DNA of 64,000 bases from Clostridiales bacterium. GTDB lineage: Bacteria; Bacillota; Clostridia; Christensenellales; Aristaeellaceae. How positions within the stretch are numbered: the first letter of the stretch is position 1; each line of letters starts with the position of its first letter. The stretch spans positions 1-64,000 of the forward strand of contig JAAYUF010000044.1 of assembly GCA_012517815.1 (NCBI GenBank). Direction: 5' to 3'. Below the pieces are notes generated by a model, which worked only from the letters and a program-made list of their open reading frames with translations, was not told the DNA's origin and made no database searches. A program made the translations under genes and the position numbers. Below, one piece after another: positions 1 to 64,000 of the stretch.

Positions 1-862
1 ACAGCGTTAAAAGCTGCTGGGACAGGCGGTTGAGCTGATATTTCTGCAGCGTGGGCAGCGCGTGGATCATACCCTCCATGCCGCACTCCTCAAACCGGAG
101 ATGGATCGGCGCGGTCACCCGGATGGTGCCCAGATCCTTGCTCAGTTCCGCCAGCTCGCGGTTGTCGCGGATGCGTTCGCCGAGCTTTCCGGGAATCTCG
201 TCGGCGTGGCTCAGCACGTTTTCCAGCGTGCCGTACTGCGCAATCAGCTTGAGGGCGGTCTTTTCCCCCACACCGGGCACCCCGGGGATATTGTCGCTGG
301 AATCGCCCATCAGGCCCTTTAAATCCGTCACCTGACCCGGCCCGTAGCCAAAAACTTCCTCCACGGCTTCCGGGGACAGGAGCAGGCTTTCGGAAATGCC
401 CGTCTTGGTGAGGATGACCTCCGTGTGGCGGTTCACCAGCTGTAGGCTGTCGCGGTCGCCCGTGAGGATGTAGGCATGTACGCCCTCCTCGTTGGCCAGG
501 CGCGCGGCGGTGCCCAGCAGATCGTCCGCCTCATAGCCTTCCAGGGCGCAGATGTTCACTTCCATGGCCTTGAGAATCTCCCGCACCAGCGGTATCTGCG
601 GCCGGAGCTCCTCGGGGGTCGGCTTGCGGCCGGCCTTGTAGGCGTCGTACATCGTATGGCGGAAGGTGGGCGCGTGCATGTCGAACATGACGCACAGCGC
701 CTCGGGGCGGTATTGGGTAATGGCCTTGAACAGCATGCTGAAAAAGCCCTGCACGGCGTTGGTGTGCACGCCGCCGATGCTCAACGGCGGCAGCGCGTGA
801 AAGGCGCGGTGGATCAGGCTGTGGCCGTCCACCAGCAGGACGGATTCGGGTTGCCTCGGCAT
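1..862 (-). CDS. polA: DNA polymerase I, N-terminal 5'-3' exonuclease part (cut by window edge)
   Basis: The first 287 codons are visible; the rest lies beyond position 1. They form the 5'-nuclease domain of DNA polymerase I, which removes RNA primers and flaps. The start MPRQPESVLLVDGHSLIHRAF carries the metal-binding Asp of the FEN family. Downstream are EGYEADDLLGT, TGDRDSLQLV and the helix-hairpin-helix run GLMGDSSDNIPGVPGVGEKT. The ATG at 862 has a strong GGGGGG ribosome site about 7 bases upstream and a promoter at 903-931. Whether the 3'-5' exonuclease site is intact cannot be seen. Family assignment is secure. Confidence 0.95.
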   Translation of the reverse strand, partial: MPRQPESVLLVDGHSLIHRAFHALPPLSIGGVHTNAVQGFFSMLFKAITQYRPEALCVMFDMHAPTFRHTMYDAYKAGRKPTPEELRPQIPLVREILKAMEVNICALEGYEADDLLGTAARLANEEGVHAYILTGDRDSLQLVNRHTEVILTKTGISESLLLSPEAVEEVFGYGPGQVTDLKGLMGDSSDNIPGVPGVGEKTALKLIAQYGTLENVLSHADEIPGKLGERIRDNRELAELSKDLGTIRVTAPIHLRFEECGMEGMIHALPTLQKYQLNRLSQQLLTL

Positions 863-902
863 GGGTAGCCCCCCTTCACGGTCGGGTCGACAATCCTCAG
901 AA

Positions 903-931
903 AGTATAGCACAACAGGCATTGGAACACAA
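903..931 (-). promoter_or_regulatory. Candidate sigma-A promoter of polA
   Basis: On the minus strand TTGTGT (926-931) and TATACT (903-908) are separated by 17 bases, about 40 bases upstream of the polA start. The -10 is one mismatch from consensus. Confidence 0.5.
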
Positions 932-1062
932 AACCGCGGCGGCCCCCGAAACGGCCGCCGGCCCCGAAAAGCCATATGCGACAAGCTTCGCGGGGCCTGC
1001 AAATCATATGTAACAAAAGCGTTTCCGCCCGTTTCCGGGCAACGGGGCGCGGGCGACGTCCA

Positions 1063-1548
1063 TCAGACCGTTTCGTCCGGCTGTCCGCGCAGTTTGTTTT
1101 CGATGACGAGTTTGTTAAGCTCCTCCATGAAGCTGCTGACGTCGGTAAACTGCCGGTAGACGCTGGCGAAGCGCACGTAGGCGACCTCGTCGAGCTTCTT
1201 GAGCTCCTCCATGACCAATTCCCCGATGCGGCGGGAGCTGAACTCGTCCTCCCCGCTGCTGTAAACGGCCTTCTCCACCTTTTCCACGATGGCGTCGATA
1301 TCCTTCATGCTCACGGGGCGCTTCTGGCAGGCGTGCATCAGGCCTTTCTTGATTTTTTCCGGCGCAAACGCCTCGCGGCGCATATCCTTTTTAACCACCA
1401 TCACCTGGGTGGTCTCGATCTTCTCATAGGTGGTGAACCTGCGGCCGCAGCGCATGCATTCCCGCCGTCTGCGGATGCTGGTGCCCTCCTCGGTGGGTCG
1501 GCTGTCGATCACGCGCGAATCCAGGTAACCGCAAAATTGGCATCTCAT
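1063..1548 (-). CDS. nrdR: Transcriptional repressor NrdR
   Basis: This 161-residue protein has the usual length and both halves of NrdR, the ATP/dATP-sensing repressor of ribonucleotide reductase genes. The N-terminal zinc ribbon is MRCQFCGYLDSRVIDSR with the second Cys pair in CMRCGRRFTTYE. The rest is the ATP-cone domain (about 49-139), beginning near VMVVKKDMRREAF. It reads toward polA with about 200 bases between them and has its own strong promoter (1598-1626), so it is probably separately transcribed. No ribonucleotide reductase gene is in the window. Confidence 0.96.
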   Translation of the reverse strand: MRCQFCGYLDSRVIDSRPTEEGTSIRRRRECMRCGRRFTTYEKIETTQVMVVKKDMRREAFAPEKIKKGLMHACQKRPVSMKDIDAIVEKVEKAVYSSGEDEFSSRRIGELVMEELKKLDEVAYVRFASVYRQFTDVSSFMEELNKLVIENKLRGQPDETV

Positions 1549-1597
1549 GCAGGGGCCGCCTTTCCGTTCTTCCGTTACCCGTCCGACGCTTCGTCAC

Positions 1598-1626
1598 ATT
1601 ATAATCCATTTCCAGCCGGCTGGCAA
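1598..1626 (-). promoter_or_regulatory. Promoter of nrdR
   Basis: TTGCCA (1621-1626) and a perfect TATAAT (1598-1603) are separated by 17 bases on the minus strand, about 50 bases upstream of the nrdR start. Confidence 0.7.
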
Positions 1627-1795
1627 TACCGCGGCCGTCCGGGCTGTACCGGCCGGGCGGGGCGCGCGGGTTTTCCTTCCTTCTGTACGGCTGTGCCGGC
1701 TGTTTCCGGGCGGAGCAAGCGACCGCTGTGTCCGGCGCCTGCGCGCGGCTTGCGGGCCGGTTCGAAACGGTGCGGATGGCTCCGCGCCCGAAACC

Positions 1796-3109
1796 TCAGT
1801 CTCCCGGGCTGGGCGGTATGGTCCGCGGCGCATCCCCTTCGCCCGCGGCAGCCTCCTTGCGCAGGAGGAGCGTCGCGCTCAGGCAGAGCGACAGCGGTAT
1901 CTCCCGGGAGTAGAACACTGTGCCCAGGAACAGGCACAGGGCCAGCAGCAGCCATTGCAGCGCCACGTGCGGGAACGCTTCGGTCGCGCGGATGCCCCGG
2001 AGCGATCCGCGCCCGACGGCCCACGCGCCAAGCGCGAACCCCGCGGCGCCCAGTATGCCCATGCCCGAGAGCAGGTCCAGCGCGTCGCTGTGCATGCCCA
2101 GCGCCTTCGCGCCGCCCAGCATCGAGCCGACCAGCGGTGACGCGGCGATCCCCGCCAGCGGCGTGGTATAGGTCGCCAGCCGCGAGCCCGCGTCCACCGC
2201 GCCGCCCGTAACCATGAGCAGCAGCTGGGTAAGGCTGTAGGCGGCGTTTTCAAACCCGAACCCGGCCGCAAGACCGCCCAGCCACGTGAGCAGCGGCACG
2301 CGCAACAGCCATGCCGCGGCGATCAGCGGTACGGTGCACAGCAGCGAAAGGCCCGTCGACAGTTTGCGGAAAACGGCGCGCAGCAGCAGCGCCAGCAACT
2401 CCACCGCCATTACGCCCGCCGCGAACAGGATGGCGTAGGTGTACTGCGAAAGCCCGATCAATAACAGCTGCAAAAGGAGCAGGAGCGCCCACCCCGCGCG
2501 CCGCCTGCCGCGGGCGGCAAGGCCCATGCCAAAGGTGAGCGGCAGCAGCAGGACGCCCGCGTACACAAAATCGTACCCGCCGATGTTGCGCAGCATCAGC
2601 TCCCTGAGGTAATCCGCGCGGCCCGGTTCCCCGGAGCCAAGCGACCGGGCGTAGGCGTACACGCGATCCCCACGCGTGATCCCCTCCACCAGCCAGCCCA
2701 CGGTGGTCAGCGTAGTCACAGCCAGCAGGGCGATCAGCGCCGGGCCGATCCACCGGTACAGCCGCGCGTCCCCGCGCCCGCGCGCATAGGCGCACCACAG
2801 CGGCGGAAACCAGAACATACCCTGCTGGGCATAATACCCCGCGAACTGGCCGCCCCCGCGTTCCAAAAAAAAGTACAGGGCCAGCGGCAGCAACGCGGCG
2901 GCCAGCACCCGGGGCAGGAACCAGCGCCACCGGCGGGGCAGCGTATCCCCGTCCAGCGCCACGCCCAGCCCGAAAACGCCCACGCTCAGCGCGCCCGTTA
3001 CGGCGTGCGTGGCGGCCTGCACCGCCGGCAGCAGCAGCCAGCCCATGTATAAAAGCATCGAAGCGTTGCAGAGGGCCGCTGAAACCGAATTTCGATCCGT
3101 ACGCGCCAT
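1796..3109 (-). CDS. O-antigen ligase/polymerase-like polytopic membrane protein
   Basis: A 437-residue protein, mostly hydrophobic, with about ten or more predicted membrane segments. Near the C-terminal third it has GMHSDALDLLSGMGILGAAG, which resembles the H-[SN]-x-(F/L)-L-x-x-x-x-x-G-hydrophobic-LG signature of the WaaL/Wzy_C superfamily; these enzymes join or polymerise lipid-linked glycans at the outer face of the membrane. The start at 3109 (MARTDRNSV) is chosen because GGGGAGG precedes it by 7 bases; a longer in-frame extension lies antisense to the DUF1858 gene and has no ribosome site. It stands alone, divergent from DUF1858. The substrate cannot be inferred. A general O-antigen ligase-superfamily label is safer than waaL. 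Confidence 0.6.
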   Translation of the reverse strand: MARTDRNSVSAALCNASMLLYMGWLLLPAVQAATHAVTGALSVGVFGLGVALDGDTLPRRWRWFLPRVLAAALLPLALYFFLERGGGQFAGYYAQQGMFWFPPLWCAYARGRGDARLYRWIGPALIALLAVTTLTTVGWLVEGITRGDRVYAYARSLGSGEPGRADYLRELMLRNIGGYDFVYAGVLLLPLTFGMGLAARGRRRAGWALLLLLQLLLIGLSQYTYAILFAAGVMAVELLALLLRAVFRKLSTGLSLLCTVPLIAAAWLLRVPLLTWLGGLAAGFGFENAAYSLTQLLLMVTGGAVDAGSRLATYTTPLAGIAASPLVGSMLGGAKALGMHSDALDLLSGMGILGAAGFALGAWAVGRGSLRGIRATEAFPHVALQWLLLALCLFLGTVFYSREIPLSLCLSATLLLRKEAAAGEGDAPRTIPPSPGD

Positions 3110-3405
3110 GGCGTTGCCTCCCCGATCATCAAAGACATCCCTGGTTTCATTATACATGCGGCGGACGGCCGAAGCAAGCCGGGCGGGGGCGCGGAGGGGT
3201 CGCGCTGCGTGATTGGGCCGTCCGCCCCTTCGCGGCGATGCGTCCGCCCGGCCTGGCGCGCCGGCCCGGCCCGAACCAATGCCGCGGCAGGCGCGGCGTG
3301 GCGATCGGCAAAGCGTCTGGCGGAAAGCGTTTGCCGCGCGCGACTGGGCAAGTTTCGCGTGTCGAAACCCGCGCAAACGGGTATTGCTGCAATCGGGCGG
3401 CAACG
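3110..3405. other. Divergent intergenic region, no gene seen
   Basis: GC-rich spacer between divergent genes. It holds short inverted repeats, for example GGCAAAGCG and CGTTTGCC near 3307-3335, but no convincing open frame, RNA or terminator. Confidence 0.4.
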
Positions 3406-3435
3406 TTGACAATCCCCCGCCCCGGATGGTAAGAT
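3406..3435 (+). promoter_or_regulatory. Promoter of the DUF1858 gene
   Basis: Perfect TTGACA (3406-3411), 18-base spacer, TAAGAT (3430-3435), placed about 45 bases before the start codon. Confidence 0.65.
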
Positions 3436-3481
3436 ACCTACGGAGCAGGGCTCCGTGACCAAAGAAAGTGAGGATACCGCC

Positions 3482-3688
3482 ATGGCAACCGTTCACAAGG
3501 ACATGTCCATCGGCCAGGTGCTGAGCCTGGACCGCAGCACCGCGTCTATTTTTATCAATTTCGGCATGCACTGCCTGGGCTGCCCGCACGCGACGGCGGA
3601 ATCGCTGGAGGATGCCTGCGCCGCGCACGGCGCCAGCGCCGACGAGCTTGTGGAAAAGCTCAATGCCCACCTGGCCGAAAAAGGCTGA
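3482..3688 (+). CDS. DUF1858 domain protein
   Basis: A 68-residue protein matching the stand-alone DUF1858 family. The pattern is an N-terminal helix (MSIGQVL), then IFINFGMHCLGCPHA with the conserved C-x-x-C, then a C-terminal helix. The family is common in anaerobes; a redox or metal-linked role is suspected but not established. The ATG at 3482 is preferred over an upstream GTG because AGTGAGG lies 9-14 bases before it. A ferritin-like gene follows after about 110 bases, which is consistent with a redox or iron-homeostasis context. Confidence 0.85.
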   Translation: MATVHKDMSIGQVLSLDRSTASIFINFGMHCLGCPHATAESLEDACAAHGASADELVEKLNAHLAEKG

Positions 3689-3735
3689 TTTTTCCAACGT
3701 CGGGCACGCAAAATCCGGTTACATAAGGCTTTCCT

Positions 3736-3771
3736 GTTTTCCACACCTCCAAGGAAAAACCCGTGGAAAAC
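3736..3771. repeat. 9-bp perfect inverted repeat upstream of the ferritin-like gene
   Basis: GTTTTCCAC (3736-3744) and GTGGAAAAC (3763-3771) form a perfect inverted repeat with an 18-base spacer. Positions 3738-3746 (TTTTCCACA) also match the relaxed DnaA-box consensus TTWTNCACA. Related GTGGAAA words occur at 3785 and 4336. It could be an operator or a DnaA-binding site. Confidence 0.4.
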
Positions 3772-3799
3772 GCATGGGAAACCTGTGGAAAGGAAGCGT

Positions 3800-4279
3800 A
3801 TGATGCAGGTTCAAACCGTGCAGGAGGCGCTGTTCGTCGCCTGTGAAATGGAACGGGGCGCCATCCAGCTCTACGAGCGCGCCCTGCTGCTGATGGCGGA
3901 GCTCGGCCGGGACAAGCAGCCTCTCCGCGCGCAACTGGCCTACATGCTGGCGGATGAGAAGCAGCACCTCGCGCAGTTTCGGGAGCTCTACAACGGGCTG
4001 GATACCGAGGCGGAGCGCCGCCTGACCCTCGCGGCCGTCGCGTCCGCGGTGCTTTTTGAGGGCGGGCTGATGGGCGCCGTTCGCCAGGGCCTGCTCAAGG
4101 ATGAGCGCAGCATGCTCGCCTTCGCCGCGCAGGCCGAGGAAAAGGCCGCGGCTGCCTACCGCGCCTTTGCGGGGCAATGCTCGGATTCCCGCGTCGCCGA
4201 GATGCTCAACGGCATCGCGCTGGAGGAGGACAAGCATCTGCGTTCCCTGCGCGAGCACGAAGCCTCGCTGGATGCGTAA
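3800..4279 (+). CDS. Ferritin-like (rubrerythrin-type) diiron domain protein
   Basis: A 159-residue four-helix protein. Helix motifs carry the expected diiron ligands in order: EMERGAIQLYERAL, DEKQHLAQF, AEEKAAAAYRAF and LEEDKHLRSLREHE, i.e. Glu, Glu-x-x-His, Glu, Glu-x-x-His. There is no C-terminal rubredoxin domain, so it is not a complete rubrerythrin. The likely role is peroxide or iron handling in an anaerobe; the exact reaction is unknown. Two adjacent ATG codons (3800, 3803) follow AAGGAAG; the first is used here, and an upstream GTG at 3785 has no better ribosome site. Confidence 0.8.
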   Translation: MMQVQTVQEALFVACEMERGAIQLYERALLLMAELGRDKQPLRAQLAYMLADEKQHLAQFRELYNGLDTEAERRLTLAAVASAVLFEGGLMGAVRQGLLKDERSMLAFAAQAEEKAAAAYRAFAGQCSDSRVAEMLNGIALEEDKHLRSLREHEASLDA

Positions 4280-4382
4280 GGCTTAACCCGCGCCCGACCA
4301 GCCGTCGCCCGGCGATCCGTTTCAGGGGCGGCGGCTTTTCCACAGCCGTCCGACGGCCGATTTGATGGAGGGGGTATTTCGG

Positions 4383-4895
4383 ATGTCCGATAAGCAGCGC
4401 GAGGTTCGTCCGGCGGACGCCGCCGCCCGGCTGGCAATCTGCGGCATGATGGCGGCGCTCATCTTCGTGGCCACGTATTTTATCAAACTGCCCATGAGCA
4501 TGACCAACGGCTATGTGCACCTTGGCGACGGTTTCATCCTGCTGGCGGCCTCGATGCTGGGCTGGGCGGCCGTGCCCGCGGCGGCCGTGGGCAGCATGCT
4601 GGCCGATCTGATGGGCGGCTACGCGGTCTACCTGCTGCCAACCTTCCTCATCAAGGGCGCGGTGGCGGCCGTCGCGGTGCTGGCCGTGCGCACGAAACTG
4701 AGTTGGCTGCGCGTACTGGGGCTGATCGCCGCGGAAGCCGTCATGGTGGGCGGTTACTTCCTCACCGAATGGCTGATCCTGGGGTACGGGCTGGCGGCCG
4801 CCGGCGCCGGGCTGCTGGGCAACGCCGTACAGGGCGCAAGCGGCGTGGTGATCGCCCTGCTGCTGGCCCCGCTGATGAAACGCGTCCGTCTGTAG
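4383..4895 (+). CDS. ECF transporter S component
   Basis: A 170-residue membrane protein of the ECF-type substrate-capture family (the group containing riboflavin-type and DUF1393 proteins). Recognisable features are the first helix after ARLAICGMMAALIFVATYF, then NGYVHLGDGFILLAASMLGW, the GSMLADLMGGYAVYLLPTF segment and a final helix ending at LLLAPLMKR, about five or six membrane spans. It would bind a vitamin or cofactor and dock on a shared EcfAAT module, which is not in this window. The ATG at 4383 follows GGAGGGGG by 8 bases. The vitamin cannot be deduced because no riboswitch precedes it. Confidence 0.85.
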   Translation: MSDKQREVRPADAAARLAICGMMAALIFVATYFIKLPMSMTNGYVHLGDGFILLAASMLGWAAVPAAAVGSMLADLMGGYAVYLLPTFLIKGAVAAVAVLAVRTKLSWLRVLGLIAAEAVMVGGYFLTEWLILGYGLAAAGAGLLGNAVQGASGVVIALLLAPLMKRVRL

Positions 4896-4947
4896 GCGAA
4901 AGGCGCTTACCGCTCGTTTCCGCGCGCGCGGAAACGCAATTTTACCC

Positions 4948-4976
4948 TTGCATTTTCAGAAAGCAAATGATAGACT
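4948..4976 (+). promoter_or_regulatory. Candidate promoter of secG
   Basis: TTGCAT (4948-4953), 17-base spacer, TAGACT (4971-4976) in a small AT-rich stretch 32 bases before the secG start. Confidence 0.45.
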
Positions 4977-5007
4977 GAGAGGACAAATCCTCAAGGAGGT
5001 TGTAAGC

Positions 5008-5244
5008 ATGACCGTAGCGCAATGGATTGTAGGCATTCTGCTTATGTTATCGGCGCTTGTGATGATCGTGACTGTCTTGATGCAGAGCAGCGAGCGCACC
5101 GGGATCGGTGCGGTCAGCGGCGCGGCCGAGACGTTTTTCGGCAAGAACAAGGCGCGTGGCATGGATGCCAAGCTGGCGCTGATCACCAAGATCTGCACCG
5201 GTCTGTTTGTGTCGCTCAGCATCGTGATGATGTTGCTGAAGTAG
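5008..5244 (+). CDS. secG: Preprotein translocase subunit SecG
   Basis: A 78-residue protein with the SecG layout: an N-terminal membrane helix (IVGILLMLSALVMIVTVLMQ), the conserved loop QSSERTGIGAVSGAAETFFG, and a second helix ending at SIVMMLLK. SecG joins SecYE in the inner-membrane translocation channel. The start follows a full AAGGAGG site. A GC-rich hairpin with a T run lies 20 bases after the stop, so it seems to be a single-gene unit. Confidence 0.95.
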   Translation: MTVAQWIVGILLMLSALVMIVTVLMQSSERTGIGAVSGAAETFFGKNKARGMDAKLALITKICTGLFVSLSIVMMLLK

Positions 5245-5263
5245 TCAAACGGCATCTGAAATA

Positions 5264-5294
5264 GCGGCCTCCCGCCCTGCGGGGGCCGCTTTTC
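5264..5294 (+). terminator. Rho-independent terminator after secG
   Basis: GCGGCCTCC pairs with GGGGGCCGC (about 9 bp including one G-T pair), followed by TTTTCC. Confidence 0.8.
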
Positions 5295-5340
5295 CGTTGC
5301 CGGACGGGATCGTATGAACCAAAAGGAGGCGCAAGCGCGA

Positions 5341-5997
5341 ATGCAGCCCCAACCCATTCTATACCGGCGCGAAACCCCTGCGGACTACCGCGAGGTGGAA
5401 AACCTGACCCGCGAGGCGTTCTGGAACCGTTACGCCCCCGGGTGCGACGAGCATTACCTGGCCCATATCCTGCGCGATTGCGCCGCCTTTGTGCCGGAGC
5501 TGGCCCTGGTGGCGGTTTCGCAGGGACGGATCGTCGGCAGCATCCTGTATACCCGGGCGCGTATTCTGCTGGACGCGGGCGGCGCGCTTGGGGTGCTGAC
5601 CTTCGGGCCGCTTTCCGTACTGCCTTCCCACCAGCGGCAGGGCATCGGCGGCCAGCTGATTGCCCGTACGGCGGCCATGGCGCGCGAGGCGGGCGAAGCC
5701 GCCATCCTGATCTACGGGGATCCGGCGTACTACGCCCGACACGGCTTTGTCGCGGCCGAGCGTTACGGCATCGGCACCAGGGACGATCTGTACCGCGCGT
5801 CCCTGCAGGCGGCGGAGCTTCGGCTCGGCGCGCTTGCAAACGCCGCCGGCCGCTTTGCCGAGGACGGCGTGTTTGACCTTGACCCCGCCGAGAGCGCGGC
5901 GTTTGACCGCCTGTTTCCGCCCAGGCTCAAGGAGGAGGACAACGAGTTCCAGCGGCGGTTCCGCGACGTTCTGGCGATGGCGCGGCCCCGGAGATAG
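5341..5997 (+). CDS. GNAT family N-acetyltransferase
   Basis: A 218-residue acetyl-CoA-dependent transferase. The GNAT core runs from about residue 5 to 150: LYRRETPADYREVENLTREA, the beta-4 strand with GPLSVLPSHQ, then the pyrophosphate-binding loop RQGIGGQL and the AYYARHGF motif typical of the YhbS-like subgroup. The last 70 residues form a predicted extra domain ending in charged helices. The ATG at 5341 sits 11 bases after AAAGGAGG; an in-frame ATG at 5314 lacks a good site. Substrate unknown. Confidence 0.8.
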   Translation: MQPQPILYRRETPADYREVENLTREAFWNRYAPGCDEHYLAHILRDCAAFVPELALVAVSQGRIVGSILYTRARILLDAGGALGVLTFGPLSVLPSHQRQGIGGQLIARTAAMAREAGEAAILIYGDPAYYARHGFVAAERYGIGTRDDLYRASLQAAELRLGALANAAGRFAEDGVFDLDPAESAAFDRLFPPRLKEEDNEFQRRFRDVLAMARPRR

Positions 5998-6734
5998 CGC
6001 GGCGGCGCGGCAGGCGCGCGTCCCGCGAAACGCAGGCCGCGGTTCGCGCCGGGTTCCCGCGCGCATATGGGGTGCACAAGCGGCGCACAGGAGAACCGCT
6101 AGGACATGCCCGACGTACCGCGCAGGAGCGTGCCGTACGGCGATTCGCCACGCGCGGATGGCAGGATGGGCAGTTTTCCGTGCAAGCATGGGTTGTTGAC
6201 TTGTTCTTGATCTAAAAACTGAAATCAACCGACCATTTCCCCGCGCACGCATGGGCTACGCGGCCCTCGGGCTGTTGACCGAGCCTGTGCGGGATCGGTC
6301 ACTCCGGGTGCAATCGTTGCTGCCTCAGGGTTTCGGTTGGCGTATGCGGGTACGGCAGGGGTTTGCCACAGACTGGAGCTGATGGGAATCCCGGAACCTT
6401 GGCCGGTTCGGCGGACGGGTCAGCGGCCGACGCCGTCTGGATGATCACGCGCCGGGTGGTTCTTCATCCGGCGCAGGCTCGCGGCAAAGCGTTTCGAGGC
6501 TTCGTCGGGCCCCCTGACAAGGCGCCTGCGCAAAGGCCGTTCTCCGGTCGGGCTGCGCCGCGGGAGGGCGATCGCGTCCTCCCGTCTGTGAAAGCGCGCG
6601 CGCCCGACCTGCCCACGCCCGTGTGGTCTTTTTTGCTTGCCGGTTCTTCGGCCGGCCGCGGACCCACCCCGGGTTTCCGGACCGCCTGCCGGCGGGCCCG
6701 GCCCCGCCCGCAGGCAGGCGGCCGGTCGCCTCGC
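5998..6734. other. 737-bp intergenic region with no convincing gene
   Basis: Mostly very GC-rich with no coding-like frame. Around 6190-6235 there is an AT-rich island starting with TTGACTTG and ending in TCAACC, followed by a 6-bp hairpin GACCGA (6277-6282) / TCGGTC (6295-6300). This could be the start of a small RNA, but no terminator or known RNA motif was found. The right end holds the hairpin listed at 6682-6721. Confidence 0.4.
6682..6721 (-). terminator. Long GC hairpin just downstream of the citrate/isopropylmalate synthase-type gene
   Basis: CCGCCTGCC (6682-6690) pairs with GGCAGGCGG (6713-6721), and an inner GGCGGG pairs with CCCGCC. It begins 13 bases past the stop at 6735. It lacks a T run, so termination is uncertain. 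Confidence 0.4.
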
Positions 6735-8129
6735 CTAGCGGTTCTTATGCAGCAGCAGGCGCTGGTAGCGGCTCATGTTCGAATTGCGCACCATGATTTC
6801 CAGCTCCTCGTCGCCCATTACCGTGTTGCGGCCCTCGGCGTACAGCGCATCCACCAGCGCCTTAACCGCCTGCACCAGTTCATCCTGCTTGTCGACGACG
6901 TCGTCGCCCTTGAGGCGGAAGAAGCCGTTCATCCAGTGGGCCACACCGGCCAGACCGCTGTGGCTGTCCACGGCGACGGTCGCCGGTCGGTTGAGGATCT
7001 GGGTGGTGTCGAAGATGTTGTAGATTTCCTCGTCCTTGAGCATGCCGTCGGCGTGGATGCCCGCCCGCGTCACGTTGAAGTGGCGGCCGACGAACGGCTG
7101 CCGGGGGCTGATCTCGATGCCGATTTCCCGCTCCATGTACTCGGCGATCTCGGTGACCACGGTCAGGTCGATGCCGTCGGTGGTGCCGCGCAGGGCTTCG
7201 TACTCGATCGCCATGGCTTCCAGCGGGCAGTTGCCCGTGCGTTCGCCGATGCCCAGCAGCGAGCAGTTGACGCTGGAGCAGCCGTAGAGCCACGCCGTGC
7301 CGGCGTTGTTGACCACCTTGTAGAAATCGTTGTGGCCGTGCCATTCCAGCTGCTCGCTGGGGATCTGGGCATAGTGGTTGAGGCCGTAAATGATGCCGGG
7401 CACGCTTCTGGGCAGCGCCGCGCCGGGGTAGCTGACCCCGTAACCCATGGTATCGCAGGCGCGCACCTTGATGGGCATGTCGCTCTCGCGGGACAGCTTC
7501 ATCAGCTGCTCCGCGAACGGCAGCACGAACCCGTAGAAATCGGCGCGGGTGATATCCTCGAAATGGCAACGGGGGATGATATCCTCCGCGAGCGCCGCCT
7601 TGACGATGCCCAGATACTTGTCCATCGCCTGGGCGCGGGTCAGGTGCATTTTTTTAAAGATGTGATAGTCGCTGCAGGAAACCAGTATGCCCGTTTCCTT
7701 GACGCCGGCGGCCTTGACCAGCTTGAAGTCCGAAGCGTTGGCGCGAATCCATGTGGTGATCTGCGGAAACGTAAGCCCCAGCGCCTGACACCGCTCCAGC
7801 GCGGCGCGGTCCTTGTCGGTGTAGAGGAAAAACTCGCTCTGGCGCACCAGTCCCTTGGGCCCGCCCAGGCGGGACAGCAGCACAAACAGGTGCTCGATCT
7901 GTTCCGGCGTGAAGGGGCTTACGCTCTGCTGACCGTCGCGGAAGGTGGTGTCGGTCATCCAGATTTCATCGGGCATGTTGATGGGCACCAACCGGTTGTT
8001 GAACGCGATTTTCGGAATCGACTGATAGTCGTAAATCTCCCGGTACAGGTTGGGCTCCTGGACATCCTGCAATTCATACTGATACTTCGCCTGCATCAGT
8101 TGGTTGGATTTCTTGCTGAACGTTAGCAT
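6735..8129 (-). CDS. Re-citrate synthase / 2-isopropylmalate synthase-type enzyme
   Basis: A 464-residue HMGL-like TIM-barrel enzyme that condenses acetyl-CoA with a 2-oxo acid. The barrel begins at MPDEIWMTDTTFRDGQQS, with the metal-binding Asp after IW and the catalytic Arg in FRDGQ; the other metal ligands are in EWHGHNDFYK. RAGIHADGMLKDEEIYNIFD marks the region after the barrel. There is no C-terminal leucine-binding LeuA dimer domain. This architecture and the conserved stretch CRACDTMGYGVSYPGAALPRS-like segment fit the clostridial Re-citrate synthase group, which databases often label 2-isopropylmalate synthase. No other leu or citrate-cycle gene is adjacent. Citrate formation from oxaloacetate is my preferred reading but not proven. 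The start follows GGAAGGAG. Confidence 0.7.
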   Translation of the reverse strand: MLTFSKKSNQLMQAKYQYELQDVQEPNLYREIYDYQSIPKIAFNNRLVPINMPDEIWMTDTTFRDGQQSVSPFTPEQIEHLFVLLSRLGGPKGLVRQSEFFLYTDKDRAALERCQALGLTFPQITTWIRANASDFKLVKAAGVKETGILVSCSDYHIFKKMHLTRAQAMDKYLGIVKAALAEDIIPRCHFEDITRADFYGFVLPFAEQLMKLSRESDMPIKVRACDTMGYGVSYPGAALPRSVPGIIYGLNHYAQIPSEQLEWHGHNDFYKVVNNAGTAWLYGCSSVNCSLLGIGERTGNCPLEAMAIEYEALRGTTDGIDLTVVTEIAEYMEREIGIEISPRQPFVGRHFNVTRAGIHADGMLKDEEIYNIFDTTQILNRPATVAVDSHSGLAGVAHWMNGFFRLKGDDVVDKQDELVQAVKALVDALYAEGRNTVMGDEELEIMVRNSNMSRYQRLLLHKNR

Positions 8130-8279
8130 TGCTCCGTCTCCTTCCTGCGGGCGTGCCGCCCGGTCGCCGGAAGCGCGCCGCCCGCCCCGGGCGGTTACTT
8201 CTGTTGAAACCCATCGTGCTTGCCACGCATCCGGGCCGGGGCTTCCTGTGCCTTGAACCGGGCCGCCGCGCGGGGTCGA

Positions 8280-8330
8280 TGTGGAAAACACCGATGAAAA
8301 CACGCAATTTTGTGGAAAACCTGTGTAAAA
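8280..8330 (-). promoter_or_regulatory. Cluster of three DnaA-box-like sites
   Basis: TGTGGAAAA (8280-8288), TGTGGAAAA (8311-8319) and TGTGTAAAA (8322-8330) all match the complement of TTWTNCACA, in the same orientation and spaced 31 and 11 bases. Weaker relatives lie at 8453 and near 8465. They sit in the 386-bp spacer between two minus-strand genes. I infer DnaA binding from the consensus only. Confidence 0.35.
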
Positions 8331-8515
8331 CCCTATTGAAAGTCTGTGCGCTCCCCGTGGAATCGGCGGCCATCGACCGTCCCCGACCGAGGAAAACCGG
8401 GCATCCCGCGCCCTCCACGTAACCGGCGGAAGGGTTTCCGCCGTTTGCGCGCTGTGGAAAGCCCGTGGATATCCTTCCCTTCGCAGGCGGGGAACCGGCC
8501 CTGCGGCCGTCTCCC

Positions 8516-9715
8516 TCAGACCAGCGTTTTCACAAACGCCTCAATGCGGCGCAGGCCTTCCTGAATGTTGTCCATGGAGGTCGCGTAGCTCAGGCGGCAG
8601 TAGCCTTCCGCCATGAAGGCGTTACCCGGCACCGTGACCACCTTGACCTCGGAGAGCAGCGCGTCGGCAAAGGCGGCGCAATCCTCGATCTTTCGCTCGC
8701 CGCAGCGCTTGCCCAGCAGACGGGTCACGTTCATCATCACATAGAACGCGCCGTCCGGCTTGAGGCAGGAAAGGCCGGGAATGGCGTTAACTCCCTTGAC
8801 GATCGCGTCGCGGCGTTCTTCAAACGACCTGCGCATGGTTTCCACACAGTCCTGCGGCATGATCAGCGCCCTGAGCGCCGCGTGCTGCGCCGGCGTGTTG
8901 GGCCCGGAGGTCGCCTGGCTCTGGGCGTTGGTCATGGCGGCGATCACTTCCCGCGGTCCGGCGGCGTAGCCGATGCGGAAGCCCGTCATGGCGTAGGTCT
9001 TGCTCACGCCGTTGATGACGATGGTGCGGGCCAGAATCTCATCGCCAAGCGACGCGATGCTCACATGCTTTTCCGTGCCGTAAATGAGCATCTCGTAGAT
9101 TTCGTCCGCCACGACGTAGAAATTGTGCCTGACGGCCAGGTCGGCCAGCGTCTCCAGCGCGGCGCGCGGCCACACGCAGCCATTGGGATTGTTCGGGCTG
9201 GTAAGGATGAACGCCTTGGTGCGCGGGGAGACGGCGGCTTCCAGCGCGGCCGGCGTGGGGATGAAGCCTTCCCGCTCGCCCGAGGGGACAAACACCGGAA
9301 CGCCGCCCACCATCCGAACGATTTCAGGATAGCTGACCCAGCACGGCGAGGGGATGATCACCTCGTCGCCTTCGTCCAGCAGCGCGAAAAAAACGTTGTA
9401 CAGCGAATGTTTGGCCCCATTGGATACAATAATCTGATCCGGGGTGTATGTCAACCCGTTGTCCCGTTTGAACTTCTCGATGATCGCCTTGCGGAGCTCC
9501 AGCGTGCCGGGCACGGGCGAATAGCGCGTCATGCCAAGGTCCAGCGCTTCCTTCATCGCGTCGCGCACGGTTTCGGGCGTGTCAAAATCAGGCTCGCCCG
9601 CGGCCAGGCCGATCACGTTTTCCCCGGCAGCCTTCATCGCCTTGGCTTTCGCGTCCATGGCCAGCGTGGCGGAAGGCGCGATGTTCCCCGCTTTTTGTGA
9701 AATTCCCAGAGGCAT
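8516..9715 (-). CDS. Class I/II aminotransferase, aspartate aminotransferase-like
   Basis: A 399-residue PLP enzyme of fold type I, of the AspC/AspB subgroup Ib. It shows GLAAGEPDFDTPETV near the N-terminus, SPNNPNGCVW (Asn-Pro contacting PLP), VADEIYEML (Asp contacting the ring nitrogen), the Schiff-base lysine in NGVSKTYAMTGFRIGY and the carboxylate-binding Arg in YCRLSYATS. Aspartate or a related amino acid with 2-oxoglutarate is the expected substrate pair. The ATG at 9715 follows GCAGGAGGAATCCATC. It is upstream of and co-oriented with the citrate/IPM-synthase-type gene but separated by 386 bases. Confidence 0.88.
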   Translation of the reverse strand: MPLGISQKAGNIAPSATLAMDAKAKAMKAAGENVIGLAAGEPDFDTPETVRDAMKEALDLGMTRYSPVPGTLELRKAIIEKFKRDNGLTYTPDQIIVSNGAKHSLYNVFFALLDEGDEVIIPSPCWVSYPEIVRMVGGVPVFVPSGEREGFIPTPAALEAAVSPRTKAFILTSPNNPNGCVWPRAALETLADLAVRHNFYVVADEIYEMLIYGTEKHVSIASLGDEILARTIVINGVSKTYAMTGFRIGYAAGPREVIAAMTNAQSQATSGPNTPAQHAALRALIMPQDCVETMRRSFEERRDAIVKGVNAIPGLSCLKPDGAFYVMMNVTRLLGKRCGERKIEDCAAFADALLSEVKVVTVPGNAFMAEGYCRLSYATSMDNIQEGLRRIEAFVKTLV

Positions 9716-9845
9716 GATGGATTCCTCCTGCAACGGCGCGCCATTGCGTGCCTTGATCGCAAGCAAATGGCGGATGCGCCATTGCATCTTGCATATCGCC
9801 GGGGTCTCTCCTGCGCGCATCCCCAACCCGAGCGAACTGTTTCGC

Positions 9846-9874
9846 ATTATAACACAATCGTTTTTATCCGTAAA
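9846..9874 (-). promoter_or_regulatory. Promoter of the aminotransferase gene
   Basis: Perfect TATAAT (9846-9851) with TTTACG (9869-9874) 17 bases upstream on the minus strand. Confidence 0.6.
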
Positions 9875-9998
9875 TACCCCCGGCGGTTCTTTTTCAGAGA
9901 AATCCGATAAATGAATTTTCCATTATTTGTCGCTGCATTTTTGTCGGGTTTGTGAATTCGCTGCAAAGCAGCCGGGATTCGGTTTCAACCCCCGTCGG

Positions 9999-10022
9999 AT
10001 GGGTTATCTACCCATCAGGAGG
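9999..10022 (+). promoter_or_regulatory. Small hairpin abutting the ribosome site of the TlpA-like gene
   Basis: ATGGGT (9999-10004) and ACCCAT (10010-10015) pair across a 5-base loop and end directly at CAGGAGG. It might tune translation or mRNA stability. No clear plus-strand promoter was found in this 317-bp divergent spacer. Confidence 0.35.
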
Positions 10023-10032
10023 ATTGATTGCA

Positions 10033-10707
10033 ATGAGAACGATGAAACGGCTGGCGACCCTATTGACGGTTCTGGCTCTGGCGGTAACGGCAATGCCCTT
10101 CGCGGCGGCAGAAACAGCCCCGGCGGAAACGGCCGCGGCGGATACAACCCCGGCGGAAACCAACGAGGCCGGTAAACCCTATGTGCTTAACGTGTTTGCC
10201 GGCACCAATCTGGATTTGACCCAGTATCAGGGCAAGGCGATCTGGCTGAACTTCTTCACGGGCTGGTGCACCTACTGCATGAAGGAAATGCCCGAGATCA
10301 AACGCGTGTTTGACGAATTCGATCCCGACCAGCTTGCGATCGTCCTCATCCACGTGTGGGACGGCGAAAACGGCGATGATTCCAAGTCGATCATCGAGCG
10401 CTTCGGCCTGCAGGATATGATCATGGTCGAGGATGAGGAGATGCAGCTGGCCGGCATGGTGGGCCTTCAGGGGTATCCCACCAGCTTCTTCATCGATAAG
10501 GAAGGCTACCTCTACGGCGGCACCTACACGCTGGATTACAGCGGCATGGTCGAGTACATGACGGGGCTTGGCGTCGGCCTGCGCCCGGAAGCGACGGCGA
10601 CACCCGCCGCGACCTCTTCCGAAAACCGCGACGGCAGCCGGTACGGGAAGGCCTTCGCCGTTACGGCTGACGCCAACGGCGGCGTCTCCCTGGAGAATTT
10701 CCAATGA
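10033..10707 (+). CDS. TlpA-like exported thioredoxin-fold protein
   Basis: A 224-residue exported protein. Residues 1-27 are a signal peptide (MRTMKRLATLLTVLALAVTA then AAA-E), followed by an Ala/Pro/Thr/Glu linker. The thioredoxin fold covers about 50-180, with the redox motif in FFTGWCTYCMKEMPEIK and the cis-proline in LQGYPTSFFIDKEGYLYGG. The last 35 residues are low complexity. The stop overlaps the start of ccdA (ATGA), which provides the membrane electron donor, so the pair should act as an extracytoplasmic disulfide reductase. Start supported by AGGAGG 6 bases after the small hairpin. Confidence 0.88.
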   Translation: MRTMKRLATLLTVLALAVTAMPFAAAETAPAETAAADTTPAETNEAGKPYVLNVFAGTNLDLTQYQGKAIWLNFFTGWCTYCMKEMPEIKRVFDEFDPDQLAIVLIHVWDGENGDDSKSIIERFGLQDMIMVEDEEMQLAGMVGLQGYPTSFFIDKEGYLYGGTYTLDYSGMVEYMTGLGVGLRPEATATPAATSSENRDGSRYGKAFAVTADANGGVSLENFQ

Positions 10708-11405
10708 GCGCTGCTTTTGCCGCATCCGCGGCTCCGCTCACCTTCTGGGCGCTGTTCGGCGGCGGCCTGATCGCGTTTCTCTCTCCCTGCGTGCTGCCGA
10801 TGCTCCCCGTGTACGCCCTCTACCTTGTGGGGGAAGGCTCCGATGAAGCCGACCGCCGCGCGGCCTGGCGCGGTGTGCTCAAGCGCAGCCTGGGGCTATT
10901 GGCGGGCTTCGTCACGCTGTTTACGCTGTTGGGAGCGGGCGCGGGGCTGATCGGCGGGTTTTTTCAGCAGTTGGACCGCGGCACGCTGAACCTGGCCACA
11001 GGCGCTCTGATGATCGTGTTTGGGCTGTGGACGGCGGATTTCTTCCACTGGAAAGGCGTGCGCGCGCCGCGATGGGCGGATCGGTACAAGGGAAAGCCGG
11101 CCGGTTTTTTCAGCTCCGCCCTGTTTGGCGTGGTCATTGCCCTGTCTTGGACGCCCTGCCTGACCCCGATCCTGGCCAACGCGCTGATACTGGCCGCGTC
11201 CAGCGCCACCGTGGGCGTTGGGATGCTCTCGCTGGCCGTGTTCGCGCTGGGGCTCGCGTTGCCGATGCTGCTGTTTATGGTGCTCTATCAGGGCCTCAAG
11301 GATGTTTTCGGCTGGCTGAGGGATCATCAGCCGCTGCTCAGGCGCATCGGCGGACTGCTGATGATCGCCTACGGCCTGTACACCATTGTTGCAACGCTGC
11401 TGTAA
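10704..11405 (+). CDS. ccdA: CcdA-type thiol:disulfide membrane transporter
   Basis: A 233-residue polytopic protein with six predicted membrane helices. The two redox cysteines lie in the expected places: LSPCVLPMLPVY in the first helix and SWTPCLTPILANAL in the fourth. CcdA carries electrons from cytoplasmic thioredoxin to partners outside the membrane. Its ATG overlaps the stop of the TlpA-like gene by 4 bases, and a terminator follows, giving a two-gene operon. No cytochrome c genes are nearby, so the partner is probably the TlpA-like protein. Confidence 0.92.
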   Translation: MSAAFAASAAPLTFWALFGGGLIAFLSPCVLPMLPVYALYLVGEGSDEADRRAAWRGVLKRSLGLLAGFVTLFTLLGAGAGLIGGFFQQLDRGTLNLATGALMIVFGLWTADFFHWKGVRAPRWADRYKGKPAGFFSSALFGVVIALSWTPCLTPILANALILAASSATVGVGMLSLAVFALGLALPMLLFMVLYQGLKDVFGWLRDHQPLLRRIGGLLMIAYGLYTIVATLL

Positions 11406-11419
11406 TCCGGTTCTCCCGC

Positions 11420-11452
11420 ACAGCCCGAACGCTCCGGCGTCCGGGCTGTTTT
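11420..11452 (+). terminator. Rho-independent terminator after ccdA
   Basis: ACAGCCCG (11420-11427) pairs with CGGGCTGT (11442-11449), followed by TTTT. Confidence 0.8.
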
Positions 11453-11748
11453 CATGCCCGGAACCGATTGTCTGCCCGGCATTCTTGAGATTCCGTGCAC
11501 GGTTTGTGCCGGTAGCGGTACGCAGGGGCCGCGCTTGCAGCGTCGTCGATGATCCGTCGGTTTACCGATGCACGCCGCTTCCGGAACCGCCGATAACCAG
11601 CCGAGCGCCAATGCGCCGCGCATCCGGGCCAACCATCCTGCGCTTCCCTTGCGCTCATCTCGTCCGGTAAGCGCGATGTCGCCTTGCGAGCGACCTTACC
11701 GCCTCCGGGTGGTGGTATTGTGAGTCCATCAGCAAGGAGGCGATTCAC
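11453..11748. other. Intergenic spacer, no gene seen
   Basis: About 296 bases between the ccdA terminator and the VWA gene. No convincing promoter, RNA or frame; only the AAGGAGG ribosome site of the VWA gene at its end. Confidence 0.4.
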
Positions 11749-12408
11749 ATGAACCCGAATCGGACGGAACTCGTGTTTATTCTCGACCGCAGCGGTTCCA
11801 TGCAGGGGCTGGAAAGCGACACCATCGGCGGCTTCAACGGCATGCTGCGCAAGCAGAAGGCGCTGGAAGGCGAGGTGCTGGTGTCCACAGTGCTTTTCAG
11901 CGATGCCTACCATCGCCTGCACGACCGCGTGCCCATCCAGCAGGTTGCGGAGATGACCCAACGCGAGTATTCGGTAGGCGGTTGCACCGCGCTTTTAGAT
12001 GCCGTCGGCCGCACGATCGACCACATCGACCGGTTGCAGCGCCTGACCCCGGAACCGCAGCGACCGGGCAAAACCATCTTCGTGATTACCACCGACGGGC
12101 AGGAGAACGCGAGCCGCGAGTACAACCGTGCGCAGGTGAAAACCATGATCAAGCTCCGGCAGGAGGAATTCGACTGGGAGTTTTTCTTCCTGGGCGCCAA
12201 TATGGACGCGGTTGCCGCCGCCGGGGCGATCGGCATCCACGCTTCGCGCGCGGCCGGCTTTGTGAACGACAGCATGGGCACGCAGACCAATTTCGACGCG
12301 GTCAACCAAGCCGTGGCCGCCGTACGCCGCCGCGAGCCGCTCTCCGAGGCGTGGAAGGCGCCCATTGAGCAGGATAAACGCCGGCGCGGTTCGGACGCAC
12401 GCGGCTGA
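11749..12408 (+). CDS. VWA domain protein
   Basis: A 219-residue cytoplasmic protein consisting essentially of one von Willebrand factor A domain. The metal-ion-dependent adhesion site is complete: DRSGSM (residues about 13-18), the Thr in GGCTALLDAVG and the Asp in FVITTDGQENAS. There is no signal peptide or membrane segment. Similar stand-alone proteins occur near tellurite-resistance-type or phage-like loci, but no such partner is present here. It is a single gene between a terminator-ended operon and the tandem repeats. Function unknown beyond metal-dependent protein binding. Confidence 0.85.
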   Translation: MNPNRTELVFILDRSGSMQGLESDTIGGFNGMLRKQKALEGEVLVSTVLFSDAYHRLHDRVPIQQVAEMTQREYSVGGCTALLDAVGRTIDHIDRLQRLTPEPQRPGKTIFVITTDGQENASREYNRAQVKTMIKLRQEEFDWEFFFLGANMDAVAAAGAIGIHASRAAGFVNDSMGTQTNFDAVNQAVAAVRRREPLSEAWKAPIEQDKRRRGSDARG

Positions 12409-12474
12409 GGCGGGCCTTCCCGCGGCGTCTTCGCCCCGCGCCGTTCCGGTCTGGGATCAACCCCGGCGGGTCGG

Positions 12475-12659
12475 TTGCCGGGGTTTTCGCCGCACGCCTC
12501 ATGGCTTTTCAGGCGGTTCGCCCGCTTGGGCAAAGCGTCTGCGCATAAGGCTAACAAGCCCGCGAGGGGTTTCGTCCCCCCGACTCCCGACCGGGGCTTC
12601 GCCCATGACCCACCTTTGTTTGACCTACGGAAAAGCCGCGGCGATCCCTCGCCGCGGCT
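12475..12659. repeat. Intergenic repeat family A, copy A1
   Basis: First of two tandem units. The last 101 bases (12559-12659) match 12776-12875 almost exactly; the preceding part matches copies A2-A4 more loosely (CGCCTCATGGC then GGCAAAGCG). It ends with the perfect 11-bp inverted repeat AGCCGCGGCGA / TCGCCGCGGCT (12634-12659). Confidence 0.8.
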
Positions 12660-12677
12660 CCCACCGTTGGCAAACTC

Positions 12678-12875
12678 CTAGGAACGGTTATCGCCGCTCG
12701 CCTCACAGGCCCTTGGGGCAGTCCGTTCGCGCGGGCCAAGTGCTCCGGCACTGAGCATCGCAACGCCGCCAAAGACCCGCGAGGGGTTTCGTTCCCCGAA
12801 TCCCAACCGGGGCTTCGCCCATGACCCACTTTTGTTTGACATACGGAAAAGCCGCGGCGATCCCTCGCCGCGGCT
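12678..12875. repeat. Intergenic repeat family A, copy A2
   Basis: Second tandem unit, about 190-200 bases. It starts GCCGCTCGCCTCACAGGCCC, close to copy A4, and ends in the same 11-bp inverted repeat as A1. The 100-base tails of A1 and A2 differ at only a handful of positions, so the duplication is recent or conserved. Confidence 0.8.
12846..12875 (-). terminator. Terminator of the Na+-pump operon (inside repeat A2)
   Basis: On the minus strand an 11-bp perfect stem AGCCGCGGCGA / TCGCCGCGGCT with a 4-base loop is followed by TTTTCC, 14 bases after the oadA stop. The A1 copy carries an identical second hairpin at 12630-12659. Confidence 0.8.
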
Positions 12876-12888
12876 CTGCCTTGTCCGT

Positions 12889-14289
12889 TTACACGGGCAT
12901 GGTCTTTTGCTCTTTGTCCAGCATCGTGCTGTCCACGCCCAGCTGCTTGGCCTGACGGTACTGGAAGTACTTGATCGCCACCTGCGGGAAGAGCGCGTAG
13001 CTCAATACGTCCTCCTCCTGTTGGTAGTATTCGCGGATCTCTTCGCGGTACTTGTCCAGTTCGGGCGGGATGTCGTCGGCCGGGCGATGGGTGATCACCG
13101 CATCCTCGCCGATGACCAGCTTGCGCACCTCTTCGTTCACAGGCGCGGGCAGCAGGCCGTATTCGCCGCGCAGCAGCGCCTTGGATTCCTTGGTGACCAT
13201 CTTGTAGCGCTCGCCGCCCAGGATGTTCATCACGGCCTGGGAGCCCACGATCTGGCTGGTCGGGGTCACCAGCGGCGGATAGCCGAAGTCTTCGCGCACG
13301 CGCGGCACTTCGGCCAGCACGTCGTAGTACTTGTTCATGGCGTTGGCCTGCTTGAGCTGGCTGATCAGGTTGCTGAGCATTCCGCCCGGCACCTGATAGA
13401 TCAGGGTGTTGGCGTCGGTTGCCAGCACGCGGGCCGGGTCGCGCCAGCCTTCCTTGGTCAGCTCGTCGGCGACCGTGCGGAAGTGCGCGGCCAGGTCGCT
13501 GAGCACCAGCAGGTCGATGCCGGTATCGTACTCCGTGCCCTTGAGGGTCGCCACCATCGCCTCGGTGGTGGGCTGCGCCGTGCCGCCACCCAGAGGGCTC
13601 AGCGCGGTGTCGATCACGTCCACGCCCGCTTCCACAGCCTTGAGCAGGGTCATGGCGCCCGTGCCGGTGGTGTCGTGCGTGTGCATGACGATCGGCAGGC
13701 CCGTTTCGGCCTTCAGGCGCTTGATGAGGCTATAGGCCGCGTAGGGCAGCAGGAGGTTGGCCATGTCCTTGATGCAGATCATGTCCGCGCCCATTTTGGC
13801 GATCTGGCCCGCGAGCCTGACGAAGTAATCCTCGGTGTGCACGGGGCTGATGGTGTAGCTCATGGCCACTTCCGCGATGCCCTTGTACTTCTTGGTGGCC
13901 TTCACGGCGGTTTCCATGTTGCGCAGATCGTTGAGCGCGTCGAAGCAGCGGACGATGTCGATGCCGTTTTCGATGGTCTTTTTCACGAAGAAATCCACCA
14001 CGTCGTCGGCATAGTGCTTGTAGCCCAGAATGTTCTGGCCGCGCAGCAGCATCTGCAGCTTGGTGTTGGGCAGGCCCTTGCGCAGGGTGCGCAGGCGCTC
14101 CCAGGGATCCTCGTTGAGGAAGCGCAGGCAGCTGTCAAACGTCGCGCCGCCCCAGCACTCCAGCGAGAAGTAGCCGACTTTGTCCAGGTTTTCAAACGCG
14201 GGCACCATCTGGGAGGTCCGCATGCGGGTCGCGGCCTGGCTCTGGTGCGCGTCGCGCAAAATCGTATCGGTAATTCCGACCTTGGCCAT
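12889..14289 (-). CDS. oadA: Oxaloacetate decarboxylase alpha / pyruvate carboxylase subunit B-type carboxyltransferase
   Basis: A 466-residue protein of the HMGL-like plus PYC/OADA family. It begins VGITDTILRDAHQSQAATRM, with metal Asp and catalytic Arg; the carboxybiotin-contact lysine lies in ICIKDMANLL, and metal His residues in HTHDTTGTG. The conserved C-terminal domain includes YQVPGGMLSNL. There is no fused biotin domain, so the separate carrier at 15613 must supply carboxybiotin. It is the last gene of a five-gene minus-strand operon. Known relatives are OadA, PycB and the transcarboxylase 5S subunit; the sequence alone does not separate these. The ATG at 14289 follows AAAGGAGT. Confidence 0.9.
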   Translation of the reverse strand: MAKVGITDTILRDAHQSQAATRMRTSQMVPAFENLDKVGYFSLECWGGATFDSCLRFLNEDPWERLRTLRKGLPNTKLQMLLRGQNILGYKHYADDVVDFFVKKTIENGIDIVRCFDALNDLRNMETAVKATKKYKGIAEVAMSYTISPVHTEDYFVRLAGQIAKMGADMICIKDMANLLLPYAAYSLIKRLKAETGLPIVMHTHDTTGTGAMTLLKAVEAGVDVIDTALSPLGGGTAQPTTEAMVATLKGTEYDTGIDLLVLSDLAAHFRTVADELTKEGWRDPARVLATDANTLIYQVPGGMLSNLISQLKQANAMNKYYDVLAEVPRVREDFGYPPLVTPTSQIVGSQAVMNILGGERYKMVTKESKALLRGEYGLLPAPVNEEVRKLVIGEDAVITHRPADDIPPELDKYREEIREYYQQEEDVLSYALFPQVAIKYFQYRQAKQLGVDSTMLDKEQKTMPV

Positions 14290-14328
14290 ATCTGTAACTC
14301 CTTTCAAACGTCGGGATACGCCCGTCGC

Positions 14329-15567
14329 TTACGCGCCGAACATGCTCAGCAGGATGCCCGCGGCGATCGCGGAGCCGATGACGCCCGCGACGTTGGGGCC
14401 CATGGCGTGCATCAGCAGGAAGTTGCCGGGGTTGGCTTTCTGGCCTTCCACCTGGCTGACGCGCGCCGCCATGGGCACCGCGGAAACGCCGGCGGAGCCG
14501 ATGAGCGGGTTGATCTTGCCGCCGCTGAGCTTGTTCATGAGCTTGCCCAGCAGCACGCCGCCGGCGGTGCCGAAGCCGAACGCCACCACGCCCAGCACGA
14601 TGATCCCCAGCGTTTTCCAGTTGAGGAAGGTATCGGCGTTCGTCGTCGCGCCGACCGTGACCCCCAGGAAGATGACGACGATGTTGTTTAAATCGTTCTG
14701 GGAGGTCTTGTTCAGGCGCTCCACGACCCCGCTTTCGCGGAAGAGGTTACCCAGCATCAGCATGCCGACCAGCGGAGCCGCCGACGGAAGCAGGAGGCTC
14801 ACGATGATGGTCACGGCGATGGGGAAGATGATCTTCTCCCGTTTGGAAACGGGCCGGAGCTGCTCCATGACGATCATGCGCTCTTTCTTGGTGGTCAGGG
14901 CGCGCATGATGGGCGGCTGAATCACGGGTACCAGCGCCATGTAGCTGTACGCGGCCACGGCGATGGGGCCCAGCAGATGAGGCGCGAGCTTCCCGGTGAG
15001 GTAGATGGCCGTGGGGCCGTCCGCGCCGCCGATGATGCCGATGGAGCCGCTCTCCGCGGCGGTGTAGCCCAGCAGCTGCGCGCCGATAAAGGTGATGAAG
15101 ATGCCCAGCTGCGCCGCCGCGCCCAGCAGCAGGCTCTTGGGGTTGGCGATCAGCGGGCCGAAGTCGGTCATCGCGCCTACGCCCAGGAAGATCAGCGGCG
15201 GGTAGATGCCCAGCTTCACGCCCTGGTAGAGGTAGTACAGCAGGCCGCCGGTCTGCGAAATATACTGATACACCGTGGAACCGTCGGCCATCAGCACGGG
15301 TATGCCGTTCTTGCCGGCATGCACCGCCTCGGTCAGGTACTCGTACTTGGGGCCGTCCATCAGGCCGGCCAGCGGCAGGTTTGCCAGCAGCATGCCAAAC
15401 GCGATGGGCAATAGCAGCAGCGGCTCGTACTTTTTGACGATGGCGAGGTAAATCAGCAAACAGGCGACCGCGATCATGATCAGATACTGCGGCTGGGCGA
15501 TCAGCGCTGAAACCCCTGATTGCTGCGCCAGTTTGACCAAGCTTTCTCCAACGTTAATGCTGTTCAT
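14329..15567 (-). CDS. Na+-pumping carboxyltransfer decarboxylase beta subunit
   Basis: A 412-residue polytopic membrane protein of the OadB/MmdB/GcdB family, which decarboxylates carboxybiotin and exports Na+. The hallmark [18 protein letters not shown], with the essential Asp of region IIIa, is intact, and [13 protein letters not shown] and the C-terminal [15 protein letters not shown] segment also match. It lies between the biotin carrier and oadA with short gaps, so the products form one complex. The start follows AAAGGAG. The family cannot by itself tell oxaloacetate, methylmalonyl-CoA or glutaconyl-CoA specificity. Confidence 0.93.
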
Positions 15568-15612
15568 GGTCGTCCATCAACTCCTTTCTTTTCTCCTGAC
15601 AGAGCGATGGCG

Positions 15613-16002
15613 TCAACCGATCACAACCAGCAGATCGCCGCTGTTGACGGAGGCGCCCTTGGCGACGGCGATCTGCCTGACCACGCCGTCCGCGGGGCAC
15701 ATGATTTCGTTTTCCATCTTCATGGCTTCCAGAATCAGGAGCACGTCGCCCTTTTTAACGGCGGCGCCCTCGGCGACCTTCACATCCATGATCGTGCCGG
15801 GCATGGGGGAGCTGACCTTGTTGCCGGCGGCGACGGACGCCTTGGCCTTGGCGGCCGGGGCGGCGGGCTTGGCGGCGACGGGAGCGGGCGCGGGGGCGGC
15901 AGCCTGAACGGGAGCCGCGGCGGGGGCGGACGGAGCGCCGCCGAGTTCTTCCACGGAAACCTGGTATCCAACGCCGTTAACGGTAATAGCGAACTGACGC
16001 AT
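15613..16002 (-). CDS. Biotin carboxyl carrier subunit
   Basis: A 129-residue biotin carrier. An N-terminal segment (MRQFAITVNG) is followed by an Ala/Pro-rich flexible arm (residues about 23-58) and a biotinyl domain at 60-129 with the attachment motif EAMKM, the lysine being residue 95. The carrier shuttles the carboxyl group from the transferases to the membrane pump. It resembles MmdC/GcdC and the transcarboxylase 1.3S subunit. BirA at 54103 is the likely ligase. Confidence 0.95.
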   Translation of the reverse strand: MRQFAITVNGVGYQVSVEELGGAPSAPAAAPVQAAAPAPAPVAAKPAAPAAKAKASVAAGNKVSSPMPGTIMDVKVAEGAAVKKGDVLLILEAMKMENEIMCPADGVVRQIAVAKGASVNSGDLLVVIG

Positions 16003-16064
16003 GGGGTAAAATCCTCCTTAACTGTTCTGGGCAACCTGGAACGCGCGGCCGGCGGGCGGCCGCG

Positions 16065-16421
16065 TTACATGCGGCTGTAAACCTGATCCTCCCGGCCGGC
16101 GCGGTTCCACGCGGGCGCGTTGTGCACGCGGCGCACGCGGCGTACCGTAAAGCCGGTGTCGCCCTGCCATACGGCCGCGATGGCGGCGGTCAGGGCGGCG
16201 ACGATTTCAGGCGTTACGCCTTCTTCCTCCATCAGGTCGGGCTCGGCTTGGGGCTCGGCCTCCGCCTGCACGGCTTCCGACGGCGCTGTTTCCTGTCTGG
16301 CCGTCTGCCAGTTGGAAAGCAGGGTGATCAGCTTAATGCTGCCGATCAGCAGCACCAGCCCGGAAAACACCACCAGCATGCCGATCAGCGCGACGGACAG
16401 GCCGAAAAGCAGTTCATTCAT
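16065..16421 (-). CDS. OadG/MmdD-like gamma or delta subunit
   Basis: A 118-residue small membrane subunit. One helix at residues 4-35 (LLFGLSVALIGMLVVFSGLV) is followed by an acidic linker and a C-terminal part with TPEIVAALTAAIAAVW and the basic end NRAGREDQVYSRM. This is the layout of OadG-family proteins, which hold the soluble transferase and the beta subunit together. Its position between the 12S-type transferase and the biotin carrier agrees. Confidence 0.85.
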   Translation of the reverse strand: MNELLFGLSVALIGMLVVFSGLVLLIGSIKLITLLSNWQTARQETAPSEAVQAEAEPQAEPDLMEEEGVTPEIVAALTAAIAAVWQGDTGFTVRRVRRVHNAPAWNRAGREDQVYSRM

Positions 16422-16442
16422 AGTACAACCTCCCTTTCACGC

Positions 16443-17915
16443 TCACAGGGGCATGTTACCATGCTTCTTGGCCGGGTTGCTGTCCCGCTTGCTCACCAGC
16501 ATCTCCAGCGTCGCGGTCAGCAGCTTGCGCGTCTGGGCGGGGTCGATCACGTCGTCCACCAGGCCGGCCTTCGCGGCGTTGAGCGCGCCGGCGACGTCCT
16601 CGGCATACGCTTTGGCGAACTTGGCGCGCGCCTCGGCGGGCTGGGCGCTGTCGGCCTTCACCTCGTCTGAGTAGAGCACGGCGACGGCCGCCTCGGGCGT
16701 AAGGGCGCTCACCACGGCGCCGGGCCACGCGAAGGCCACGTCGGCGTTCGCCTTGCCGCCCATGGCCACGTAGGCCTGGCCGACGGCGCTGCCGGTGATC
16801 ACGGCCAGCTTGGGCACGGTCGCGGTCGCGTAGGCATAAAGCATCTGGCTTTGCGCGTTCATCAGCCAACTCTGGTTGTCGATGCGGTCCACCTTGACCC
16901 CGGAGGTGTTGATCAGGCTGATGACCGGGAGGTTAAAGCAATCCAGGAAATGCACAAACCGGGCGGCCTTCTGCAGCGCGCCGGCGGTCAGCGTGCCGGG
17001 AGCGGTCGCCACCACGCCCACGGAATGCCCGCCCACGCGACCCATCACGGTGCGCACGGCGGGTTCGTAGGCGGCTTTAAGCTCCAGCGCCGTACCGGCG
17101 TCCAAAAGCTGCGAAAGCAGGCCGGATACATCCGCAGGATCCGTTACCGTCAGCAGACGGTTCAAATCGTCGCCTTCCAGCAGGTCGGCATCCTCCACGT
17201 TGCTGCCGGGGAGGAGCGCCAGCACCTGCGCGGTCAGCGCGAGGGCTTCATGCTCATTGGCGGCCACCAGCGATACGCCGCCCTGCCTGGCCATCACATC
17301 CGCGCCGCCCAGCGCCTCGACCGTTACGTCCACGTCGTTCATCGCGGCCAGCACCTGAGGGCCGAACACCATCAGGGAACCGACGTTCTTGGCCATGATG
17401 CTCACGTCCGCCAGCTGCGTAAGCAGCGCCGCGCCGCCCACACAGGGGCCCAGCACCACCGCGACCATCGGCACCACGCCGCTTAAGCGCGCCATGTTGC
17501 GGTAGATTTCGGCGTACGCGTTCATCGCCGCGGCGCCTTCGTCGATCCGCACGCCGGCGCTGTCGCAAAGGGCGAGGACGGGCGCGCCGGTTTTCAGCGC
17601 CATATCGAGCGTTTTGTTGATTTTCAGTGCCTGAAGGCCGCCCATGGCGCCGCCTTTTACCGTGAAGTCCTGCGCGAAGAGATAGACCGGGCGATCCTGA
17701 ACCGTCGCGTAACCGGTCACCACGCCCGCAGCGGCGTCGCTGTCGCTCACCAGGGCGAACAGCTCCACGAAGCTGCCCGCGTCCACGAGCTTCTCGATGC
17801 GTTCACGGGCGGTCAGCTTTCCGGCGTCACGCTGTGCCTTGAGGCGCTTTTCGTCGCCCGCGTTGAGGGCGTCTCGGAGCGCCTGCACCTTGTTGAGGTC
17901 TTGAGAGTTCTGCAT
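16443..17915 (-). CDS. Acyl-CoA carboxyltransferase subunit (MmdA / transcarboxylase 12S-like)
   Basis: A 490-residue crotonase-fold carboxyltransferase with the two halves of the family. The N-half contains KLTARERIEKLVDAGSF and the oxyanion segment LCDSAGVRIDEGAAAM; the C-half contains GALQKAARFVHFLDCFNLPV, GSAVGQAYVAMGGKA and the end KRDSNPAKKHGNMPL. The C-terminal signature is typical of MmdA and propionyl-CoA carboxylase beta chains. First gene of the operon, preceded by GGAAGGAGAA. The acyl-CoA substrate (methylmalonyl-CoA, malonyl-CoA or other) cannot be read directly. Confidence 0.9.
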   Translation of the reverse strand: MQNSQDLNKVQALRDALNAGDEKRLKAQRDAGKLTARERIEKLVDAGSFVELFALVSDSDAAAGVVTGYATVQDRPVYLFAQDFTVKGGAMGGLQALKINKTLDMALKTGAPVLALCDSAGVRIDEGAAAMNAYAEIYRNMARLSGVVPMVAVVLGPCVGGAALLTQLADVSIMAKNVGSLMVFGPQVLAAMNDVDVTVEALGGADVMARQGGVSLVAANEHEALALTAQVLALLPGSNVEDADLLEGDDLNRLLTVTDPADVSGLLSQLLDAGTALELKAAYEPAVRTVMGRVGGHSVGVVATAPGTLTAGALQKAARFVHFLDCFNLPVISLINTSGVKVDRIDNQSWLMNAQSQMLYAYATATVPKLAVITGSAVGQAYVAMGGKANADVAFAWPGAVVSALTPEAAVAVLYSDEVKADSAQPAEARAKFAKAYAEDVAGALNAAKAGLVDDVIDPAQTRKLLTATLEMLVSKRDSNPAKKHGNMPL

Positions 17916-17939
17916 TTCCGTTCTCCTTCCGTCGGGTTC

Positions 17940-18070
17940 AATGGTATCGTTTTATGGGAGGATTGAAAAAGCTCAATTTATTCCCGTTTCTCTATGTTCT
18001 ACGGGTGCCTCCTTTATTCCTGCGTCTAGTTAGAATATTATCAATATTTTTAGTATTTTCATTGTTTTTT
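17940..18070 (-). promoter_or_regulatory. AT-rich leader of the Na+-pump operon with a palindrome
   Basis: This 130-base AT-rich island is the likely promoter region of the operon. It contains the 15-base palindrome AATATT-ATC-AATATT (18034-18048). On the minus strand TTGATA overlaps it and AT-rich -10 candidates follow, but no clean -35/-10 pair stands out, which suggests an activator- or repressor-controlled promoter. Confidence 0.4.
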
Positions 18071-18727
18071 TGGGGCGGTTGCGGCAAGCGGATATGCCCC
18101 GAAAAGAGCGGCGGCAGGCCTTTCCCGATCCCCCTCTCCACGCGGCCGCGGCGATCGCCGAGCGCTTCGTTTCGGAGTTCTTCGGCTGTTTCCCGGCGGA
18201 TTTTTGCGTTTGCTCCTGGCGGCTGTTTCCCGGCGGATTTTCACGCTTCCTTCCGCCAGCCGAGGTCCCGCCATTGCCCCGGCAGCGCGCGACCCTATCC
18301 CCGATATTGTCCCGCCATTGTTCCGGCTTTGCGCGGCCTTCCGCGAATCCTCCCGCGCGCCTGTTCTTCGTTTGCAGCTGCGCGGCGCGAACCCTTCGCT
18401 TTTATCGCCGCAGAAGGTGTGAAGGCCGTTGTCGCGCCGTCAGGCACGAACCCTTCGCGCGCGGGCCGCCGACCTACTGAAAAGGCGCACAGCTTCCGCC
18501 ATGCGCCTTTGCATCGCTTGCCGGTCCTGCCGTGCGGCCGGGCCGGAATGCCGCCGGGGGTGGTGGACGGATCATTTTCCGAGGCTGCCGCCTATCCGCG
18601 GGCCCCGGGTCCGGCGCGGGTTTCCCCCACAGCGCCGGGTGTTTGCGGCGGGCGGCGCCGTCCGCTTCCCAGGCGGATGACTCCGGCGCGGCGACCGCAG
18701 GCGTCCCATGCCGCCGCGCGCTCCCCC
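18071..18727. other. Long GC-rich spacer without a gene
   Basis: No frame here has the look of a real protein. It contains a 21-base direct repeat (18184-18204 and 18221-18241, 37 bases apart, GGCTGTTTCCCGGCGGATTT plus one T) and a second looser pair around CCGCCATTG. A minus-strand terminator is listed at 18480. Confidence 0.45.
18480..18509 (-). terminator. Candidate terminator downstream of the capE-like gene
   Basis: Minus-strand AAGGCGCA pairs with TGCGCCTT and runs into TTTT; it lies about 220 bases past the stop at 18728. Confidence 0.45.
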
Positions 18728-19747
18728 TTACGCCTTCCAGCCTTCCAGCTCTTGCCGGATGGATTCCAGCGACAGAAGCTTCAAGACCACCTCGTCCACA
18801 GTGAGCAACCGGGTGTTGGCGGAGTTGAACTCGGTCAGGGTGTTGCGGTTCTGGTCGCCTTCCACCACGTACTTATCGTAGTTCAGGTCGCGGCCGTCGG
18901 CGGGCACGCGGTAAAAATCGCCCATGTCGATGGCGTTCATGCATTCCTCGTTCGTCAGCAGGGTTTCAAACATCTTTTCGCCGTGGCGCATGCCGATGAT
19001 GCGCACCTCCTGATGCGTTCCGAACACCCGCTGCACCGCCTCCGCGAGGTCCCCGATGGTGCAGGCGGGCGCCTTTTTCACGAGGATATCCCCGCTTTGC
19101 GCGTGCTCGAAGGCGAACAGCACCAGCTCCACCGCCTCCTCCAGGCTCATGATGAAGCGCGTCATATCCGGATCGGTCACCGTGAGGGGCTTGCCCGCCT
19201 TCAACTGCTCGATGAACAGGGGGATCACCGAGCCGCGGCTGCACATGACGTTGCCGTAGCGCGTGCCGCAGATGAGCGTCTTTTCCGGCGAAACGGTGCG
19301 CGCCTTGGCGACGAACACCTTCTCCATCATCGCCTTGGAGGTGCCCATGGCGTTCACCGGGTAGGCCGCCTTGTCGGTGGACAGGCAGATCACCTTGCGC
19401 ACGCCCATTTCGATGCAGGCGGAAAGCACGTTGTCCGTGCCCAGCACGTTGGTTTTCACCGCCTCGATGGGGAAAAACTCGCAGGAGGGCACCTGCTTGA
19501 GCGCCGCCGCGTGGAACAGGTAATCCACGTTGTGCAGCGCGTTTTTCACGGAATCCTTCTCGCGCACGTCGCCCAGGTAATACTTGATCTTGCCGTTCTG
19601 GTAGCGGTGGCGCATGTCGTCCTGCTTTTTCTCATCGCGGCTGAAAATGCGGATCTCCCGGATGCCGGTGTCGAGAAACCGCCTGAGCACCGCCTCGCCG
19701 AAGGATCCCGTGCCGCCGGTGATCATCAGGGTTTTGCCGTCAAACAC
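18728..19747 (-). CDS. UDP-GlcNAc 4,6-dehydratase/5-epimerase, CapE/FnlA-like
   Basis: A 339-residue short-chain dehydrogenase-type enzyme of the polysaccharide CapE/FnlA/WbjB branch. The N-terminus shows the NAD(P) loop ITGGTGSFGEAVLRRFL, then FSRDEKKQDDMRHRYQ and FHAAALKQVPSCEFFP. The usual YxxxK is replaced by MGTSKAMMEK, as in the inverting 4,6-dehydratases. These start UDP-L-FucNAc-type synthesis. The GTG start at 19747 is chosen because GAGGAGG lies 9 bases upstream and it begins one base after the purC stop; a longer ATG would overlap purC by 32 bases. Coupling to purC is unusual. Confidence 0.85.
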   Translation of the reverse strand: MFDGKTLMITGGTGSFGEAVLRRFLDTGIREIRIFSRDEKKQDDMRHRYQNGKIKYYLGDVREKDSVKNALHNVDYLFHAAALKQVPSCEFFPIEAVKTNVLGTDNVLSACIEMGVRKVICLSTDKAAYPVNAMGTSKAMMEKVFVAKARTVSPEKTLICGTRYGNVMCSRGSVIPLFIEQLKAGKPLTVTDPDMTRFIMSLEEAVELVLFAFEHAQSGDILVKKAPACTIGDLAEAVQRVFGTHQEVRIIGMRHGEKMFETLLTNEECMNAIDMGDFYRVPADGRDLNYDKYVVEGDQNRNTLTEFNSANTRLLTVDEVVLKLLSLESIRQELEGWKA

Positions 19748-19748
19748 G

Positions 19749-20486
19749 TCAGGTTTCCTCCTCGGTGTTTTTATACACATAGCCCGTCAGGCGGTGCAGC
19801 ACATCCTGATAGGCGTCCGCCACATCGCCCAGGTCCAGCCGGAAGCGGTCGATATCCAGCGGCTCGTGGGTGCTGGCGTCCCAAAAACGGCAGGTGTCCG
19901 GCGAAATCTCGTCCGACAGCAGCACCTCGCCGTGAAAGCGCCCGAACTCGAGCTTAAAATCAATCAGCTCGATGCTGATCTCCCGGAGCACCTCGGTGAG
20001 GATCCCGTTGACCCGCACCGCGACCTGCTCCATCAGCCCAATCTCATCGGCCGTCGCCAGTCCCATGGCGGTGATGTGCGTCAGGTTCACCAGCGGGTCG
20101 TCCAGTTCCGAATCCTTCAGGCAATACTCGATCACGGTGTTGCGCAGGTGCGTGCCCGCCGCGTAGCCGGTGCGCCTGGCGAGGCTTCCGGCGACGATGT
20201 TTCGCACCTTCACCACCACGGGGATGATATCCACCCGTTTGACAAGCGAGGAGCGCTCGTCCAGCCTGCGGAGGAAGTGATTGGGCACGCCCTGCTGCTT
20301 GAGCAGCGTAAACAGGTATTCGCAGATGCGGTTGTTGATCTCGCCCTTGCCGATGATGCGCCCGCGCTTGAGCCCGTGAAACGCGATGGCCTCATCCTTG
20401 TAGTACACAACGGCCTCGTCGGGGTTTTCCGTCGCGTATAACCGTTTGCCTTTGCCTTCCGTGATGGTTTCGGTGATGCTCGTCAT
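19749..20486 (-). CDS. purC: Phosphoribosylaminoimidazole-succinocarboxamide synthase
   Basis: A 245-residue SAICAR synthetase, which joins aspartate to CAIR in purine synthesis. It carries TEGKGKRLYATENPDEAVVY (nucleotide loop), the substrate loop VVVKVRNIVAGSLARRTG and the C-terminal LIDFKLEFGRF with DEISPDTCRFWD. All family signatures are intact and the length is normal. The ATG at 20486 lies 6 bases after GGGAGG; the upstream ATG at 20492 is too close to it. No other pur gene is adjacent. Confidence 0.96.
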   Translation of the reverse strand: MTSITETITEGKGKRLYATENPDEAVVYYKDEAIAFHGLKRGRIIGKGEINNRICEYLFTLLKQQGVPNHFLRRLDERSSLVKRVDIIPVVVKVRNIVAGSLARRTGYAAGTHLRNTVIEYCLKDSELDDPLVNLTHITAMGLATADEIGLMEQVAVRVNGILTEVLREISIELIDFKLEFGRFHGEVLLSDEISPDTCRFWDASTHEPLDIDRFRLDLGDVADAYQDVLHRLTGYVYKNTEEET

Positions 20487-20558
20487 GTCCATCCTCCCGC
20501 AAGCCCGGCCTGCGCCCGGAAGCGCTCGGCTTCCGCATCCCGCCTGATATTCCCGTCC

Positions 20559-20587
20559 ATTGTAGCACGAACGCGCAAGCCCCGCAA
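20559..20587 (-). promoter_or_regulatory. Candidate promoter of purC-capE
   Basis: TTGCGG (20582-20587), 17-base spacer, TACAAT (20559-20564) on the minus strand, about 70 bases before purC. No PurR box or purine riboswitch was recognised. Confidence 0.5.
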
Positions 20588-20730
20588 GCCGAAAGGGCGG
20601 TTTCGGCGGGCGTATCCGCGCGGCCGTCAAAGGTTCCCGGCATTTTGCGACCGCCCGTTCCGCCCGTGCGGATGCGCCTCCCCGGGCGGCGCCTGGCCCG
20701 TCGGGGAACCCGTGCGGCGCACCGTGTCGC

Positions 20731-20990
20731 ACCCCTCATGGCCCTGCGGCTGTCCGCCCGCGCTGGCAAAACGCTTCGGCTGAGGCTTTGGGGGGCCGGT
20801 CGGTTTCATCGTCGGGCTGGGCCTTGCCGTGCCCAAGCCTTGGGAAACCTTCTTCCTTCGGTTCGCTTTGGCCTTCGCCCAAGCGGCCGCCGGCCGCACG
20901 CTCGCCTCCGTCGCCCCAAATCCCGCAAGGGTTTCGCCCTTGCCCCGCTTCCGCTGTGGCGGGGGGTTTTCGGCCGTCTGGTCGCCTCCG
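20731..20990. repeat. Intergenic repeat family A, copy A3
   Basis: Starts ACCCCTCATGGCCC and runs colinear with copy A4 over about 190 bases. Shared blocks include TTCGGTTCGCTTTGGCCTTC, AAGCGGCCGCCGGCCGC and CTCGCCTCCG, with a weaker tail to about 20990. The minus-strand reading frame matches that of A4 through RPAAA, KANRR, VS-GLG and PKRFA-type words. Confidence 0.75.
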
Positions 20991-21032
20991 GGGGAGGCGC
21001 GGCGCGGTCGCTCCTCCCGGGATCTTGGGACG

Positions 21033-21061
21033 AAAAAAAGAGCCGCCCTTTCGAGCGGCTC
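21033..21061 (-). terminator. Terminator of ispH-rpsA
   Basis: Minus-strand GAGCCGC / GCGGCTC stem with an 8-base loop followed by seven T residues, 11 bases after the stop. Confidence 0.9.
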
Positions 21062-21071
21062 CCGGAAACCG

Positions 21072-23093
21072 TTATTCTTCCTCGTCGGCTTCTTCGTCCA
21101 GTTGACGGCCGACAGCTTCGATGTCCACGGGCACGGCGTCCTCGCCGCTGTCGGCCGGGGCTTGCGCTTCTTCGGCCGCTTCCCGGCGCTCCGGCTCCAG
21201 CAGCGCGCGAATGCTCAGGCTGATGCGCTTGGCCTCGGGATCGACGCTGAGCACCTTTACGTTGACGACATCGCCCACGTTGACGGCGTCTTCCACCTTA
21301 TTGATGCGGGTCGCCGCGCACTGGCTGATGTGCACCAGGCCGTCGATGCCCGGCTCCAGCTCCACAAACGCGCCGAATGTGGTGATGCGCACCACCTTGC
21401 CGGTGACCACCGCGCCCTCGGGGTACTTCTCGGGGGCCAGGTCCCACGGCTTGGGCTGCATCTGCTTGAGCCCCAGCTGGATGCGCTCGCGCTCGGGGTC
21501 GAGGCTGAGGATCTTCACATCCACTTCCTGATCGGGCTTGACGATCTCCGAGGGGTGCTTGACATGCGCCCAGCTCAGGTCGGTCACATGGATCAGGCCG
21601 TCCACGCCGCCGATATCCACAAACGCGCCGAAGTCGGTCAGCCTGCGGACGATGCCCTTGACCACGTCGCCCTCGTGCAGGTTTTCCCAGATCTTGGCCT
21701 TGCGCACGGTCGCCTCTTCCTTGATCACGGCCTTGCGGCTGGCGACGATGCGGCGCTTCTGTTCGTCCACTTCGATGATCTTGAGCAGCATCGGCTGGCC
21801 GACGAACTCGCCGATCTTTTCCACATAGCGGTTGGAGAGCTGCGACGCCGGCACGAACGCGCGGATGCCGTCCACGTTGCAAATCAGGCCGCCCTTGACG
21901 ACCTCCTTGCCGACGCCTTCGACAAACTCGCCTTTCTCGTACTTCTCGACAAGGGCTACGAACGCCTTGCGGTTGAGGATGTTGCGCTGAGACAGCAGCA
22001 CGTTGCCCTCGCCGTCGTTGACCTTGACGACTTCCACTTCGATCTCGTCGCCGAGTTTCACATCCTGCGTCACCAAATCCTCGCGCTTGATCAGCCCGTC
22101 GGATTTAAAGCCGATATTGACGCACACTTCGTCGTCCGTAATCTGGACGACCGTGCCGGTCACCGACTGTCCGGGCCTGATTTTGACCAGAGTGGCTTCC
22201 ACGTCAGCCATAAAGCTGCTCTTGTCTGCCTCCTCGACGGAAGCCCGCTGATCCATCTGTTCCTTGTCAGTCATGCGTGTGACAACCTCCTTAAGTGACC
22301 AATCCGGCGTACTCGCGCCGGCGGTGATTCCGATGGATTCCGAATGAATATCTGCAAAGCCCGGCGGGATATCCGCCGCGCGCTCTACAAGCAGAGTGCG
22401 CCTGCAAATGCTTCGGCACGTCTCGTACAGCTTGCGCGTGTTGGCGCTGCCCAGCCCGCCCACCACCAGCATGGCGTCCACCCGGGCGGCCAGGCGCTTG
22501 GCCTCGCTCTGCCTGAGGACGGTCGCGGTGCAGATGGTATCCTCCACCGCAAGCGCGCGCACCTTGCGCCGCAGCACCGGCACGATGGCCTCCCAGCTTT
22601 CGTGCGGGAACGTCGTCTGCGATACGGCCAGCGCCTCGTCCAACTCCGGGAGGCTCTCGGCCTCGGCCAGATCATGCACCGTATAGACGCTGCCGCGGCA
22701 CCAGCCGATCGTGCCCACCACTTCGGGATGGTCGCGCTGCCCAACCAGGATCACAGGTTTCCCCGTGTCGCTGTAGCGGGCGACGATGGTGTGCAGCCTT
22801 TGCACAAAGGGACAAGTCAGGTCAATCGTCTTCAAGCCACGCTCGTCCAGCTCCCGGTACATATCCGGAGCGACGCCGTGGCTGCGAATAATCGCGGTAC
22901 GACCGGTTGCCTCGGCGGGCGAATCGACTGCGTGCACGCCGATCTCTTCCAGTTGCCGGATGACCTCCGGATTGTGAACCAGTTCGCCGATCGTAACGAT
23001 ATCCTTTTCCGTCCCGGCAGCCTTCATCGCCTCGACCACCGCGCGGCGTACCCCCATACAGAAGCCGGCGTGCTTGGCTACCAGCAACGGCAT
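21072..23093 (-). CDS. ispH-rpsA: Fused HMBPP reductase (IspH) and ribosomal protein S1
   Basis: A 673-residue two-part protein. Residues 1-280 are IspH/LytB, the last step of the MEP isoprenoid pathway: [19 protein letters not shown] with the first cluster cysteine, [10 protein letters not shown] and the third Cys region, with [11 protein letters not shown]-type end here as [15 protein letters not shown]. Residues about 310-640 hold four S1 domains, including [59 protein letters not shown] and [20 protein letters not shown], then an acidic tail. This fusion is known in Clostridia. The start follows GGAGG. Confidence 0.96.
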
Positions 23094-23187
23094 TGACCAA
23101 CCTCCAGAGCGAAATCATTGAAGCTATTCGCCGTCTTTTTCACGATTCCTTCTTTTCCTTCCTGCAAACCGTAAAAAAACGGTTTTC

Positions 23188-24525
23188 CTAGCGGCCGCGG
23201 GTCTTGTGGGAGAGGTGTTCCCGGGCCATCTCGCGGTACAGGGCGGTGATATGCCAAAGCACCTGCTCGGTGGCTTCCCGGTTGACGCCTTTCTCCGCAT
23301 ACCCGGCCACGGAGAAGGGCTTTCCGTAGTAACAGTCAATCGGCCGGAACAGCCTGGGCTTGTCGGCGATGTAGGCCGGCAGGATGGGCACGTTGCCGCG
23401 CAGCGCGATCACCGCCACGCCGCTTTCCATCTCCTCCATCAGCGTGCGCTTGTGCCGCGTGCCTTCGGGGAAGATGCCCAGCGCGTGGTTTTCCTTGAGT
23501 GCCTTCAGGCAGGCGCGTACGGCGGCCATATCCATGTTGTGCCGGTCGACGGGGATCATCCGCATGTTGCGATACACGGCGCGCGTCAGCGGGTGCTTGA
23601 TCAGTTCCTTCTTGCCCAGAAAGCGCAACTGATAGCGGCTGATCTTCCAGCCGATGAGAAACGGGTCGATCATGCTGTTGTGGTTGCCAATCAGGATAAA
23701 CGGCGCGTCCAGCGCCGCGTTCTCCACATGGTGGTAGCGGATCGGAAACACAACGTGAAACACAAACGCGGACAGCCACATGGCCACGCGGTAGAAAAAC
23801 GAAAATTTCTCCTGAACGGGGGCGGCGGTCTCCGTCTGGCTTGTTTGCATAAGCTTCTTCTCCAAAAGGCTCAGGATGGTCCTCACAACCTCGTCGCGGT
23901 CCATGGCGCTGGTGTCCAGCGTCACGGCGTCCGGCGCGACGGTCAGGGGATCCACGGACCGGGTGGAATCCTGCCGGTCGCGCGCGATCACCTCGGCCAG
24001 CACGGTTTCAAAATCCGTTTCCACGCCGCGGGCGGCCAGTTCCGCGTGCCTGCGCCGCGCGCGAACCTCGCTGGAGGCGGTCAGGTAGATTTTCAGCGTC
24101 GCGTCAGGCAGCACCCGCGTGCCGATGTCCCGCCCGTCCAGCACCATGGATTGCCGCCCGGCGATCTCCCGCTGCAGGGCGACCATCCGGCGGCGCACCT
24201 CGCCGTGCGTGGCGCAGTCCGACGCCGCCATGCTGGTTTCGGGCGTGCGGATGCGGTCGGTCACATCCTCGCCGTTCACGCTCGTGCGCTGCCGCCCGCC
24301 CTCAAACCGCACGTCGATGCGCACGCGGTCGGCCAGCGCGGCCAGCGCCGGCTCGTCGTCCATGCGGACGCCTTCCCGGATCGCCTGATAGGCAAACGCC
24401 CGGTACATCGCGCCGGTGTCCAGGTGCAGCACGCCAAGCGCCGCGGCCACCTGACCGGCCACGGTGCTCTTGCCGGCGCCCCCGGGGCCGTCGATCGCGA
24501 TGGAAAAACGCTTCAGTGGGTTCAT
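23188..24525 (-). CDS. Cytidylate kinase fused to 1-acylglycerol-3-phosphate acyltransferase
   Basis: A 445-residue fusion with no stop or frameshift between parts. Residues 1-222 are cytidylate kinase: P-loop GPGGAGKST (13-21), HLDTGAMYRAFAY and VLDGRDIGTRVLPDA. Residues about 240-440 are a PlsC-type acyltransferase: GNHNSMIDPF (the HxxxxD site), GIFPEGTRHKR and VPILPAYI. The two activities sit in nucleotide and phospholipid synthesis. Separate but adjacent cmk and plsC genes are common in Firmicutes next to ispH, so this is a fusion of neighbours. The ATG at 24525 has a GGGGGA site. Confidence 0.93.
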   Translation of the reverse strand: MNPLKRFSIAIDGPGGAGKSTVAGQVAAALGVLHLDTGAMYRAFAYQAIREGVRMDDEPALAALADRVRIDVRFEGGRQRTSVNGEDVTDRIRTPETSMAASDCATHGEVRRRMVALQREIAGRQSMVLDGRDIGTRVLPDATLKIYLTASSEVRARRRHAELAARGVETDFETVLAEVIARDRQDSTRSVDPLTVAPDAVTLDTSAMDRDEVVRTILSLLEKKLMQTSQTETAAPVQEKFSFFYRVAMWLSAFVFHVVFPIRYHHVENAALDAPFILIGNHNSMIDPFLIGWKISRYQLRFLGKKELIKHPLTRAVYRNMRMIPVDRHNMDMAAVRACLKALKENHALGIFPEGTRHKRTLMEEMESGVAVIALRGNVPILPAYIADKPRLFRPIDCYYGKPFSVAGYAEKGVNREATEQVLWHITALYREMAREHLSHKTRGR

Positions 24526-24535
24526 GCTTCCCCCG

Positions 24536-24958
24536 TCAGATGGCGCGGTGCCCAAGCCCCACGCAGATTTCGTCCAAGTGCCCCAGGCCGATGCCGAAAA
24601 ACACCGCCACGGCCACATGGTCGTTATAGCGGGCCAGGCCGATTTTACCGCCGATGCTCATGCCCAGCGCCTTGGGCGTCACCTGGTTGAGCGCCTCCCG
24701 CGCCGCGCCCGCGACGCCGCCCTCCTCCAGGTGGCTTTCGCCGATGAGCCCCTCCCGGCGGGCCGCCACCACCGCCCGCTCGACAATGCGGATCATCGAC
24801 GGCAAAAACTCGCCGCCGAAATCCGCCGCCGCTGTGGCCACGCCTTCCAGCGCCAGGGTTTTCTTAATCAGCTGTTCTTCCTCGCGCGAGCGGGACATGC
24901 TCATCTCGATCGCAGCGCGGGCCACGTCGCGGCTTCCGGGCTGGGTCTGTTTCTGCAT
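24536..24958 (-). CDS. HutP family RNA-binding antiterminator-like protein
   Basis: A 140-residue HutP-family protein. The C-terminal two thirds match well: GGEFLPSMIRIVERAVVAAR, LEEGGVAGAAREAL, IGGKIGLARYNDHVAVAVFF and the end CVGLGHRAI. In Bacillus, HutP binds the hut leader RNA with histidine and Mg2+. There are no histidine-use genes here; the gene is just upstream of cmk-plsC. The ATG at 24958 is chosen because AAGGAG is 7 bases upstream; the ATG at 24964 would be only one base from it. A structured RNA is encoded about 110 bases upstream. Confidence 0.85.
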   Translation of the reverse strand: MQKQTQPGSRDVARAAIEMSMSRSREEEQLIKKTLALEGVATAAADFGGEFLPSMIRIVERAVVAARREGLIGESHLEEGGVAGAAREALNQVTPKALGMSIGGKIGLARYNDHVAVAVFFGIGLGHLDEICVGLGHRAI

Positions 24959-25008
24959 CGGCATGCTCCTTCGGCGCGCACGCGGCGCGCGGTCCTGCTT
25001 TCCCGCTC

Positions 25009-25036
25009 ATTATATCATGCTTTCGCCGCAAGGCAA
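25009..25036 (-). promoter_or_regulatory. Promoter of the hutP-like gene
   Basis: Perfect TATAAT (25009-25014) with TTGCCT (25031-25036), 16-base spacer, minus strand. Confidence 0.6.
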
Positions 25037-25067
25037 CCTTTTTGCGCGGCGCGCCGGATGGCGCAAC

Positions 25068-25289
25068 AAAAAACTCCTCCGTAAAAGTACGGAAGAGTCG
25101 TTGAGCACCCAAAGTGCCGCTGCACCTGGTTTTTTCACCCGCTATGTATAGCAGGCTGGTACTCTACCGACAGGGTTTGCCTTCCCCTGACGTCTTGCGA
25201 CGGGGGCCTGACAGCTGCTGACGAACGCGAGTTCCACTTAGGAAGTGTGGGTAAAAACAAGATGCTGGCGCGCACTTCAGGATGATCTC
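25068..25289 (-). ncRNA. Structured small RNA, possibly 6S-like
   Basis: A transcript of about 222 nt with no coding frame. It has a perfect promoter and a strong terminator (25068-25100: TCCGTA/TACGGA stem flanked by ACTC/GAGT, then six T). The 5' and 3' parts pair in register: GTTGAG with CTCAAC, CATCC with GGGTG, AAGTGC with GCACTT, and GCGCC with GGTGC, a long interrupted closing helix. The 3' side has a hairpin CCTGCTA/TAGCGGG, and an inner GCAA tetraloop closes CGTC/GACG. A closing helix, large bubble and small 3'-side hairpin resemble 6S RNA. I do not recognise a conserved 6S sequence, so the class is a guess. Confidence 0.6.
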
Positions 25290-25295
25290 AACCTG

Positions 25296-25324
25296 ATTAT
25301 AAGCATGCGCTCACGGGATGTCAA
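25296..25324 (-). promoter_or_regulatory. Perfect consensus promoter of the small RNA
   Basis: TTGACA (25319-25324), 17-base spacer, TATAAT (25296-25301): the only fully consensus promoter noticed in the window, suggesting strong expression. Confidence 0.9.
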
Positions 25325-25401
25325 GCGGTGGGGCGGGCGGCCCGGGGCGCGCCGGTTTCGCAAGGGTTTCCGCAGGCGGTAACGCCCGCCTCGCCTTTGC
25401 C

Positions 25402-26421
25402 TCAGCGGTTTGCGTACATCCGGAGGTAGTAGTTCTGGTACTCCCCGGCCAGGATGGCTTCCCACCAGGTCCGGTTTTCCAGATACCACCGCACCGTGGC
25501 GCGGATGCCGTCGTCAAACGCCGTGGTGGGGAGCCAACCCAGTTCCTTGTGAATCTTGCCGGGATCGATGGCGTAGCGCCGGTCGTGCCCCGGCCGGTCG
25601 GTCACGTAGGTAATCAGGCTTTCAGGCTTGTCCAGCTCGCGCAGGATCGTGCGCACCACCTCGAGGTTGGCGCGCTCGTTGTGGCCGCCCACGTTGTAGA
25701 CTTCGCCCTCGCGGCCCTTGCGCATCACCAGGTCGATCGCCGCGCAGTGATCCTCCACATACAGCCAGTCCCGCACGTTTTCGCCCTTGCCGTACACCGG
25801 CAGCGACTGATCCGAAAGCGCCCGGCTGATCATCAGCGGGATCAGCTTTTCGGGGAACTGGTAGGGGCCGTAGTTGTTGCTGCAGCGGGTGATGCTCACC
25901 GGCAGGCGGAACGTGCGCGCGTACGCCAGCACCAGCAGATCCGCCCCGGCCTTGCTCGCGCTGTAGGGCGAGGAGGCGTGCAGCGGCGTTTCCTCGGTAA
26001 AGAACAGGTCCGGGCGGTCCAGCGGAAGGTCGCCGTACACCTCGTCGGTGCCTACCTGGTGGAAGCGGCCAACGCCGTAGGCGCGGCAGGCGTCCATCAG
26101 CGCCTGCGTGCCCAGAATGTTGGTGCGCAGGAACACCTCCGGGTCGGTCACGGAGCGGTCCACATGCGTTTCCGCGGCGAAGTTGACCACGATATCCGGC
26201 CTCTCCCGCTCAAACAGGCTGTTCACGCAGGTACGGTCGGCGATGTCCCCGCGCTCAAACCGGAAGTTCGGCGCGCCGATCACGCCCATAAGCGAGGCCA
26301 GGTTGCCCGCGTAGGTCAGCGCGTCCAGGCAGATCAGGGTATCCTCCGGGTGGGTCTTGAGCTCGTACGCGCAGAAATTCGCGCCGATAAAGCCGGCGCC
26401 GCCGGTCACCAGGATTTTCAT
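25402..26421 (-). CDS. rfbB: dTDP-glucose 4,6-dehydratase
   Basis: A 339-residue extended SDR enzyme that makes dTDP-4-keto-6-deoxyglucose. It shows the NAD loop VTGGAGFIGANFCAYEL, the Thr-Asp-Glu catalytic stretch TDEVYGDLP, the active-site Tyr-Lys in SPYSASKAGADLLV and the substrate motif NNYGPYQFPEKLIPL. It directly follows rfbA on the minus strand (81-base gap). RfbC and RfbD are not nearby, so either they lie elsewhere or another dTDP-6-deoxyhexose is made. The start follows GCGGAGG. Confidence 0.96.
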   Translation of the reverse strand: MKILVTGGAGFIGANFCAYELKTHPEDTLICLDALTYAGNLASLMGVIGAPNFRFERGDIADRTCVNSLFERERPDIVVNFAAETHVDRSVTDPEVFLRTNILGTQALMDACRAYGVGRFHQVGTDEVYGDLPLDRPDLFFTEETPLHASSPYSASKAGADLLVLAYARTFRLPVSITRCSNNYGPYQFPEKLIPLMISRALSDQSLPVYGKGENVRDWLYVEDHCAAIDLVMRKGREGEVYNVGGHNERANLEVVRTILRELDKPESLITYVTDRPGHDRRYAIDPGKIHKELGWLPTTAFDDGIRATVRWYLENRTWWEAILAGEYQNYYLRMYANR

Positions 26422-26502
26422 GCTGCATATCCTCCGCTTTGATGGGGCCTGAGGCGCTCCGGGGGTCCGGCCGCGCCGCCGTGCCCGTGATGAAAACCGG
26501 GC

Positions 26503-27411
26503 TTACTCGCCGCTGTCGCGCGTACGGTCGTACTGGATGCGGCCTTCCGCCACGCGCTTGAGGTGGTCGCCGTAGGGGGATTTCCCGTAGCGGTCCGCGG
26601 CGGCCAGCAGCGTGGGCTTGTCGATCCACCCGCGCCGGTAGGCGATCTCCTCCAGCGCGGCGATTTTGATGCTCTGGCGCTTCTCCACGATCTGCACAAA
26701 ATTGGCGGCGTCCACAAGGCTGTCCATGGTGCCGGTATCCAGCCACGCGAAACCGCGGCCCATCACCTTGGCCACCAGGGAGCCGTCCTTGAGGTACAGA
26801 TCGTTAAGCGATGTAATCTCCAGCTCCCCGCGCGCGCTGGGGCGCACCTGTTTGGCAAACTCGCACACGCGCCGGTCGTAGAAGTACAGGCCGGTGATGC
26901 AGTAGTTGCTCTTGGGGTTTTGCGGCTTTTCCTCCACGGAGAGCACACGGCCGTCCTCGTCGAACTCCACGATGCCGAAGCGCTGGGGATCGTTCACAAA
27001 ATAGCCGAAGATGGTCGCCTTGCCCTGCTGGGCGTTCTCCGCGGCCTCCTCCAGCATCCGGGAGAAGCCGTTGCCGTAGAAGATGTTGTCGCCCAGCACC
27101 ATCGCGCAGGCATCCCCGCCGATAAACGATTCGCCAATTAAAAACGCCTGGGCCAGCCCGTCCGGCGAAGGCTGCACCGCGTAGGACAGCGAGATGCCGT
27201 AGGCCTCGCCATCCCCCAGCAGATCGCGGAAACGGGGCGTGTCCGTCGGCGTGGAAATGATCAGGATATCGCGGATGCCGGCCAGCATCAGCGTGGAAAG
27301 CGGGTAGTACACCATCGGCTTGTCGTACACGGGCAACAACTGCTTGCTGGTGACCATCGTCAGCGGATACAGCCGCGTGCCTGCGCCGCCCGCCAGAATG
27401 ATCCCTTTCAT
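26503..27411 (-). CDS. rfbA: Glucose-1-phosphate thymidylyltransferase
   Basis: A 302-residue nucleotidyltransferase that makes dTDP-glucose. The N-terminus [18 protein letters not shown] is the nucleotide-binding signature, followed by [51 protein letters not shown] and [11 protein letters not shown]. The length fits the short RmlA form. The start at 27411 has GAAGGAGG upstream; the long in-frame extension beyond it runs through the promoter and is not coding. Confidence 0.96.
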
Positions 27412-27550
27412 GGGAACGCCTCCTTCGTGACCGCCGGCCGTGGGCGCGCGCGCGCTGGCTGCGGGGCAGCCCCGCCGGGCGCCAAAGCCTTGCGGAATTT
27501 GGTTTTGCGTATCGCTCGCCTTGCGTGGCAACGGTGGCTTGGTCCCATGC

Positions 27551-27579
27551 ATTATACAGGATTCCGGCGCGATGCGCAA
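27551..27579 (-). promoter_or_regulatory. Promoter of rfbAB
   Basis: Perfect TATAAT (27551-27556) and TTGCGC (27574-27579), 17-base spacer, minus strand. Confidence 0.6.
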
Positions 27580-27635
27580 CCGTCGCGCGCGTCCCGGCCC
27601 CCGGAAACGGAGCGGGCGCGGGAGGGGGTTCGCAC

Positions 27636-27665
27636 TTGAACGCCGCACGCAATCTATGCTATAAT
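27636..27665 (+). promoter_or_regulatory. Promoter of ppk
   Basis: TTGAAC (27636-27641), 18-base spacer, perfect TATAAT (27660-27665). Transcription would start near 27672, which makes an ATG at 27677 almost leaderless and favours the ATG at 27749. Confidence 0.65.
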
Positions 27666-27748
27666 ATTCTTCACGTATGGGCGCCGGCCCGTGCGGCATC
27701 ATCGCGGCGGAACCCCGTCGCGGAGAGAAACGGGGGCGCGACACGCGC

Positions 27749-30016
27749 ATGGACGGCAACGCCAGCAACACCCGGGGAGACGCGTCGCCCAGATTTTTCG
27801 AGCGGGAGCTTTCCTGGCTGGCGTTTAACCAGCGCGTGCAGATGGAGGCCGACAACCCCGAAAACCCGCTGCTGGAGCGCGCCAAGTTCCTCTCGATCGT
27901 TTCCTCCAACCTGGACGAGTTTGTGCAGGTGCGCTACCACCGCCTGCTGGAGGCCGCCGGAAAGCCGGGCGGGAACCGCGCGTCTGCCGGCGGGCTTTCG
28001 CCCCGCGCGCTGCTGGCGCGTGTCGACAAGACCATGCTGCGCCAGCAAAACATGCAGTATCTGCTCTACGAGGGGATACACAGCGAGCTCTACCACCTGG
28101 GCGTGCAGTTGTACCCGATTTTCTCCCTGACCGACGAAATGCGCGCGCGCGTGAAGGAGTTTTTCCTCCACGATCTTCTGCCCAAGCTGCGCCCCTATGT
28201 CTGGGGCGAGGAAATCTCCCCCACCTCGCAAAAAAAGGTGCACCTGATGGTCAAGCTCCGCCCGGGGAGCGGCAGCGACGTGCGCTATATGTCGTTTTCG
28301 ATGCCCGCCACCGCGCGGCTTTACGAGCTGCCCTCCGTGGACAACGTGCGCCGCTTCATCCGCCAGGAGGACGTGGTCCGGCTCTTCCTGCCCATCCTGT
28401 TCCCGGAGGATCGCGCCGAGGAAGCCTCGATGTACCGGATCATCCGCAATCAGGATTTCCCGCTGGACGAGCGCGTGGACGTGGCCGCGGGCGTGCAGGA
28501 GATGCTGCTGATGCGCCGCGCGGGCGACGTGATGCGCATCGAGGCCGAGGAGCGCATGAGCGCGGAACTCTTGGATCTGCTGATGCGGCGCTTCCGCGTG
28601 ACGCCGGAACGCAAGTACCGCGTCACCGGGCCTTTGGATCTGGGCAGGCTCATGATGTCGCTGTACGGCCAGCTGGACCGCCCAAACCTCAAGTACCGCA
28701 AGTACGAGCCCGTTTCCCCGCCGGAGCTTACCGGGGCGGATATCTTTGGGCAGATCGCCAGACGGGATTGGCTCCTCTTCCACCCCTACCACAGCTTCGA
28801 GCCCGTGGTGAATTTTCTCAACCGCGCGGCGGCCGATCCGGACGTATGCAGCATCAAGACGACGCTGTACCGCGTGGGCGGCAACAGCCCCGTCGTGCGC
28901 GCGCTGCTGCGGGCCGCCGAAAACGGCAAGCAGGTGTCGGTGCTGTTTGAGGCCCGCGCCCGCTTTGACGAGGACAACAACCTGTCGCAGGGCGAGCGCC
29001 TGCGCCGGTCCGGCTGCGCGGTCTGCTACGGGCTGCCGCACTACAAGACGCACAGCAAGGCCCTGCTCGTCACCCGCATGGAAAACGGCCAGCCCCGGCG
29101 CTACCTGCACCTGGGCACCGGCAACTACCACGACGGCACCGCCCGGCTTTACACCGACATGGCGCTTTTCACCGCCGACCCGGCGCTGGGCGAGGACGCC
29201 GCCAAGTTCTTCTACGGCCTGGAAGGCAACGCAAGCCCATTCGCCACCAGCCAGCTGATCCAGTCCCCGGCGCGCCTCAAGCAAAAGCTGCTCGGCCTGA
29301 TCGGGCGGGAGCGGGAACACGCCTTAAGCGGCCTGCCCAGCGGCATCGTCGCCAAGATGAACTCCCTGCTGGACGCCGAGATCATCGAAGCGCTCTACCG
29401 CGCGGGCGAGGCAGGCGTGCCGATCCGGCTGATCATCCGCGGCGTCTGTACGCTTGTGCCGGGCAACCGGCACCTAACCGGCGACATCCGCGTCCTGTCC
29501 ATCGTCGGCCGGCATCTGGAACACGCGCGCGCCTTCCGCTTTGAAAACGGCGGCGAGCCGGAGGTGTACCTCTCCTCCGCGGACTGGATGCCCCGCAACC
29601 TCGACCGGCGCGTGGAGCTGATGTTCCCCGTGAAGGACCCCGCCTGCCGGCAGGCTGTGGAAAACGTGCTCGCCTTGCAGCTGCGCGACAACTGCAAGAG
29701 CTGGTTGCTGAAACCCGACGGCGCCTATGAACGCACGCCCGCGGATGGTTTGGCGGCGGTCAACGCGCAGGAGGCGCTGATGGCTGATCCGGCCGGCATC
29801 CTCGGCCGCCCGGACGCGGCGCCCCCCGTGCCGCGAAAGCCGGCGCAAAAGCGCGCGCGCAGCAAACCCGGCCCGGACGCGGCGCCCCCCGCGCCGCGAA
29901 AGCCGGCGCAAAAGCGCGCGCGCAGCAAACCCGGCCCGGACGCGGCGCCCCCCGCGCCGCGAGAGCCGGCGCAAAAGCGCGCGCGCAGCAGGCCCGGCCC
30001 GGACGGAAAGCCGTAA
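27749..30016 (+). CDS. ppk: Polyphosphate kinase 1 with a basic repeat tail
   Basis: A 755-residue enzyme that reversibly builds polyphosphate from ATP. The N-domain starts [15 protein letters not shown] and [15 protein letters not shown]. The catalytic half has [29 protein letters not shown] with the phosphorylated His, [19 protein letters not shown] and [18 protein letters not shown]. After the normal end near residue 685 there is a tail with three 21-residue repeats. The tail is very basic and proline-rich. Start at 27749 is likely but the ribosome site is weak (GGGGG about 10 bases upstream). Confidence 0.93.
29810..29998 (+). repeat. Three tandem 63-bp repeats in the ppk tail
   Basis: Units at 29810-29872, 29873-29935 and 29936-29998 encode variants of [21 protein letters not shown]. 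The DNA units are nearly identical, so the tail grew by recent slippage or unequal exchange while staying in frame. Confidence 0.95.
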
Positions 30017-30053
30017 CCGGCGACCAAGCCCGATGGGGAAAGGCGGAACCGAT

Positions 30054-30827
30054 ATGAAGTGGAATGAAAGGCGCGCCCGCGCGCGCGAAGATATCGCGGC
30101 CGTGATGGCGCGCGACCCGGCCGCCACCAGCAAGCTGGAGGTCCGGCTGTGCTACCCCGGCCTGTCCGCGCTCAAGGCGCACCGCGTCGCCCATACGCTC
30201 TACCAGAAGGGGCATATCGTGGCGGCGCGCTGGCTCAGCCAGCGCGCGCGGCACCGTACCGGCATCGAAATCCATCCCGGCGCGACCATCGGCCGCCGGG
30301 TGTTCATCGATCACGGCGACGGCGTCGTTATCGGCGAAACCACCGTGATCGGCGACGACGTGACCATCTACCAGGGCGTGACCCTGGGCGGCACCGGCAA
30401 GGACGTGGGCAAGCGCCACCCCACCGTCGGCAACGGCGTGACCATCGGCGCAGGCGCGAAGGTGCTGGGCCCCATCACCGTGGGGGATCACAGCAAGATC
30501 GGCGCGGGCGCGATCGTGCTCAGGGACGTGCCGCCGAATTGCACCGTGGTGGGCAACCCCGGCCGCATCGTCAAGAAGAAAACCCCCGGGCCGGAAGTCG
30601 ACCTGGATCAGGTCAACCTCCCCGACCCGATGCTGGACCGCATGGAGTCCCTCTACACGCGGCTGAGCCATCTGGAACGCTGCCTCGCGCGCCACGCCGA
30701 GAAGCTCGGCTGCTACGCCGAGGGCGAGCCCGCGGCGGTCGGCGCCCCAGGCGCGGGGCGATGTCCGGGCGACTGTTCCACCTGCCCGGACGCCCTGCCC
30801 ATTGAGAAGGAGGAACCGCTATGCTGA
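30054..30827 (+). CDS. cysE: Serine O-acetyltransferase with a Cys-rich tail
   Basis: A 257-residue left-handed beta-helix acetyltransferase that makes O-acetylserine. Hexapeptide repeats run from [20 protein letters not shown] through [20 protein letters not shown] to VGNPGRIV; the His of [10 protein letters not shown] is catalytic. After about residue 185 there is an extra helix and a tail with [21 protein letters not shown], holding four of its cysteines. The 3' end overlaps cysS by 7 bases, so cysteine synthesis and cysteinyl-tRNA charging are coupled. The ATG at 30054 follows GGGGAAAGG. Confidence 0.94.
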
Positions 30828-32218
30828 TCTATAACAGCCTCACCCGAAAGAAGGAACCCTTTGTGCCCGTGGAGCCGGGCAAGGTGAAAATCTACGCCTG
30901 CGGCCCCACGGTCTACAACTTTTTCCACATCGGCAACGCGCGCCCGTTCATCCTGTTTGACGTGCTGCGCCGGTATCTGGAAACCCGCGGGTACGACGTG
31001 ACCTTCGTGCAGAACTTTACCGACATCGACGACAAGATGATCAACCGCGCCCGCGAGGAAGGCATCACCGTAAAGGAACTCGCGGACCGCTTCATCGCCG
31101 AGTATTTCGTGGACGCCGGGGCGCTGGGCATCCGCCCGGCGACGGTGCACCCCAAGGCGACCGAGCACATCCCGCAGATCATCGGCCTGATTCAAAAGCT
31201 GATCGACAACGGCCTTGCCTACGCCGTGGACGGGGACGTGTACTACCGCGTGCGCGCCTTTGACCGCTACGGCTGCCTGTGCGGGCAAAACCTGGAGGAT
31301 CTGGCCAGCGGCGCGCGCGTGAGCGCCGACGAGCGCAAGGAGGACCCGCTGGATTTCGCGCTGTGGAAGGCGCATAAGCCCGGCGAACCCGCGTGGGAAA
31401 GCCCGTGGGGCAAAGGCCGCCCCGGCTGGCACATCGAGTGCTCCGCCATGAGCATGACCTACCTGGGCGATACGTTCGACATCCACGGCGGCGGGAAGGA
31501 CCTGCTCTTTCCCCACCACGAAAACGAGATCGCCCAGAGCGAGGGCGCCACGGGCAAGCCCTACGTGCGCTACTGGATGCACAACGGCTTCCTCAACATC
31601 GACAACGAAAAGATGAGCAAATCCGCCGGCAACTTCTTCACCGTGCGCGATATCGCCAGGGAGTTTGATCTGGAAGCCGTGCGCATGTTCATGCTTTCCG
31701 CGCATTACCGCAGCCCCGTCAACTTCAGCCGGGAGCTGATCGCCCAGGCGGCCAGCAGCCTGGAGCGCCTGTACGGGGCGCGGGATCATCTGGCGTTTCT
31801 GGCTGTTTCGGCGCTGGATCGCGCCCCGGACGAGGCCGAGCGCGCCTTCATGGCGGAGGCCGACAGGGCGCAGGAGAAGTTCAACGCCGCCATGGACGAC
31901 GACCTGAACACCGCCGACGCGCTGGCCGCGCTGTTTGAGCTGGTGCGCGAAGTGTTCCGCCTGCCGCAGGACGGGGTGAGCCGCGAGGCCGTCGCCTGCG
32001 GGCAGGAAAAAATGCTCGCGATGACCGGCGTGCTGGGGCTCCTGATGAAGCAGACCGACGAGGTGACCCCCGAGGTGAACGCGATGGTCCGGGAGCGCGC
32101 CCTCGCCCGTCAAAACAAGGATTGGAAGCGCAGCGACGAACTGCGCGACGCCATCAAGGCTGCGGGTTATATTCTGGAGGATACGCCCGCCGGCCAGAAG
32201 GTTCGCAGGAGCGTATGA
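30821..32218 (+). CDS. cysS: Cysteinyl-tRNA synthetase
   Basis: A 465-residue class I synthetase of normal length. It has the Zn-binding and ATP region [19 protein letters not shown] (HIGH-type motif), the Zn Cys/His in WHIECSAMS and [19 protein letters not shown], and the KMSKS loop in [12 protein letters not shown]. The ATG overlaps the end of cysE and the stop overlaps the following ComEA-like gene (ATGA). No T-box precedes it, so it depends on the ppk-cysE transcript. Confidence 0.97.
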
Positions 32219-32607
32219 GCGGCCGGGCTCGCCGCCTGCTCGCCGCCGGGTGCGCCCTGCTGGCGTGCGCGGGCTGCGCGCTCGCGCTGGCCGCGCACCT
32301 GCGGCCCGGCGCGTTTTCCCAAACCTACGCGCCCGCTCCGCGCGCCCTTCGCCGGGCCGTCGCGCCGGCTGCGACCGCGCGCCCCGACGGCCCGGTGGAC
32401 GTGAACCGTGACGACGCGCAGGCGCTGTGCGCCCTGCCCGGCGTGGGCCCCGTGATCGCGGCGGCCATCGTGGCGGATCGGGAAGCCAACGGGCCTTTCG
32501 ATTTTCCCGAGGATCTGCTGGCCGTTCCGGGCATTGGCCCAAAAACCCTGGCAGGCTTAAGCGGGTGGCTCGACACGGATTCGTTTACGGGCCTGAGGGC
32601 ACGGTAA
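32215..32607 (+). CDS. ComEA-like helix-hairpin-helix protein
   Basis: A 130-residue protein with an N-terminal hydrophobic anchor (LLAAGCALLACAGCALALAA), a 40-residue linker and two helix-hairpin-helix motifs: QALCALPGVGPVIAAAIVAD and DLLAVPGIGPKTLAGLSGW. This is the DNA-binding module of ComEA, the DNA receptor for uptake, but the SLBB domain is absent. The anchor predicts a location at the outer membrane face. It overlaps cysS. DNA uptake is a possibility; no comEC is present. Confidence 0.78.
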   Translation: MSGRARRLLAAGCALLACAGCALALAAHLRPGAFSQTYAPAPRALRRAVAPAATARPDGPVDVNRDDAQALCALPGVGPVIAAAIVADREANGPFDFPEDLLAVPGIGPKTLAGLSGWLDTDSFTGLRAR

Positions 32608-32792
32608 CGCCCCGCCCCGCACGCCGGCCGCGGAAACGATCCGCATGACGGTTGGCAAACGTACGGCAGGACGGGCGGAGAAACAGCCGGAAGAACCGTC
32701 CGCCGCCAGCGGACCGCGAAGCTTTTGCCGCAGAGGAAACAGCGCGGACGGCCCGCTCACCGGGGGCCGCAGTCGCTTAGGAGGATCGTTCC

Positions 32793-33419
32793 ATGTACCA
32801 ACGGTATATCAAGCGGGCGCTGGATTTTCTGCTGTCGCTGGTCGGCATCGTCATCCTGAGCCCGCTGTTCCTCCTGATCGCCGTATGGATTCGCGCGGAT
32901 TCCCCCGGCCCGGTGCTGTTTCGGCAAAAGCGCGTCGGCAAGGACAAGGTGCTCTTTGAAATCTACAAGTTCCGCACCATGCGCACCGATACGCCCCACG
33001 ACGTGCCCACCCACAAGCTCACCCATTCGCAGAGCTACATCACCCGCAGCGGGCGCTTCCTGCGCAGGACCAGCCTGGACGAGTTCCCGCAGCTGTTCAA
33101 CATCCTCACCGGCAAGATGTCGCTGATCGGCCCGCGCCCCGCCCTGTGGAACCAGGATGATCTGATCGCCATGCGCGACCGCTACAGCGCCAACGCCGTG
33201 CTGCCGGGCCTGAGCGGCTGGGCGCAGGTCAACGGCCGCGACGATCTCGATCTGGAAACCAAGGCCCTGCGCGACGGCGAGTACGCGCAGAACGTCAGCT
33301 TCGCGCTGGATGTGAAGTGCTTCTTGCTGACCATCGTCAAGGTGTTCAACCGCGAAGGCATCGCCGAGGGCAAGGAAGGCAAGCATTACGCCGCCAAAAA
33401 AACGGAGGAGAACCCATGA
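32793..33419 (+). CDS. Initiating sugar-phosphate transferase (polyprenyl-phosphate PGT)
   Basis: A 208-residue monotopic phosphoglycosyltransferase of the WcaJ-C/PglC family, which transfers a sugar phosphate from a nucleotide sugar to undecaprenyl phosphate. It has the re-entrant N-terminal helix [19 protein letters not shown], the loop [13 protein letters not shown], the catalytic Asp-Glu in [15 protein letters not shown] and the GPRPAL motif. It is the short form without the WbaP N-terminal domain. First gene of a seven-gene operon; ribosome site AGGAGG. Confidence 0.93.
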
Positions 33420-34270
33420 AGCGAATCCTGATCGCGGGTGCCGCGAGCTACCTGGGCGAGCGGATGGCCGCGTGGCTCGCCCGCACCCCCGACCGGTTTG
33501 CCTGCGAAACGCTCGACATGCGCGGGGATGCGTGGCGTGCCTTCGATTTTTCGGGCTTCGACGCGGTGGTGATGGTCGCTGGCATCGCGCACCGGGCGGA
33601 AACCCCGGACACCGAAGCGCTGTTTGAGGCGGTCAACCACCGCCTGCCGGTGGAAACCGCGCAAAAAGCCAAACGGGAAGGCGTCGCCCAGTTTGTGTTC
33701 TTCAGCACCATGAGCGTGTACGGTCTCACGGTGGGGCGCATCCACGCCGGCACGCCCCCCGCCCCCGTCACGCAGTACGGGCGCAGCAAGCTGGCCGCAG
33801 AGGAGGATCTTTCCGTATTGGCGGACGCGCGTTTTCACGTGGCGGTGCTCCGCCCGCCGATGATCTACGGCCGCGGCTGCCGGGGCAATTATCCCAGGCT
33901 TTCGGCGTTAGCGCGCAAGGCGCCGTTTTTCCCCCGCGTGCCCAACGAGCGCAGCATGCTCCACATCGACTGCCTGTGCCTGTTCATGGTTCGCCTGCTG
34001 GAAAGCGGCGCAGGCGGGCTCTATTTTCCGCAAAACGAGGCGTTCGTCCCCACCGACACGCTCATCCGGCTGATCGCGCGGGCGCACGGCCGCAGGCTGT
34101 GGCAGCCGCAGGGCCTGGGCTGGCTCTTGCGTCGGCTGGCCAAGCGCGGCGGCACGGCGGGCAAGGTGTTTGGCACCCTCACGTACGATCAGGCCATGAG
34201 CGGGGCGTTCCGGGAAGACCCGCAGCCGTCGCTTGCGGAAACCATCCGCCGCACGGAGGCGCAGGCATGA
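33416..34270 (+). CDS. NAD-dependent epimerase/dehydratase family protein
   Basis: A 284-residue extended SDR protein. The nucleotide loop is altered: ILIAGAASYLGERMAAWL, with Ala-Ala-Ser in place of Gly-x-x-Gly. The active site is STMSVYG and QYGRSKLAAEEDL (Tyr and Lys kept). The substrate half is short. It may reduce or epimerise a lipid-linked or nucleotide sugar; similar proteins often follow an initiating PGT in exopolysaccharide loci. Both ends overlap neighbours by ATGA. Exact reaction unknown. Confidence 0.75.
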   Translation: MKRILIAGAASYLGERMAAWLARTPDRFACETLDMRGDAWRAFDFSGFDAVVMVAGIAHRAETPDTEALFEAVNHRLPVETAQKAKREGVAQFVFFSTMSVYGLTVGRIHAGTPPAPVTQYGRSKLAAEEDLSVLADARFHVAVLRPPMIYGRGCRGNYPRLSALARKAPFFPRVPNERSMLHIDCLCLFMVRLLESGAGGLYFPQNEAFVPTDTLIRLIARAHGRRLWQPQGLGWLLRRLAKRGGTAGKVFGTLTYDQAMSGAFREDPQPSLAETIRRTEAQA

Positions 34271-35424
34271 AGCGCAAGGTATTGTTTGTAGCCACGGTGC
34301 TGCGCGGCCATATTCTGGTGTTTCATCTGCCCTACATGCGGTGGTTTCAGCAGCAGGGGTACGAGGTGCACTGCTGCGCCCGAAACGATACGGGCGAGCC
34401 GGCCCCGGACGTTCCCGGCTGCGACCGCTATATCGACCTGCCTTTTGAGCGGTCCCCGCTGCATCCGGGCAACCGGGCGGTCCGCAAGCAGCTTCGCGCG
34501 CTGATCGACCGCGAGGGGTACGAGCTGATCCACTGCCACACGCCCGTGGGCGGCATGCTCGCGCGGCTGGCCGCGCGCGGCGCGCGCAAACGGGGTGCGC
34601 GCGTTGTCTACACCGCGCACGGGTTTCATTTTTACACGGGCGCGCCCCTGCCCAACTGGCTGCTGTTTTACCCGGCGGAACGGCTGCTGGCCCGGTATAC
34701 CGATCTGCTGATCACCATCAACGCGGAAGATGACGCCCGCGCAAAGCGCTTCCCCGCCGGCGAAGCCGTGCAGGTGGCCGGCGTGGGGATCGATCTTTCA
34801 CGCTTCGCCGCGCCGGTCGACCGCGCCGCCACGCGCGCCGCGCTGGGCCTGTCCCCGCGGGACAGCGTGGTGATCACCGTGGGCGAGCACATCCCGCGCA
34901 AGAATCACGAGGCCTGCATCCGCGCCGTGGCCGCGCTTTCCGGGGTCACGCTGCTGTTTTGCGGCGTGGGCGAGCTGGAGGGGGGGCTGCGCGCGCTGGC
35001 CGATTCGCTGGGCGTGGCGGATCGCGTGCGCTTCCTGGGTTTCCGGCGCGATGTGCCCGCGCTTCTGGCCGCCTGCGACGTGTTTCTGTTTCCCTCGTTT
35101 CAGGAGGGGCTGCCGGTGTCCCTCATGGAAGCGATGGCCGCCGGGCTTCCCTGCGTGGCTTCGCGCGTGCGCGGCAACGCCGATCTGATCGTCCCCGGCG
35201 AAGGCGGCTACCTGTGCGCCCCGGGCGACGCGGACGCGATGGCCGGGCACATCCGCACGCTGCTGTCCGATCCGGCGATGCGGGAAGCGATGGGCGAGCA
35301 GAATAAAAGGGCGGTCGAGCCCTACGACCTGCCGCGCGTGCGGGAGCAAATGGCGGCGCTCTATCTGGACCAGCTTGCCAAGGCCCATAAGGAGGCACGC
35401 CGATGCCCACCATCCTGTTCTTGA
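34267..35424 (+). CDS. Glycosyltransferase family 4 protein
   Basis: A 385-residue GT-B glycosyltransferase. The N-half has FVATVLRGHILVFHLPYMRW and IHCHTPVGGMLARLAAR plus YTAHGFHFYTGAPLPNWL; the C-half has GEHIPRKNHEACIRAV and the donor-binding Glu motif SFQEGLPVSLMEAMAAGLPC. The arrangement resembles the GT4 enzymes that add the second sugar in exopolysaccharide clusters. ATGA overlap with the epimerase gene; its 3' end overlaps the next gene by 22 bases. Confidence 0.9.
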   Translation: MKRKVLFVATVLRGHILVFHLPYMRWFQQQGYEVHCCARNDTGEPAPDVPGCDRYIDLPFERSPLHPGNRAVRKQLRALIDREGYELIHCHTPVGGMLARLAARGARKRGARVVYTAHGFHFYTGAPLPNWLLFYPAERLLARYTDLLITINAEDDARAKRFPAGEAVQVAGVGIDLSRFAAPVDRAATRAALGLSPRDSVVITVGEHIPRKNHEACIRAVAALSGVTLLFCGVGELEGGLRALADSLGVADRVRFLGFRRDVPALLAACDVFLFPSFQEGLPVSLMEAMAAGLPCVASRVRGNADLIVPGEGGYLCAPGDADAMAGHIRTLLSDPAMREAMGEQNKRAVEPYDLPRVREQMAALYLDQLAKAHKEARRCPPSCS

Positions 35425-36539
35425 TGAAATACCCGCTGCACCGCCGCGAAAACCTGCAGCGCAAGTTCGACGGCCAGATGGCCGCCGCCCGCGCGCTGGG
35501 CTGGGACGCCTGCTGCATCGGCTGGGACGGGCGGGGCATGTCGCTGCTTTGCGACGGCAAACGCACGTTCCTCCGGCGCAACCGGCTGGCGGGGCTTCGC
35601 GGGTATGATCACACCGCGATTTTCCCCGACCTGATGGCCGCCGCGCGCGAAGCCATGAAGCGCATCCCGGTGGACGTGCTCTACCTGCGCTATATGCCCA
35701 CCTTCGGCAACGCCGTGGGCGTGCTGCGCGCGCTCAAGGCGCGGGGCGGCAAGCTGGTGCTGGAATACCCCACCTACCCCAAGGAGGAGGAGAACAACCG
35801 GTTCTTTCTCCGGCGGCAGGTATTCCGCCACACCGACCGGGTGCTGGCCCGCATCCACCCGATGGTCGACCTCTACGCGCTGATTGGCGCGCCCTGTGAC
35901 GGCACGCTGGGCGGCCGCCCCGCCATGAACATCGTAAACGGCGTGGACGTGGACGCTTTTCCCCCGCACCGTCCCAACGCCGGCGACCCCGCCGTGCGCC
36001 TTCTGGCGCTGGCCAGCATGAGCGGCTGGCACGGCTACGACCGCATCCTCCGCTCGCTGGCGGATTATCGCGGCGACGCGGATGTGCGCGTCGACTTTGT
36101 CGGCGGGGATGGGGACGGATCCCTCGCCGCCTGGAAAGCCCTCGCGCAGGAGCTTGGGCTTTCAAACCGGGTGACGTTCCACGGCCCGCTTTACGGCGAG
36201 GCGCTGGACCGGCTGATCGAGACCTGCGACGTGGGCGTGGGAAGCCTGGGGATGTACCGTTACGGCCTCGCCCGGGGCATGACGCTCAAGCTTCGGGAGT
36301 ACATGGCGCGCGGTTTGCCGTTTCTCACCGCGGCGGACGATCCGGCCCTGCCGGACGACCCCGCCTTTGCCCTGCGCGTGCCCAATGACGATACCCCCAT
36401 CGACATGGCCGCCGTGGTCGCCTTCGCCAACCGCGCCAAGGACGATCCGGAAGCCTCCCCGCGCATGCGCGCGTACGCGCGCAGCGCCATGTCCTGGGAA
36501 AGCGCGCTGCGCGGCGTGCTGGAAAGGGTTGCCCCATGA
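35403..36539 (+). CDS. Glycosyltransferase (GT4-like)
   Basis: A 378-residue GT-B fold protein. Visible blocks are LYLRYMPTFGNAVGVLRAL, LEYPTYPKEEENNRFF, VNGVDVDAFPPHRPN at the domain junction and a C-half with SMSGWHGYDRILRSLADY, VTFHGPLYGEALDRLI and KLREYMARGLPFLTA. The classic E-x7-E is reduced to K-x-x-E-Y-M, as in some GT4 branches. It overlaps both neighbours. Acceptor and donor unknown. Confidence 0.82.
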   Translation: MPTILFLMKYPLHRRENLQRKFDGQMAAARALGWDACCIGWDGRGMSLLCDGKRTFLRRNRLAGLRGYDHTAIFPDLMAAAREAMKRIPVDVLYLRYMPTFGNAVGVLRALKARGGKLVLEYPTYPKEEENNRFFLRRQVFRHTDRVLARIHPMVDLYALIGAPCDGTLGGRPAMNIVNGVDVDAFPPHRPNAGDPAVRLLALASMSGWHGYDRILRSLADYRGDADVRVDFVGGDGDGSLAAWKALAQELGLSNRVTFHGPLYGEALDRLIETCDVGVGSLGMYRYGLARGMTLKLREYMARGLPFLTAADDPALPDDPAFALRVPNDDTPIDMAAVVAFANRAKDDPEASPRMRAYARSAMSWESALRGVLERVAP

Positions 36540-37777
36540 AACAAACCGTCGTCTACCTGAGCTCCTGCGCGCTGGACGGCGCCGGCAAGCCCGACCCGTT
36601 TTTTTTGCAGGAGCTCCCGTGGCTCCTGTCCCGTTTTGACCGCGTGGTGCTTTGCAGCTACTACGGCGTGGCCGAGATCACGGACCCCCGGCCGGAGTGC
36701 GTAACCGCGCTGAGGCCGGCGCTGGGCGAACTGCGGGCGAAGCTGCGCGCGCCGTTTAGCCTGGCCTTCTGGCGCGAGGCGGCGCGCCTCCTGCGCGACG
36801 GCCTGCTTACCCCCACAAACCTCGCCCGGCTGTTTCTGTTCACCGTGCGCGGCTTTATGCTTCGCAACTGGACGCTCTCCGTGCTGGGCAGGCAAGAGCG
36901 CGCGACGCTCTACGCGTTCTGGATGAGCTACGAGGGCTTCGCCGCGGCGCTGTGCAAACGCAGGCGGCCCGCGCTGCGCGCCGTGGCGCGCGGCCACGCC
37001 TTCGACATCGACCGCGAGCGCAACCCCCTCAACCCCTACCTGATGAAGCGCTACATGGGCCAGATGCTGGACGGCATCTACCCCATCAGCGAGGACGCGA
37101 AGCGGCGGCTCATGAACTGCTACCCGCTCCCGGCCGGCAAGGTGCGGGTCCTGGGCCTGGGTTCCGCCGGGGAGGAAGCCGCCGGGCGGTTTGACGCGCC
37201 TTTCTACGGCGACGGGGTGTTTCGCATCGTCAGCTGCGCCGCGATGATCCCCATCAAGCAAGTGCCGCTCCTGATCGACGCGCTTGCCCTCTGGCCGGCC
37301 GGCCGCGTCCGCTGGACGCACATCGGCGGCGGCGCGGACGAGCAGGCCGTGCGCGCCTATGCCGCCCGGGTATTGGGCGACCGGCACGAGATCGAGCTTG
37401 CCTTCACCGGCAAGGTTCAGCGGGAACAGGTGGCGCAAATCTACCTTTCGCAGCCTTTCGATGTGTTCGTGAACACCAGCCGCAGCGAGGGCATCCCGGT
37501 TTCCATCATGGAGGCGATGCGGGCGGGCATCCCCATCGTCGCGCCCGCCATCAACGGCATACCCGAACTGGTGGACGACGCCGTGGGCCGGCCGTACGAT
37601 CCTGCGGGCGGCGCGCAGGCCGTTTACGAGGCGCTTGCGGCGATCGCCGCCCTGCCCCGGGAAGAGGCGGAGCGCCTGCGCGCGGCGGCTCAGCGGCGCT
37701 GGAACGAACGCTGCCGAAGCGACAGGCTGCTGGAGATGCTGTTCCCGGAAGCCGCGGAGGGGGGGACCTCCGCATGA
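36536..37777 (+). CDS. Glycosyltransferase (GT4-like)
   Basis: A 413-residue GT-B protein with a divergent N-half (VVYLSSCALDGAGKPDPFFL; AFWMSYEGFAAALCKRRRP; ARGHAFDIDRERN) and a clear C-half: SCAAMIPIKQVPLLIDAL, THIGGGADEQAVR and NTSRSEGIPVSIMEAMRAGI with the Glu pair of family GT4. The N-half is typical of colanic-acid/amylovoran-type transferases. ATGA overlap with the preceding gene. Confidence 0.85.
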   Translation: MKQTVVYLSSCALDGAGKPDPFFLQELPWLLSRFDRVVLCSYYGVAEITDPRPECVTALRPALGELRAKLRAPFSLAFWREAARLLRDGLLTPTNLARLFLFTVRGFMLRNWTLSVLGRQERATLYAFWMSYEGFAAALCKRRRPALRAVARGHAFDIDRERNPLNPYLMKRYMGQMLDGIYPISEDAKRRLMNCYPLPAGKVRVLGLGSAGEEAAGRFDAPFYGDGVFRIVSCAAMIPIKQVPLLIDALALWPAGRVRWTHIGGGADEQAVRAYAARVLGDRHEIELAFTGKVQREQVAQIYLSQPFDVFVNTSRSEGIPVSIMEAMRAGIPIVAPAINGIPELVDDAVGRPYDPAGGAQAVYEALAAIAALPREEAERLRAAAQRRWNERCRSDRLLEMLFPEAAEGGTSA

Positions 37778-39171
37778 GCCGAAGCGTGCTGCTCGTCAGT
37801 TACCATTTCGCGCCGCAAAACGCCATCGGCGCGGTGCGCCCGACCAAGCTGGCCAAATACCTGACCCGCATGGGGTACCGGGTTACGGTGCTGTGCGGCT
37901 CGTCGCCGGACAGCGTGCAGGATCCCCTGCTCAAGCGGGACAGTGCGGAGCTGGAGGACGTTCACATCGTGCGGGAGCGCAGCCTCCTGCGTTGGTGGAA
38001 AACGCGCGGCGGCAAACCTCCCGCGCCCCCGGCCCTGACCGATCGCGCCGTTTTGATGCAAAGGGGCCTCACGGAAGAGGAAATGCGCGCGCAGTCGGCC
38101 GCAGGGGCCGCCGCGGGGCCCGAGGCCGCCGTTTCCCCGGCACCCCCGGCCGTAGGGACGTCCGCGCCCGCGCGCAGGAATCCGCTGCTGGACGCGCTCT
38201 ACCTGTGGTTGGCCGGCCGTTCCGACGCCGCGTTCGCCCGCGCCTGCCTGCGCGAGCTTCGGGGAATGCATCGCCGGTTCGATATCGTGCTTTCCACCTA
38301 CGGCCCCGCGAGCGTGCACACCGTGGCGCGCAAAGCCAAGCAGGCCCGCGTGGCGGATCGGTGGATCGCGGATTTCCGGGACGAGGTCACCGCGCCGTTT
38401 TCCCGGGGCCGGAGTTGGAGCCGACGCTATCTCCGTGCCGTGCGAAGGGGCGCGGACGCGATCACGACCATCTCCGCGGGCACCGCGAAGGTCATGGGGC
38501 TGGACAGTTTCGCGCAGGTGATCCACAACGGGTTTGATGCGGAGGATCTGGCGGGCCTCGCGTTCCCGCCCAAACGGACCGATAAGCTCGCGTTTGTGCA
38601 CTGCGGGCAGATGTACGGCGCGCTGCGCGATCTCACCCCGTTTTTCCGCGCCCTGCGGGAACTGGCCGACGAAGGCGCCGTGGATCCCGCGCGGGTGGAA
38701 CTGGTGTATGCCGGGCGGGACACGGGCGGCTTCGTCACCCAGGCGACCGAGGCCGGTTTGGCTTCCTGCCTGCGCGGATACGGGTTTCTGCCCCGGGACG
38801 CGTCGCTGGCGCTCCAAAAATCGGCGCACGTGCTGCTGCTGGCCGCCTGGAATGTCCGTCGCCGGCAGGGCAACCTGCCCGGCAAGTTTCTGGAATACCT
38901 GATGCTGGATATGCCCGTGCTCTGCTGCGTTTCGGGCGATGTGCCGGGCAGCGAGCTGGCGGAGATCATGCGGCGCACGCGGATCGGCTTTTGCTACGAG
39001 CAGGCGTCCGCCACTGCGGACGCTCCCCGCCTGAAAGCCTACGTGCGGGAGCTGTACGACGCGTTCGTTCACAACAGGCCGCTCCCCTTTGACCCCAACC
39101 CCGAGGAGATCGCAGCCTTCGGCTACGCGGGCGTCGCGCGCGCCTTCGCCCGGCTGATCGACCGGGTGTAG
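37774..39171 (+). CDS. Glycosyltransferase with an inserted linker
   Basis: A 465-residue GT-B protein. It starts VLLVSYHFAPQNAIGAVRPT, a motif of a GT4-like subgroup, and is interrupted around residues 75-135 by a low-complexity Ala/Pro insert. The acceptor half resumes at DIVLSTYGPASVHTVA and WIADFRDEVTAPF; the donor half shows FVHCGQMYGALRDLTPFF and GNLPGKFLEYLMLDMPVLC. ATGA overlap upstream; the last of four consecutive glycosyltransferases, implying a repeat unit of about five sugars with the initiating one. Confidence 0.82.
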   Translation: MSRSVLLVSYHFAPQNAIGAVRPTKLAKYLTRMGYRVTVLCGSSPDSVQDPLLKRDSAELEDVHIVRERSLLRWWKTRGGKPPAPPALTDRAVLMQRGLTEEEMRAQSAAGAAAGPEAAVSPAPPAVGTSAPARRNPLLDALYLWLAGRSDAAFARACLRELRGMHRRFDIVLSTYGPASVHTVARKAKQARVADRWIADFRDEVTAPFSRGRSWSRRYLRAVRRGADAITTISAGTAKVMGLDSFAQVIHNGFDAEDLAGLAFPPKRTDKLAFVHCGQMYGALRDLTPFFRALRELADEGAVDPARVELVYAGRDTGGFVTQATEAGLASCLRGYGFLPRDASLALQKSAHVLLLAAWNVRRRQGNLPGKFLEYLMLDMPVLCCVSGDVPGSELAEIMRRTRIGFCYEQASATADAPRLKAYVRELYDAFVHNRPLPFDPNPEEIAAFGYAGVARAFARLIDRV

Positions 39172-39490
39172 GGGTTCCCGGGGCGGCAAGGCAGCCGTCC
39201 GGCAACGAACAGGCCGGATACGGTTCGGCCGGGTGTGAAGCCCCAGAACCGTGTTGGCGTTCCCGCCATCCGTCCTCCGCACGCGCGTCGTCTCCAGCCG
39301 GGCGAGCATCCGGCGTACCGGCGTGCATGCTGAAACCAAAAAGCCGCCTCCGTTCTCACCGTAGGGCCGGCAAAACTTGCCCGTCCGGCGAAAGCCCGAG
39401 CCGCCCCGCGGATCGGGGGTAGCACGGCGGCACGCGCCCCTCGGGGGTTGATTCCATACCGGGTTCATGAACCGAAAGGAGCGCGACAAC
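39172..39490. other. Intergenic spacer before the 2-epimerase gene
   Basis: No gene seen. It ends with the 12-base perfect palindrome GGTTCATGAACC (39462-39473) directly before AAAGGAG. Its centre resembles the TIR word CATGAAC of repeat family B, perhaps by chance. Confidence 0.4.
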
Positions 39491-40576
39491 GTGAAAATCG
39501 TGACCGTCGTGGGCGCCCGGCCGCAGTTCATCAAGGCGGCGGCCATGTCCCGCGTGCTGCGGCCCCGGCACGAGGAAATCCTCGTGCATACCGGTCAGCA
39601 TTACGATCCGCAGATGAGCGACGTCTTTTTTGAGGAGCTGCATATCCCCCGCCCGGATTACGATCTGGGCATTTCCGGCGGCACCCACGCGCAGATGACC
39701 GCGCGGATGCTGACCGCCGTTGAGGAGGTGCTGCGTAAGGAAGCGCCGGACGCTCTGCTGGTCTACGGCGATACCAACTCCACCCTCGCGGCGGCGCTGG
39801 CGGCGGTCAAGCTGCATATCCCCGTGCTGCACGTGGAGGCGGGCAACCGGCTGGGCAGCCTGGTCAACCCCGAGGAAGTCAACCGGGTGCTTACCGACCA
39901 CATCGCGGCGATGCTTTTTGCCTGCGTGCCCAGCGCCATGGAATCGCTCCGCCTGGAAAACCTCGCGGGCCACGCGTGGCTCGCGGGCGACCCGATGCTG
40001 GACGCCTTCCACTACTACCGGGGCCTGGGCGGCGATCGCCCGCCCGAAACCCTGCCGGGGATCGACGGCGCGCCCGTACGCACGCCGGAACGGTTTTACT
40101 ACCTCACCTGCCACCGCGAGGAAAACACCCGCGACGACGCGCCCCTGACCGAGGTGCTGCTCGCCATGGAAAGCCTGCCCTGCCCGACGCTTTACCCGGT
40201 GCACCCGCGCAACCGCGCCGCCGCCGAGCGTCTGCGCCGGTCGCTGGGCCTTGCCAACGTGCGGCTGCTTTCGCCGCTTGGGTACCTGGAGTCCGTCGCG
40301 CTGGTGGCGGGCGCCGAGCGCATCGTCACCGATTCGGGCGGCGTGCAGCGGGAAGCCTTCTTCGCGGGCGTGCCCTGCGTAACGGTGTTCGATTATGCCG
40401 TCTGGCCGGAAACGATGGTGGGCCACTGCAACGTGCTGGCCAGGCCGGACCGGCTGGACATCCTGAACAAGCTTTCGGTTACGCCCGCGTGGCCCGTTCA
40501 GGCCAGCCCCTTTGGCGACGGCCATGCCTGCGAAACCATCGTCGGCCTGCTGGACAGCGATTTCCGCCGGGGATGA
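39491..40576 (+). CDS. UDP-N-acetylhexosamine 2-epimerase (non-hydrolysing, WecB/WbpI/FnlC-like)
   Basis: A 361-residue GT-B-fold epimerase. Features: VVGARPQFIKAAAMSRVL, HTGQHYDPQMSDVFF, VYGDTNSTLAAALAA, HVEAGNRLGSLVNPEEVNR, the catalytic region TCHREENTRDDA and TDSGGVQREAFFAGVPC. EAGNR in place of the EAGLRTGD of classical WecB points to the WbpI/FnlC branch, which acts on UDP-GlcNAc3NAcA or 6-deoxy derivatives. The GTG at 39491 is chosen because AAAGGAG is 9 bases upstream; the in-frame ATG at 39467 precedes that site. Confidence 0.85.
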   Translation: MKIVTVVGARPQFIKAAAMSRVLRPRHEEILVHTGQHYDPQMSDVFFEELHIPRPDYDLGISGGTHAQMTARMLTAVEEVLRKEAPDALLVYGDTNSTLAAALAAVKLHIPVLHVEAGNRLGSLVNPEEVNRVLTDHIAAMLFACVPSAMESLRLENLAGHAWLAGDPMLDAFHYYRGLGGDRPPETLPGIDGAPVRTPERFYYLTCHREENTRDDAPLTEVLLAMESLPCPTLYPVHPRNRAAAERLRRSLGLANVRLLSPLGYLESVALVAGAERIVTDSGGVQREAFFAGVPCVTVFDYAVWPETMVGHCNVLARPDRLDILNKLSVTPAWPVQASPFGDGHACETIVGLLDSDFRRG

Positions 40577-40614
40577 GGGCGGCTCGCGCGGCCCCGCATG
40601 AAACCATTCTGATG

Positions 40615-40742
40615 CATGAAGGCATGATACGCTTACGGCGGGTTTTTCCGCGGCGGGGAACGGAAGCGAAAGCGCAGGCGGCCGCGTCGAGCTTTCGCGG
40701 CGAAGCCGCGGGGAAAAGCGCCGTGAGAGGGAGAAGGTCATG
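40615..40742 (+). repeat. Intergenic repeat family B, copy B1 (128 bp, degenerate)
   Basis: Begins CATGAAGGC, holds the shared core GGAAGCGAAAGCGCAG and the end block GCGCCGTGAGAGGGAG, and ends GGTCATG. It is aligned without gaps to copies B3 and B4 through its 3' 81 bases. TIRs are weak and no flanking duplication is seen. Confidence 0.75.
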
Positions 40743-40772
40743 ACTGACATCGTACGGGGCGCGCGACGATCA

Positions 40773-40794
40773 TCCGGCGGGCGATCCCGCCGGA
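40773..40794. repeat. Perfect 9-bp hairpin
   Basis: TCCGGCGGG and CCCGCCGGA around a CGAT loop, just before the terminator at 40816. Confidence 0.7.
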
Positions 40795-40815
40795 AGCGAC
40801 GCCCGACAACGGATC

Positions 40816-40846
40816 AAGCCGGCCGCTATCTCGCGCCGGCTTTTTT
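40816..40846 (+). terminator. Terminator of the polysaccharide operon
   Basis: AAGCCGGC (40816-40823) pairs with GCCGGCTT (40835-40842), running into TTTTTT. It is about 240 bases past the 2-epimerase stop, so copy B1 would be transcribed with the operon. Confidence 0.85.
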
Positions 40847-41047
40847 GGCGGTTGGGCATCTATGGGTTGCCGATACCGAGTTGGCAAGCGAGGTCGCCTC
40901 GATCGGTTCCTGTGCCGCGCGTTCCAACCGCATACCCGCAACCGGGGGTCGATCGCGCGTCGGCGGATGTCCGCGGCCTCCGACCCGAGGCGATCCCAGG
41001 GGAACGGCGGACTGCATCGGGTGGCAAAGGTTCCTCCCGTTTTGATT

Positions 41048-41178
41048 CATGAACGCGTCATGGCCCGCGGGCGATTGAAGGCTGGGGCGTGGAGAGGAAG
41101 CGAGGGCGCAGCGGGGCCGCGTCGAACTTTTGCAACGAAGTCATGGGATCAAAGCGCCGTGAGACGGAAACGTTCAAG
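41048..41178 (+). repeat. Intergenic repeat family B, copy B2 (131 bp, TIRs and 3-bp direct repeat)
   Basis: Ends CATGAACG and CGTTCAAG are inverted repeats with one mismatch. ATT occurs immediately outside both ends (41045-41047 and 41179-41181). The core GGAAGCGAGGGCGCAGCG and GCGCCGTGAG match the other copies. Confidence 0.85.
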
Positions 41179-41217
41179 ATTCGGAACCGGATCATCCAAA
41201 GGCGGCGTCGGGCCTGT

Positions 41218-42606
41218 TCACGCCCGATCTTCGCCGGGCGCGTCGCCTCCCGCCGGTTTATCCGTCGGCAGGTTCGCCGCGCCGTCCGGCGCGTGGCCCG
41301 CCCGAATATCCGCCGATTCGCCCCGCAAAGCCCCGGGTTCGCCATTGATGTCGTCTTCGGTCACCGGTTCGCCGGAAGCCTCCGCAGGCTTGTCGCGGTC
41401 CGGTTTCCCGTTCCCCGCACCCTCGGCTCCCGCCCGGGCGTCCGCCGCCGATTCGCCCGCGTCCTGGGGCGCGCCTTCCGCCGCCCACGGTTGCGCCGTG
41501 GCCGCGCCGCGCGTAGCCTGGTCCGCCTCCAGCACCACCTTGATCAGGTTCAGCAGGATCGGGCCGGCCAGCAGGCCCAGAAAGCCCACCATCTGGTAGC
41601 CCGCAAACATCGCCGCCATCGTTGCCAGCGGGTAGAGCCCCAGGTTCGCGCCCACAATGCGCGGCTCGCTGATCTGGCGGATCACGATGGTGCCGATGTA
41701 TACCGCCGCCAAAAAGGCGCCCGTGGGGATGTTGCCCAGCAGAAACGAGGCCAGGCTCCACGGAATCAGGAACAGCCCCGCGCCGATGACCGGCAGCGCG
41801 TCCATGATGCCGATCACAAGCCCGATCAGGAGCCCGTAGCGAACACCGAAAAGCATAAAGGACAGCACCAGAAACGAGAGGATGATCAGCGATACCGTCA
41901 GTTGGCTTTTCAGCTGCCCAAACAGCGACCGGAACAGGTTGTTTTTCAGGATCAGCCCGTGTTTTTGCAGGCTTTTGGGGAACGTGCGCCGGAAAAAGGC
42001 GTGGATGCGCTCCCGGTCCGCGGTCATGTAGAAGGTGCCCATCACGGTGAGCACGGCGCTGAGCAGCATGCCGGGGATGGACGCGGCCGCGCCAACCGCC
42101 CAGCCCGTTACCGCCGCGGAAAGCGAGGCGGCGGTTTTCAGCGCGCTGTCCCCAAAGGCGACGACGGCGTTGTTGAGAATGTTCATGGCGGTCGCCGGCA
42201 GCACGTCGGAGTACTGCGCGTACAGGCCGCGCACGTACGGCACCACCGTATCGCTCAGCCAGGAGACCAGCGCCGGCGCGGAACGGGCCAGCGACACCAG
42301 TTCCCGGAGTACCCGGCTGAACAGCGCCGCCATGAGCACGCCCAGCACGCCAAACAGCAGCAGGATCCCCGCCAGCGTTAAAAGGTTCCGGCCCAGGCGC
42401 GCATGCTTGAGGCGCCTGGAACCAAAGCGCGCCAGCGGCTCCAGCATCATGGAAAACAGCAGCGCCAGCAGAAAGGGCCAGCACAGCGGCGCCAGCAGCA
42501 CCGCCAGCCAGGTGATCAGCAGCGTGACGGCAATCAGAAGCCCTTTGCGGGGCAGGCCGTTCATCCGTTCGTTCCAGCGGGCCAGCCGCTCCATCATCGT
42601 GGTCAT
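41218..42606 (-). CDS. AI-2E family / YtvI-like permease with a long disordered tail
   Basis: A 462-residue membrane protein of the AI-2E transporter family. Residues 1-360 have about eight helices with family features such as LLFSMMLEPLARFG near the N-terminus, YMTADRERIHAFFRRTFP in the cytoplasmic loop, IGIMDALPVIGAG and QISEPRIVGANLGLYPLAT. Residues about 365-462 are a hydrophilic Ala/Gly/Asp/Glu tail with no membrane segment. In Firmicutes YtvI is a sporulation membrane protein, others are Na+/H+ or peptide exporters, so function is open. Start supported by GAGGGAAACG. Confidence 0.8.
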   Translation of the reverse strand: MTTMMERLARWNERMNGLPRKGLLIAVTLLITWLAVLLAPLCWPFLLALLFSMMLEPLARFGSRRLKHARLGRNLLTLAGILLLFGVLGVLMAALFSRVLRELVSLARSAPALVSWLSDTVVPYVRGLYAQYSDVLPATAMNILNNAVVAFGDSALKTAASLSAAVTGWAVGAAASIPGMLLSAVLTVMGTFYMTADRERIHAFFRRTFPKSLQKHGLILKNNLFRSLFGQLKSQLTVSLIILSFLVLSFMLFGVRYGLLIGLVIGIMDALPVIGAGLFLIPWSLASFLLGNIPTGAFLAAVYIGTIVIRQISEPRIVGANLGLYPLATMAAMFAGYQMVGFLGLLAGPILLNLIKVVLEADQATRGAATAQPWAAEGAPQDAGESAADARAGAEGAGNGKPDRDKPAEASGEPVTEDDINGEPGALRGESADIRAGHAPDGAANLPTDKPAGGDAPGEDRA

Positions 42607-42648
42607 CGTTTCCCTCACTCCTCTGCGCGTGGCTGCGGGCATACCCGT

Positions 42649-42677
42649 ATTGTACCCGGGTTCGGTTCCCCTGAAAA
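42649..42677 (-). promoter_or_regulatory. Candidate promoter of the permease gene
   Basis: TACAAT (42649-42654) with TTTTCA (42672-42677), 17-base spacer, minus strand. Confidence 0.4.
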
Positions 42678-42733
42678 GAGATCGCCGCCAAGCTGTCCGG
42701 CCGGATGTCCCAAACGGCATGCGCGCGGGTTAG

Positions 42734-42768
42734 CGCGCGGGGGCCGCGACGATCCGTCGCAGCCCCCG
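42734..42768 (-). terminator. Strong hairpin after the L,D-transpeptidase gene
   Basis: A 16-base stem (42734-42749 with 42753-42768) with a single mismatch, 34 bases after the stop. No T run follows on the minus strand. Confidence 0.5.
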
Positions 42769-42801
42769 CGTGCGCCTGCAGCCGCCGGTTCGGCCTGCGC
42801 G

Positions 42802-44058
42802 TCAGTTATCGGCGTCTTCCGCCGGGATGATGGTGATTTCCACATCGTCGGTCGCGGTCGCCTCCGGCGCGGCGGTGGCGGTCGCCGTATCGGCCGTGCC
42901 GTTGGCCTGCGCCGCGTAGCCCGCGATCAGCGCGTCATACTCCTCCTGGGTAATCGCCCCGCGGTTGAGGTTTTCCAGATCGATCACCGACTTGCGCTTC
43001 ACGGGGGTGCAGCTGGGGCAGGGGTCCAGCCTGGCGTACAGGCCGGTTTCCAGCTCGCTGTACTTGAAGGCCGTCAGCGGGTAGTATTTTTTCTTGACGG
43101 AGCTGCATTCGGGCGTGGAATGGTAGTACTTGCCCCCGTTGGGGTTGTAGTACAAAAGCGTATCGTCGTCCGGGTAGGGCATCTTGCGGCCCGCGTCGTC
43201 CCAGATGAGCACTTTAGTCATGCGCTTCAGGTTATCCCACAGCCATTCCTGATCCAGCCCTTCGTCGTTGGGCAGCCTTGCGACGCGGATGCAGCCGTGG
43301 CTGGCTTTCTGGCCCAGCTGGGCTTCCCACTTGGTGTAGCGCTTGGTACCGTCGGCAAGAATCGTGCAGGGCACCTCGTGGATCTTGTCCCCGTTGTTGA
43401 AACGGATGGCCATGTCGCAGTACATGCCCTCGCTGTCAAAACCGCCGCTCCAGCTGATGGTCAGGTACTCGCCGGCCGAGGTTTCGTTGTAAGGCTGCTC
43501 GTCGTTGGGCAGGCCGGTGGAAACCGCGCAGGAGCTGAAGAATTTGCCGTCGATGAACACGTACAGCCGCTGGGTCAGCTTGTCCACCACCACGCCGTAG
43601 TGCTGGTTGGGGGTTACGGTTTTCAGCAGCTTGGTTTTCACGTAGCCGCGGATGATCCGGTTGTAGTAGTCGATGCCCTCGATGAGCGTCCAGCCGTTCT
43701 CATCCTCGCCCAGCACGTGCACGGCGGCGGAAGCGCCGTTGATGAAGCCGCCGAGCTTGTCGTTGTTGACCTTCTTCTTGCCGCCCGGCTCCGTTACGGG
43801 GTAGACGGATTCGGTCTCCCCCACGTCCAGCACGGTGATGGGTTTCATCAGCAGTTCCCAGACCGCCTCGGTATCGTTGATGTCGTACGCAAAATCTTCG
43901 CCGAACCAGTCCTTGCCGGTCTGGAACCCTTCCAGCCATTGGGCGACGGTTTTGGCGGACGCTTCCGGCGCGGGCAGGAACCCCGCCAGCAGCACGGCGA
44001 TGAGTACGGCGTTGAGCAACCCCAGGGAAATGCGGCTGAGTCTGGATGAAACCTTCAT
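42802..44058 (-). CDS. Exported L,D-transpeptidase (YkuD domain)
   Basis: A 418-residue exported protein. Residues 1-35 are a signal peptide (LGLLNAVLIAVLLAGFLPAP then ASAK). Residues about 85-150 look like an SH3-like region (ENGWTLIEGIDYYNRIIRGY). The YkuD domain follows: HYGVVVDKLTQRLYVFIDGK and the catalytic site KASHGCIRVARLPN with the essential Cys. Near residue 310 there is an extra Cys-containing segment (YYHSTPECSSVKKKYYP, DPCPSCTPVKRK). The C-terminus is Ala/Thr-rich. It would form 3-3 peptidoglycan cross-links. RBS AGGAGG. Confidence 0.93.
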   Translation of the reverse strand: MKVSSRLSRISLGLLNAVLIAVLLAGFLPAPEASAKTVAQWLEGFQTGKDWFGEDFAYDINDTEAVWELLMKPITVLDVGETESVYPVTEPGGKKKVNNDKLGGFINGASAAVHVLGEDENGWTLIEGIDYYNRIIRGYVKTKLLKTVTPNQHYGVVVDKLTQRLYVFIDGKFFSSCAVSTGLPNDEQPYNETSAGEYLTISWSGGFDSEGMYCDMAIRFNNGDKIHEVPCTILADGTKRYTKWEAQLGQKASHGCIRVARLPNDEGLDQEWLWDNLKRMTKVLIWDDAGRKMPYPDDDTLLYYNPNGGKYYHSTPECSSVKKKYYPLTAFKYSELETGLYARLDPCPSCTPVKRKSVIDLENLNRGAITQEEYDALIAGYAAQANGTADTATATAAPEATATDDVEITIIPAEDADN

Positions 44059-44269
44059 GAGAGCCTCCTTGTCCTGCGGCCGCGCGGCTCCGGCCCGATC
44101 ACGGGCCTTTGCAGCCGGCGGACGATCGGCGCGCCTGCGGCGCGCGGGTCTGAAATCGGAATCGCGCGGCGCCTCCGCGCGGGGTGGGTATCGGTCTTGC
44201 GCGGGCTTTCCGCGCGGGCTGCCGTCAACTTACCGCGGCCGTGCCGCAGGCGCCGTCGGTGCGCCCGGC

Positions 44270-45954
<1,685 letters not shown>

Positions 45955-45955
<1 letters not shown>

Positions 45956-46533
45956 CACGCTTTCGCTCCCTCCTTGACCACCACGGCGATGAAGCGGCAT
46001 TCGCCGTCCAGCGCGTACATCACATGAGGAAGGGAACTGTCGTAATACACGCTGTCCCCGGCCTGCAGGAAAAGCTCGTTGCCGCCCAGCACGATCCGGA
46101 GCGTGCCGTCCAGCACATAGTCAAACTCCTGGCCTTCGTGGCTGTGGGCCTGTTTTTCCGCGCCCGGCTCGTCCTGCGCGACGGTGACGATGAACGGCTC
46201 GGCCAGCTTATCGCGGAAATTATAGGCCAGGTGGTGGTACACATATTGCTCGCGGCGGTTGAAGCGGAGGCCCTGCCCGGCGCGGGTGAGCACGTAGCCG
46301 TGCAGCTTGGGGCTTTCGCCGGTCAGCAGATCGCTGATGTCCACGCCCAGCGCGTCGGCGATGTTGAACAGGTGCGAAAAGCTGAAATCCCGCGTGCCCG
46401 TTTCGTAGGCCTCGTACTCTTCCAGGCTGATGCCCGTTTTTTGGGCGACCTGCGCGCTCGTCAGGCACGCGATGTCCCGAAGATCCCTGATGCGCATGGC
46501 GATCAGCCCAAGTTGTTCCGCATTGCCGGCCAT
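45955..46533 (-). CDS. XRE-family regulator with a cupin domain
   Basis: A 192-residue regulator. Residues 10-70 are an XRE helix-turn-helix (RIRDLRDIACLTSAQVAQKT, FSHLFNIADALGVDISDLL). Residues about 115-187 form a cupin: HSHEGQEFDYVLDGTLRIVL and LQAGDSVYYDSSLPHVMYAL. Such proteins sense a small ligand and control adjacent genes; the overlapping acyl-CoA synthetase is the obvious target. The start at 46533 follows GGGAGGG. Confidence 0.93.
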
Positions 46534-46586
46534 TCCGGTCCCTCCCTTTGTCCGCCGCGGCGTTCCGCCTTGGCCGAGGTACAGGT

Positions 46587-46616
46587 AGCATACCATGCGA
46601 AACGAAGAAATGTCAA
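46587..46616 (-). promoter_or_regulatory. Promoter of the XRE-cupin/acyl-CoA synthetase operon
   Basis: Perfect TTGACA (46611-46616), 18-base spacer, TATGCT (46587-46592), minus strand. Confidence 0.65.
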
Positions 46617-46771
46617 GCCGGGGAGGCTCCGCGCGCCCTTTGCGCAGGCGGTTTTGAGCCTGGCCGGGGCGTATTGGGGCCAGTGCGGATTGTAACAAAT
46701 GGGCCGTCCCCCCCATGCCCCGGCAGGCGTCCGGCCGCCTGCGCCAAAGGGGCGATATCCGTGCGCAGGCA

Positions 46772-46801
46772 TTGACACAGCGCCGTTTGTTGAAGTATCA
46801 T
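46772..46801 (+). promoter_or_regulatory. Promoter of the wbpABD-like operon
   Basis: Perfect TTGACA (46772-46777), 18-base spacer, TATCAT (46796-46801). Transcription would begin near 46808, inside the tRNA-like fragment. Confidence 0.6.
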
Positions 46802-46803
46802 AT

Positions 46804-46828
46804 GTAGGTTCGAATCCTATATCTCGCT
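46804..46828 (+). other. tRNA 3'-end-like fragment (T-arm plus acceptor half)
   Basis: GTAGG-TTCGAAT-CCTAT forms a proper T stem-loop with the universal TTCGAAT loop, followed by ATCTCGC and T like the 3' half of an acceptor stem. No matching 5' half, D-arm or anticodon arm lies upstream, and no CCA follows. It could be the remnant of an integration site or decayed tRNA gene. Confidence 0.4.
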
Positions 46829-46907
46829 ATCGATTGCATTTGCCGCGATATTCGGACGCCATCCCGTCGTCCGCCATGGGTCGTCCAAGCAGAAAAGGAG
46901 AATGTCG

Positions 46908-48215
46908 ATGTCAGCGCTCAAGCAAAGAATCAAGGATCGCTCCGTTACGCTGGGGGTCGTCGGGCTGGGGTACGTCGGCCTTCCGCTGGCGGTGGAAAAG
47001 GCGAAGGCCGGCTTCCATGTGATCGGGTTTGACGTGCAAAAGGAAAAAGTCGACATGGTCAACCGGGGCCACAATTATATCGGCGATGTGGTCAACCACG
47101 ATCTGGAAGAAATCGTGCGCAGCGGGCACCTGAAGGCGACGATGGATTTCGCCGCCGTCGCCAGCTGCGATTGCGTCTGCATCGCGGTCCCCACGCCGCT
47201 GGACGAGCACCAGCAGCCCGATATCAGCTATGTGCGCTCCTCCGCCGAAAGCATCACCCCCTACGTTCACAAGGATATGCTGATCATACTGGAGTCCACC
47301 ACGTACCCCGGCACCACCGAGGAGCTGCTCCGCCCGATTCTGGAAAAGAGCGGCCTCGTCTGCGGGGTGGATTTTTACCTCGCGTTTTCGCCCGAACGGG
47401 TCGATCCGGGCAACGCGATCTATAAAACCCGCAACACGCCCAAGGTCGTGGGCGGCCTGACCCCGGAGTGCACCGACATCGCGGCCACCCTCTACGAGGC
47501 CGTGCTGGAAGCGCCCGTGCACCGCGTTTCCTCCCCCGCCGTGGCCGAGATGGAGAAAATCCTCGAAAACACCTACCGCAACGTCAACATCGGCCTGATC
47601 AACGAGCTGGCGATCCTGTGCGACCGCATGGGCATCAACATCTGGGAAGTGATCGAGGCCGCGCGCAGCAAACCTTACGGCTTTCAGGCGTTTTACCCCG
47701 GCCCGGGGCTGGGCGGCCACTGCATCCCGCTGGACCCCTACTACCTGAGCTGGAAAGCCAGGGAGTTCGGTTTCCATACCTCGATGATCGAATCCAGCAT
47801 GGTGATCAACGACCGCATGCCCGAATACTGCTGCCAGCGTTCCATGCGGGCCCTCAACGAGCAGAAGAAGGCCCTCAACGGCGCGAAGGTGCTGGTGCTG
47901 GGCGTGGCGTACAAGCAGGATATCGACGACTACCGCGAAAGCCCGGCCCTGCGCGTGATTGAGTGCCTCAAGCACAGCGGCGCCGAGGTGTCGTTCTACG
48001 ATCCCCACATTCCCCGGTACCGGTACGAAAACCGGCAGTACGAGGGCCTCCCCGCCCTGACCGCCGACGCGCTGGAGCAAAGCGACCTGGTGATCATCAC
48101 CACCGCGCATACCGCCGTGGATTACGATTTTGTGGCGGATCACGCACGCCTGATCTTCGATACCAAAAACGCGATGAAGAACGTGGCGTACCGTGACAAC
48201 ATCCGCCTGCTGTAA
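46908..48215 (+). CDS. UDP-N-acetyl-D-glucosamine 6-dehydrogenase, WbpA-like
   Basis: A 435-residue nucleotide-sugar dehydrogenase that oxidises C6 to the uronate in two steps. It has the NAD loop VVGLGYVGLPLAVEKAKAG, the middle domain VAEMEKILENTYRNVNIGL and the catalytic cysteine in PGPGLGGHCIPLDPYYL, then the UDP-binding C-domain with GVAYKQDIDDYRESPAL. Pairing with a WbpB- and a WbpD-like gene argues for UDP-GlcNAc rather than UDP-glucose. The ATG at 46908 is chosen because AAAGGAG is 7 bases upstream; the ATG at 46902 is too near. Confidence 0.93.
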   Translation: MSALKQRIKDRSVTLGVVGLGYVGLPLAVEKAKAGFHVIGFDVQKEKVDMVNRGHNYIGDVVNHDLEEIVRSGHLKATMDFAAVASCDCVCIAVPTPLDEHQQPDISYVRSSAESITPYVHKDMLIILESTTYPGTTEELLRPILEKSGLVCGVDFYLAFSPERVDPGNAIYKTRNTPKVVGGLTPECTDIAATLYEAVLEAPVHRVSSPAVAEMEKILENTYRNVNIGLINELAILCDRMGINIWEVIEAARSKPYGFQAFYPGPGLGGHCIPLDPYYLSWKAREFGFHTSMIESSMVINDRMPEYCCQRSMRALNEQKKALNGAKVLVLGVAYKQDIDDYRESPALRVIECLKHSGAEVSFYDPHIPRYRYENRQYEGLPALTADALEQSDLVIITTAHTAVDYDFVADHARLIFDTKNAMKNVAYRDNIRLL

Positions 48216-48233
48216 GAGAGGGGTCCTTGCCTG

Positions 48234-49334
48234 ATGTCCCAGCAAATCCGGTACGCGCTGATTGGTTGCGGCCGTATCGCGCCCAACCACGTCGCGGCCG
48301 CGATGAAAAACAGCGACACGTTGGCCTTTTGCGCCGTGTGCGACCATTCGCCCGAGCGGATGGAAGCAGTGCTTCGGCAGATGCCGGAGCGTACGCGCGT
48401 CCACGTTTCGCGCTACACCGATTATCGCCTGATGCTTGCCGAGGTGAAGCCCGATCTGGTAGCCGTGGCCACGGAAAGCGGCCTGCACGCCTCCGTCGGG
48501 CTGGATTGCATCCGCGCCGGCGCGAGCGTCATCATCGAAAAGCCGCTCGCGCTGAGCATGGCCGACGGCCGCGCGCTCATCGAGGCGGCTAAGCTTCACA
48601 ACGTCAAGCTCTGCGCCTGCCACCAGAACCGTTTCAACGTCTCCATTCAGAAAATTCGCACGGCGGTGGAGGAAAACCGCTTTGGCCGGATGCTCCACGG
48701 CGCGGCGCATATCCGCTGGAACCGCGGCCCGGATTATTACCGGCAGGCGCCCTGGCGGGGCACCTGGGCGCAGGACGGCGGCGCGCTGATGAACCAGTGC
48801 ATCCACAACATCGACCTGCTGCGCTGGATGATGGGCGACGAGGTGGACGAGGTGTTCGCCTATACCGATAACCTCGACCACGGCTACATCGAGGCGGAAG
48901 ACCTCGGCATCGCGATGGTGCGCTTCCGCAACGGGGCGTACGGCATCATCGAGGGCACCACCAACGTCTACCCCCACAATCTGGAGGAAACGCTCTACCT
49001 GTTTGGGCAAAACGGCACCGTCAAGGCCGGGGGCAAGAGCGTGAACATCATCGAGGAATGGGATTTCCGCGACGGCCGTGGCGACCCCGCGACCATCAAG
49101 ATGGAATGCGGCGAAAACCCGCCCAACGTGTACGGTTTCGGCCATACGCCGCTCTACCGGGACATGGCGCGCGCCATCCTGGACAACCGCGAACCCTACG
49201 TAAGCGGCGAAGCCGGCCTGCGCGCGCTGGAGCTGGTGCTGGCGATCTACCGCAGCGCCGCCACGCACCAGCCGGTCAGACTGCCGCTGACCGATTGCCG
49301 GACGCTCGATTTTGCCGGGAGGTTTCACGCATGA
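48234..49334 (+). CDS. Gfo/Idh/MocA oxidoreductase, WbpB-like
   Basis: A 366-residue NAD-dependent oxidoreductase. The N-terminus YALIGCGRIAPNHVAAAM is the nucleotide fold; IIEKPLALSMADG carries the EKP motif; CHQNRFNVSIQKIR, HIRWNRGPDYYRQAPWRGTW and GALMNQCIHNIDLLRWMMG with the catalytic His-Asn match WbpB/WlbA, which oxidise C3 of UDP-GlcNAc-uronate. It starts 18 bases after the WbpA-like gene with GAGAGGGG, and overlaps the next gene by ATGA. Confidence 0.9.
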   Translation: MSQQIRYALIGCGRIAPNHVAAAMKNSDTLAFCAVCDHSPERMEAVLRQMPERTRVHVSRYTDYRLMLAEVKPDLVAVATESGLHASVGLDCIRAGASVIIEKPLALSMADGRALIEAAKLHNVKLCACHQNRFNVSIQKIRTAVEENRFGRMLHGAAHIRWNRGPDYYRQAPWRGTWAQDGGALMNQCIHNIDLLRWMMGDEVDEVFAYTDNLDHGYIEAEDLGIAMVRFRNGAYGIIEGTTNVYPHNLEETLYLFGQNGTVKAGGKSVNIIEEWDFRDGRGDPATIKMECGENPPNVYGFGHTPLYRDMARAILDNREPYVSGEAGLRALELVLAIYRSAATHQPVRLPLTDCRTLDFAGRFHA

Positions 49335-49900
49335 CCATACACCCCACCGCCATCGTGGATGAAGGCGCCGAAATCGGCGAAGGCACGCGCGTGTGGCATT
49401 TCACCCATGTGCAGGGCGGCGCGCGGATCGGCCGCAACTGCACGCTGGGGCAGAACGTGTACGTGGGCGCGCGCGTGGTGATCGGCGACGATTGCAAGCT
49501 GCAAAACAACGTGAGCGTGTACGAGGGCGTCACGCTGGGCAACGGCGTGTTTTGCGGCCCCAGCTGCGTGTTTACCAACGACCTGACCCCCCGCGCGCGC
49601 TACCCCAAGGGGCACGAGCGCTTCGTGGCCACGCGCGTGCTGGACGGCGCGAGCATCGGCGCGAACGCGACCATCGTCTGCGGGCACATCATCGGGAAGA
49701 ACGCCATGATCGGCGCGGGCGCGGTGGTGACCACCAACGTGCCGGACCACGCCCTGATGCTGGGCGTGCCCGCTGCGCAGCACGGCTTTGTGTGCACCTG
49801 CGGCCTGCGTTTGGACGGGTTACGGTGCTCCGCGTGCGGGCGGCTGTTCATCCCCGTCGGCGAGGGCCTTTCCGAGGTGGAACCGCCGGCCCGGGGATGA
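49331..49900 (+). CDS. Left-handed beta-helix N-acetyltransferase, WbpD-like, with a Cys tail
   Basis: A 189-residue hexapeptide-repeat protein. The beta-helix includes VWHFTHVQGGARIGRNCTLG, LQNNVSVYEGVTLGNGVFCG, SCVFTNDLTPRARYPKG and MIGAGAVVTTNVPDHALMLG; the NNVSVYEGV and FTND stretches are typical of WbpD/WlbB, which acetylate the 3-amino group of UDP-GlcNAc3NA. The C-terminus has FVCTCGLRLDGLRCSACGRL, four Cys in a zinc-ribbon-like spacing. The aminotransferase needed between WbpB and WbpD (WbpE) is not in the window. Confidence 0.9.
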   Translation: MTIHPTAIVDEGAEIGEGTRVWHFTHVQGGARIGRNCTLGQNVYVGARVVIGDDCKLQNNVSVYEGVTLGNGVFCGPSCVFTNDLTPRARYPKGHERFVATRVLDGASIGANATIVCGHIIGKNAMIGAGAVVTTNVPDHALMLGVPAAQHGFVCTCGLRLDGLRCSACGRLFIPVGEGLSEVEPPARG

Positions 49901-49947
49901 CGCAAGGCCGGCGAATCAAACGGACTGGTGTTTTCTCGATTTCAAAT

Positions 49948-50076
49948 CATGAACGCCTCCTTCACGGCGCATTTCTCCCGTGCCTTCGTCGTAAAAGCAT
50001 GGCATGGCTCCGTTACGCCTTCGCTTCCGCGCCTCGTCACAGAAGAAAATCGCCCGTGAGCATTGATGCGTTCACG
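49948..50076 (-). repeat. Intergenic repeat family B, copy B3 (129 bp, TIRs and 3-bp direct repeat)
   Basis: Read on the minus strand it starts CGTGAACGC and ends GCGTTCATG, inverted repeats with one mismatch. AAT lies directly outside both ends (49945-49947 and 50077-50079). It carries GGAAGCGAAGGCG and CGAAGGCACGGG, shared with copy B4. Confidence 0.88.
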
Positions 50077-50134
50077 AATGAAAATCGGATAAGGGCGGCC
50101 TCCGCATGGGGGCCGCCCTGTGACTGTCGAAAAA

Positions 50135-50152
50135 CCCCCGCCGCGGCGGGGG
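50135..50152. repeat. 18-bp perfect GC palindrome
   Basis: CCCCCGCCGCGGCGGGGG, preceded by four A residues. On the minus strand it runs into TTTTT, so it could act as a terminator in that direction. Confidence 0.6.
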
Positions 50153-50187
50153 CCGCGGGCTGTCGCATCATCCTCGCAATCCGCGGT

Positions 50188-50403
50188 GCCGCTCGCCTCC
50201 TGGCCCTTCGGGCTGTTCGCTCGCATTGGCCAAATGCTTGGGCATAAAGCTTTGGGCTTTTCCGGCCGGTTTCACCTTCGGGTTCGGGATTGCCATGCCC
50301 AACCCTCGTGAAACCTCGCACCTTCGGTTCGCTTTCGGCTTCGCCGAAGCGGCCGCTGGCCGCGCTCGCCTCCGGTGCGCCAAACCCCGCAAGGTTTGCT
50401 CCC
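50188..50403. repeat. Intergenic repeat family A, copy A4
   Basis: The most complete copy. It starts GCCGCTCGCCTCCTGGCCC and runs colinear with A3: GGCCGGTTTCACC, ATGCCCAA, TGAAACCT, TTCGGTTCGCTTTCGGCTTC and AAGCGGCCGCTGGCCGC. Its minus-strand frame is open across the whole element. Confidence 0.78.
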
Positions 50404-50458
50404 GGGGGTTTCATCGGCGCGCGGGACACTACGTGTCCCGCGCGCCGATGAAACCCCC
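50404..50458. repeat. Perfect 26-bp inverted repeat (hairpin, 3-base loop)
   Basis: Arms 50404-50429 and 50433-50458 are exact complements; the loop is TAC. Outer arm GGGGGTTTCATCGGCGCGCG, inner arm GGGACAC. It separates repeat copy A4 from partial copy A5. Confidence 0.95.
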
Positions 50459-50461
50459 GTC

Positions 50462-50575
50462 TCTGGGTCGCTTTCTACTTCGCTGAAGCGGCCGCTGGCC
50501 GCGCGCTCCCCTCCGCCGCCCTTGGCCCGGTTCCGCTGCGGCAGGGGGTTTCGCAGCCCAAAACCGCCGCCGCCG
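50462..50575. repeat. Intergenic repeat family A, partial copy A5
   Basis: GGTCGCTTTCTACTTCGCTG followed by AAGCGGCCGCTGGCCGC repeats the 3' part of A4; the tail with CCGGTTCCGCTGCGGC and GGGGGTTTCGCAGCCC matches the tail of A3. Confidence 0.7.
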
Positions 50576-50650
50576 CGGGGGCCGTACGGCCGGCACGCCG
50601 CCCTTTTCTCGCCTCCCCCGGAGCCCGACAGGGCCTGGTGCGCGCGGCCG

Positions 50651-52669
50651 TTATTTCAGAAACACTTCCGATTTGAAATACTGCTCCACGAAAGCCGTGC
50701 GGGCGCGCACTTCCTGTTCCGTGGTTCGGGTGCCGCGCGCGGCGACCACCCATTTATCCTCCACGCCGTTGAGGCGGTGGATTACCGCGACCACCTCGCC
50801 CTCGAACACCTCCACCGGTTCGGATACGCCCAGCACATAGGCGTCCTGCCACTCGTTATCCGCGGCCAGCACATCCGCGACATAGCCGTAGTTCAGCCCG
50901 TAAACCACTTCCCGGCGTTCCGGGTGGCGCGTCCCCAGCGGCCGGTCCACGGTGACGCGCACCATGCGACCCAGCGCCTCGCGGGCGGGGTGAGGTTTGG
51001 CCGGGGCCGGCGTGTTTTCCCCGGCGACCAGGGCGGCTTCCTCCTCGGAGGACCGCATGGAGAGGGTGCTCGCGTCAAACGTCGCCGCGCAAGGCGCCTC
51101 GCAGGCCGCCACACCTGCCGATTCGCGTTCGATCACATCGGGCACTTGCCCCAGCGCGTCGCACAGGTCGGTCGCAAGCATACCGCGCTCCCCCCGCGCC
51201 TCCGAAGCCGCCAGCCCCGCCAGCCCGTGAAGGGCGCAGGCGGCCATCAGCAGCCGGATGTCCGTGAGCCCGTATGTTTTCGCGCCCGCCATCAGCGCGC
51301 CCAACACGCCCGCCAGCGCGTCCCCGCTGCCGCCTTTGGCCATGGCGGCCGCACCGTACGCGTTCAGGCCCTCGCCCTTGGCGCCGATGAGCACCGTCGT
51401 CGCGCTTTTGAGCACCGCCAGTCCGCCGTACCGCTCGCGCAGGGCGCGCGCGGACGCCACCTGATCGGCGGCGACACGCGCGGCGTCCGTCCCCAGCAGC
51501 CGCGCCGCCTCCCCGATGTGCGGGGTGAGCGCCACGCTGTCGGGCAGGCGGCGTCCCATGGCGCTGCCTTTTACCAGCAGGTTAAGCGCGTCTGCGTCCA
51601 GCACGGCGGGCAGATGATGTTCGCACAGCCAGGGGATCAGACGGTCGAGCAGGTCGGCCGCCGGCTTTCCCTGCCCCATGCCGCAGCCCGCGACCAGCGC
51701 GTCCGCCCGTTCCAGCGCGGGCAGCAGCGTCTGCCACGCCTCCTGCGCGTTGCTCTCCGGCAGGGGCAGGCAGGTGGCGCAGGGGCAAACCGCCTGAACC
51801 ACCGGGACCACGGACGCCGGACAGGCGACCGTTACCAGCCCGGCGCCCGCCCGCAGCGCGGCGGTTGCGCAAATCGCGGCCGCGCCCGCCATGCCGGGAG
51901 AGCCGACCAGCGCCAGCACACGCCCGTAATCGCCCTTGTGTGTGTTTCGGCGGCGCGCCGGCAGCAGCCGGTCGCCCCGGTTGAGCAGCGCCAGCCCGGG
52001 CGTGCCGTCCCACTCGTCGGGGATGCCGATATCCCCCACCACCACGCGCCCGCAGGTGTCCGGGCCCTCGCCCAGAAACAGGCCGGGCTTGGGGCGGTGG
52101 AACGTTACCGTCGCCGTGGCGCGGACCGCTGCTCCGCCCACCTCCATGCCGACCGGGTAGCCCGTGCGCCCGTCCAGGCCGCTGGGGATATCCACCGCCA
52201 CCACCGGCAGGCCGCTCCCGTTGAGCCACCGCGCCGCCTCAAGCGCCACGCCTTCCAGCGGGCGGTTCAGCCCCGTGCCGAACAGGGCGTCCAGCACGCA
52301 GACGGGCCGGATGGTTTCCGCGGGCAGGCCCTTTTCCAAAGGCCGCACCGTCAGGCGCGCCGTGAAGGCGTCCAGCCTCGTCCACTGGACGGCCGTTTCC
52401 GCCGAGGGCGCGCCGGGCAGCCGCCAGATCACAGTTTTCAGCCCCGGCATGCGGCCCATCAGCAACCGTGCCGCGGCCAGCCCGTCGCCGCCGTTGTTGC
52501 CTTGGCCGCACAGCACCAGCAATCGCCCGCCGTCCCGCAGGTACGGCGCGGCCGCGTCCGCCACGTGGGCGGCCGCGCGCTCCATCAGGGTCAGGCCGGA
52601 TGTGCCCGTCGCTTCCATCATCCGGCGTTCAACGCGTTTCATTTCATCAGGCTGGATGGTGTAGAGCAT
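50651..52669 (-). CDS. NAD(P)H-hydrate epimerase/dehydratase fused to an inorganic pyrophosphatase-like domain
   Basis: A 672-residue three-domain protein. Residues 1-215 are the NAD(P)HX epimerase (GQGNNGGDGLAAARLL, DALFGTGLNRPL, VDIPSGLDGRTG). Residues about 225-490 are the ADP-dependent dehydratase (KGDYGRVLALVGSPGMAGAA, TPHIGEAARLLG, AAMAKGGSGDALAGVLGAL). After a linker, residues about 570-672 resemble the small pyrophosphatase-like family: RVTVDRPLGTRHPERREVVY, GLNYGYV, QDAYVLGVSEPVEVFEGEVV and HRLNGVEDKWVV. The canonical DxDPxD is degenerate (DNEWQD). The first two domains repair damaged nicotinamide cofactors. The third fusion partner is unusual. RBS GGAAGGAG. Confidence 0.9.
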   Translation of the reverse strand: MLYTIQPDEMKRVERRMMEATGTSGLTLMERAAAHVADAAAPYLRDGGRLLVLCGQGNNGGDGLAAARLLMGRMPGLKTVIWRLPGAPSAETAVQWTRLDAFTARLTVRPLEKGLPAETIRPVCVLDALFGTGLNRPLEGVALEAARWLNGSGLPVVAVDIPSGLDGRTGYPVGMEVGGAAVRATATVTFHRPKPGLFLGEGPDTCGRVVVGDIGIPDEWDGTPGLALLNRGDRLLPARRRNTHKGDYGRVLALVGSPGMAGAAAICATAALRAGAGLVTVACPASVVPVVQAVCPCATCLPLPESNAQEAWQTLLPALERADALVAGCGMGQGKPAADLLDRLIPWLCEHHLPAVLDADALNLLVKGSAMGRRLPDSVALTPHIGEAARLLGTDAARVAADQVASARALRERYGGLAVLKSATTVLIGAKGEGLNAYGAAAMAKGGSGDALAGVLGALMAGAKTYGLTDIRLLMAACALHGLAGLAASEARGERGMLATDLCDALGQVPDVIERESAGVAACEAPCAATFDASTLSMRSSEEEAALVAGENTPAPAKPHPAREALGRMVRVTVDRPLGTRHPERREVVYGLNYGYVADVLAADNEWQDAYVLGVSEPVEVFEGEVVAVIHRLNGVEDKWVVAARGTRTTEQEVRARTAFVEQYFKSEVFLK

Positions 52670-52782
52670 CGTGCCCTCCTTCCGGGTCGTATGCGTTTTT
52701 CATGCGCAACGCAGGCCCTTGGTTTGGCCCCCGGCAAGCCGCAAGCCCGGCCGGGCATGCCCGTCGGCTTACCTTGCGGCCG

Positions 52783-53154
52783 TTACTCCAGCACGCATAC
52801 CGCCGCCGCCACGCCGGCGTCGTGCGAAAGGCTCAGGTGGGCGGCGTTTCCGCCGCGGGCGGCCAGCGCGGCCCGCGCCTTTTCGCCCAGGGCGTAACCC
52901 GGCCTGCCCAGCGCGTCGTGGGCAACGCCCACGTCCGCCATGGCGACGCCGCCGCTCAGGCCCACGCCCAGCGCTTTCAGAAACGCCTCCTTCGCGGCGA
53001 ACATCGCCGCGGCGCTTTGCGCCAGGTTCTCGCCCCGCAGGTCCAGATAGGCGCGCTCCTCCGCAGTGTAGAAGCGCCGGAGGAAGCCCTCGTTCTTTTT
53101 AATCGCACCTTCGATGCGGGCGATGGCGCACAGGTCCAGGCCCAGCCCGATCAT
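52783..53154 (-). CDS. acpS: Holo-[acyl-carrier-protein] synthase
   Basis: A 123-residue phosphopantetheinyl transferase that activates acyl carrier protein. It starts MIGLGLDLCAIARIEGAI, the Mg-binding Asp in GLDL, and has FAAKEAFLKALG, the F-x-x-K-E-A signature, and HLSLSHDAGVAAAV. The start overlaps the peptidase stop by ATGA. It precedes the NAD(P)HX-repair gene; acpS-nnr pairing is common in Firmicutes. Confidence 0.96.
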   Translation of the reverse strand: MIGLGLDLCAIARIEGAIKKNEGFLRRFYTAEERAYLDLRGENLAQSAAAMFAAKEAFLKALGVGLSGGVAMADVGVAHDALGRPGYALGEKARAALAARGGNAAHLSLSHDAGVAAAVCVLE

Positions 53155-54110
53155 CGCTCCGCTCCGCAGCACACGGCGTTGGCGATGGCGCGCGCGACCA
53201 CCTCCGCCGCCGCCGCGCACAGCTGCACCATGTTCACATCCGCGTCCACGCGGCCCGTCGCCAGCGCGAAGGCGGTATCGCCGTCCATCTGGGTATGCAC
53301 GGGCCGGATGGCACGCGCGAAACCATCGTGCGCGCAGGTCGCCATGCGGTTGGTTTGGGGCTTGGTAAGCACCGCGTCGGTTGCGACCACCACAAGGGTC
53401 GTGTTGGTCGGCTTGGGAATCTTGAGCAGCTCCGCTACGGGCTGCGAGCCGTAGAGGAGATTTTCGCACAGCACGGGCTTGCCGTCGCTCAGGCGGCCGC
53501 TGGCGAGCGGTTTGTTCGTATGGGGGTCGTAGACGTCCCCGGCGGCGTTGACGCAGGCGATCGCCCCTACGGTGACGCCGTTGGCCAGCGTCAGGCTGGC
53601 CGACCCCGTGCCGCCCGGCGAGGGGAGGGTGCCCGGCACCAGCTTGCCGACCGTAGCCCCCGTGCCGGCGCCAAACGCGCCCTGCTGCACATGCTTGGCG
53701 GCGTTATGGCAGGCCTCGTAACCCATGACGGCGTCCGGGCGAACCTTGGCGTCCCCGTTGGCCAGGTCGAACAGCACGGCGGCCGGCACGATGGGTACCT
53801 TGCATACGCCCGTATCCACGCCCACGTCCGCCTCTTCCAGAAAGCGCATCACGCCGCCCGCCGCATCCAGCCCGAAGGCGCTGCCGCCGGCCAACAGGAC
53901 GGCGTTGGCGCGTTCCACCGTGCTCTCGCTCCAGGTGAGCGCAATTTCCCGCGTGCCGGGCGCCGCGCCGCGCACGTCCGCCCCGATGACGGCGCCGTCC
54001 CGCCCGCACAGCACCACAGTGACGCCGGTGAGCCCTTCGCGGTTTTCCGCCTGACCCACGCGGATGCCGTGCACATCGGTGATCGAACCCTTGTAGGGAG
54101 GTTTAAACAT
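53151..54110 (-). CDS. P1 family (DmpA-like) peptidase
   Basis: A 319-residue N-terminal-nucleophile peptidase of the DmpA/S58 type. It shows ITDVHGIRVGQAENREGLTG, LLAGGSAFGLDAAGGVMRFL, GAFGAGTGATVGKL and the self-cleavage region PKPTNTTLVVVATDA, where the new N-terminal residue is the nucleophile, then PVHTQMDGDTAFALATG. Family members are aminopeptidases or D-esterases; natural substrates are unclear. Overlaps birA by 8 bases and acpS by 4. Confidence 0.92.
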   Translation of the reverse strand: MFKPPYKGSITDVHGIRVGQAENREGLTGVTVVLCGRDGAVIGADVRGAAPGTREIALTWSESTVERANAVLLAGGSAFGLDAAGGVMRFLEEADVGVDTGVCKVPIVPAAVLFDLANGDAKVRPDAVMGYEACHNAAKHVQQGAFGAGTGATVGKLVPGTLPSPGGTGSASLTLANGVTVGAIACVNAAGDVYDPHTNKPLASGRLSDGKPVLCENLLYGSQPVAELLKIPKPTNTTLVVVATDAVLTKPQTNRMATCAHDGFARAIRPVHTQMDGDTAFALATGRVDADVNMVQLCAAAAEVVARAIANAVCCGAER

Positions 54111-55077
54111 AGCCCATCACTCCTCTGACTGAGACATCCCCGCTCCACACCTGTCTGCGCCGGTTCTGATCGTCCAGCACCCAAAGCGCGCCCGTATCGT
54201 CGATGGCCTCCGCGGTTCCCAGGAAGGTTTCCGTCGCGCCGATCACTTCCACGCGCCGCCCCAGCGTGACGGAGCGCGCCGTGTACTCCGCAAGGATGCC
54301 GCTGAGGCCCTCCGCTTCCAGCGCGGCCATCGCGCGCTCCAGCTGCGAAAGGTAGGCGCACAGCAACGCGCGCCGGTCCGCCCCGTGCGCGCCCATAAGC
54401 CACAACGACGTCGCCCGGTGCCGGATGGTTTCCGGAAACGTCCGCTGCCGCACGTTGAACCCCGCGCCCGCCACAATCAGCGGGCCTTTTTCCGTTGCGA
54501 CCGCCTCGCAGAGGATGCCCACGCATTTCTTCCCGCCCACGACCACGTCGTTGGGCCACTTGATGCCCGGTGAAAGTCCGGTTTCCGCGATGGCGGCCGC
54601 GGCGGCCACCGCCACCGCCAGCGTCACCAGATGGGCTTGCCCTGGCGGCAGGTCCGGAGCCAGCAGCACCGAACACGGCAGGGCCGTGCCCGGCTCGGGC
54701 GTTTCCCACGCGCGTTGCAGGCGGCCGCGCCCGGCGGTCTGCCGGTCGCAGACGGCCAGGCTGCCCGCCGGCAGATTCCGCTCCGCCGCCGCGCGCTTAA
54801 GCTGGGTGTTGGTGGAATCCATCTCCGTCGCGTAGAGGATCTCGCCCCGGCCAAGCGTCCGCGTGCGCAAACCGGCGAGGATGTCCCCCGGCAGCAGGCT
54901 GTCGGCCGCGGGGCGAAGGCTCAGGCGACCCGCCGCGTCTGGTTGCGGCCGGTATCCCTCCGCCGCCAGCGCCAAAAGCCGCCCGGCGAGCGCCTCCGGC
55001 GTGCAATGCAGCCGCGCCGCCAGCGCGGGCGTCGTGTCCGCTTCCCCCGTTGCCAGCAGCCTCAACAATTCGTCCAT
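54103..55077 (-). CDS. birA: Biotin--protein ligase / biotin repressor
   Basis: A 324-residue bifunctional BirA. Residues 1-62 are an N-terminal winged helix (MDELLRLLATGEADTTPALA, LHCTPEALAGRLLAL). The ligase domain has YATEMDSTNTQLKR, DRQTAGRGRLQRAWETPEPG (biotinoyl-AMP loop GRGR), PGIKWPNDVVVGGKKCVGIL and VAGAGFNVRQ, then the C-terminal SH3-like domain. It biotinylates carriers such as the one at 15613. Start follows AGGGGAGCG. A longer upstream frame runs into the HAD gene and is not coding. Confidence 0.95.
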   Translation of the reverse strand: MDELLRLLATGEADTTPALAARLHCTPEALAGRLLALAAEGYRPQPDAAGRLSLRPAADSLLPGDILAGLRTRTLGRGEILYATEMDSTNTQLKRAAAERNLPAGSLAVCDRQTAGRGRLQRAWETPEPGTALPCSVLLAPDLPPGQAHLVTLAVAVAAAAAIAETGLSPGIKWPNDVVVGGKKCVGILCEAVATEKGPLIVAGAGFNVRQRTFPETIRHRATSLWLMGAHGADRRALLCAYLSQLERAMAALEAEGLSGILAEYTARSVTLGRRVEVIGATETFLGTAEAIDDTGALWVLDDQNRRRQVWSGDVSVRGVMGYV

Positions 55078-55210
55078 GCGTCGCGCTCCCCTGCCGGTTG
55101 CCAGCAACGCTGCGACCCCGTCGCAAGGGTTCAGGCATCCCGGGTTCTCCGCGCCGTTGGCCGTCCGCGACGGCCGCCGCCGACGCCGTTTCCTGATACC
55201 CTCTTTTTCT

Positions 55211-55906
55211 TCAAACCTTGTCGGTTTTCCTGCCAAGCACGAGATCCGCCGCCGCCAAAAGCGAGCCGCATACCGGCACGCCCGCCGTTTCCAGCGTTTC
55301 GCGGCTCTGGTGCCCGCGCGCGACCAGCACGCACCGGCAGCCGAGCGCCGCCGCCACCTCGGCGTCGTGCAACGTGTCCCCCAGCAGCACGCAGGCGTGC
55401 GACCCGTGCGCCCGCCGCGCGAGGTAGTCCCGGCCGACGGCCTCCTTGCTGGTCGCGTAAATATGGGTAAGGCCCAACACCTCGTCAAAGCGGCCGAGGA
55501 TGCCAGCATGCGCAAGCTGATCGCGCAGCATCTCCACATGGCTGGCGGAGAGCACCGCCTGCACGCACCCCGCCGCGTCAAAGCGCGCCAGCGCCGGCAG
55601 CGCGTCCGGGAACAGCGGTACGGTTGGAAAGCCGCGCACGTACTCGTCCATCCACGCGTTGGCCACCTGGACGAAGTTCGCGTCCGTCACGCCCGCGCGC
55701 TCGTAGTACTGCCGCACCGGGAAGGTGAACTGCGCGTGGTATTCCTCCAGCCCCTCAAGCGTCGGCAGGCCGAAGCGCGGGAATACGCGGTTGCGCACGC
55801 CGATGGCGTAGCGCACGTCGTCCAGCAGCGTGCCGTTCCAGTCCCACAGGATCAGCGTTGGTATGCGGTTTGCCGCCGTCCAGTTCTCCGTTTCCCGTCC
55901 CGTCAC
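55211..55906 (-). CDS. HAD family phosphatase
   Basis: A 231-residue HAD-superfamily hydrolase of the phosphoglycolate phosphatase-like subgroup. Motif I is LILWDWNGTLLDDV with Asp in place of Phe before the second Asp; motif II is VLSASHVEM; motif III lysine is in YATSKEAVGRDYL; motif IV is CVLLGDTLHDAEVAAALG. The GTG at 55906 follows GGGAGGG. Substrate unknown; probably the same transcript as birA and proS or a separate unit. Confidence 0.85.
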   Translation of the reverse strand: MTGRETENWTAANRIPTLILWDWNGTLLDDVRYAIGVRNRVFPRFGLPTLEGLEEYHAQFTFPVRQYYERAGVTDANFVQVANAWMDEYVRGFPTVPLFPDALPALARFDAAGCVQAVLSASHVEMLRDQLAHAGILGRFDEVLGLTHIYATSKEAVGRDYLARRAHGSHACVLLGDTLHDAEVAAALGCRCVLVARGHQSRETLETAGVPVCGSLLAAADLVLGRKTDKV

Positions 55907-55968
55907 GCGGTTCCCTCCCCCGGTGAAGCCGGAACGCGCGGTTTCCCGCGCGTTCCCGTTTGTTCAGT

Positions 55969-57411
55969 TCAGTAGGCTTTGGCAAAGTAGATCAGGTTCT
56001 TCGCGGGCTTGCCGCAACACACGCACCGGTCGCCGATGGGCGTCTGGTCAAAGGGCATGTTGCGGCTGGAGGCGTTGGTCCGCTCCTTGACGGCGTCCTC
56101 GCAGGCGCGATCGCCGCACCACATCGCGCGGGCGAAGCCGGTTTCCACGATGGAAGCGAGTTCATCCATGCTGTGCGCGTCGGTGATGTGCGCGTCGCGG
56201 AACTCCCGGGCCTGCACCAGCAGGTTTTGCTGGATCTCCTCAAGCAGCCCGCCCAGCGTTTGCGGGAGCGTATCCAGCGGCATGGGCGCCTTCTCGCACG
56301 TATCGCGGCGGAACACCGTCGCCACGCCGTTTTCCAGATCGCGCGGGCCGATCTCCAGCCGCACGGGCACGCCCTTCAACTCCCAGTCGTTAAACTTGTA
56401 GCCGGGGGAGAGCGTATCCCGGTCGTCCAGCTTCACGCGGAAGCCCGCGTCCTTCAGCCTCGCGGCCACGGCGTCGCAGGCTTCCATGACGCCGCCCTTG
56501 TGCGCCGCCACGGGGACGATGACCACCTGAATGGGCGCGATGCGGGGGGGCAGCCGCAGGCCGCGCTCGTCCCCGTGCGTCATGATGATCGCGCCGATGA
56601 GCCGGGTGCTTGCGCCCCAGCTGGTTTCGTGCACATACTCCAGTTTGCCCGCCTTGCTGAGGAACTGGATGTTGAACGCCACGGCGAAGTTGGTGCCGAA
56701 GTTGTGGCTGGTGCCGGCCTGCAGGGCTTTGCCGTCCTGCATCATGGCTTCCATGCTGTAGGTGGCCTGCGCGCCGGCGAACTTTTCCTTGTCGCTCTTG
56801 CGGCCGCAGAGCACCGGCAGGGCCATCTCGTCCTGGGCGACCTCGCGGTACACCTCCAGCATGCGCATGGTTTCTTCCTGCGCTTCTTCGGGCGTCTCGT
56901 GGATGGTATGGCCTTCCTGCCAGAGGAATTCGCTGGTGCGCAGGAAGGGCCGCGTGCTCTTTTCCCAGCGCAGGACCGAGCACCACTGGTTGTACTTCAT
57001 GGGCAGGTCGCGCCAGCTTCCCACCCACTTGCTGTACATGGCGCAAAAGATCGTCTCGCTCGTGGGGCGGATCGCCAGGCGTTCCTGGAGCTTTTCATTG
57101 CCGCCCTGGGTTACCCACGCTACCTCCGGCGCAAAGCCTTCCACGTGCTCGGCCTCCTTGAGCAGCAGGCTTTCGGGGATCAGCATGGGCATGTACACGT
57201 TCTGGTGGCCGGTCTCCTTGAAGCGCCGGTCCATCTCCTGCTGGATGCGCTCCCAGATGGCGTAGCCATAGGGGCGGATCACCATGCAGCCGCGCACCGG
57301 CGCGTAGTCCACCAGTTCGCTTTGCAGGATCACGTCGGTGTACCACTGCGAGAAATCCTCGCTGCGGGGCGTGATGTGCTCCACAAATTTCTTTTCTTCC
57401 TGTTTGGCCAT
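55969..57411 (-). CDS. proS: Prolyl-tRNA synthetase, archaeal/eukaryotic type
   Basis: A 480-residue class II synthetase of the short archaeal-type lineage, which lacks the bacterial editing insert. Motif 2 region: KYNQWCSVLRWEKSTRPFLR and RTSEFLWQEGHTIHET; motif 3: GASTRLIGAIIMTHGDERGL. The anticodon domain follows, and the C-terminal domain has MWCGDRACEDAV and CVCCGKPA zinc ligands and ends in Tyr, as the family does. The ATG at 57411 follows GGAAGGAG. It is governed by a T-box leader. Confidence 0.96.
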   Translation of the reverse strand: MAKQEEKKFVEHITPRSEDFSQWYTDVILQSELVDYAPVRGCMVIRPYGYAIWERIQQEMDRRFKETGHQNVYMPMLIPESLLLKEAEHVEGFAPEVAWVTQGGNEKLQERLAIRPTSETIFCAMYSKWVGSWRDLPMKYNQWCSVLRWEKSTRPFLRTSEFLWQEGHTIHETPEEAQEETMRMLEVYREVAQDEMALPVLCGRKSDKEKFAGAQATYSMEAMMQDGKALQAGTSHNFGTNFAVAFNIQFLSKAGKLEYVHETSWGASTRLIGAIIMTHGDERGLRLPPRIAPIQVVIVPVAAHKGGVMEACDAVAARLKDAGFRVKLDDRDTLSPGYKFNDWELKGVPVRLEIGPRDLENGVATVFRRDTCEKAPMPLDTLPQTLGGLLEEIQQNLLVQAREFRDAHITDAHSMDELASIVETGFARAMWCGDRACEDAVKERTNASSRNMPFDQTPIGDRCVCCGKPAKNLIYFAKAY

Positions 57412-57454
57412 GACGGGGTCTCCTTCCGCTATGAAAATAAGCTCCTCGCTCCCA

Positions 57455-57690
57455 CACACGGCCAACGGCCGCTGTTGGGACGAAGGGAGCCTTCGCGGTA
57501 CCACCCGACTTAAAGCGCCGGAGCGCTTTCACTTTGGTTGCCGGATAACGGCGGCAGGCCGTCGGGGATTGGCCGATCGGTTGGGCGCGGGAAACCGCCG
57601 TTGGCGCGTGACCGTCCTTTCAGCCGGTGGGACGGCTCTCTTTCCGGCGCCATGCGGGCGGCGTTCGCCCATGGGCCCCTCGGGAGGGTT
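57455..57690 (-). promoter_or_regulatory. T-box leader of proS
   Basis: The T-box sequence GGGTGGTACCGCG (57494-57506) is exact on the minus strand and is followed by the antiterminator partner GGCTCCCTTCGTCCC. Upstream is AAAGAGAGCCG...CCGGCTGAAAGG, which resembles the AGAGAG / GGCTGAAAG pair of Stem I. The leader senses uncharged tRNA, here presumably tRNA-Pro. The specifier codon could not be placed with confidence, and Stem I seems short. Confidence 0.88.
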
Positions 57691-57696
57691 GGGGAT

Positions 57697-57725
57697 ATCC
57701 TATCACAAGTCGCCGGGATTGTCAA
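57697..57725 (-). promoter_or_regulatory. Promoter of the proS T-box leader
   Basis: Perfect TTGACA (57720-57725), 17-base spacer, TAGGAT (57697-57702). Confidence 0.75.
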
Positions 57726-57912
57726 AGGCTACCGCAACCGGCGCGGGGTTTTCCCCTCCCCGGGGCCTGTGGCGGATAAAGCGGATCGTCGGAATGGGCC
57801 GCGATCTCCCCCAGCCGCGGGATGGAACCGCCTGCCCAATAGCGCCCCCCGCCTGCGGCCCGGCTGCCCGGCCGGAGATCGTCAGGAAGGGGCGTCCTCC
57901 GTTTTCAAGTCC

Positions 57913-58041
57913 TTCCCGCCTCCCGCCCACGGCATGGTGCCCCCGTGCCTTCGACGCGAAAGCCCGGCGTTGTGCCGCTGCGCCTTCGCTTCCGCGCTCC
58001 GTCACGGCGGAAAACCGCTCGCAGGCTTTGATGCACACCCG
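57913..58041 (-). repeat. Intergenic repeat family B, copy B4 (about 129 bp)
   Basis: On the minus strand the first 110 bases align with copy B3 without gaps at about 70% identity by eye, including GCGCGGAAGCGAAGGCG and CGAAGGCACGGG. The TIRs have decayed (CGGGTGTGC and GGCGGGAAG). It lies between the AEC transporter gene and the proS promoter. Confidence 0.8.
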
Positions 58042-58101
58042 GATGGAAGCCGTTTGAAGCCCGTCTCCGGCCGCCTCCACGGCAACCGCCAGGCCCCGGG
58101 T

Positions 58102-59046
58102 TCAGGTCAGGAAGCCCATCGATTTGAATGCGAACACCCATAAAAAGACCGTTATGCCCGACAGCGCGGTGGTCAGCACGACCTGCGCGGCCGCGAAGTC
58201 CGTATCCCCGCCCAGCTGCTGCGCCATGGGATAGCTGCTCACGGCCGTGGGCGAGGCAAACACCGCGATCAGCGTGGCAAGGTTAACATCCCGGATGCCC
58301 AGCGCCACGGCCCCGGCGAGGAACACCATGGGCGCCGCCACCAGCCGGCCCAACACGCCCACCGTCAAAAGCCGCGCGTTGGCGCGCACCTTGTCAAAAT
58401 CCAGGCTCGCCCCCAGCAGAAACAGCGCCAGCGGCGTGGCGACGCCCGCCAGCCCCCGCAGGGGTTTGTCCAGCACCGTCGGAAAGGTCCACCCCAGCCG
58501 CCACAGCACAAAGCCAGCCAGCGTGCCCAGAATCAGCGGGTTGACCAGCACCCCGCGCACGATGCTGCCCAGGCGGACGGTTCTGCCGCTGTGCATCATC
58601 AACGCAATGGTCGCCATCACGTTAAACAGCGGCACCACCGCCGCCACCATCAGCGCCGCCACGGAGTGGTTGGCGTCGGGGTACATCATAAGCACCAGCG
58701 GGATGCCGAAAATGGCGTAATTGCTGCGCGCCACGCCCTGTATCAGCACGCCGCGCGCTTCGGGCGCGGGGCTCAGGCGACGCGCCAGCGGAAACATGAG
58801 CAGGAAGGAAAGGACCACCCCCGCCATGGCGTACAGCAGCGTTCGCACATCCGGCGCCCGCCCCGCCTCCGTATCCATGATGTTCAGGCACAAAAGCAGC
58901 GGCAGGAAGATGTGAAACACCGCGCTGTTGGCCTGCCGGACCCCCTCCGCGCCGATGATGCGCAGCTTTTGGGCCACAAGCCCCGCCAGCATCATCAGCA
59001 GCAGGGGAAACACAGTGTTGACGGAAAAGACCAGATCATGCCACAT
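58102..59046 (-). CDS. AEC family transporter
   Basis: A 314-residue permease of the auxin-efflux-carrier family with about ten membrane helices in two five-helix repeats. Features include FSVNTVFPLLLMMLAGLVAQ at the N-terminus, the conserved SNYAIFGIPLVLMMYP, VNPLILGTLAGFVLWRLGW and the second repeat LFLLGASLDFDKVR and VFASPTAVSSYPMAQQLGGD. Bacterial members export or import organic acids such as malate or malonate. The ATG at 59046 (MWHDL) is preferred over one at 59073, which precedes the GGAGAAAGG site. Substrate unknown. Confidence 0.88.
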   Translation of the reverse strand: MWHDLVFSVNTVFPLLLMMLAGLVAQKLRIIGAEGVRQANSAVFHIFLPLLLCLNIMDTEAGRAPDVRTLLYAMAGVVLSFLLMFPLARRLSPAPEARGVLIQGVARSNYAIFGIPLVLMMYPDANHSVAALMVAAVVPLFNVMATIALMMHSGRTVRLGSIVRGVLVNPLILGTLAGFVLWRLGWTFPTVLDKPLRGLAGVATPLALFLLGASLDFDKVRANARLLTVGVLGRLVAAPMVFLAGAVALGIRDVNLATLIAVFASPTAVSSYPMAQQLGGDTDFAAAQVVLTTALSGITVFLWVFAFKSMGFLT

Positions 59047-59147
59047 GCAAAGCCACCCTTTCTCCGGCGACAAGCCGTTTCCCGCTCAATAAAAAGCGGC
59101 GCCGACGCCCCGCGGGGCGCGGCGCACAGGGAGGGAAACCCGGCGGC

Positions 59148-60575
59148 TCAGTCGCCGTAGTTGTCCTTGAGGTATTTGAAGATCGTCGCCGCGATCGGCG
59201 CGGCCACGCCGCCGCCGCTGCCGCCGCTTTCCACCAGCACGCAGCAGGCGTAGGGCAGCGCGTCGTCGGCGATGTAGCCCACAAACCAGGCGTTGGTCAC
59301 GTCCTCGCCGTTGACGGAGGCTTCGGCGCTGCCGGTTTTGCCCGCGATGGTCAGCCCCGTGACCCGCGCGGCCGAACCGGTGCCGGAGGCGACCACGTTT
59401 TGCATGTAGCTTTGCAGCACGTCCGCGATCCCGGTGGGAACGGCGCGGCGGTACTCCTTGGGGACGTAGCGTACCCGCACCGTGCCGGACGGGCTTTTGA
59501 CCCGGGCGATCAGGCGCGGCTCCATCATCACGCCGTCGTTGGCGATCGCGGCCCCCACCATGCACATGTGCAGGGGCGTCGCCCCGATCTGGCTTTGGCC
59601 CACGCCGCTCCAGGCGATTTCAACGGCGTTGCGGTTCGTGGTCGGGTACACGCTGTTTTCCACCACGATGTCGCGGAACAGGAAGTTGTCGTTAAAGCCG
59701 AAATTTTCGGCGGTCCTGCGCAGGTTCGCGTCCGTAAGGATCAGGGCGCACTGGGCGAAGGCGTTGTTGCAGCTGACGGTGAACGCCTTTTCCAGCGTGA
59801 GGCTGCCGTGCTGCGCCAGGTTATAGTCGCGGATGGTCTGGTCCATCACCTGCGTGGCGCCCGTGCACAGGAAGAGGTGGCTGGTGATGCCCTCCAGGTT
59901 TTCCAGCGCGCTGGCCGCGGTGATGATCTTAAACGTCGAACCCGGGGCGAGCGTGCTTTGCAGCGCCCGGTTCCAGAACGGGTGCTGGGGGTTTTCCTGA
60001 TCGGCCTGGGTGATGTTCTGCGGATCGAACACCGGCAGGCTCACCAGCGCCAGAATTTCGCCGGTGCGGTAGTTCATGACCACCGCGCCGCCGCTTTTCC
60101 CCTTGGTCTGCGCGTTGGTATCAAAAGCGCTGACGATTTTGGCGCACAGCTTGCTGTCCGCGGTCAGGGTCACGTCGTCGCCGCGGCGGGTTTCGCCCTT
60201 GAGCAGCGCCGCCACGCGCTCGCTCAGCGAGGTTTCAAACCCCAGCAGATAGTTGGCCTGGAAGGAGTCCACGCCGTTGGCGACGTTGCCGTCCCGGTCG
60301 CCGATCAGGTGCACGGTCGCCTTGCGCGCCTTGATGGCGGACTGGTACACCCGCTCGCCGTCTGCATCGGTGGTCGCCAGCACGACGCCGTTACGGTCGA
60401 TGATGTCCCCGGCGATCACCGTGCGCCTGGCGGCCTGATAGCGCGTGTTCTTGCTGTTGCTGAACCACCGGCTGCCGTAGATGGTCACGCTGTACACGCC
60501 GTAGAGCCCCGCCACAAACAATAGCCCGACGACCAGCAGGGTCATCACGCGAAAACGGGAGCGCAGCTGTTTCAT
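59148..60575 (-). CDS. Penicillin-binding protein 2-type D,D-transpeptidase
   Basis: A 475-residue class B penicillin-binding protein with an N-terminal membrane anchor (RVMTLLVVGLLFVAGLYGVY). The short dimerisation region carries RRTVIAGDIIDRNGVVLATT. The transpeptidase domain has all three motifs: S-x-x-K in LAPGSTFKIITAAS, S-x-N in TVSCNNAFAQ and K-T-G in IAGKTGSAEASVNGED. It resembles PbpA of the RodA-PbpA pair. It is downstream of the RodA-like gene and the FHA gene in one operon. RBS GGAGGAAACC. Confidence 0.93.
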   Translation of the reverse strand: MKQLRSRFRVMTLLVVGLLFVAGLYGVYSVTIYGSRWFSNSKNTRYQAARRTVIAGDIIDRNGVVLATTDADGERVYQSAIKARKATVHLIGDRDGNVANGVDSFQANYLLGFETSLSERVAALLKGETRRGDDVTLTADSKLCAKIVSAFDTNAQTKGKSGGAVVMNYRTGEILALVSLPVFDPQNITQADQENPQHPFWNRALQSTLAPGSTFKIITAASALENLEGITSHLFLCTGATQVMDQTIRDYNLAQHGSLTLEKAFTVSCNNAFAQCALILTDANLRRTAENFGFNDNFLFRDIVVENSVYPTTNRNAVEIAWSGVGQSQIGATPLHMCMVGAAIANDGVMMEPRLIARVKSPSGTVRVRYVPKEYRRAVPTGIADVLQSYMQNVVASGTGSAARVTGLTIAGKTGSAEASVNGEDVTNAWFVGYIADDALPYACCVLVESGGSGGGVAAPIAATIFKYLKDNYGD

Positions 60576-60611
60576 GGCGGTTTCCTCCTCTCCATCTGCT
60601 GGGCGTTTCCG

Positions 60612-61910
60612 TTATCCTTCGGCGTTGGGCAGGGTCAGTTCCTCGCTGAGGCTGTGGCTGATCTCGTAATCATAGGCGAAATCGTCCTGGTTGATGCTGG
60701 CGACGCCCTGCAAAAGCCCGATCAGCCCCATGCAGCTGACCAGCGACGTGCCCCCGTAGCTCACAAACGGCATGGTGACGCCCGTCAGGGGAATCAGCTT
60801 GAGCACCCCGCCGATGATGACGAACGTCTGCACGCCCAGCATCAGGGTGGCGCCCATCGCCAGCAGCGCGTGAAAGCTGTGCCGGGCGCTCACCGCGATG
60901 GAAGTGCCGCGCAGGATCAGGATGACGTACATCACCAGCACCAGCACGCCGAAGATAATGCCGAACTGCTCGCAGATGACCGCGAAAATGCAGTCCGTAA
61001 AGTACACCGGGATCACGCGCGGCGCGCCCAGGCCCAGCCCCACGCCAAACAGCCCGCCCGAGGCGATGGCCATCAATATTTGCGCGATCTGGTAGCCGCT
61101 GGTTTCATAGTACATCCACGGGTTTTGCCAGACCGCCACGCGCTTTTTCACGTGGGCGAACATCCGGTAGCCCAGCACCGCCGCGCCCGCGCCGCCCACC
61201 AGCCCCAGCCCCGTAAGGGGCAGGTTGCCCGTGGAGGAGAAAAACAGTAGCAGCGTGGTTGTGTAGTAGATCAGCGCCGTGCCCAGATCCTTTTGCAGCA
61301 TCAAGACCCCCAGGCAGTACCCGGCGAACAGCAGCCAGGCCCAAAACTGCCGGCGGCTCATGTAGTAGCTCAGGATCAGCAGCAGCGCGATTTTCACGAT
61401 TTCGCTGGGCTGCAGGCTGGTACCGCCAAGGTTAATCCAGTTGATGGCGCCATTCTGCTCGGTGCCGATGGCCAGCGGCAGCGCCAGCAGCGCCGCGGCC
61501 CCCAGCACCACCAGCCTGATGAGGAACTTCCACCGCCGGACATAGCGCACCAGCAGGATGCAAAACAGCATCGCGACAATCCCGGTGGAGTAGTACACCG
61601 CCTGTTGCAGCCCGCGGGACGTGCCCGCGTCCAGATCGGTGGAGTAGAGCACCAGCACGCCCAGCGCGCACAGGAAGTTCGCGATGGCCAAAAGCAGCTT
61701 GTCCGCGGGGAAAAACCGCGGCAAACCCATGGTGGCCACATAGATCAGCGCGGGCACGACCAGCGCCAGCGCGAAGCCCTGCCAGCGAAGCTCTCCCTTC
61801 AGGGCGATCAGGAAAAACGCGCTGAAGAAAAACAGCATCATCGCCGATACCAGCCGCCGGTCCGGCCTGCGGCGGGGCGGGAGCCTGCGGCCTTCGCCTG
61901 CCCTTCTCAT
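60612..61910 (-). CDS. SEDS family glycan polymerase (FtsW/RodA/SpoVE)
   Basis: A 432-residue polytopic SEDS protein, about ten helices. Signatures: GAINWINLGGTSLQPSEIVK, VLMLQKDLGTALIYYTTTL with the catalytic Asp, SGGLFGVGLGLGAPR, FAVICEQFGIIFGVLVL with the conserved Glu, and GVTMPFVSYGGTSLVSCMGL. Paired with a class B PBP, it would polymerise peptidoglycan. The start at 61910 overlaps the FHA gene stop (ATGA). The N-terminus has an unusually basic 20-residue extension. Confidence 0.93.
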   Translation of the reverse strand: MRRAGEGRRLPPRRRPDRRLVSAMMLFFFSAFFLIALKGELRWQGFALALVVPALIYVATMGLPRFFPADKLLLAIANFLCALGVLVLYSTDLDAGTSRGLQQAVYYSTGIVAMLFCILLVRYVRRWKFLIRLVVLGAAALLALPLAIGTEQNGAINWINLGGTSLQPSEIVKIALLLILSYYMSRRQFWAWLLFAGYCLGVLMLQKDLGTALIYYTTTLLLFFSSTGNLPLTGLGLVGGAGAAVLGYRMFAHVKKRVAVWQNPWMYYETSGYQIAQILMAIASGGLFGVGLGLGAPRVIPVYFTDCIFAVICEQFGIIFGVLVLVMYVILILRGTSIAVSARHSFHALLAMGATLMLGVQTFVIIGGVLKLIPLTGVTMPFVSYGGTSLVSCMGLIGLLQGVASINQDDFAYDYEISHSLSEELTLPNAEG

Positions 61911-63571
61911 CCGCGCCGCCCCCCTTTCAGGTAACGGTCCCACAGCATCTTCTTGGCACGGGCGGCCTCGTCGGGGTCCACGTACAGGCTGCGGGGCGCC
62001 TCGTCCTCGTCGGCGTATTCATAGGGCTCGTCGATCTCCGGCTCGACATATTCGGGATAGGTATAGCCGCCGTCGGCAAAGCGCGCCTCGCTCTGGGGGT
62101 AGGCCGCGTAGGGCCAGTCCCCGGCGGGGTCCTCCGTCCCTGCGGGCTCCGCCCCGATATAGTCCGCGTAGGCCCCGGGCGCGCCGGGTTCGCCGCCCGG
62201 CAGGCTCGCGCCCTCGCGCGCCCGGCGGACAGGCTCGTCCTCATACGGGGGCGCATCGGCATCGGCGTCGTTCTCCGCCACAGGCGGATAGAAGGTGACG
62301 CGGGGCGCGAACGTTGCTCCGCCCGGCACCGGCGCGCCGGAAGCCGCCCAGGGCGCGTCCGCTTCGTCGGGCACGCGTCGCAGGGCGGGAGCCCTCTCCG
62401 CCGAATGCGCCCGTTCCCACAGCGCATCGGCCGTTTCCCCGTCGGGATCGGCCTGCGCCCACCCGCCCCCGTCCGTCGTGCCGTTCCATCCGGCGGCCGC
62501 GCCGCGATACGGATCCTCGGACGGTATCCCGCCCTCGTTAAGCGGCGGTAGCGGATTGAGCCGTACCCGCCGCCTGCGGGCGGTTGCGCTTTCCGCGTAA
62601 AGAGACCCCCGCGGCTCGGCCGGCGACGGAACCCGATACGCCGGTTCTGTTTCTGCCCCGTAATCGGGTACCGGTTCTTCTTCGCCAAATGGTTCCTGCG
62701 CGTCCCCGTAGACCGGTTCCGCTTCGTCCTCCTCCGCCGGTTCCGGCGGGAGGAGGGCGTGACCGGCGCCCATCCGCGGCGGCAGGGCGAAATCGCCCCG
62801 TTCCGTGGAAAGCGTCGCGGACACGGCGGCCGGGGCCATGGCGCCCGAAGCGTCCCGGGTGTCGGGCGGTGCCGCCCCCTGCGGGTACGGCGCCGCCGTG
62901 CCGGGCTGCTGCGCGGGCGCAAAGCCCTGCTGGGGCGCGTCCCCCGGGAATGGCGCGGTCGGCCCGTTTGGCTGCGGGGCCGCCTGCCACGCGGCCGCCT
63001 GCAACTGCCGGAACGCCGCCAGCTGCTCGGGCGTGAAGGCCGTCTGCGCCGTGTCCGGCGCTTGCGTCGGCGCGGCCTCGGTCGCGGCGCGCGCGCCCGC
63101 AAACTCATACCCCGCGAACAGCCGCAGCCGCAGCTCCGCTTCGCCCACCGTCAGGCGGGACCCGTGCGCAAGAAAGGCGCGCGCACGGCGGCCCGTATAC
63201 GTCCGGCCGTCCACCTCGATGCGCTGCCGCCCGTAGGGCTCCATGCACAGGCCCTGATCCTCGTCAAACGTGAACCACAGGTGCTTGCGGCGCACCCCGC
63301 GCACCGGGACGTACACGTCGTCCCCGCGTACGCTGCCCAGCACGCCCTCGCCGGATACCGGCAGGGCCAGGCCCGTTTCCAGTTCCTCGTTGCCGCGAAG
63401 GACCACCAGCTCGCCCACATACCCGGCGTCGGGCAGCAGGCGCAGGCGTTTCTTGCGCTGCCGGCGGTCGCGCGCGAGCCACCGGTAGCTTCGCCAGACG
63501 ATGAGCACCATCAGGAACAGGAACCAGTAGCGCGCGCCCTGCGATACCAGCTCGAAAATCTCATCCGGCAC
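61907..63571 (-). CDS. FHA domain protein with membrane anchor and long disordered region
   Basis: A 554-residue protein. A membrane helix at residues 15-32 (YWFLFLMVLIVWRSYRWLA) is followed by a basic run (RRQRKKRLRLL). Residues about 50-150 form a forkhead-associated domain, with GEGVLGSVRGDDVYVPVRGV and HLWFTFDEDQGLCMEPYG. The remaining 390 residues are Ala/Pro/Glu/Asp-rich and probably unfolded, ending in a basic segment KKMLWDRYLKGGRR. FHA domains bind phosphothreonine, so a Ser/Thr kinase may control the wall synthesis genes that follow. GTG start after GGGGAGG. Confidence 0.85.
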   Translation of the reverse strand: MPDEIFELVSQGARYWFLFLMVLIVWRSYRWLARDRRQRKKRLRLLPDAGYVGELVVLRGNEELETGLALPVSGEGVLGSVRGDDVYVPVRGVRRKHLWFTFDEDQGLCMEPYGRQRIEVDGRTYTGRRARAFLAHGSRLTVGEAELRLRLFAGYEFAGARAATEAAPTQAPDTAQTAFTPEQLAAFRQLQAAAWQAAPQPNGPTAPFPGDAPQQGFAPAQQPGTAAPYPQGAAPPDTRDASGAMAPAAVSATLSTERGDFALPPRMGAGHALLPPEPAEEDEAEPVYGDAQEPFGEEEPVPDYGAETEPAYRVPSPAEPRGSLYAESATARRRRVRLNPLPPLNEGGIPSEDPYRGAAAGWNGTTDGGGWAQADPDGETADALWERAHSAERAPALRRVPDEADAPWAASGAPVPGGATFAPRVTFYPPVAENDADADAPPYEDEPVRRAREGASLPGGEPGAPGAYADYIGAEPAGTEDPAGDWPYAAYPQSEARFADGGYTYPEYVEPEIDEPYEYADEDEAPRSLYVDPDEAARAKKMLWDRYLKGGRRG

Positions 63572-63651
63572 GGCCGCGCACCTCCCCGTGTTCTCCGCCT
63601 GATGCCCGCGCCGCGGGCCGCGGTACCGTATAATAGGACGGAAGCCCCCGA

Positions 63652-64000
63652 TCAGTCGTCGTCGTGGGCTTTCGATTCTTCCATGAACTTTTCCAGCTTG
63701 CGCTTCACGCGCTGCAACGCGTTGTCGATCGACTTGACGTGGCGGCCCAGCTTATCGGCGATTTCCTGATAGCTCTTTCCGTCCAGGTAGGCGCTGAGCA
63801 CCTCCTGCTCCAGCGAGCTCAAGACCTCGTCCACGCGGTCGCGGATGCTTACGATATCCTCGCGGCCGATGATCAGCTCCTCGGGGTTTTGCGCGTGCCC
63901 TTCCACGATCACGTCCATGAGGGTGCGATCGCTTTCCTCGTCGTAAATGGGCTTGTTGAGGCTCACATAGCTGTTGAGGGGCACGTGCTTCTGCCGGGTG
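63652..64000 (-). CDS. sigH: Sigma-H-type RNA polymerase sigma factor, C-terminal part (cut by window edge)
   Basis: The last 115 codons are visible; the start is beyond 64000. The sequence KHVPLNSYVSLNKPIYDEES followed by the region 4 helix-turn-helix LDGKSYQEIADKLGRHVKSI and ALQRVKRKLEKF is highly characteristic of sporulation sigma-H (Spo0H). It controls entry into sporulation and competence in Bacillus. It lies upstream of the FHA operon with an 80-base gap. Presence fits an endospore-lineage Firmicute but does not prove sporulation. Confidence 0.92.
   Translation of the reverse strand, partial: TRQKHVPLNSYVSLNKPIYDEESDRTLMDVIVEGHAQNPEELIIGREDIVSIRDRVDEVLSSLEQEVLSAYLDGKSYQEIADKLGRHVKSIDNALQRVKRKLEKFMEESKAHDDD

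Follow-up and report, generated by a model that had tools for sequence, protein, structure and literature searches.

The region between a dTDP-glucose 4,6-dehydratase gene (rfbB; TIGR01181) and a gene for a HutP-family protein (hutP; PF09021) in the 64,000-nucleotide stretch of DNA analysed here (the window) raises two questions: which class of RNA it encodes, and whether the closeness of that RNA to hutP reflects a functional pair. The original prediction had described a structured RNA of about 220 nt whose fold suggested 6S RNA, and had treated the adjoining HutP-family gene as a hint of an RNA-protein relationship.

Identity of the RNA gene

A search with the Rfam models placed a 6S RNA (RF00013) on the minus strand (25286..25103, 56.6 bits, E 1.4e-8), spanning the full model (1–187) at a score that exceeds the gathering cut-off of 46.4 by only ~10 bits. 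No other Rfam family reached its gathering score in the window; SRP RNA gave no Rfam match there and the window contained neither a tRNA nor a tmRNA, so that the comparison originally suggested among 6S, SRP and tmRNA returned 6S only. The locus was also the sole RF00013 match in the genome. A covariance model built from 40 6S sequences of the family, the window's own among them (model R1), matched 25291..25097 with 187.7 bits, and neither RF00013 nor R1 revealed a further copy at E up to 1 in the 93.8% complete genome. Together, the two models delimit an RNA body of ~190 nt (25097..25291, minus strand).

The structure of the RNA was consistent with this assignment. The folded RNA (25290..25066) had a free energy of −91.2 kcal/mol (z = −4.5) that none of 200 shuffled sequences equalled, and its ends pair with each other through several consecutive helices, in agreement with the predicted pairing of the 5′ and 3′ ends and, at ~190–220 nt, with the predicted size. 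Across the 40 family sequences (39 distinct, the window's included), the canonical 6S structure was paired in 94.3% of cells, while structures slid along the same alignment fell to ≤45.4%; the structure counted was largely derived by RNAalifold from that alignment, excluding the template helix and with the hairpin in the 3′ part of the central bubble (3′-CB) completed by hand. Both sides had changed in 23/47 pairs (shuffled mean, 17.8) and in 216 cells (shuffled mean, 82.6; 0/500 shuffles as high), counts to be read with the caveat that the shuffles do not keep the relatedness among sequences and that the independent test is the Rfam model. The rod-like 6S fold, which runs from a closing stem through the central bubble to a terminal stem, is kept by covariation among these relatives, as the original prediction had proposed to check.

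The 6S gene is flanked by predicted transcription signals of its own. A sigma-A-type promoter (TTGACA-17-TATAAT; 25296..25324, minus strand) agrees with the consensus at 12/12 positions and is, as had been claimed, the only perfect example in the 64 kb window, where one further site with one mismatch occurs and shuffling predicts 0.01 matches at ≤1 mismatch. The strong terminator that had been noticed is also present, as a 12-bp stem followed by a T run (25072..25099, minus strand). Three terminator-like sites were detected in the 2 kb scanned against 1.5 expected, so a single such site is not rare; a hairpin similar to the 6S terminator, judged by eye, follows the RNA in all genus mates except one (G004).

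The RNA between rfbB and hutP is thus, with near certainty, an ordinary 6S RNA gene, of which one copy was found and which carries both a consensus promoter and a terminator of its own; 6S RNA is a class of regulator long known to bind RNA polymerase. Direct support comes from the family match, from the fold with its covariation, from the conservation of the template, and from the copy number, promoter, and terminator. The annotation is settled as 6S RNA of the housekeeping kind, from a little-studied family of the Clostridia.

Central bubble and predicted pRNA

A predicted template for product RNA (pRNA), GUUUUUACCCAC, lies on the 5′ side of the central bubble (25247..25258, minus strand) and was delineated by conservation and by pRNA hallmarks. 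The element UUUUUACCCACA on this side of the bubble was exact in 32/40 family sequences; variants occurred in the other eight, four of them from one genus. Known pRNAs, according to PMC8414754, carry GG at positions 4/5 or 5/6 and AA at positions 9/10, with an adenine adjoining the start in the 6S RNA. The predicted pRNA, reading 5′-GUGGGUAAAAAC from window position 25247 to 25258, fits these hallmarks (GG at 4/5, AA at 9/10, and, in 6S, an A beside the start), and its first nucleotide is the predicted start site.

The 3′-CB hairpin (helix 8) was paired in 98.5% of cells of the 40-sequence alignment, with one G-C to A-U replacement in four sequences. A small hairpin at this position is known for B. 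subtilis 6S-1, according to PMC8876501. Judged by such Bacillus-type features, which add to the confirmation of the originally suggested class, the RNA is of the B. subtilis 6S-1 type. The template itself pairs at 97.7% with GGGUGAAAAA on the opposite side of the bubble, and the bubble may therefore be partly closed in the free RNA. A new helix between template and opposite side was considered and set aside: the high pairing is accompanied by only three double-changed cells, and four sequences break one pair. The pairing of the template with GGGUGAAAAA is better viewed as helix P2 together with an alternative pairing in competition with the 3′-CB hairpin.

Expression, polymerase binding, and pRNA synthesis are proposed here by analogy with B. 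subtilis 6S-1. The RNA would fold like an open promoter and bind sigma-A RNA polymerase as growth slows, keeping the polymerase from housekeeping promoters; the polymerase would then copy a short pRNA (predicted start, 5′-GUGGGUAAAAAC) from the 5′ side of the central bubble, opening helix P2, and this opening would release 6S from the polymerase. The window's RNA shares with B. subtilis 6S-1 (bsrA) and the Firmicutes 6S-1 type the long closing stem, P2, the central bubble with its 3′-CB hairpin, the terminal stem, and a pRNA template on the 5′ side. It differs from B. subtilis 6S-1 in its predicted pRNA, with GG at 4/5, and in its placement before hutP and a cytidylate kinase gene (cmk). The copy number differs as well, with two 6S copies in B. 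subtilis (PMC8414754) compared to the one found in the window's genome.

Distribution of 6S in the family and order

Surveys of 200 sampled family genomes, both using strict filters, returned a 6S RNA in 117 genomes with RF00013 (95 over the cut-off) and in 178 with R1, including 97/104 of those of good quality; R1 gave no 6S match in 22/200. A first sample of 60 relatives had yielded RF00013 matches in 47, of which 40 were over the cut-off. As R1 detects 178 genomes compared to 117, the misses of RF00013 mostly reflect the limit of a general model and not absence of the gene, and Rfam RF00013 under-reports 6S in this family of the Clostridia. Second 6S matches occurred in two genomes of the R1 survey (G159, G180) and in one of the first RF00013 sample (G052), and possibly represent 6S-1/6S-2-like paralogues or contamination.

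The promoters of the family loci were close to uniform, with 12/12 consensus matches in 35/41 and 11/12 in 6/41 (the window's included; spacers 16–18 nucleotides), a set of best-scoring matches that leans towards typical genes and to which 13 order-level loci do not belong. On these 41 loci, a consensus promoter is characteristic of the family's 6S genes.

A separate arrangement was observed at the order level, where 6/13 loci (L002, L003, L004, L006, L009, and L017; ~1300–1830) place 6S between tRNA-Val(GAC) and tRNA-Gln(CTG), either abutting the tRNAs or separated from them by up to some tens of bases; one further locus (L025) has 6S with tRNA-Gln only. The tRNA-Val-6S-tRNA-Gln arrangement looks as if 6S were cut from a tRNA transcript. 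It can be likened to that of the Streptococcaceae, for which PMC8414754 reports a tRNA-Lys downstream of 6S, in that 6S forms part of a non-coding RNA cluster; the order-level relatives differ in the tRNAs involved and in having 6S in the middle, and the window's arrangement differs from both.

Gene order around hutP and cmk

The gene that follows 6S in the window (24536..24964, minus strand) belongs to the HutP family (PF09021, 147.7 bits; cut-off 25), bearing out the predicted neighbour, and in this genome it lies outside the 6S unit. The protein had no NCBIfam match and no PDB sequence match, both at E 0.001. Neither hutH (histidine ammonia-lyase, PF00221) nor hutU (urocanase, PF17391) was matched in the 93.8% complete genome, so the HutP protein seems to be without its usual target, as originally stated.

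The adjacency of the two genes extends beyond the window. In 12 genomes from three genera, hutP is the next gene after 6S and shares its strand: six of the window's genus, five of one further genus (G132, G168, G182, G194, G223), and one of a third (G012). This adjacency, and its retention in G012, where hutP begins ~50 bases after 6S (L167, 1762–2425) with no cmk hit in the 9.6 kb downstream, would favour a reading in which HutP, by binding 6S or the 6S terminator, controls how much of the RNA is present or how often the terminator is read through; HutP is also named an antiterminator in PMC12456014. The wider distribution argues against it. HutP was matched in 46/200 sampled family genomes, three of which (G162, G185, G211) lack an R1 match, and among the 43 with both genes only 12 have them adjacent, a count that may miss a few pairs split between contigs since many of these genomes are fragmented; in one genome (G076), no 6S lies within 3 kb upstream of hutP. 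Conversely, HutP was not matched in 135 of the 178 family genomes that have 6S. Among public HutP loci (the best 80 of 484, several with short upstream stretches), 6S was near hutP in just seven by sequence profile and R1 and in six by Rfam, and these seven apparently repeat G001–G005, G132, and G182, representing two genera only.

Known binding determinants point the same way. The site of B. subtilis HutP consists of spaced NAG triplets, and the pattern NAG-N4-NAG-N4-NAG did not occur in 11 linked 6S genes, each taken with 40 nt of downstream sequence (0.7 expected; G132, the twelfth linked genome, is outside this count), or in 43 other 6S genes (1.4 expected), a weak test given such small expectations. 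A looser two-triplet pattern occurred once in the linked 6S genes compared to 5.5 expected, and 19 times in the others compared to 15.9. With linkage that is local and no such site, binding of HutP to 6S was retained as a weak rival only and is considered very improbable. Of the original hint, the adjacency stands, while the RNA-protein relationship drawn from it finds little support in the public loci or in the triplet pattern.

The position of cmk offers a different account. A cmk gene lies beside hutP in 26/30 family HutP loci, the exceptions being L063 (where there is little room), L064 (G012), L075, and L079, and within 1.5 kb downstream of hutP in 46/78 public loci (those of the best 80 of 484 with >300 bases downstream). 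As 39/78 of these have cmk downstream but no 6S nearby, HutP and cmk form the wider pair and 6S is a local neighbour. In the window's genus and the further genus, 6S heads [hutP]-cmk clusters; three genomes of the latter genus (G018, G111, G204) lack hutP and have cmk immediately after 6S. Linkage to cmk does not explain every case of 6S next to hutP, since G012 keeps the pair without cmk. Overall, local gene order accounts better than a new RNA-protein pair for the closeness of 6S to hutP, and the hutP neighbourhood by itself should not be read as such a pair. In the literature searched, no paper was found that pairs 6S RNA with cytidylate kinase, HutP with cytidylate kinase, or 6S RNA with the term Christensenell; 6S RNA and HutP do co-occur in one paper. 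In the Clostridia, a HutP family that may stand apart from hut genes was often seen before cmk.

A 6S RNA followed by a same-strand protein gene has a precedent in E. coli, where ssrS (6S) and ygfA form a dicistronic unit. The window shares this order, while its next gene differs and is preceded by its own promoter-like site. By this precedent, the 6S gene could in addition be a leader or attenuator of hutP and cmk/plsC-ispH/rpsA, with terminator read-through supplying the mRNA, a reading considered unlikely. It is favoured where no promoter-like site follows 6S: in G018, G111, and G204, cmk starts right after the 6S terminator; in G004, hutP follows without an obvious terminator either; and in G012, a hairpin is found between 6S and hutP. 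Read-through is therefore plausible in these five genomes. On the other side, the window's hutP has an extended −10 promoter (TTGCCT-16-TATAAT with TG; 25009..25036, minus strand) that is separate from the 6S promoter and lies beyond the 6S terminator, an equivalent site occurs in 5/6 genus genomes (the window's and four of its five mates; absent in G004), TG-TATAAT promoter-like sites precede hutP in the four loci of the further genus that were viewed (L037, L046, L048, L050), and the placement of 6S before hutP or cmk was observed in only three genera. Ordinary 6S with local gene order remains the preferred reading for the window.

An extension of read-through would have the 6S terminator act as an attenuator before hutP, cmk/plsC, and ispH/rpsA, with an antiterminator of the HutP family, departed from hut control, setting the degree of read-through. 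This is the least probable of the readings weighed, extremely improbable on present evidence; if true, polymerase-inhibiting 6S output would be tied to the expression of nucleotide, lipid, and ribosomal-protein genes through HutP-set read-through.

At three loci (L023, L045, L049), no promoter-like site separates the 6S terminator from the cmk start that directly follows it, and the cmk cluster there may be sustained by read-through from the 6S promoter. The extended −10 hutP promoter of the window's genus was seen at 25009–25036 in the window and at L011, L020, L024, and L026. In two of these loci, L020 and L024, an inverted repeat (CCATGC-N7-GCATGG) lies over the −35/−10 region of the hutP promoter and could be an operator.
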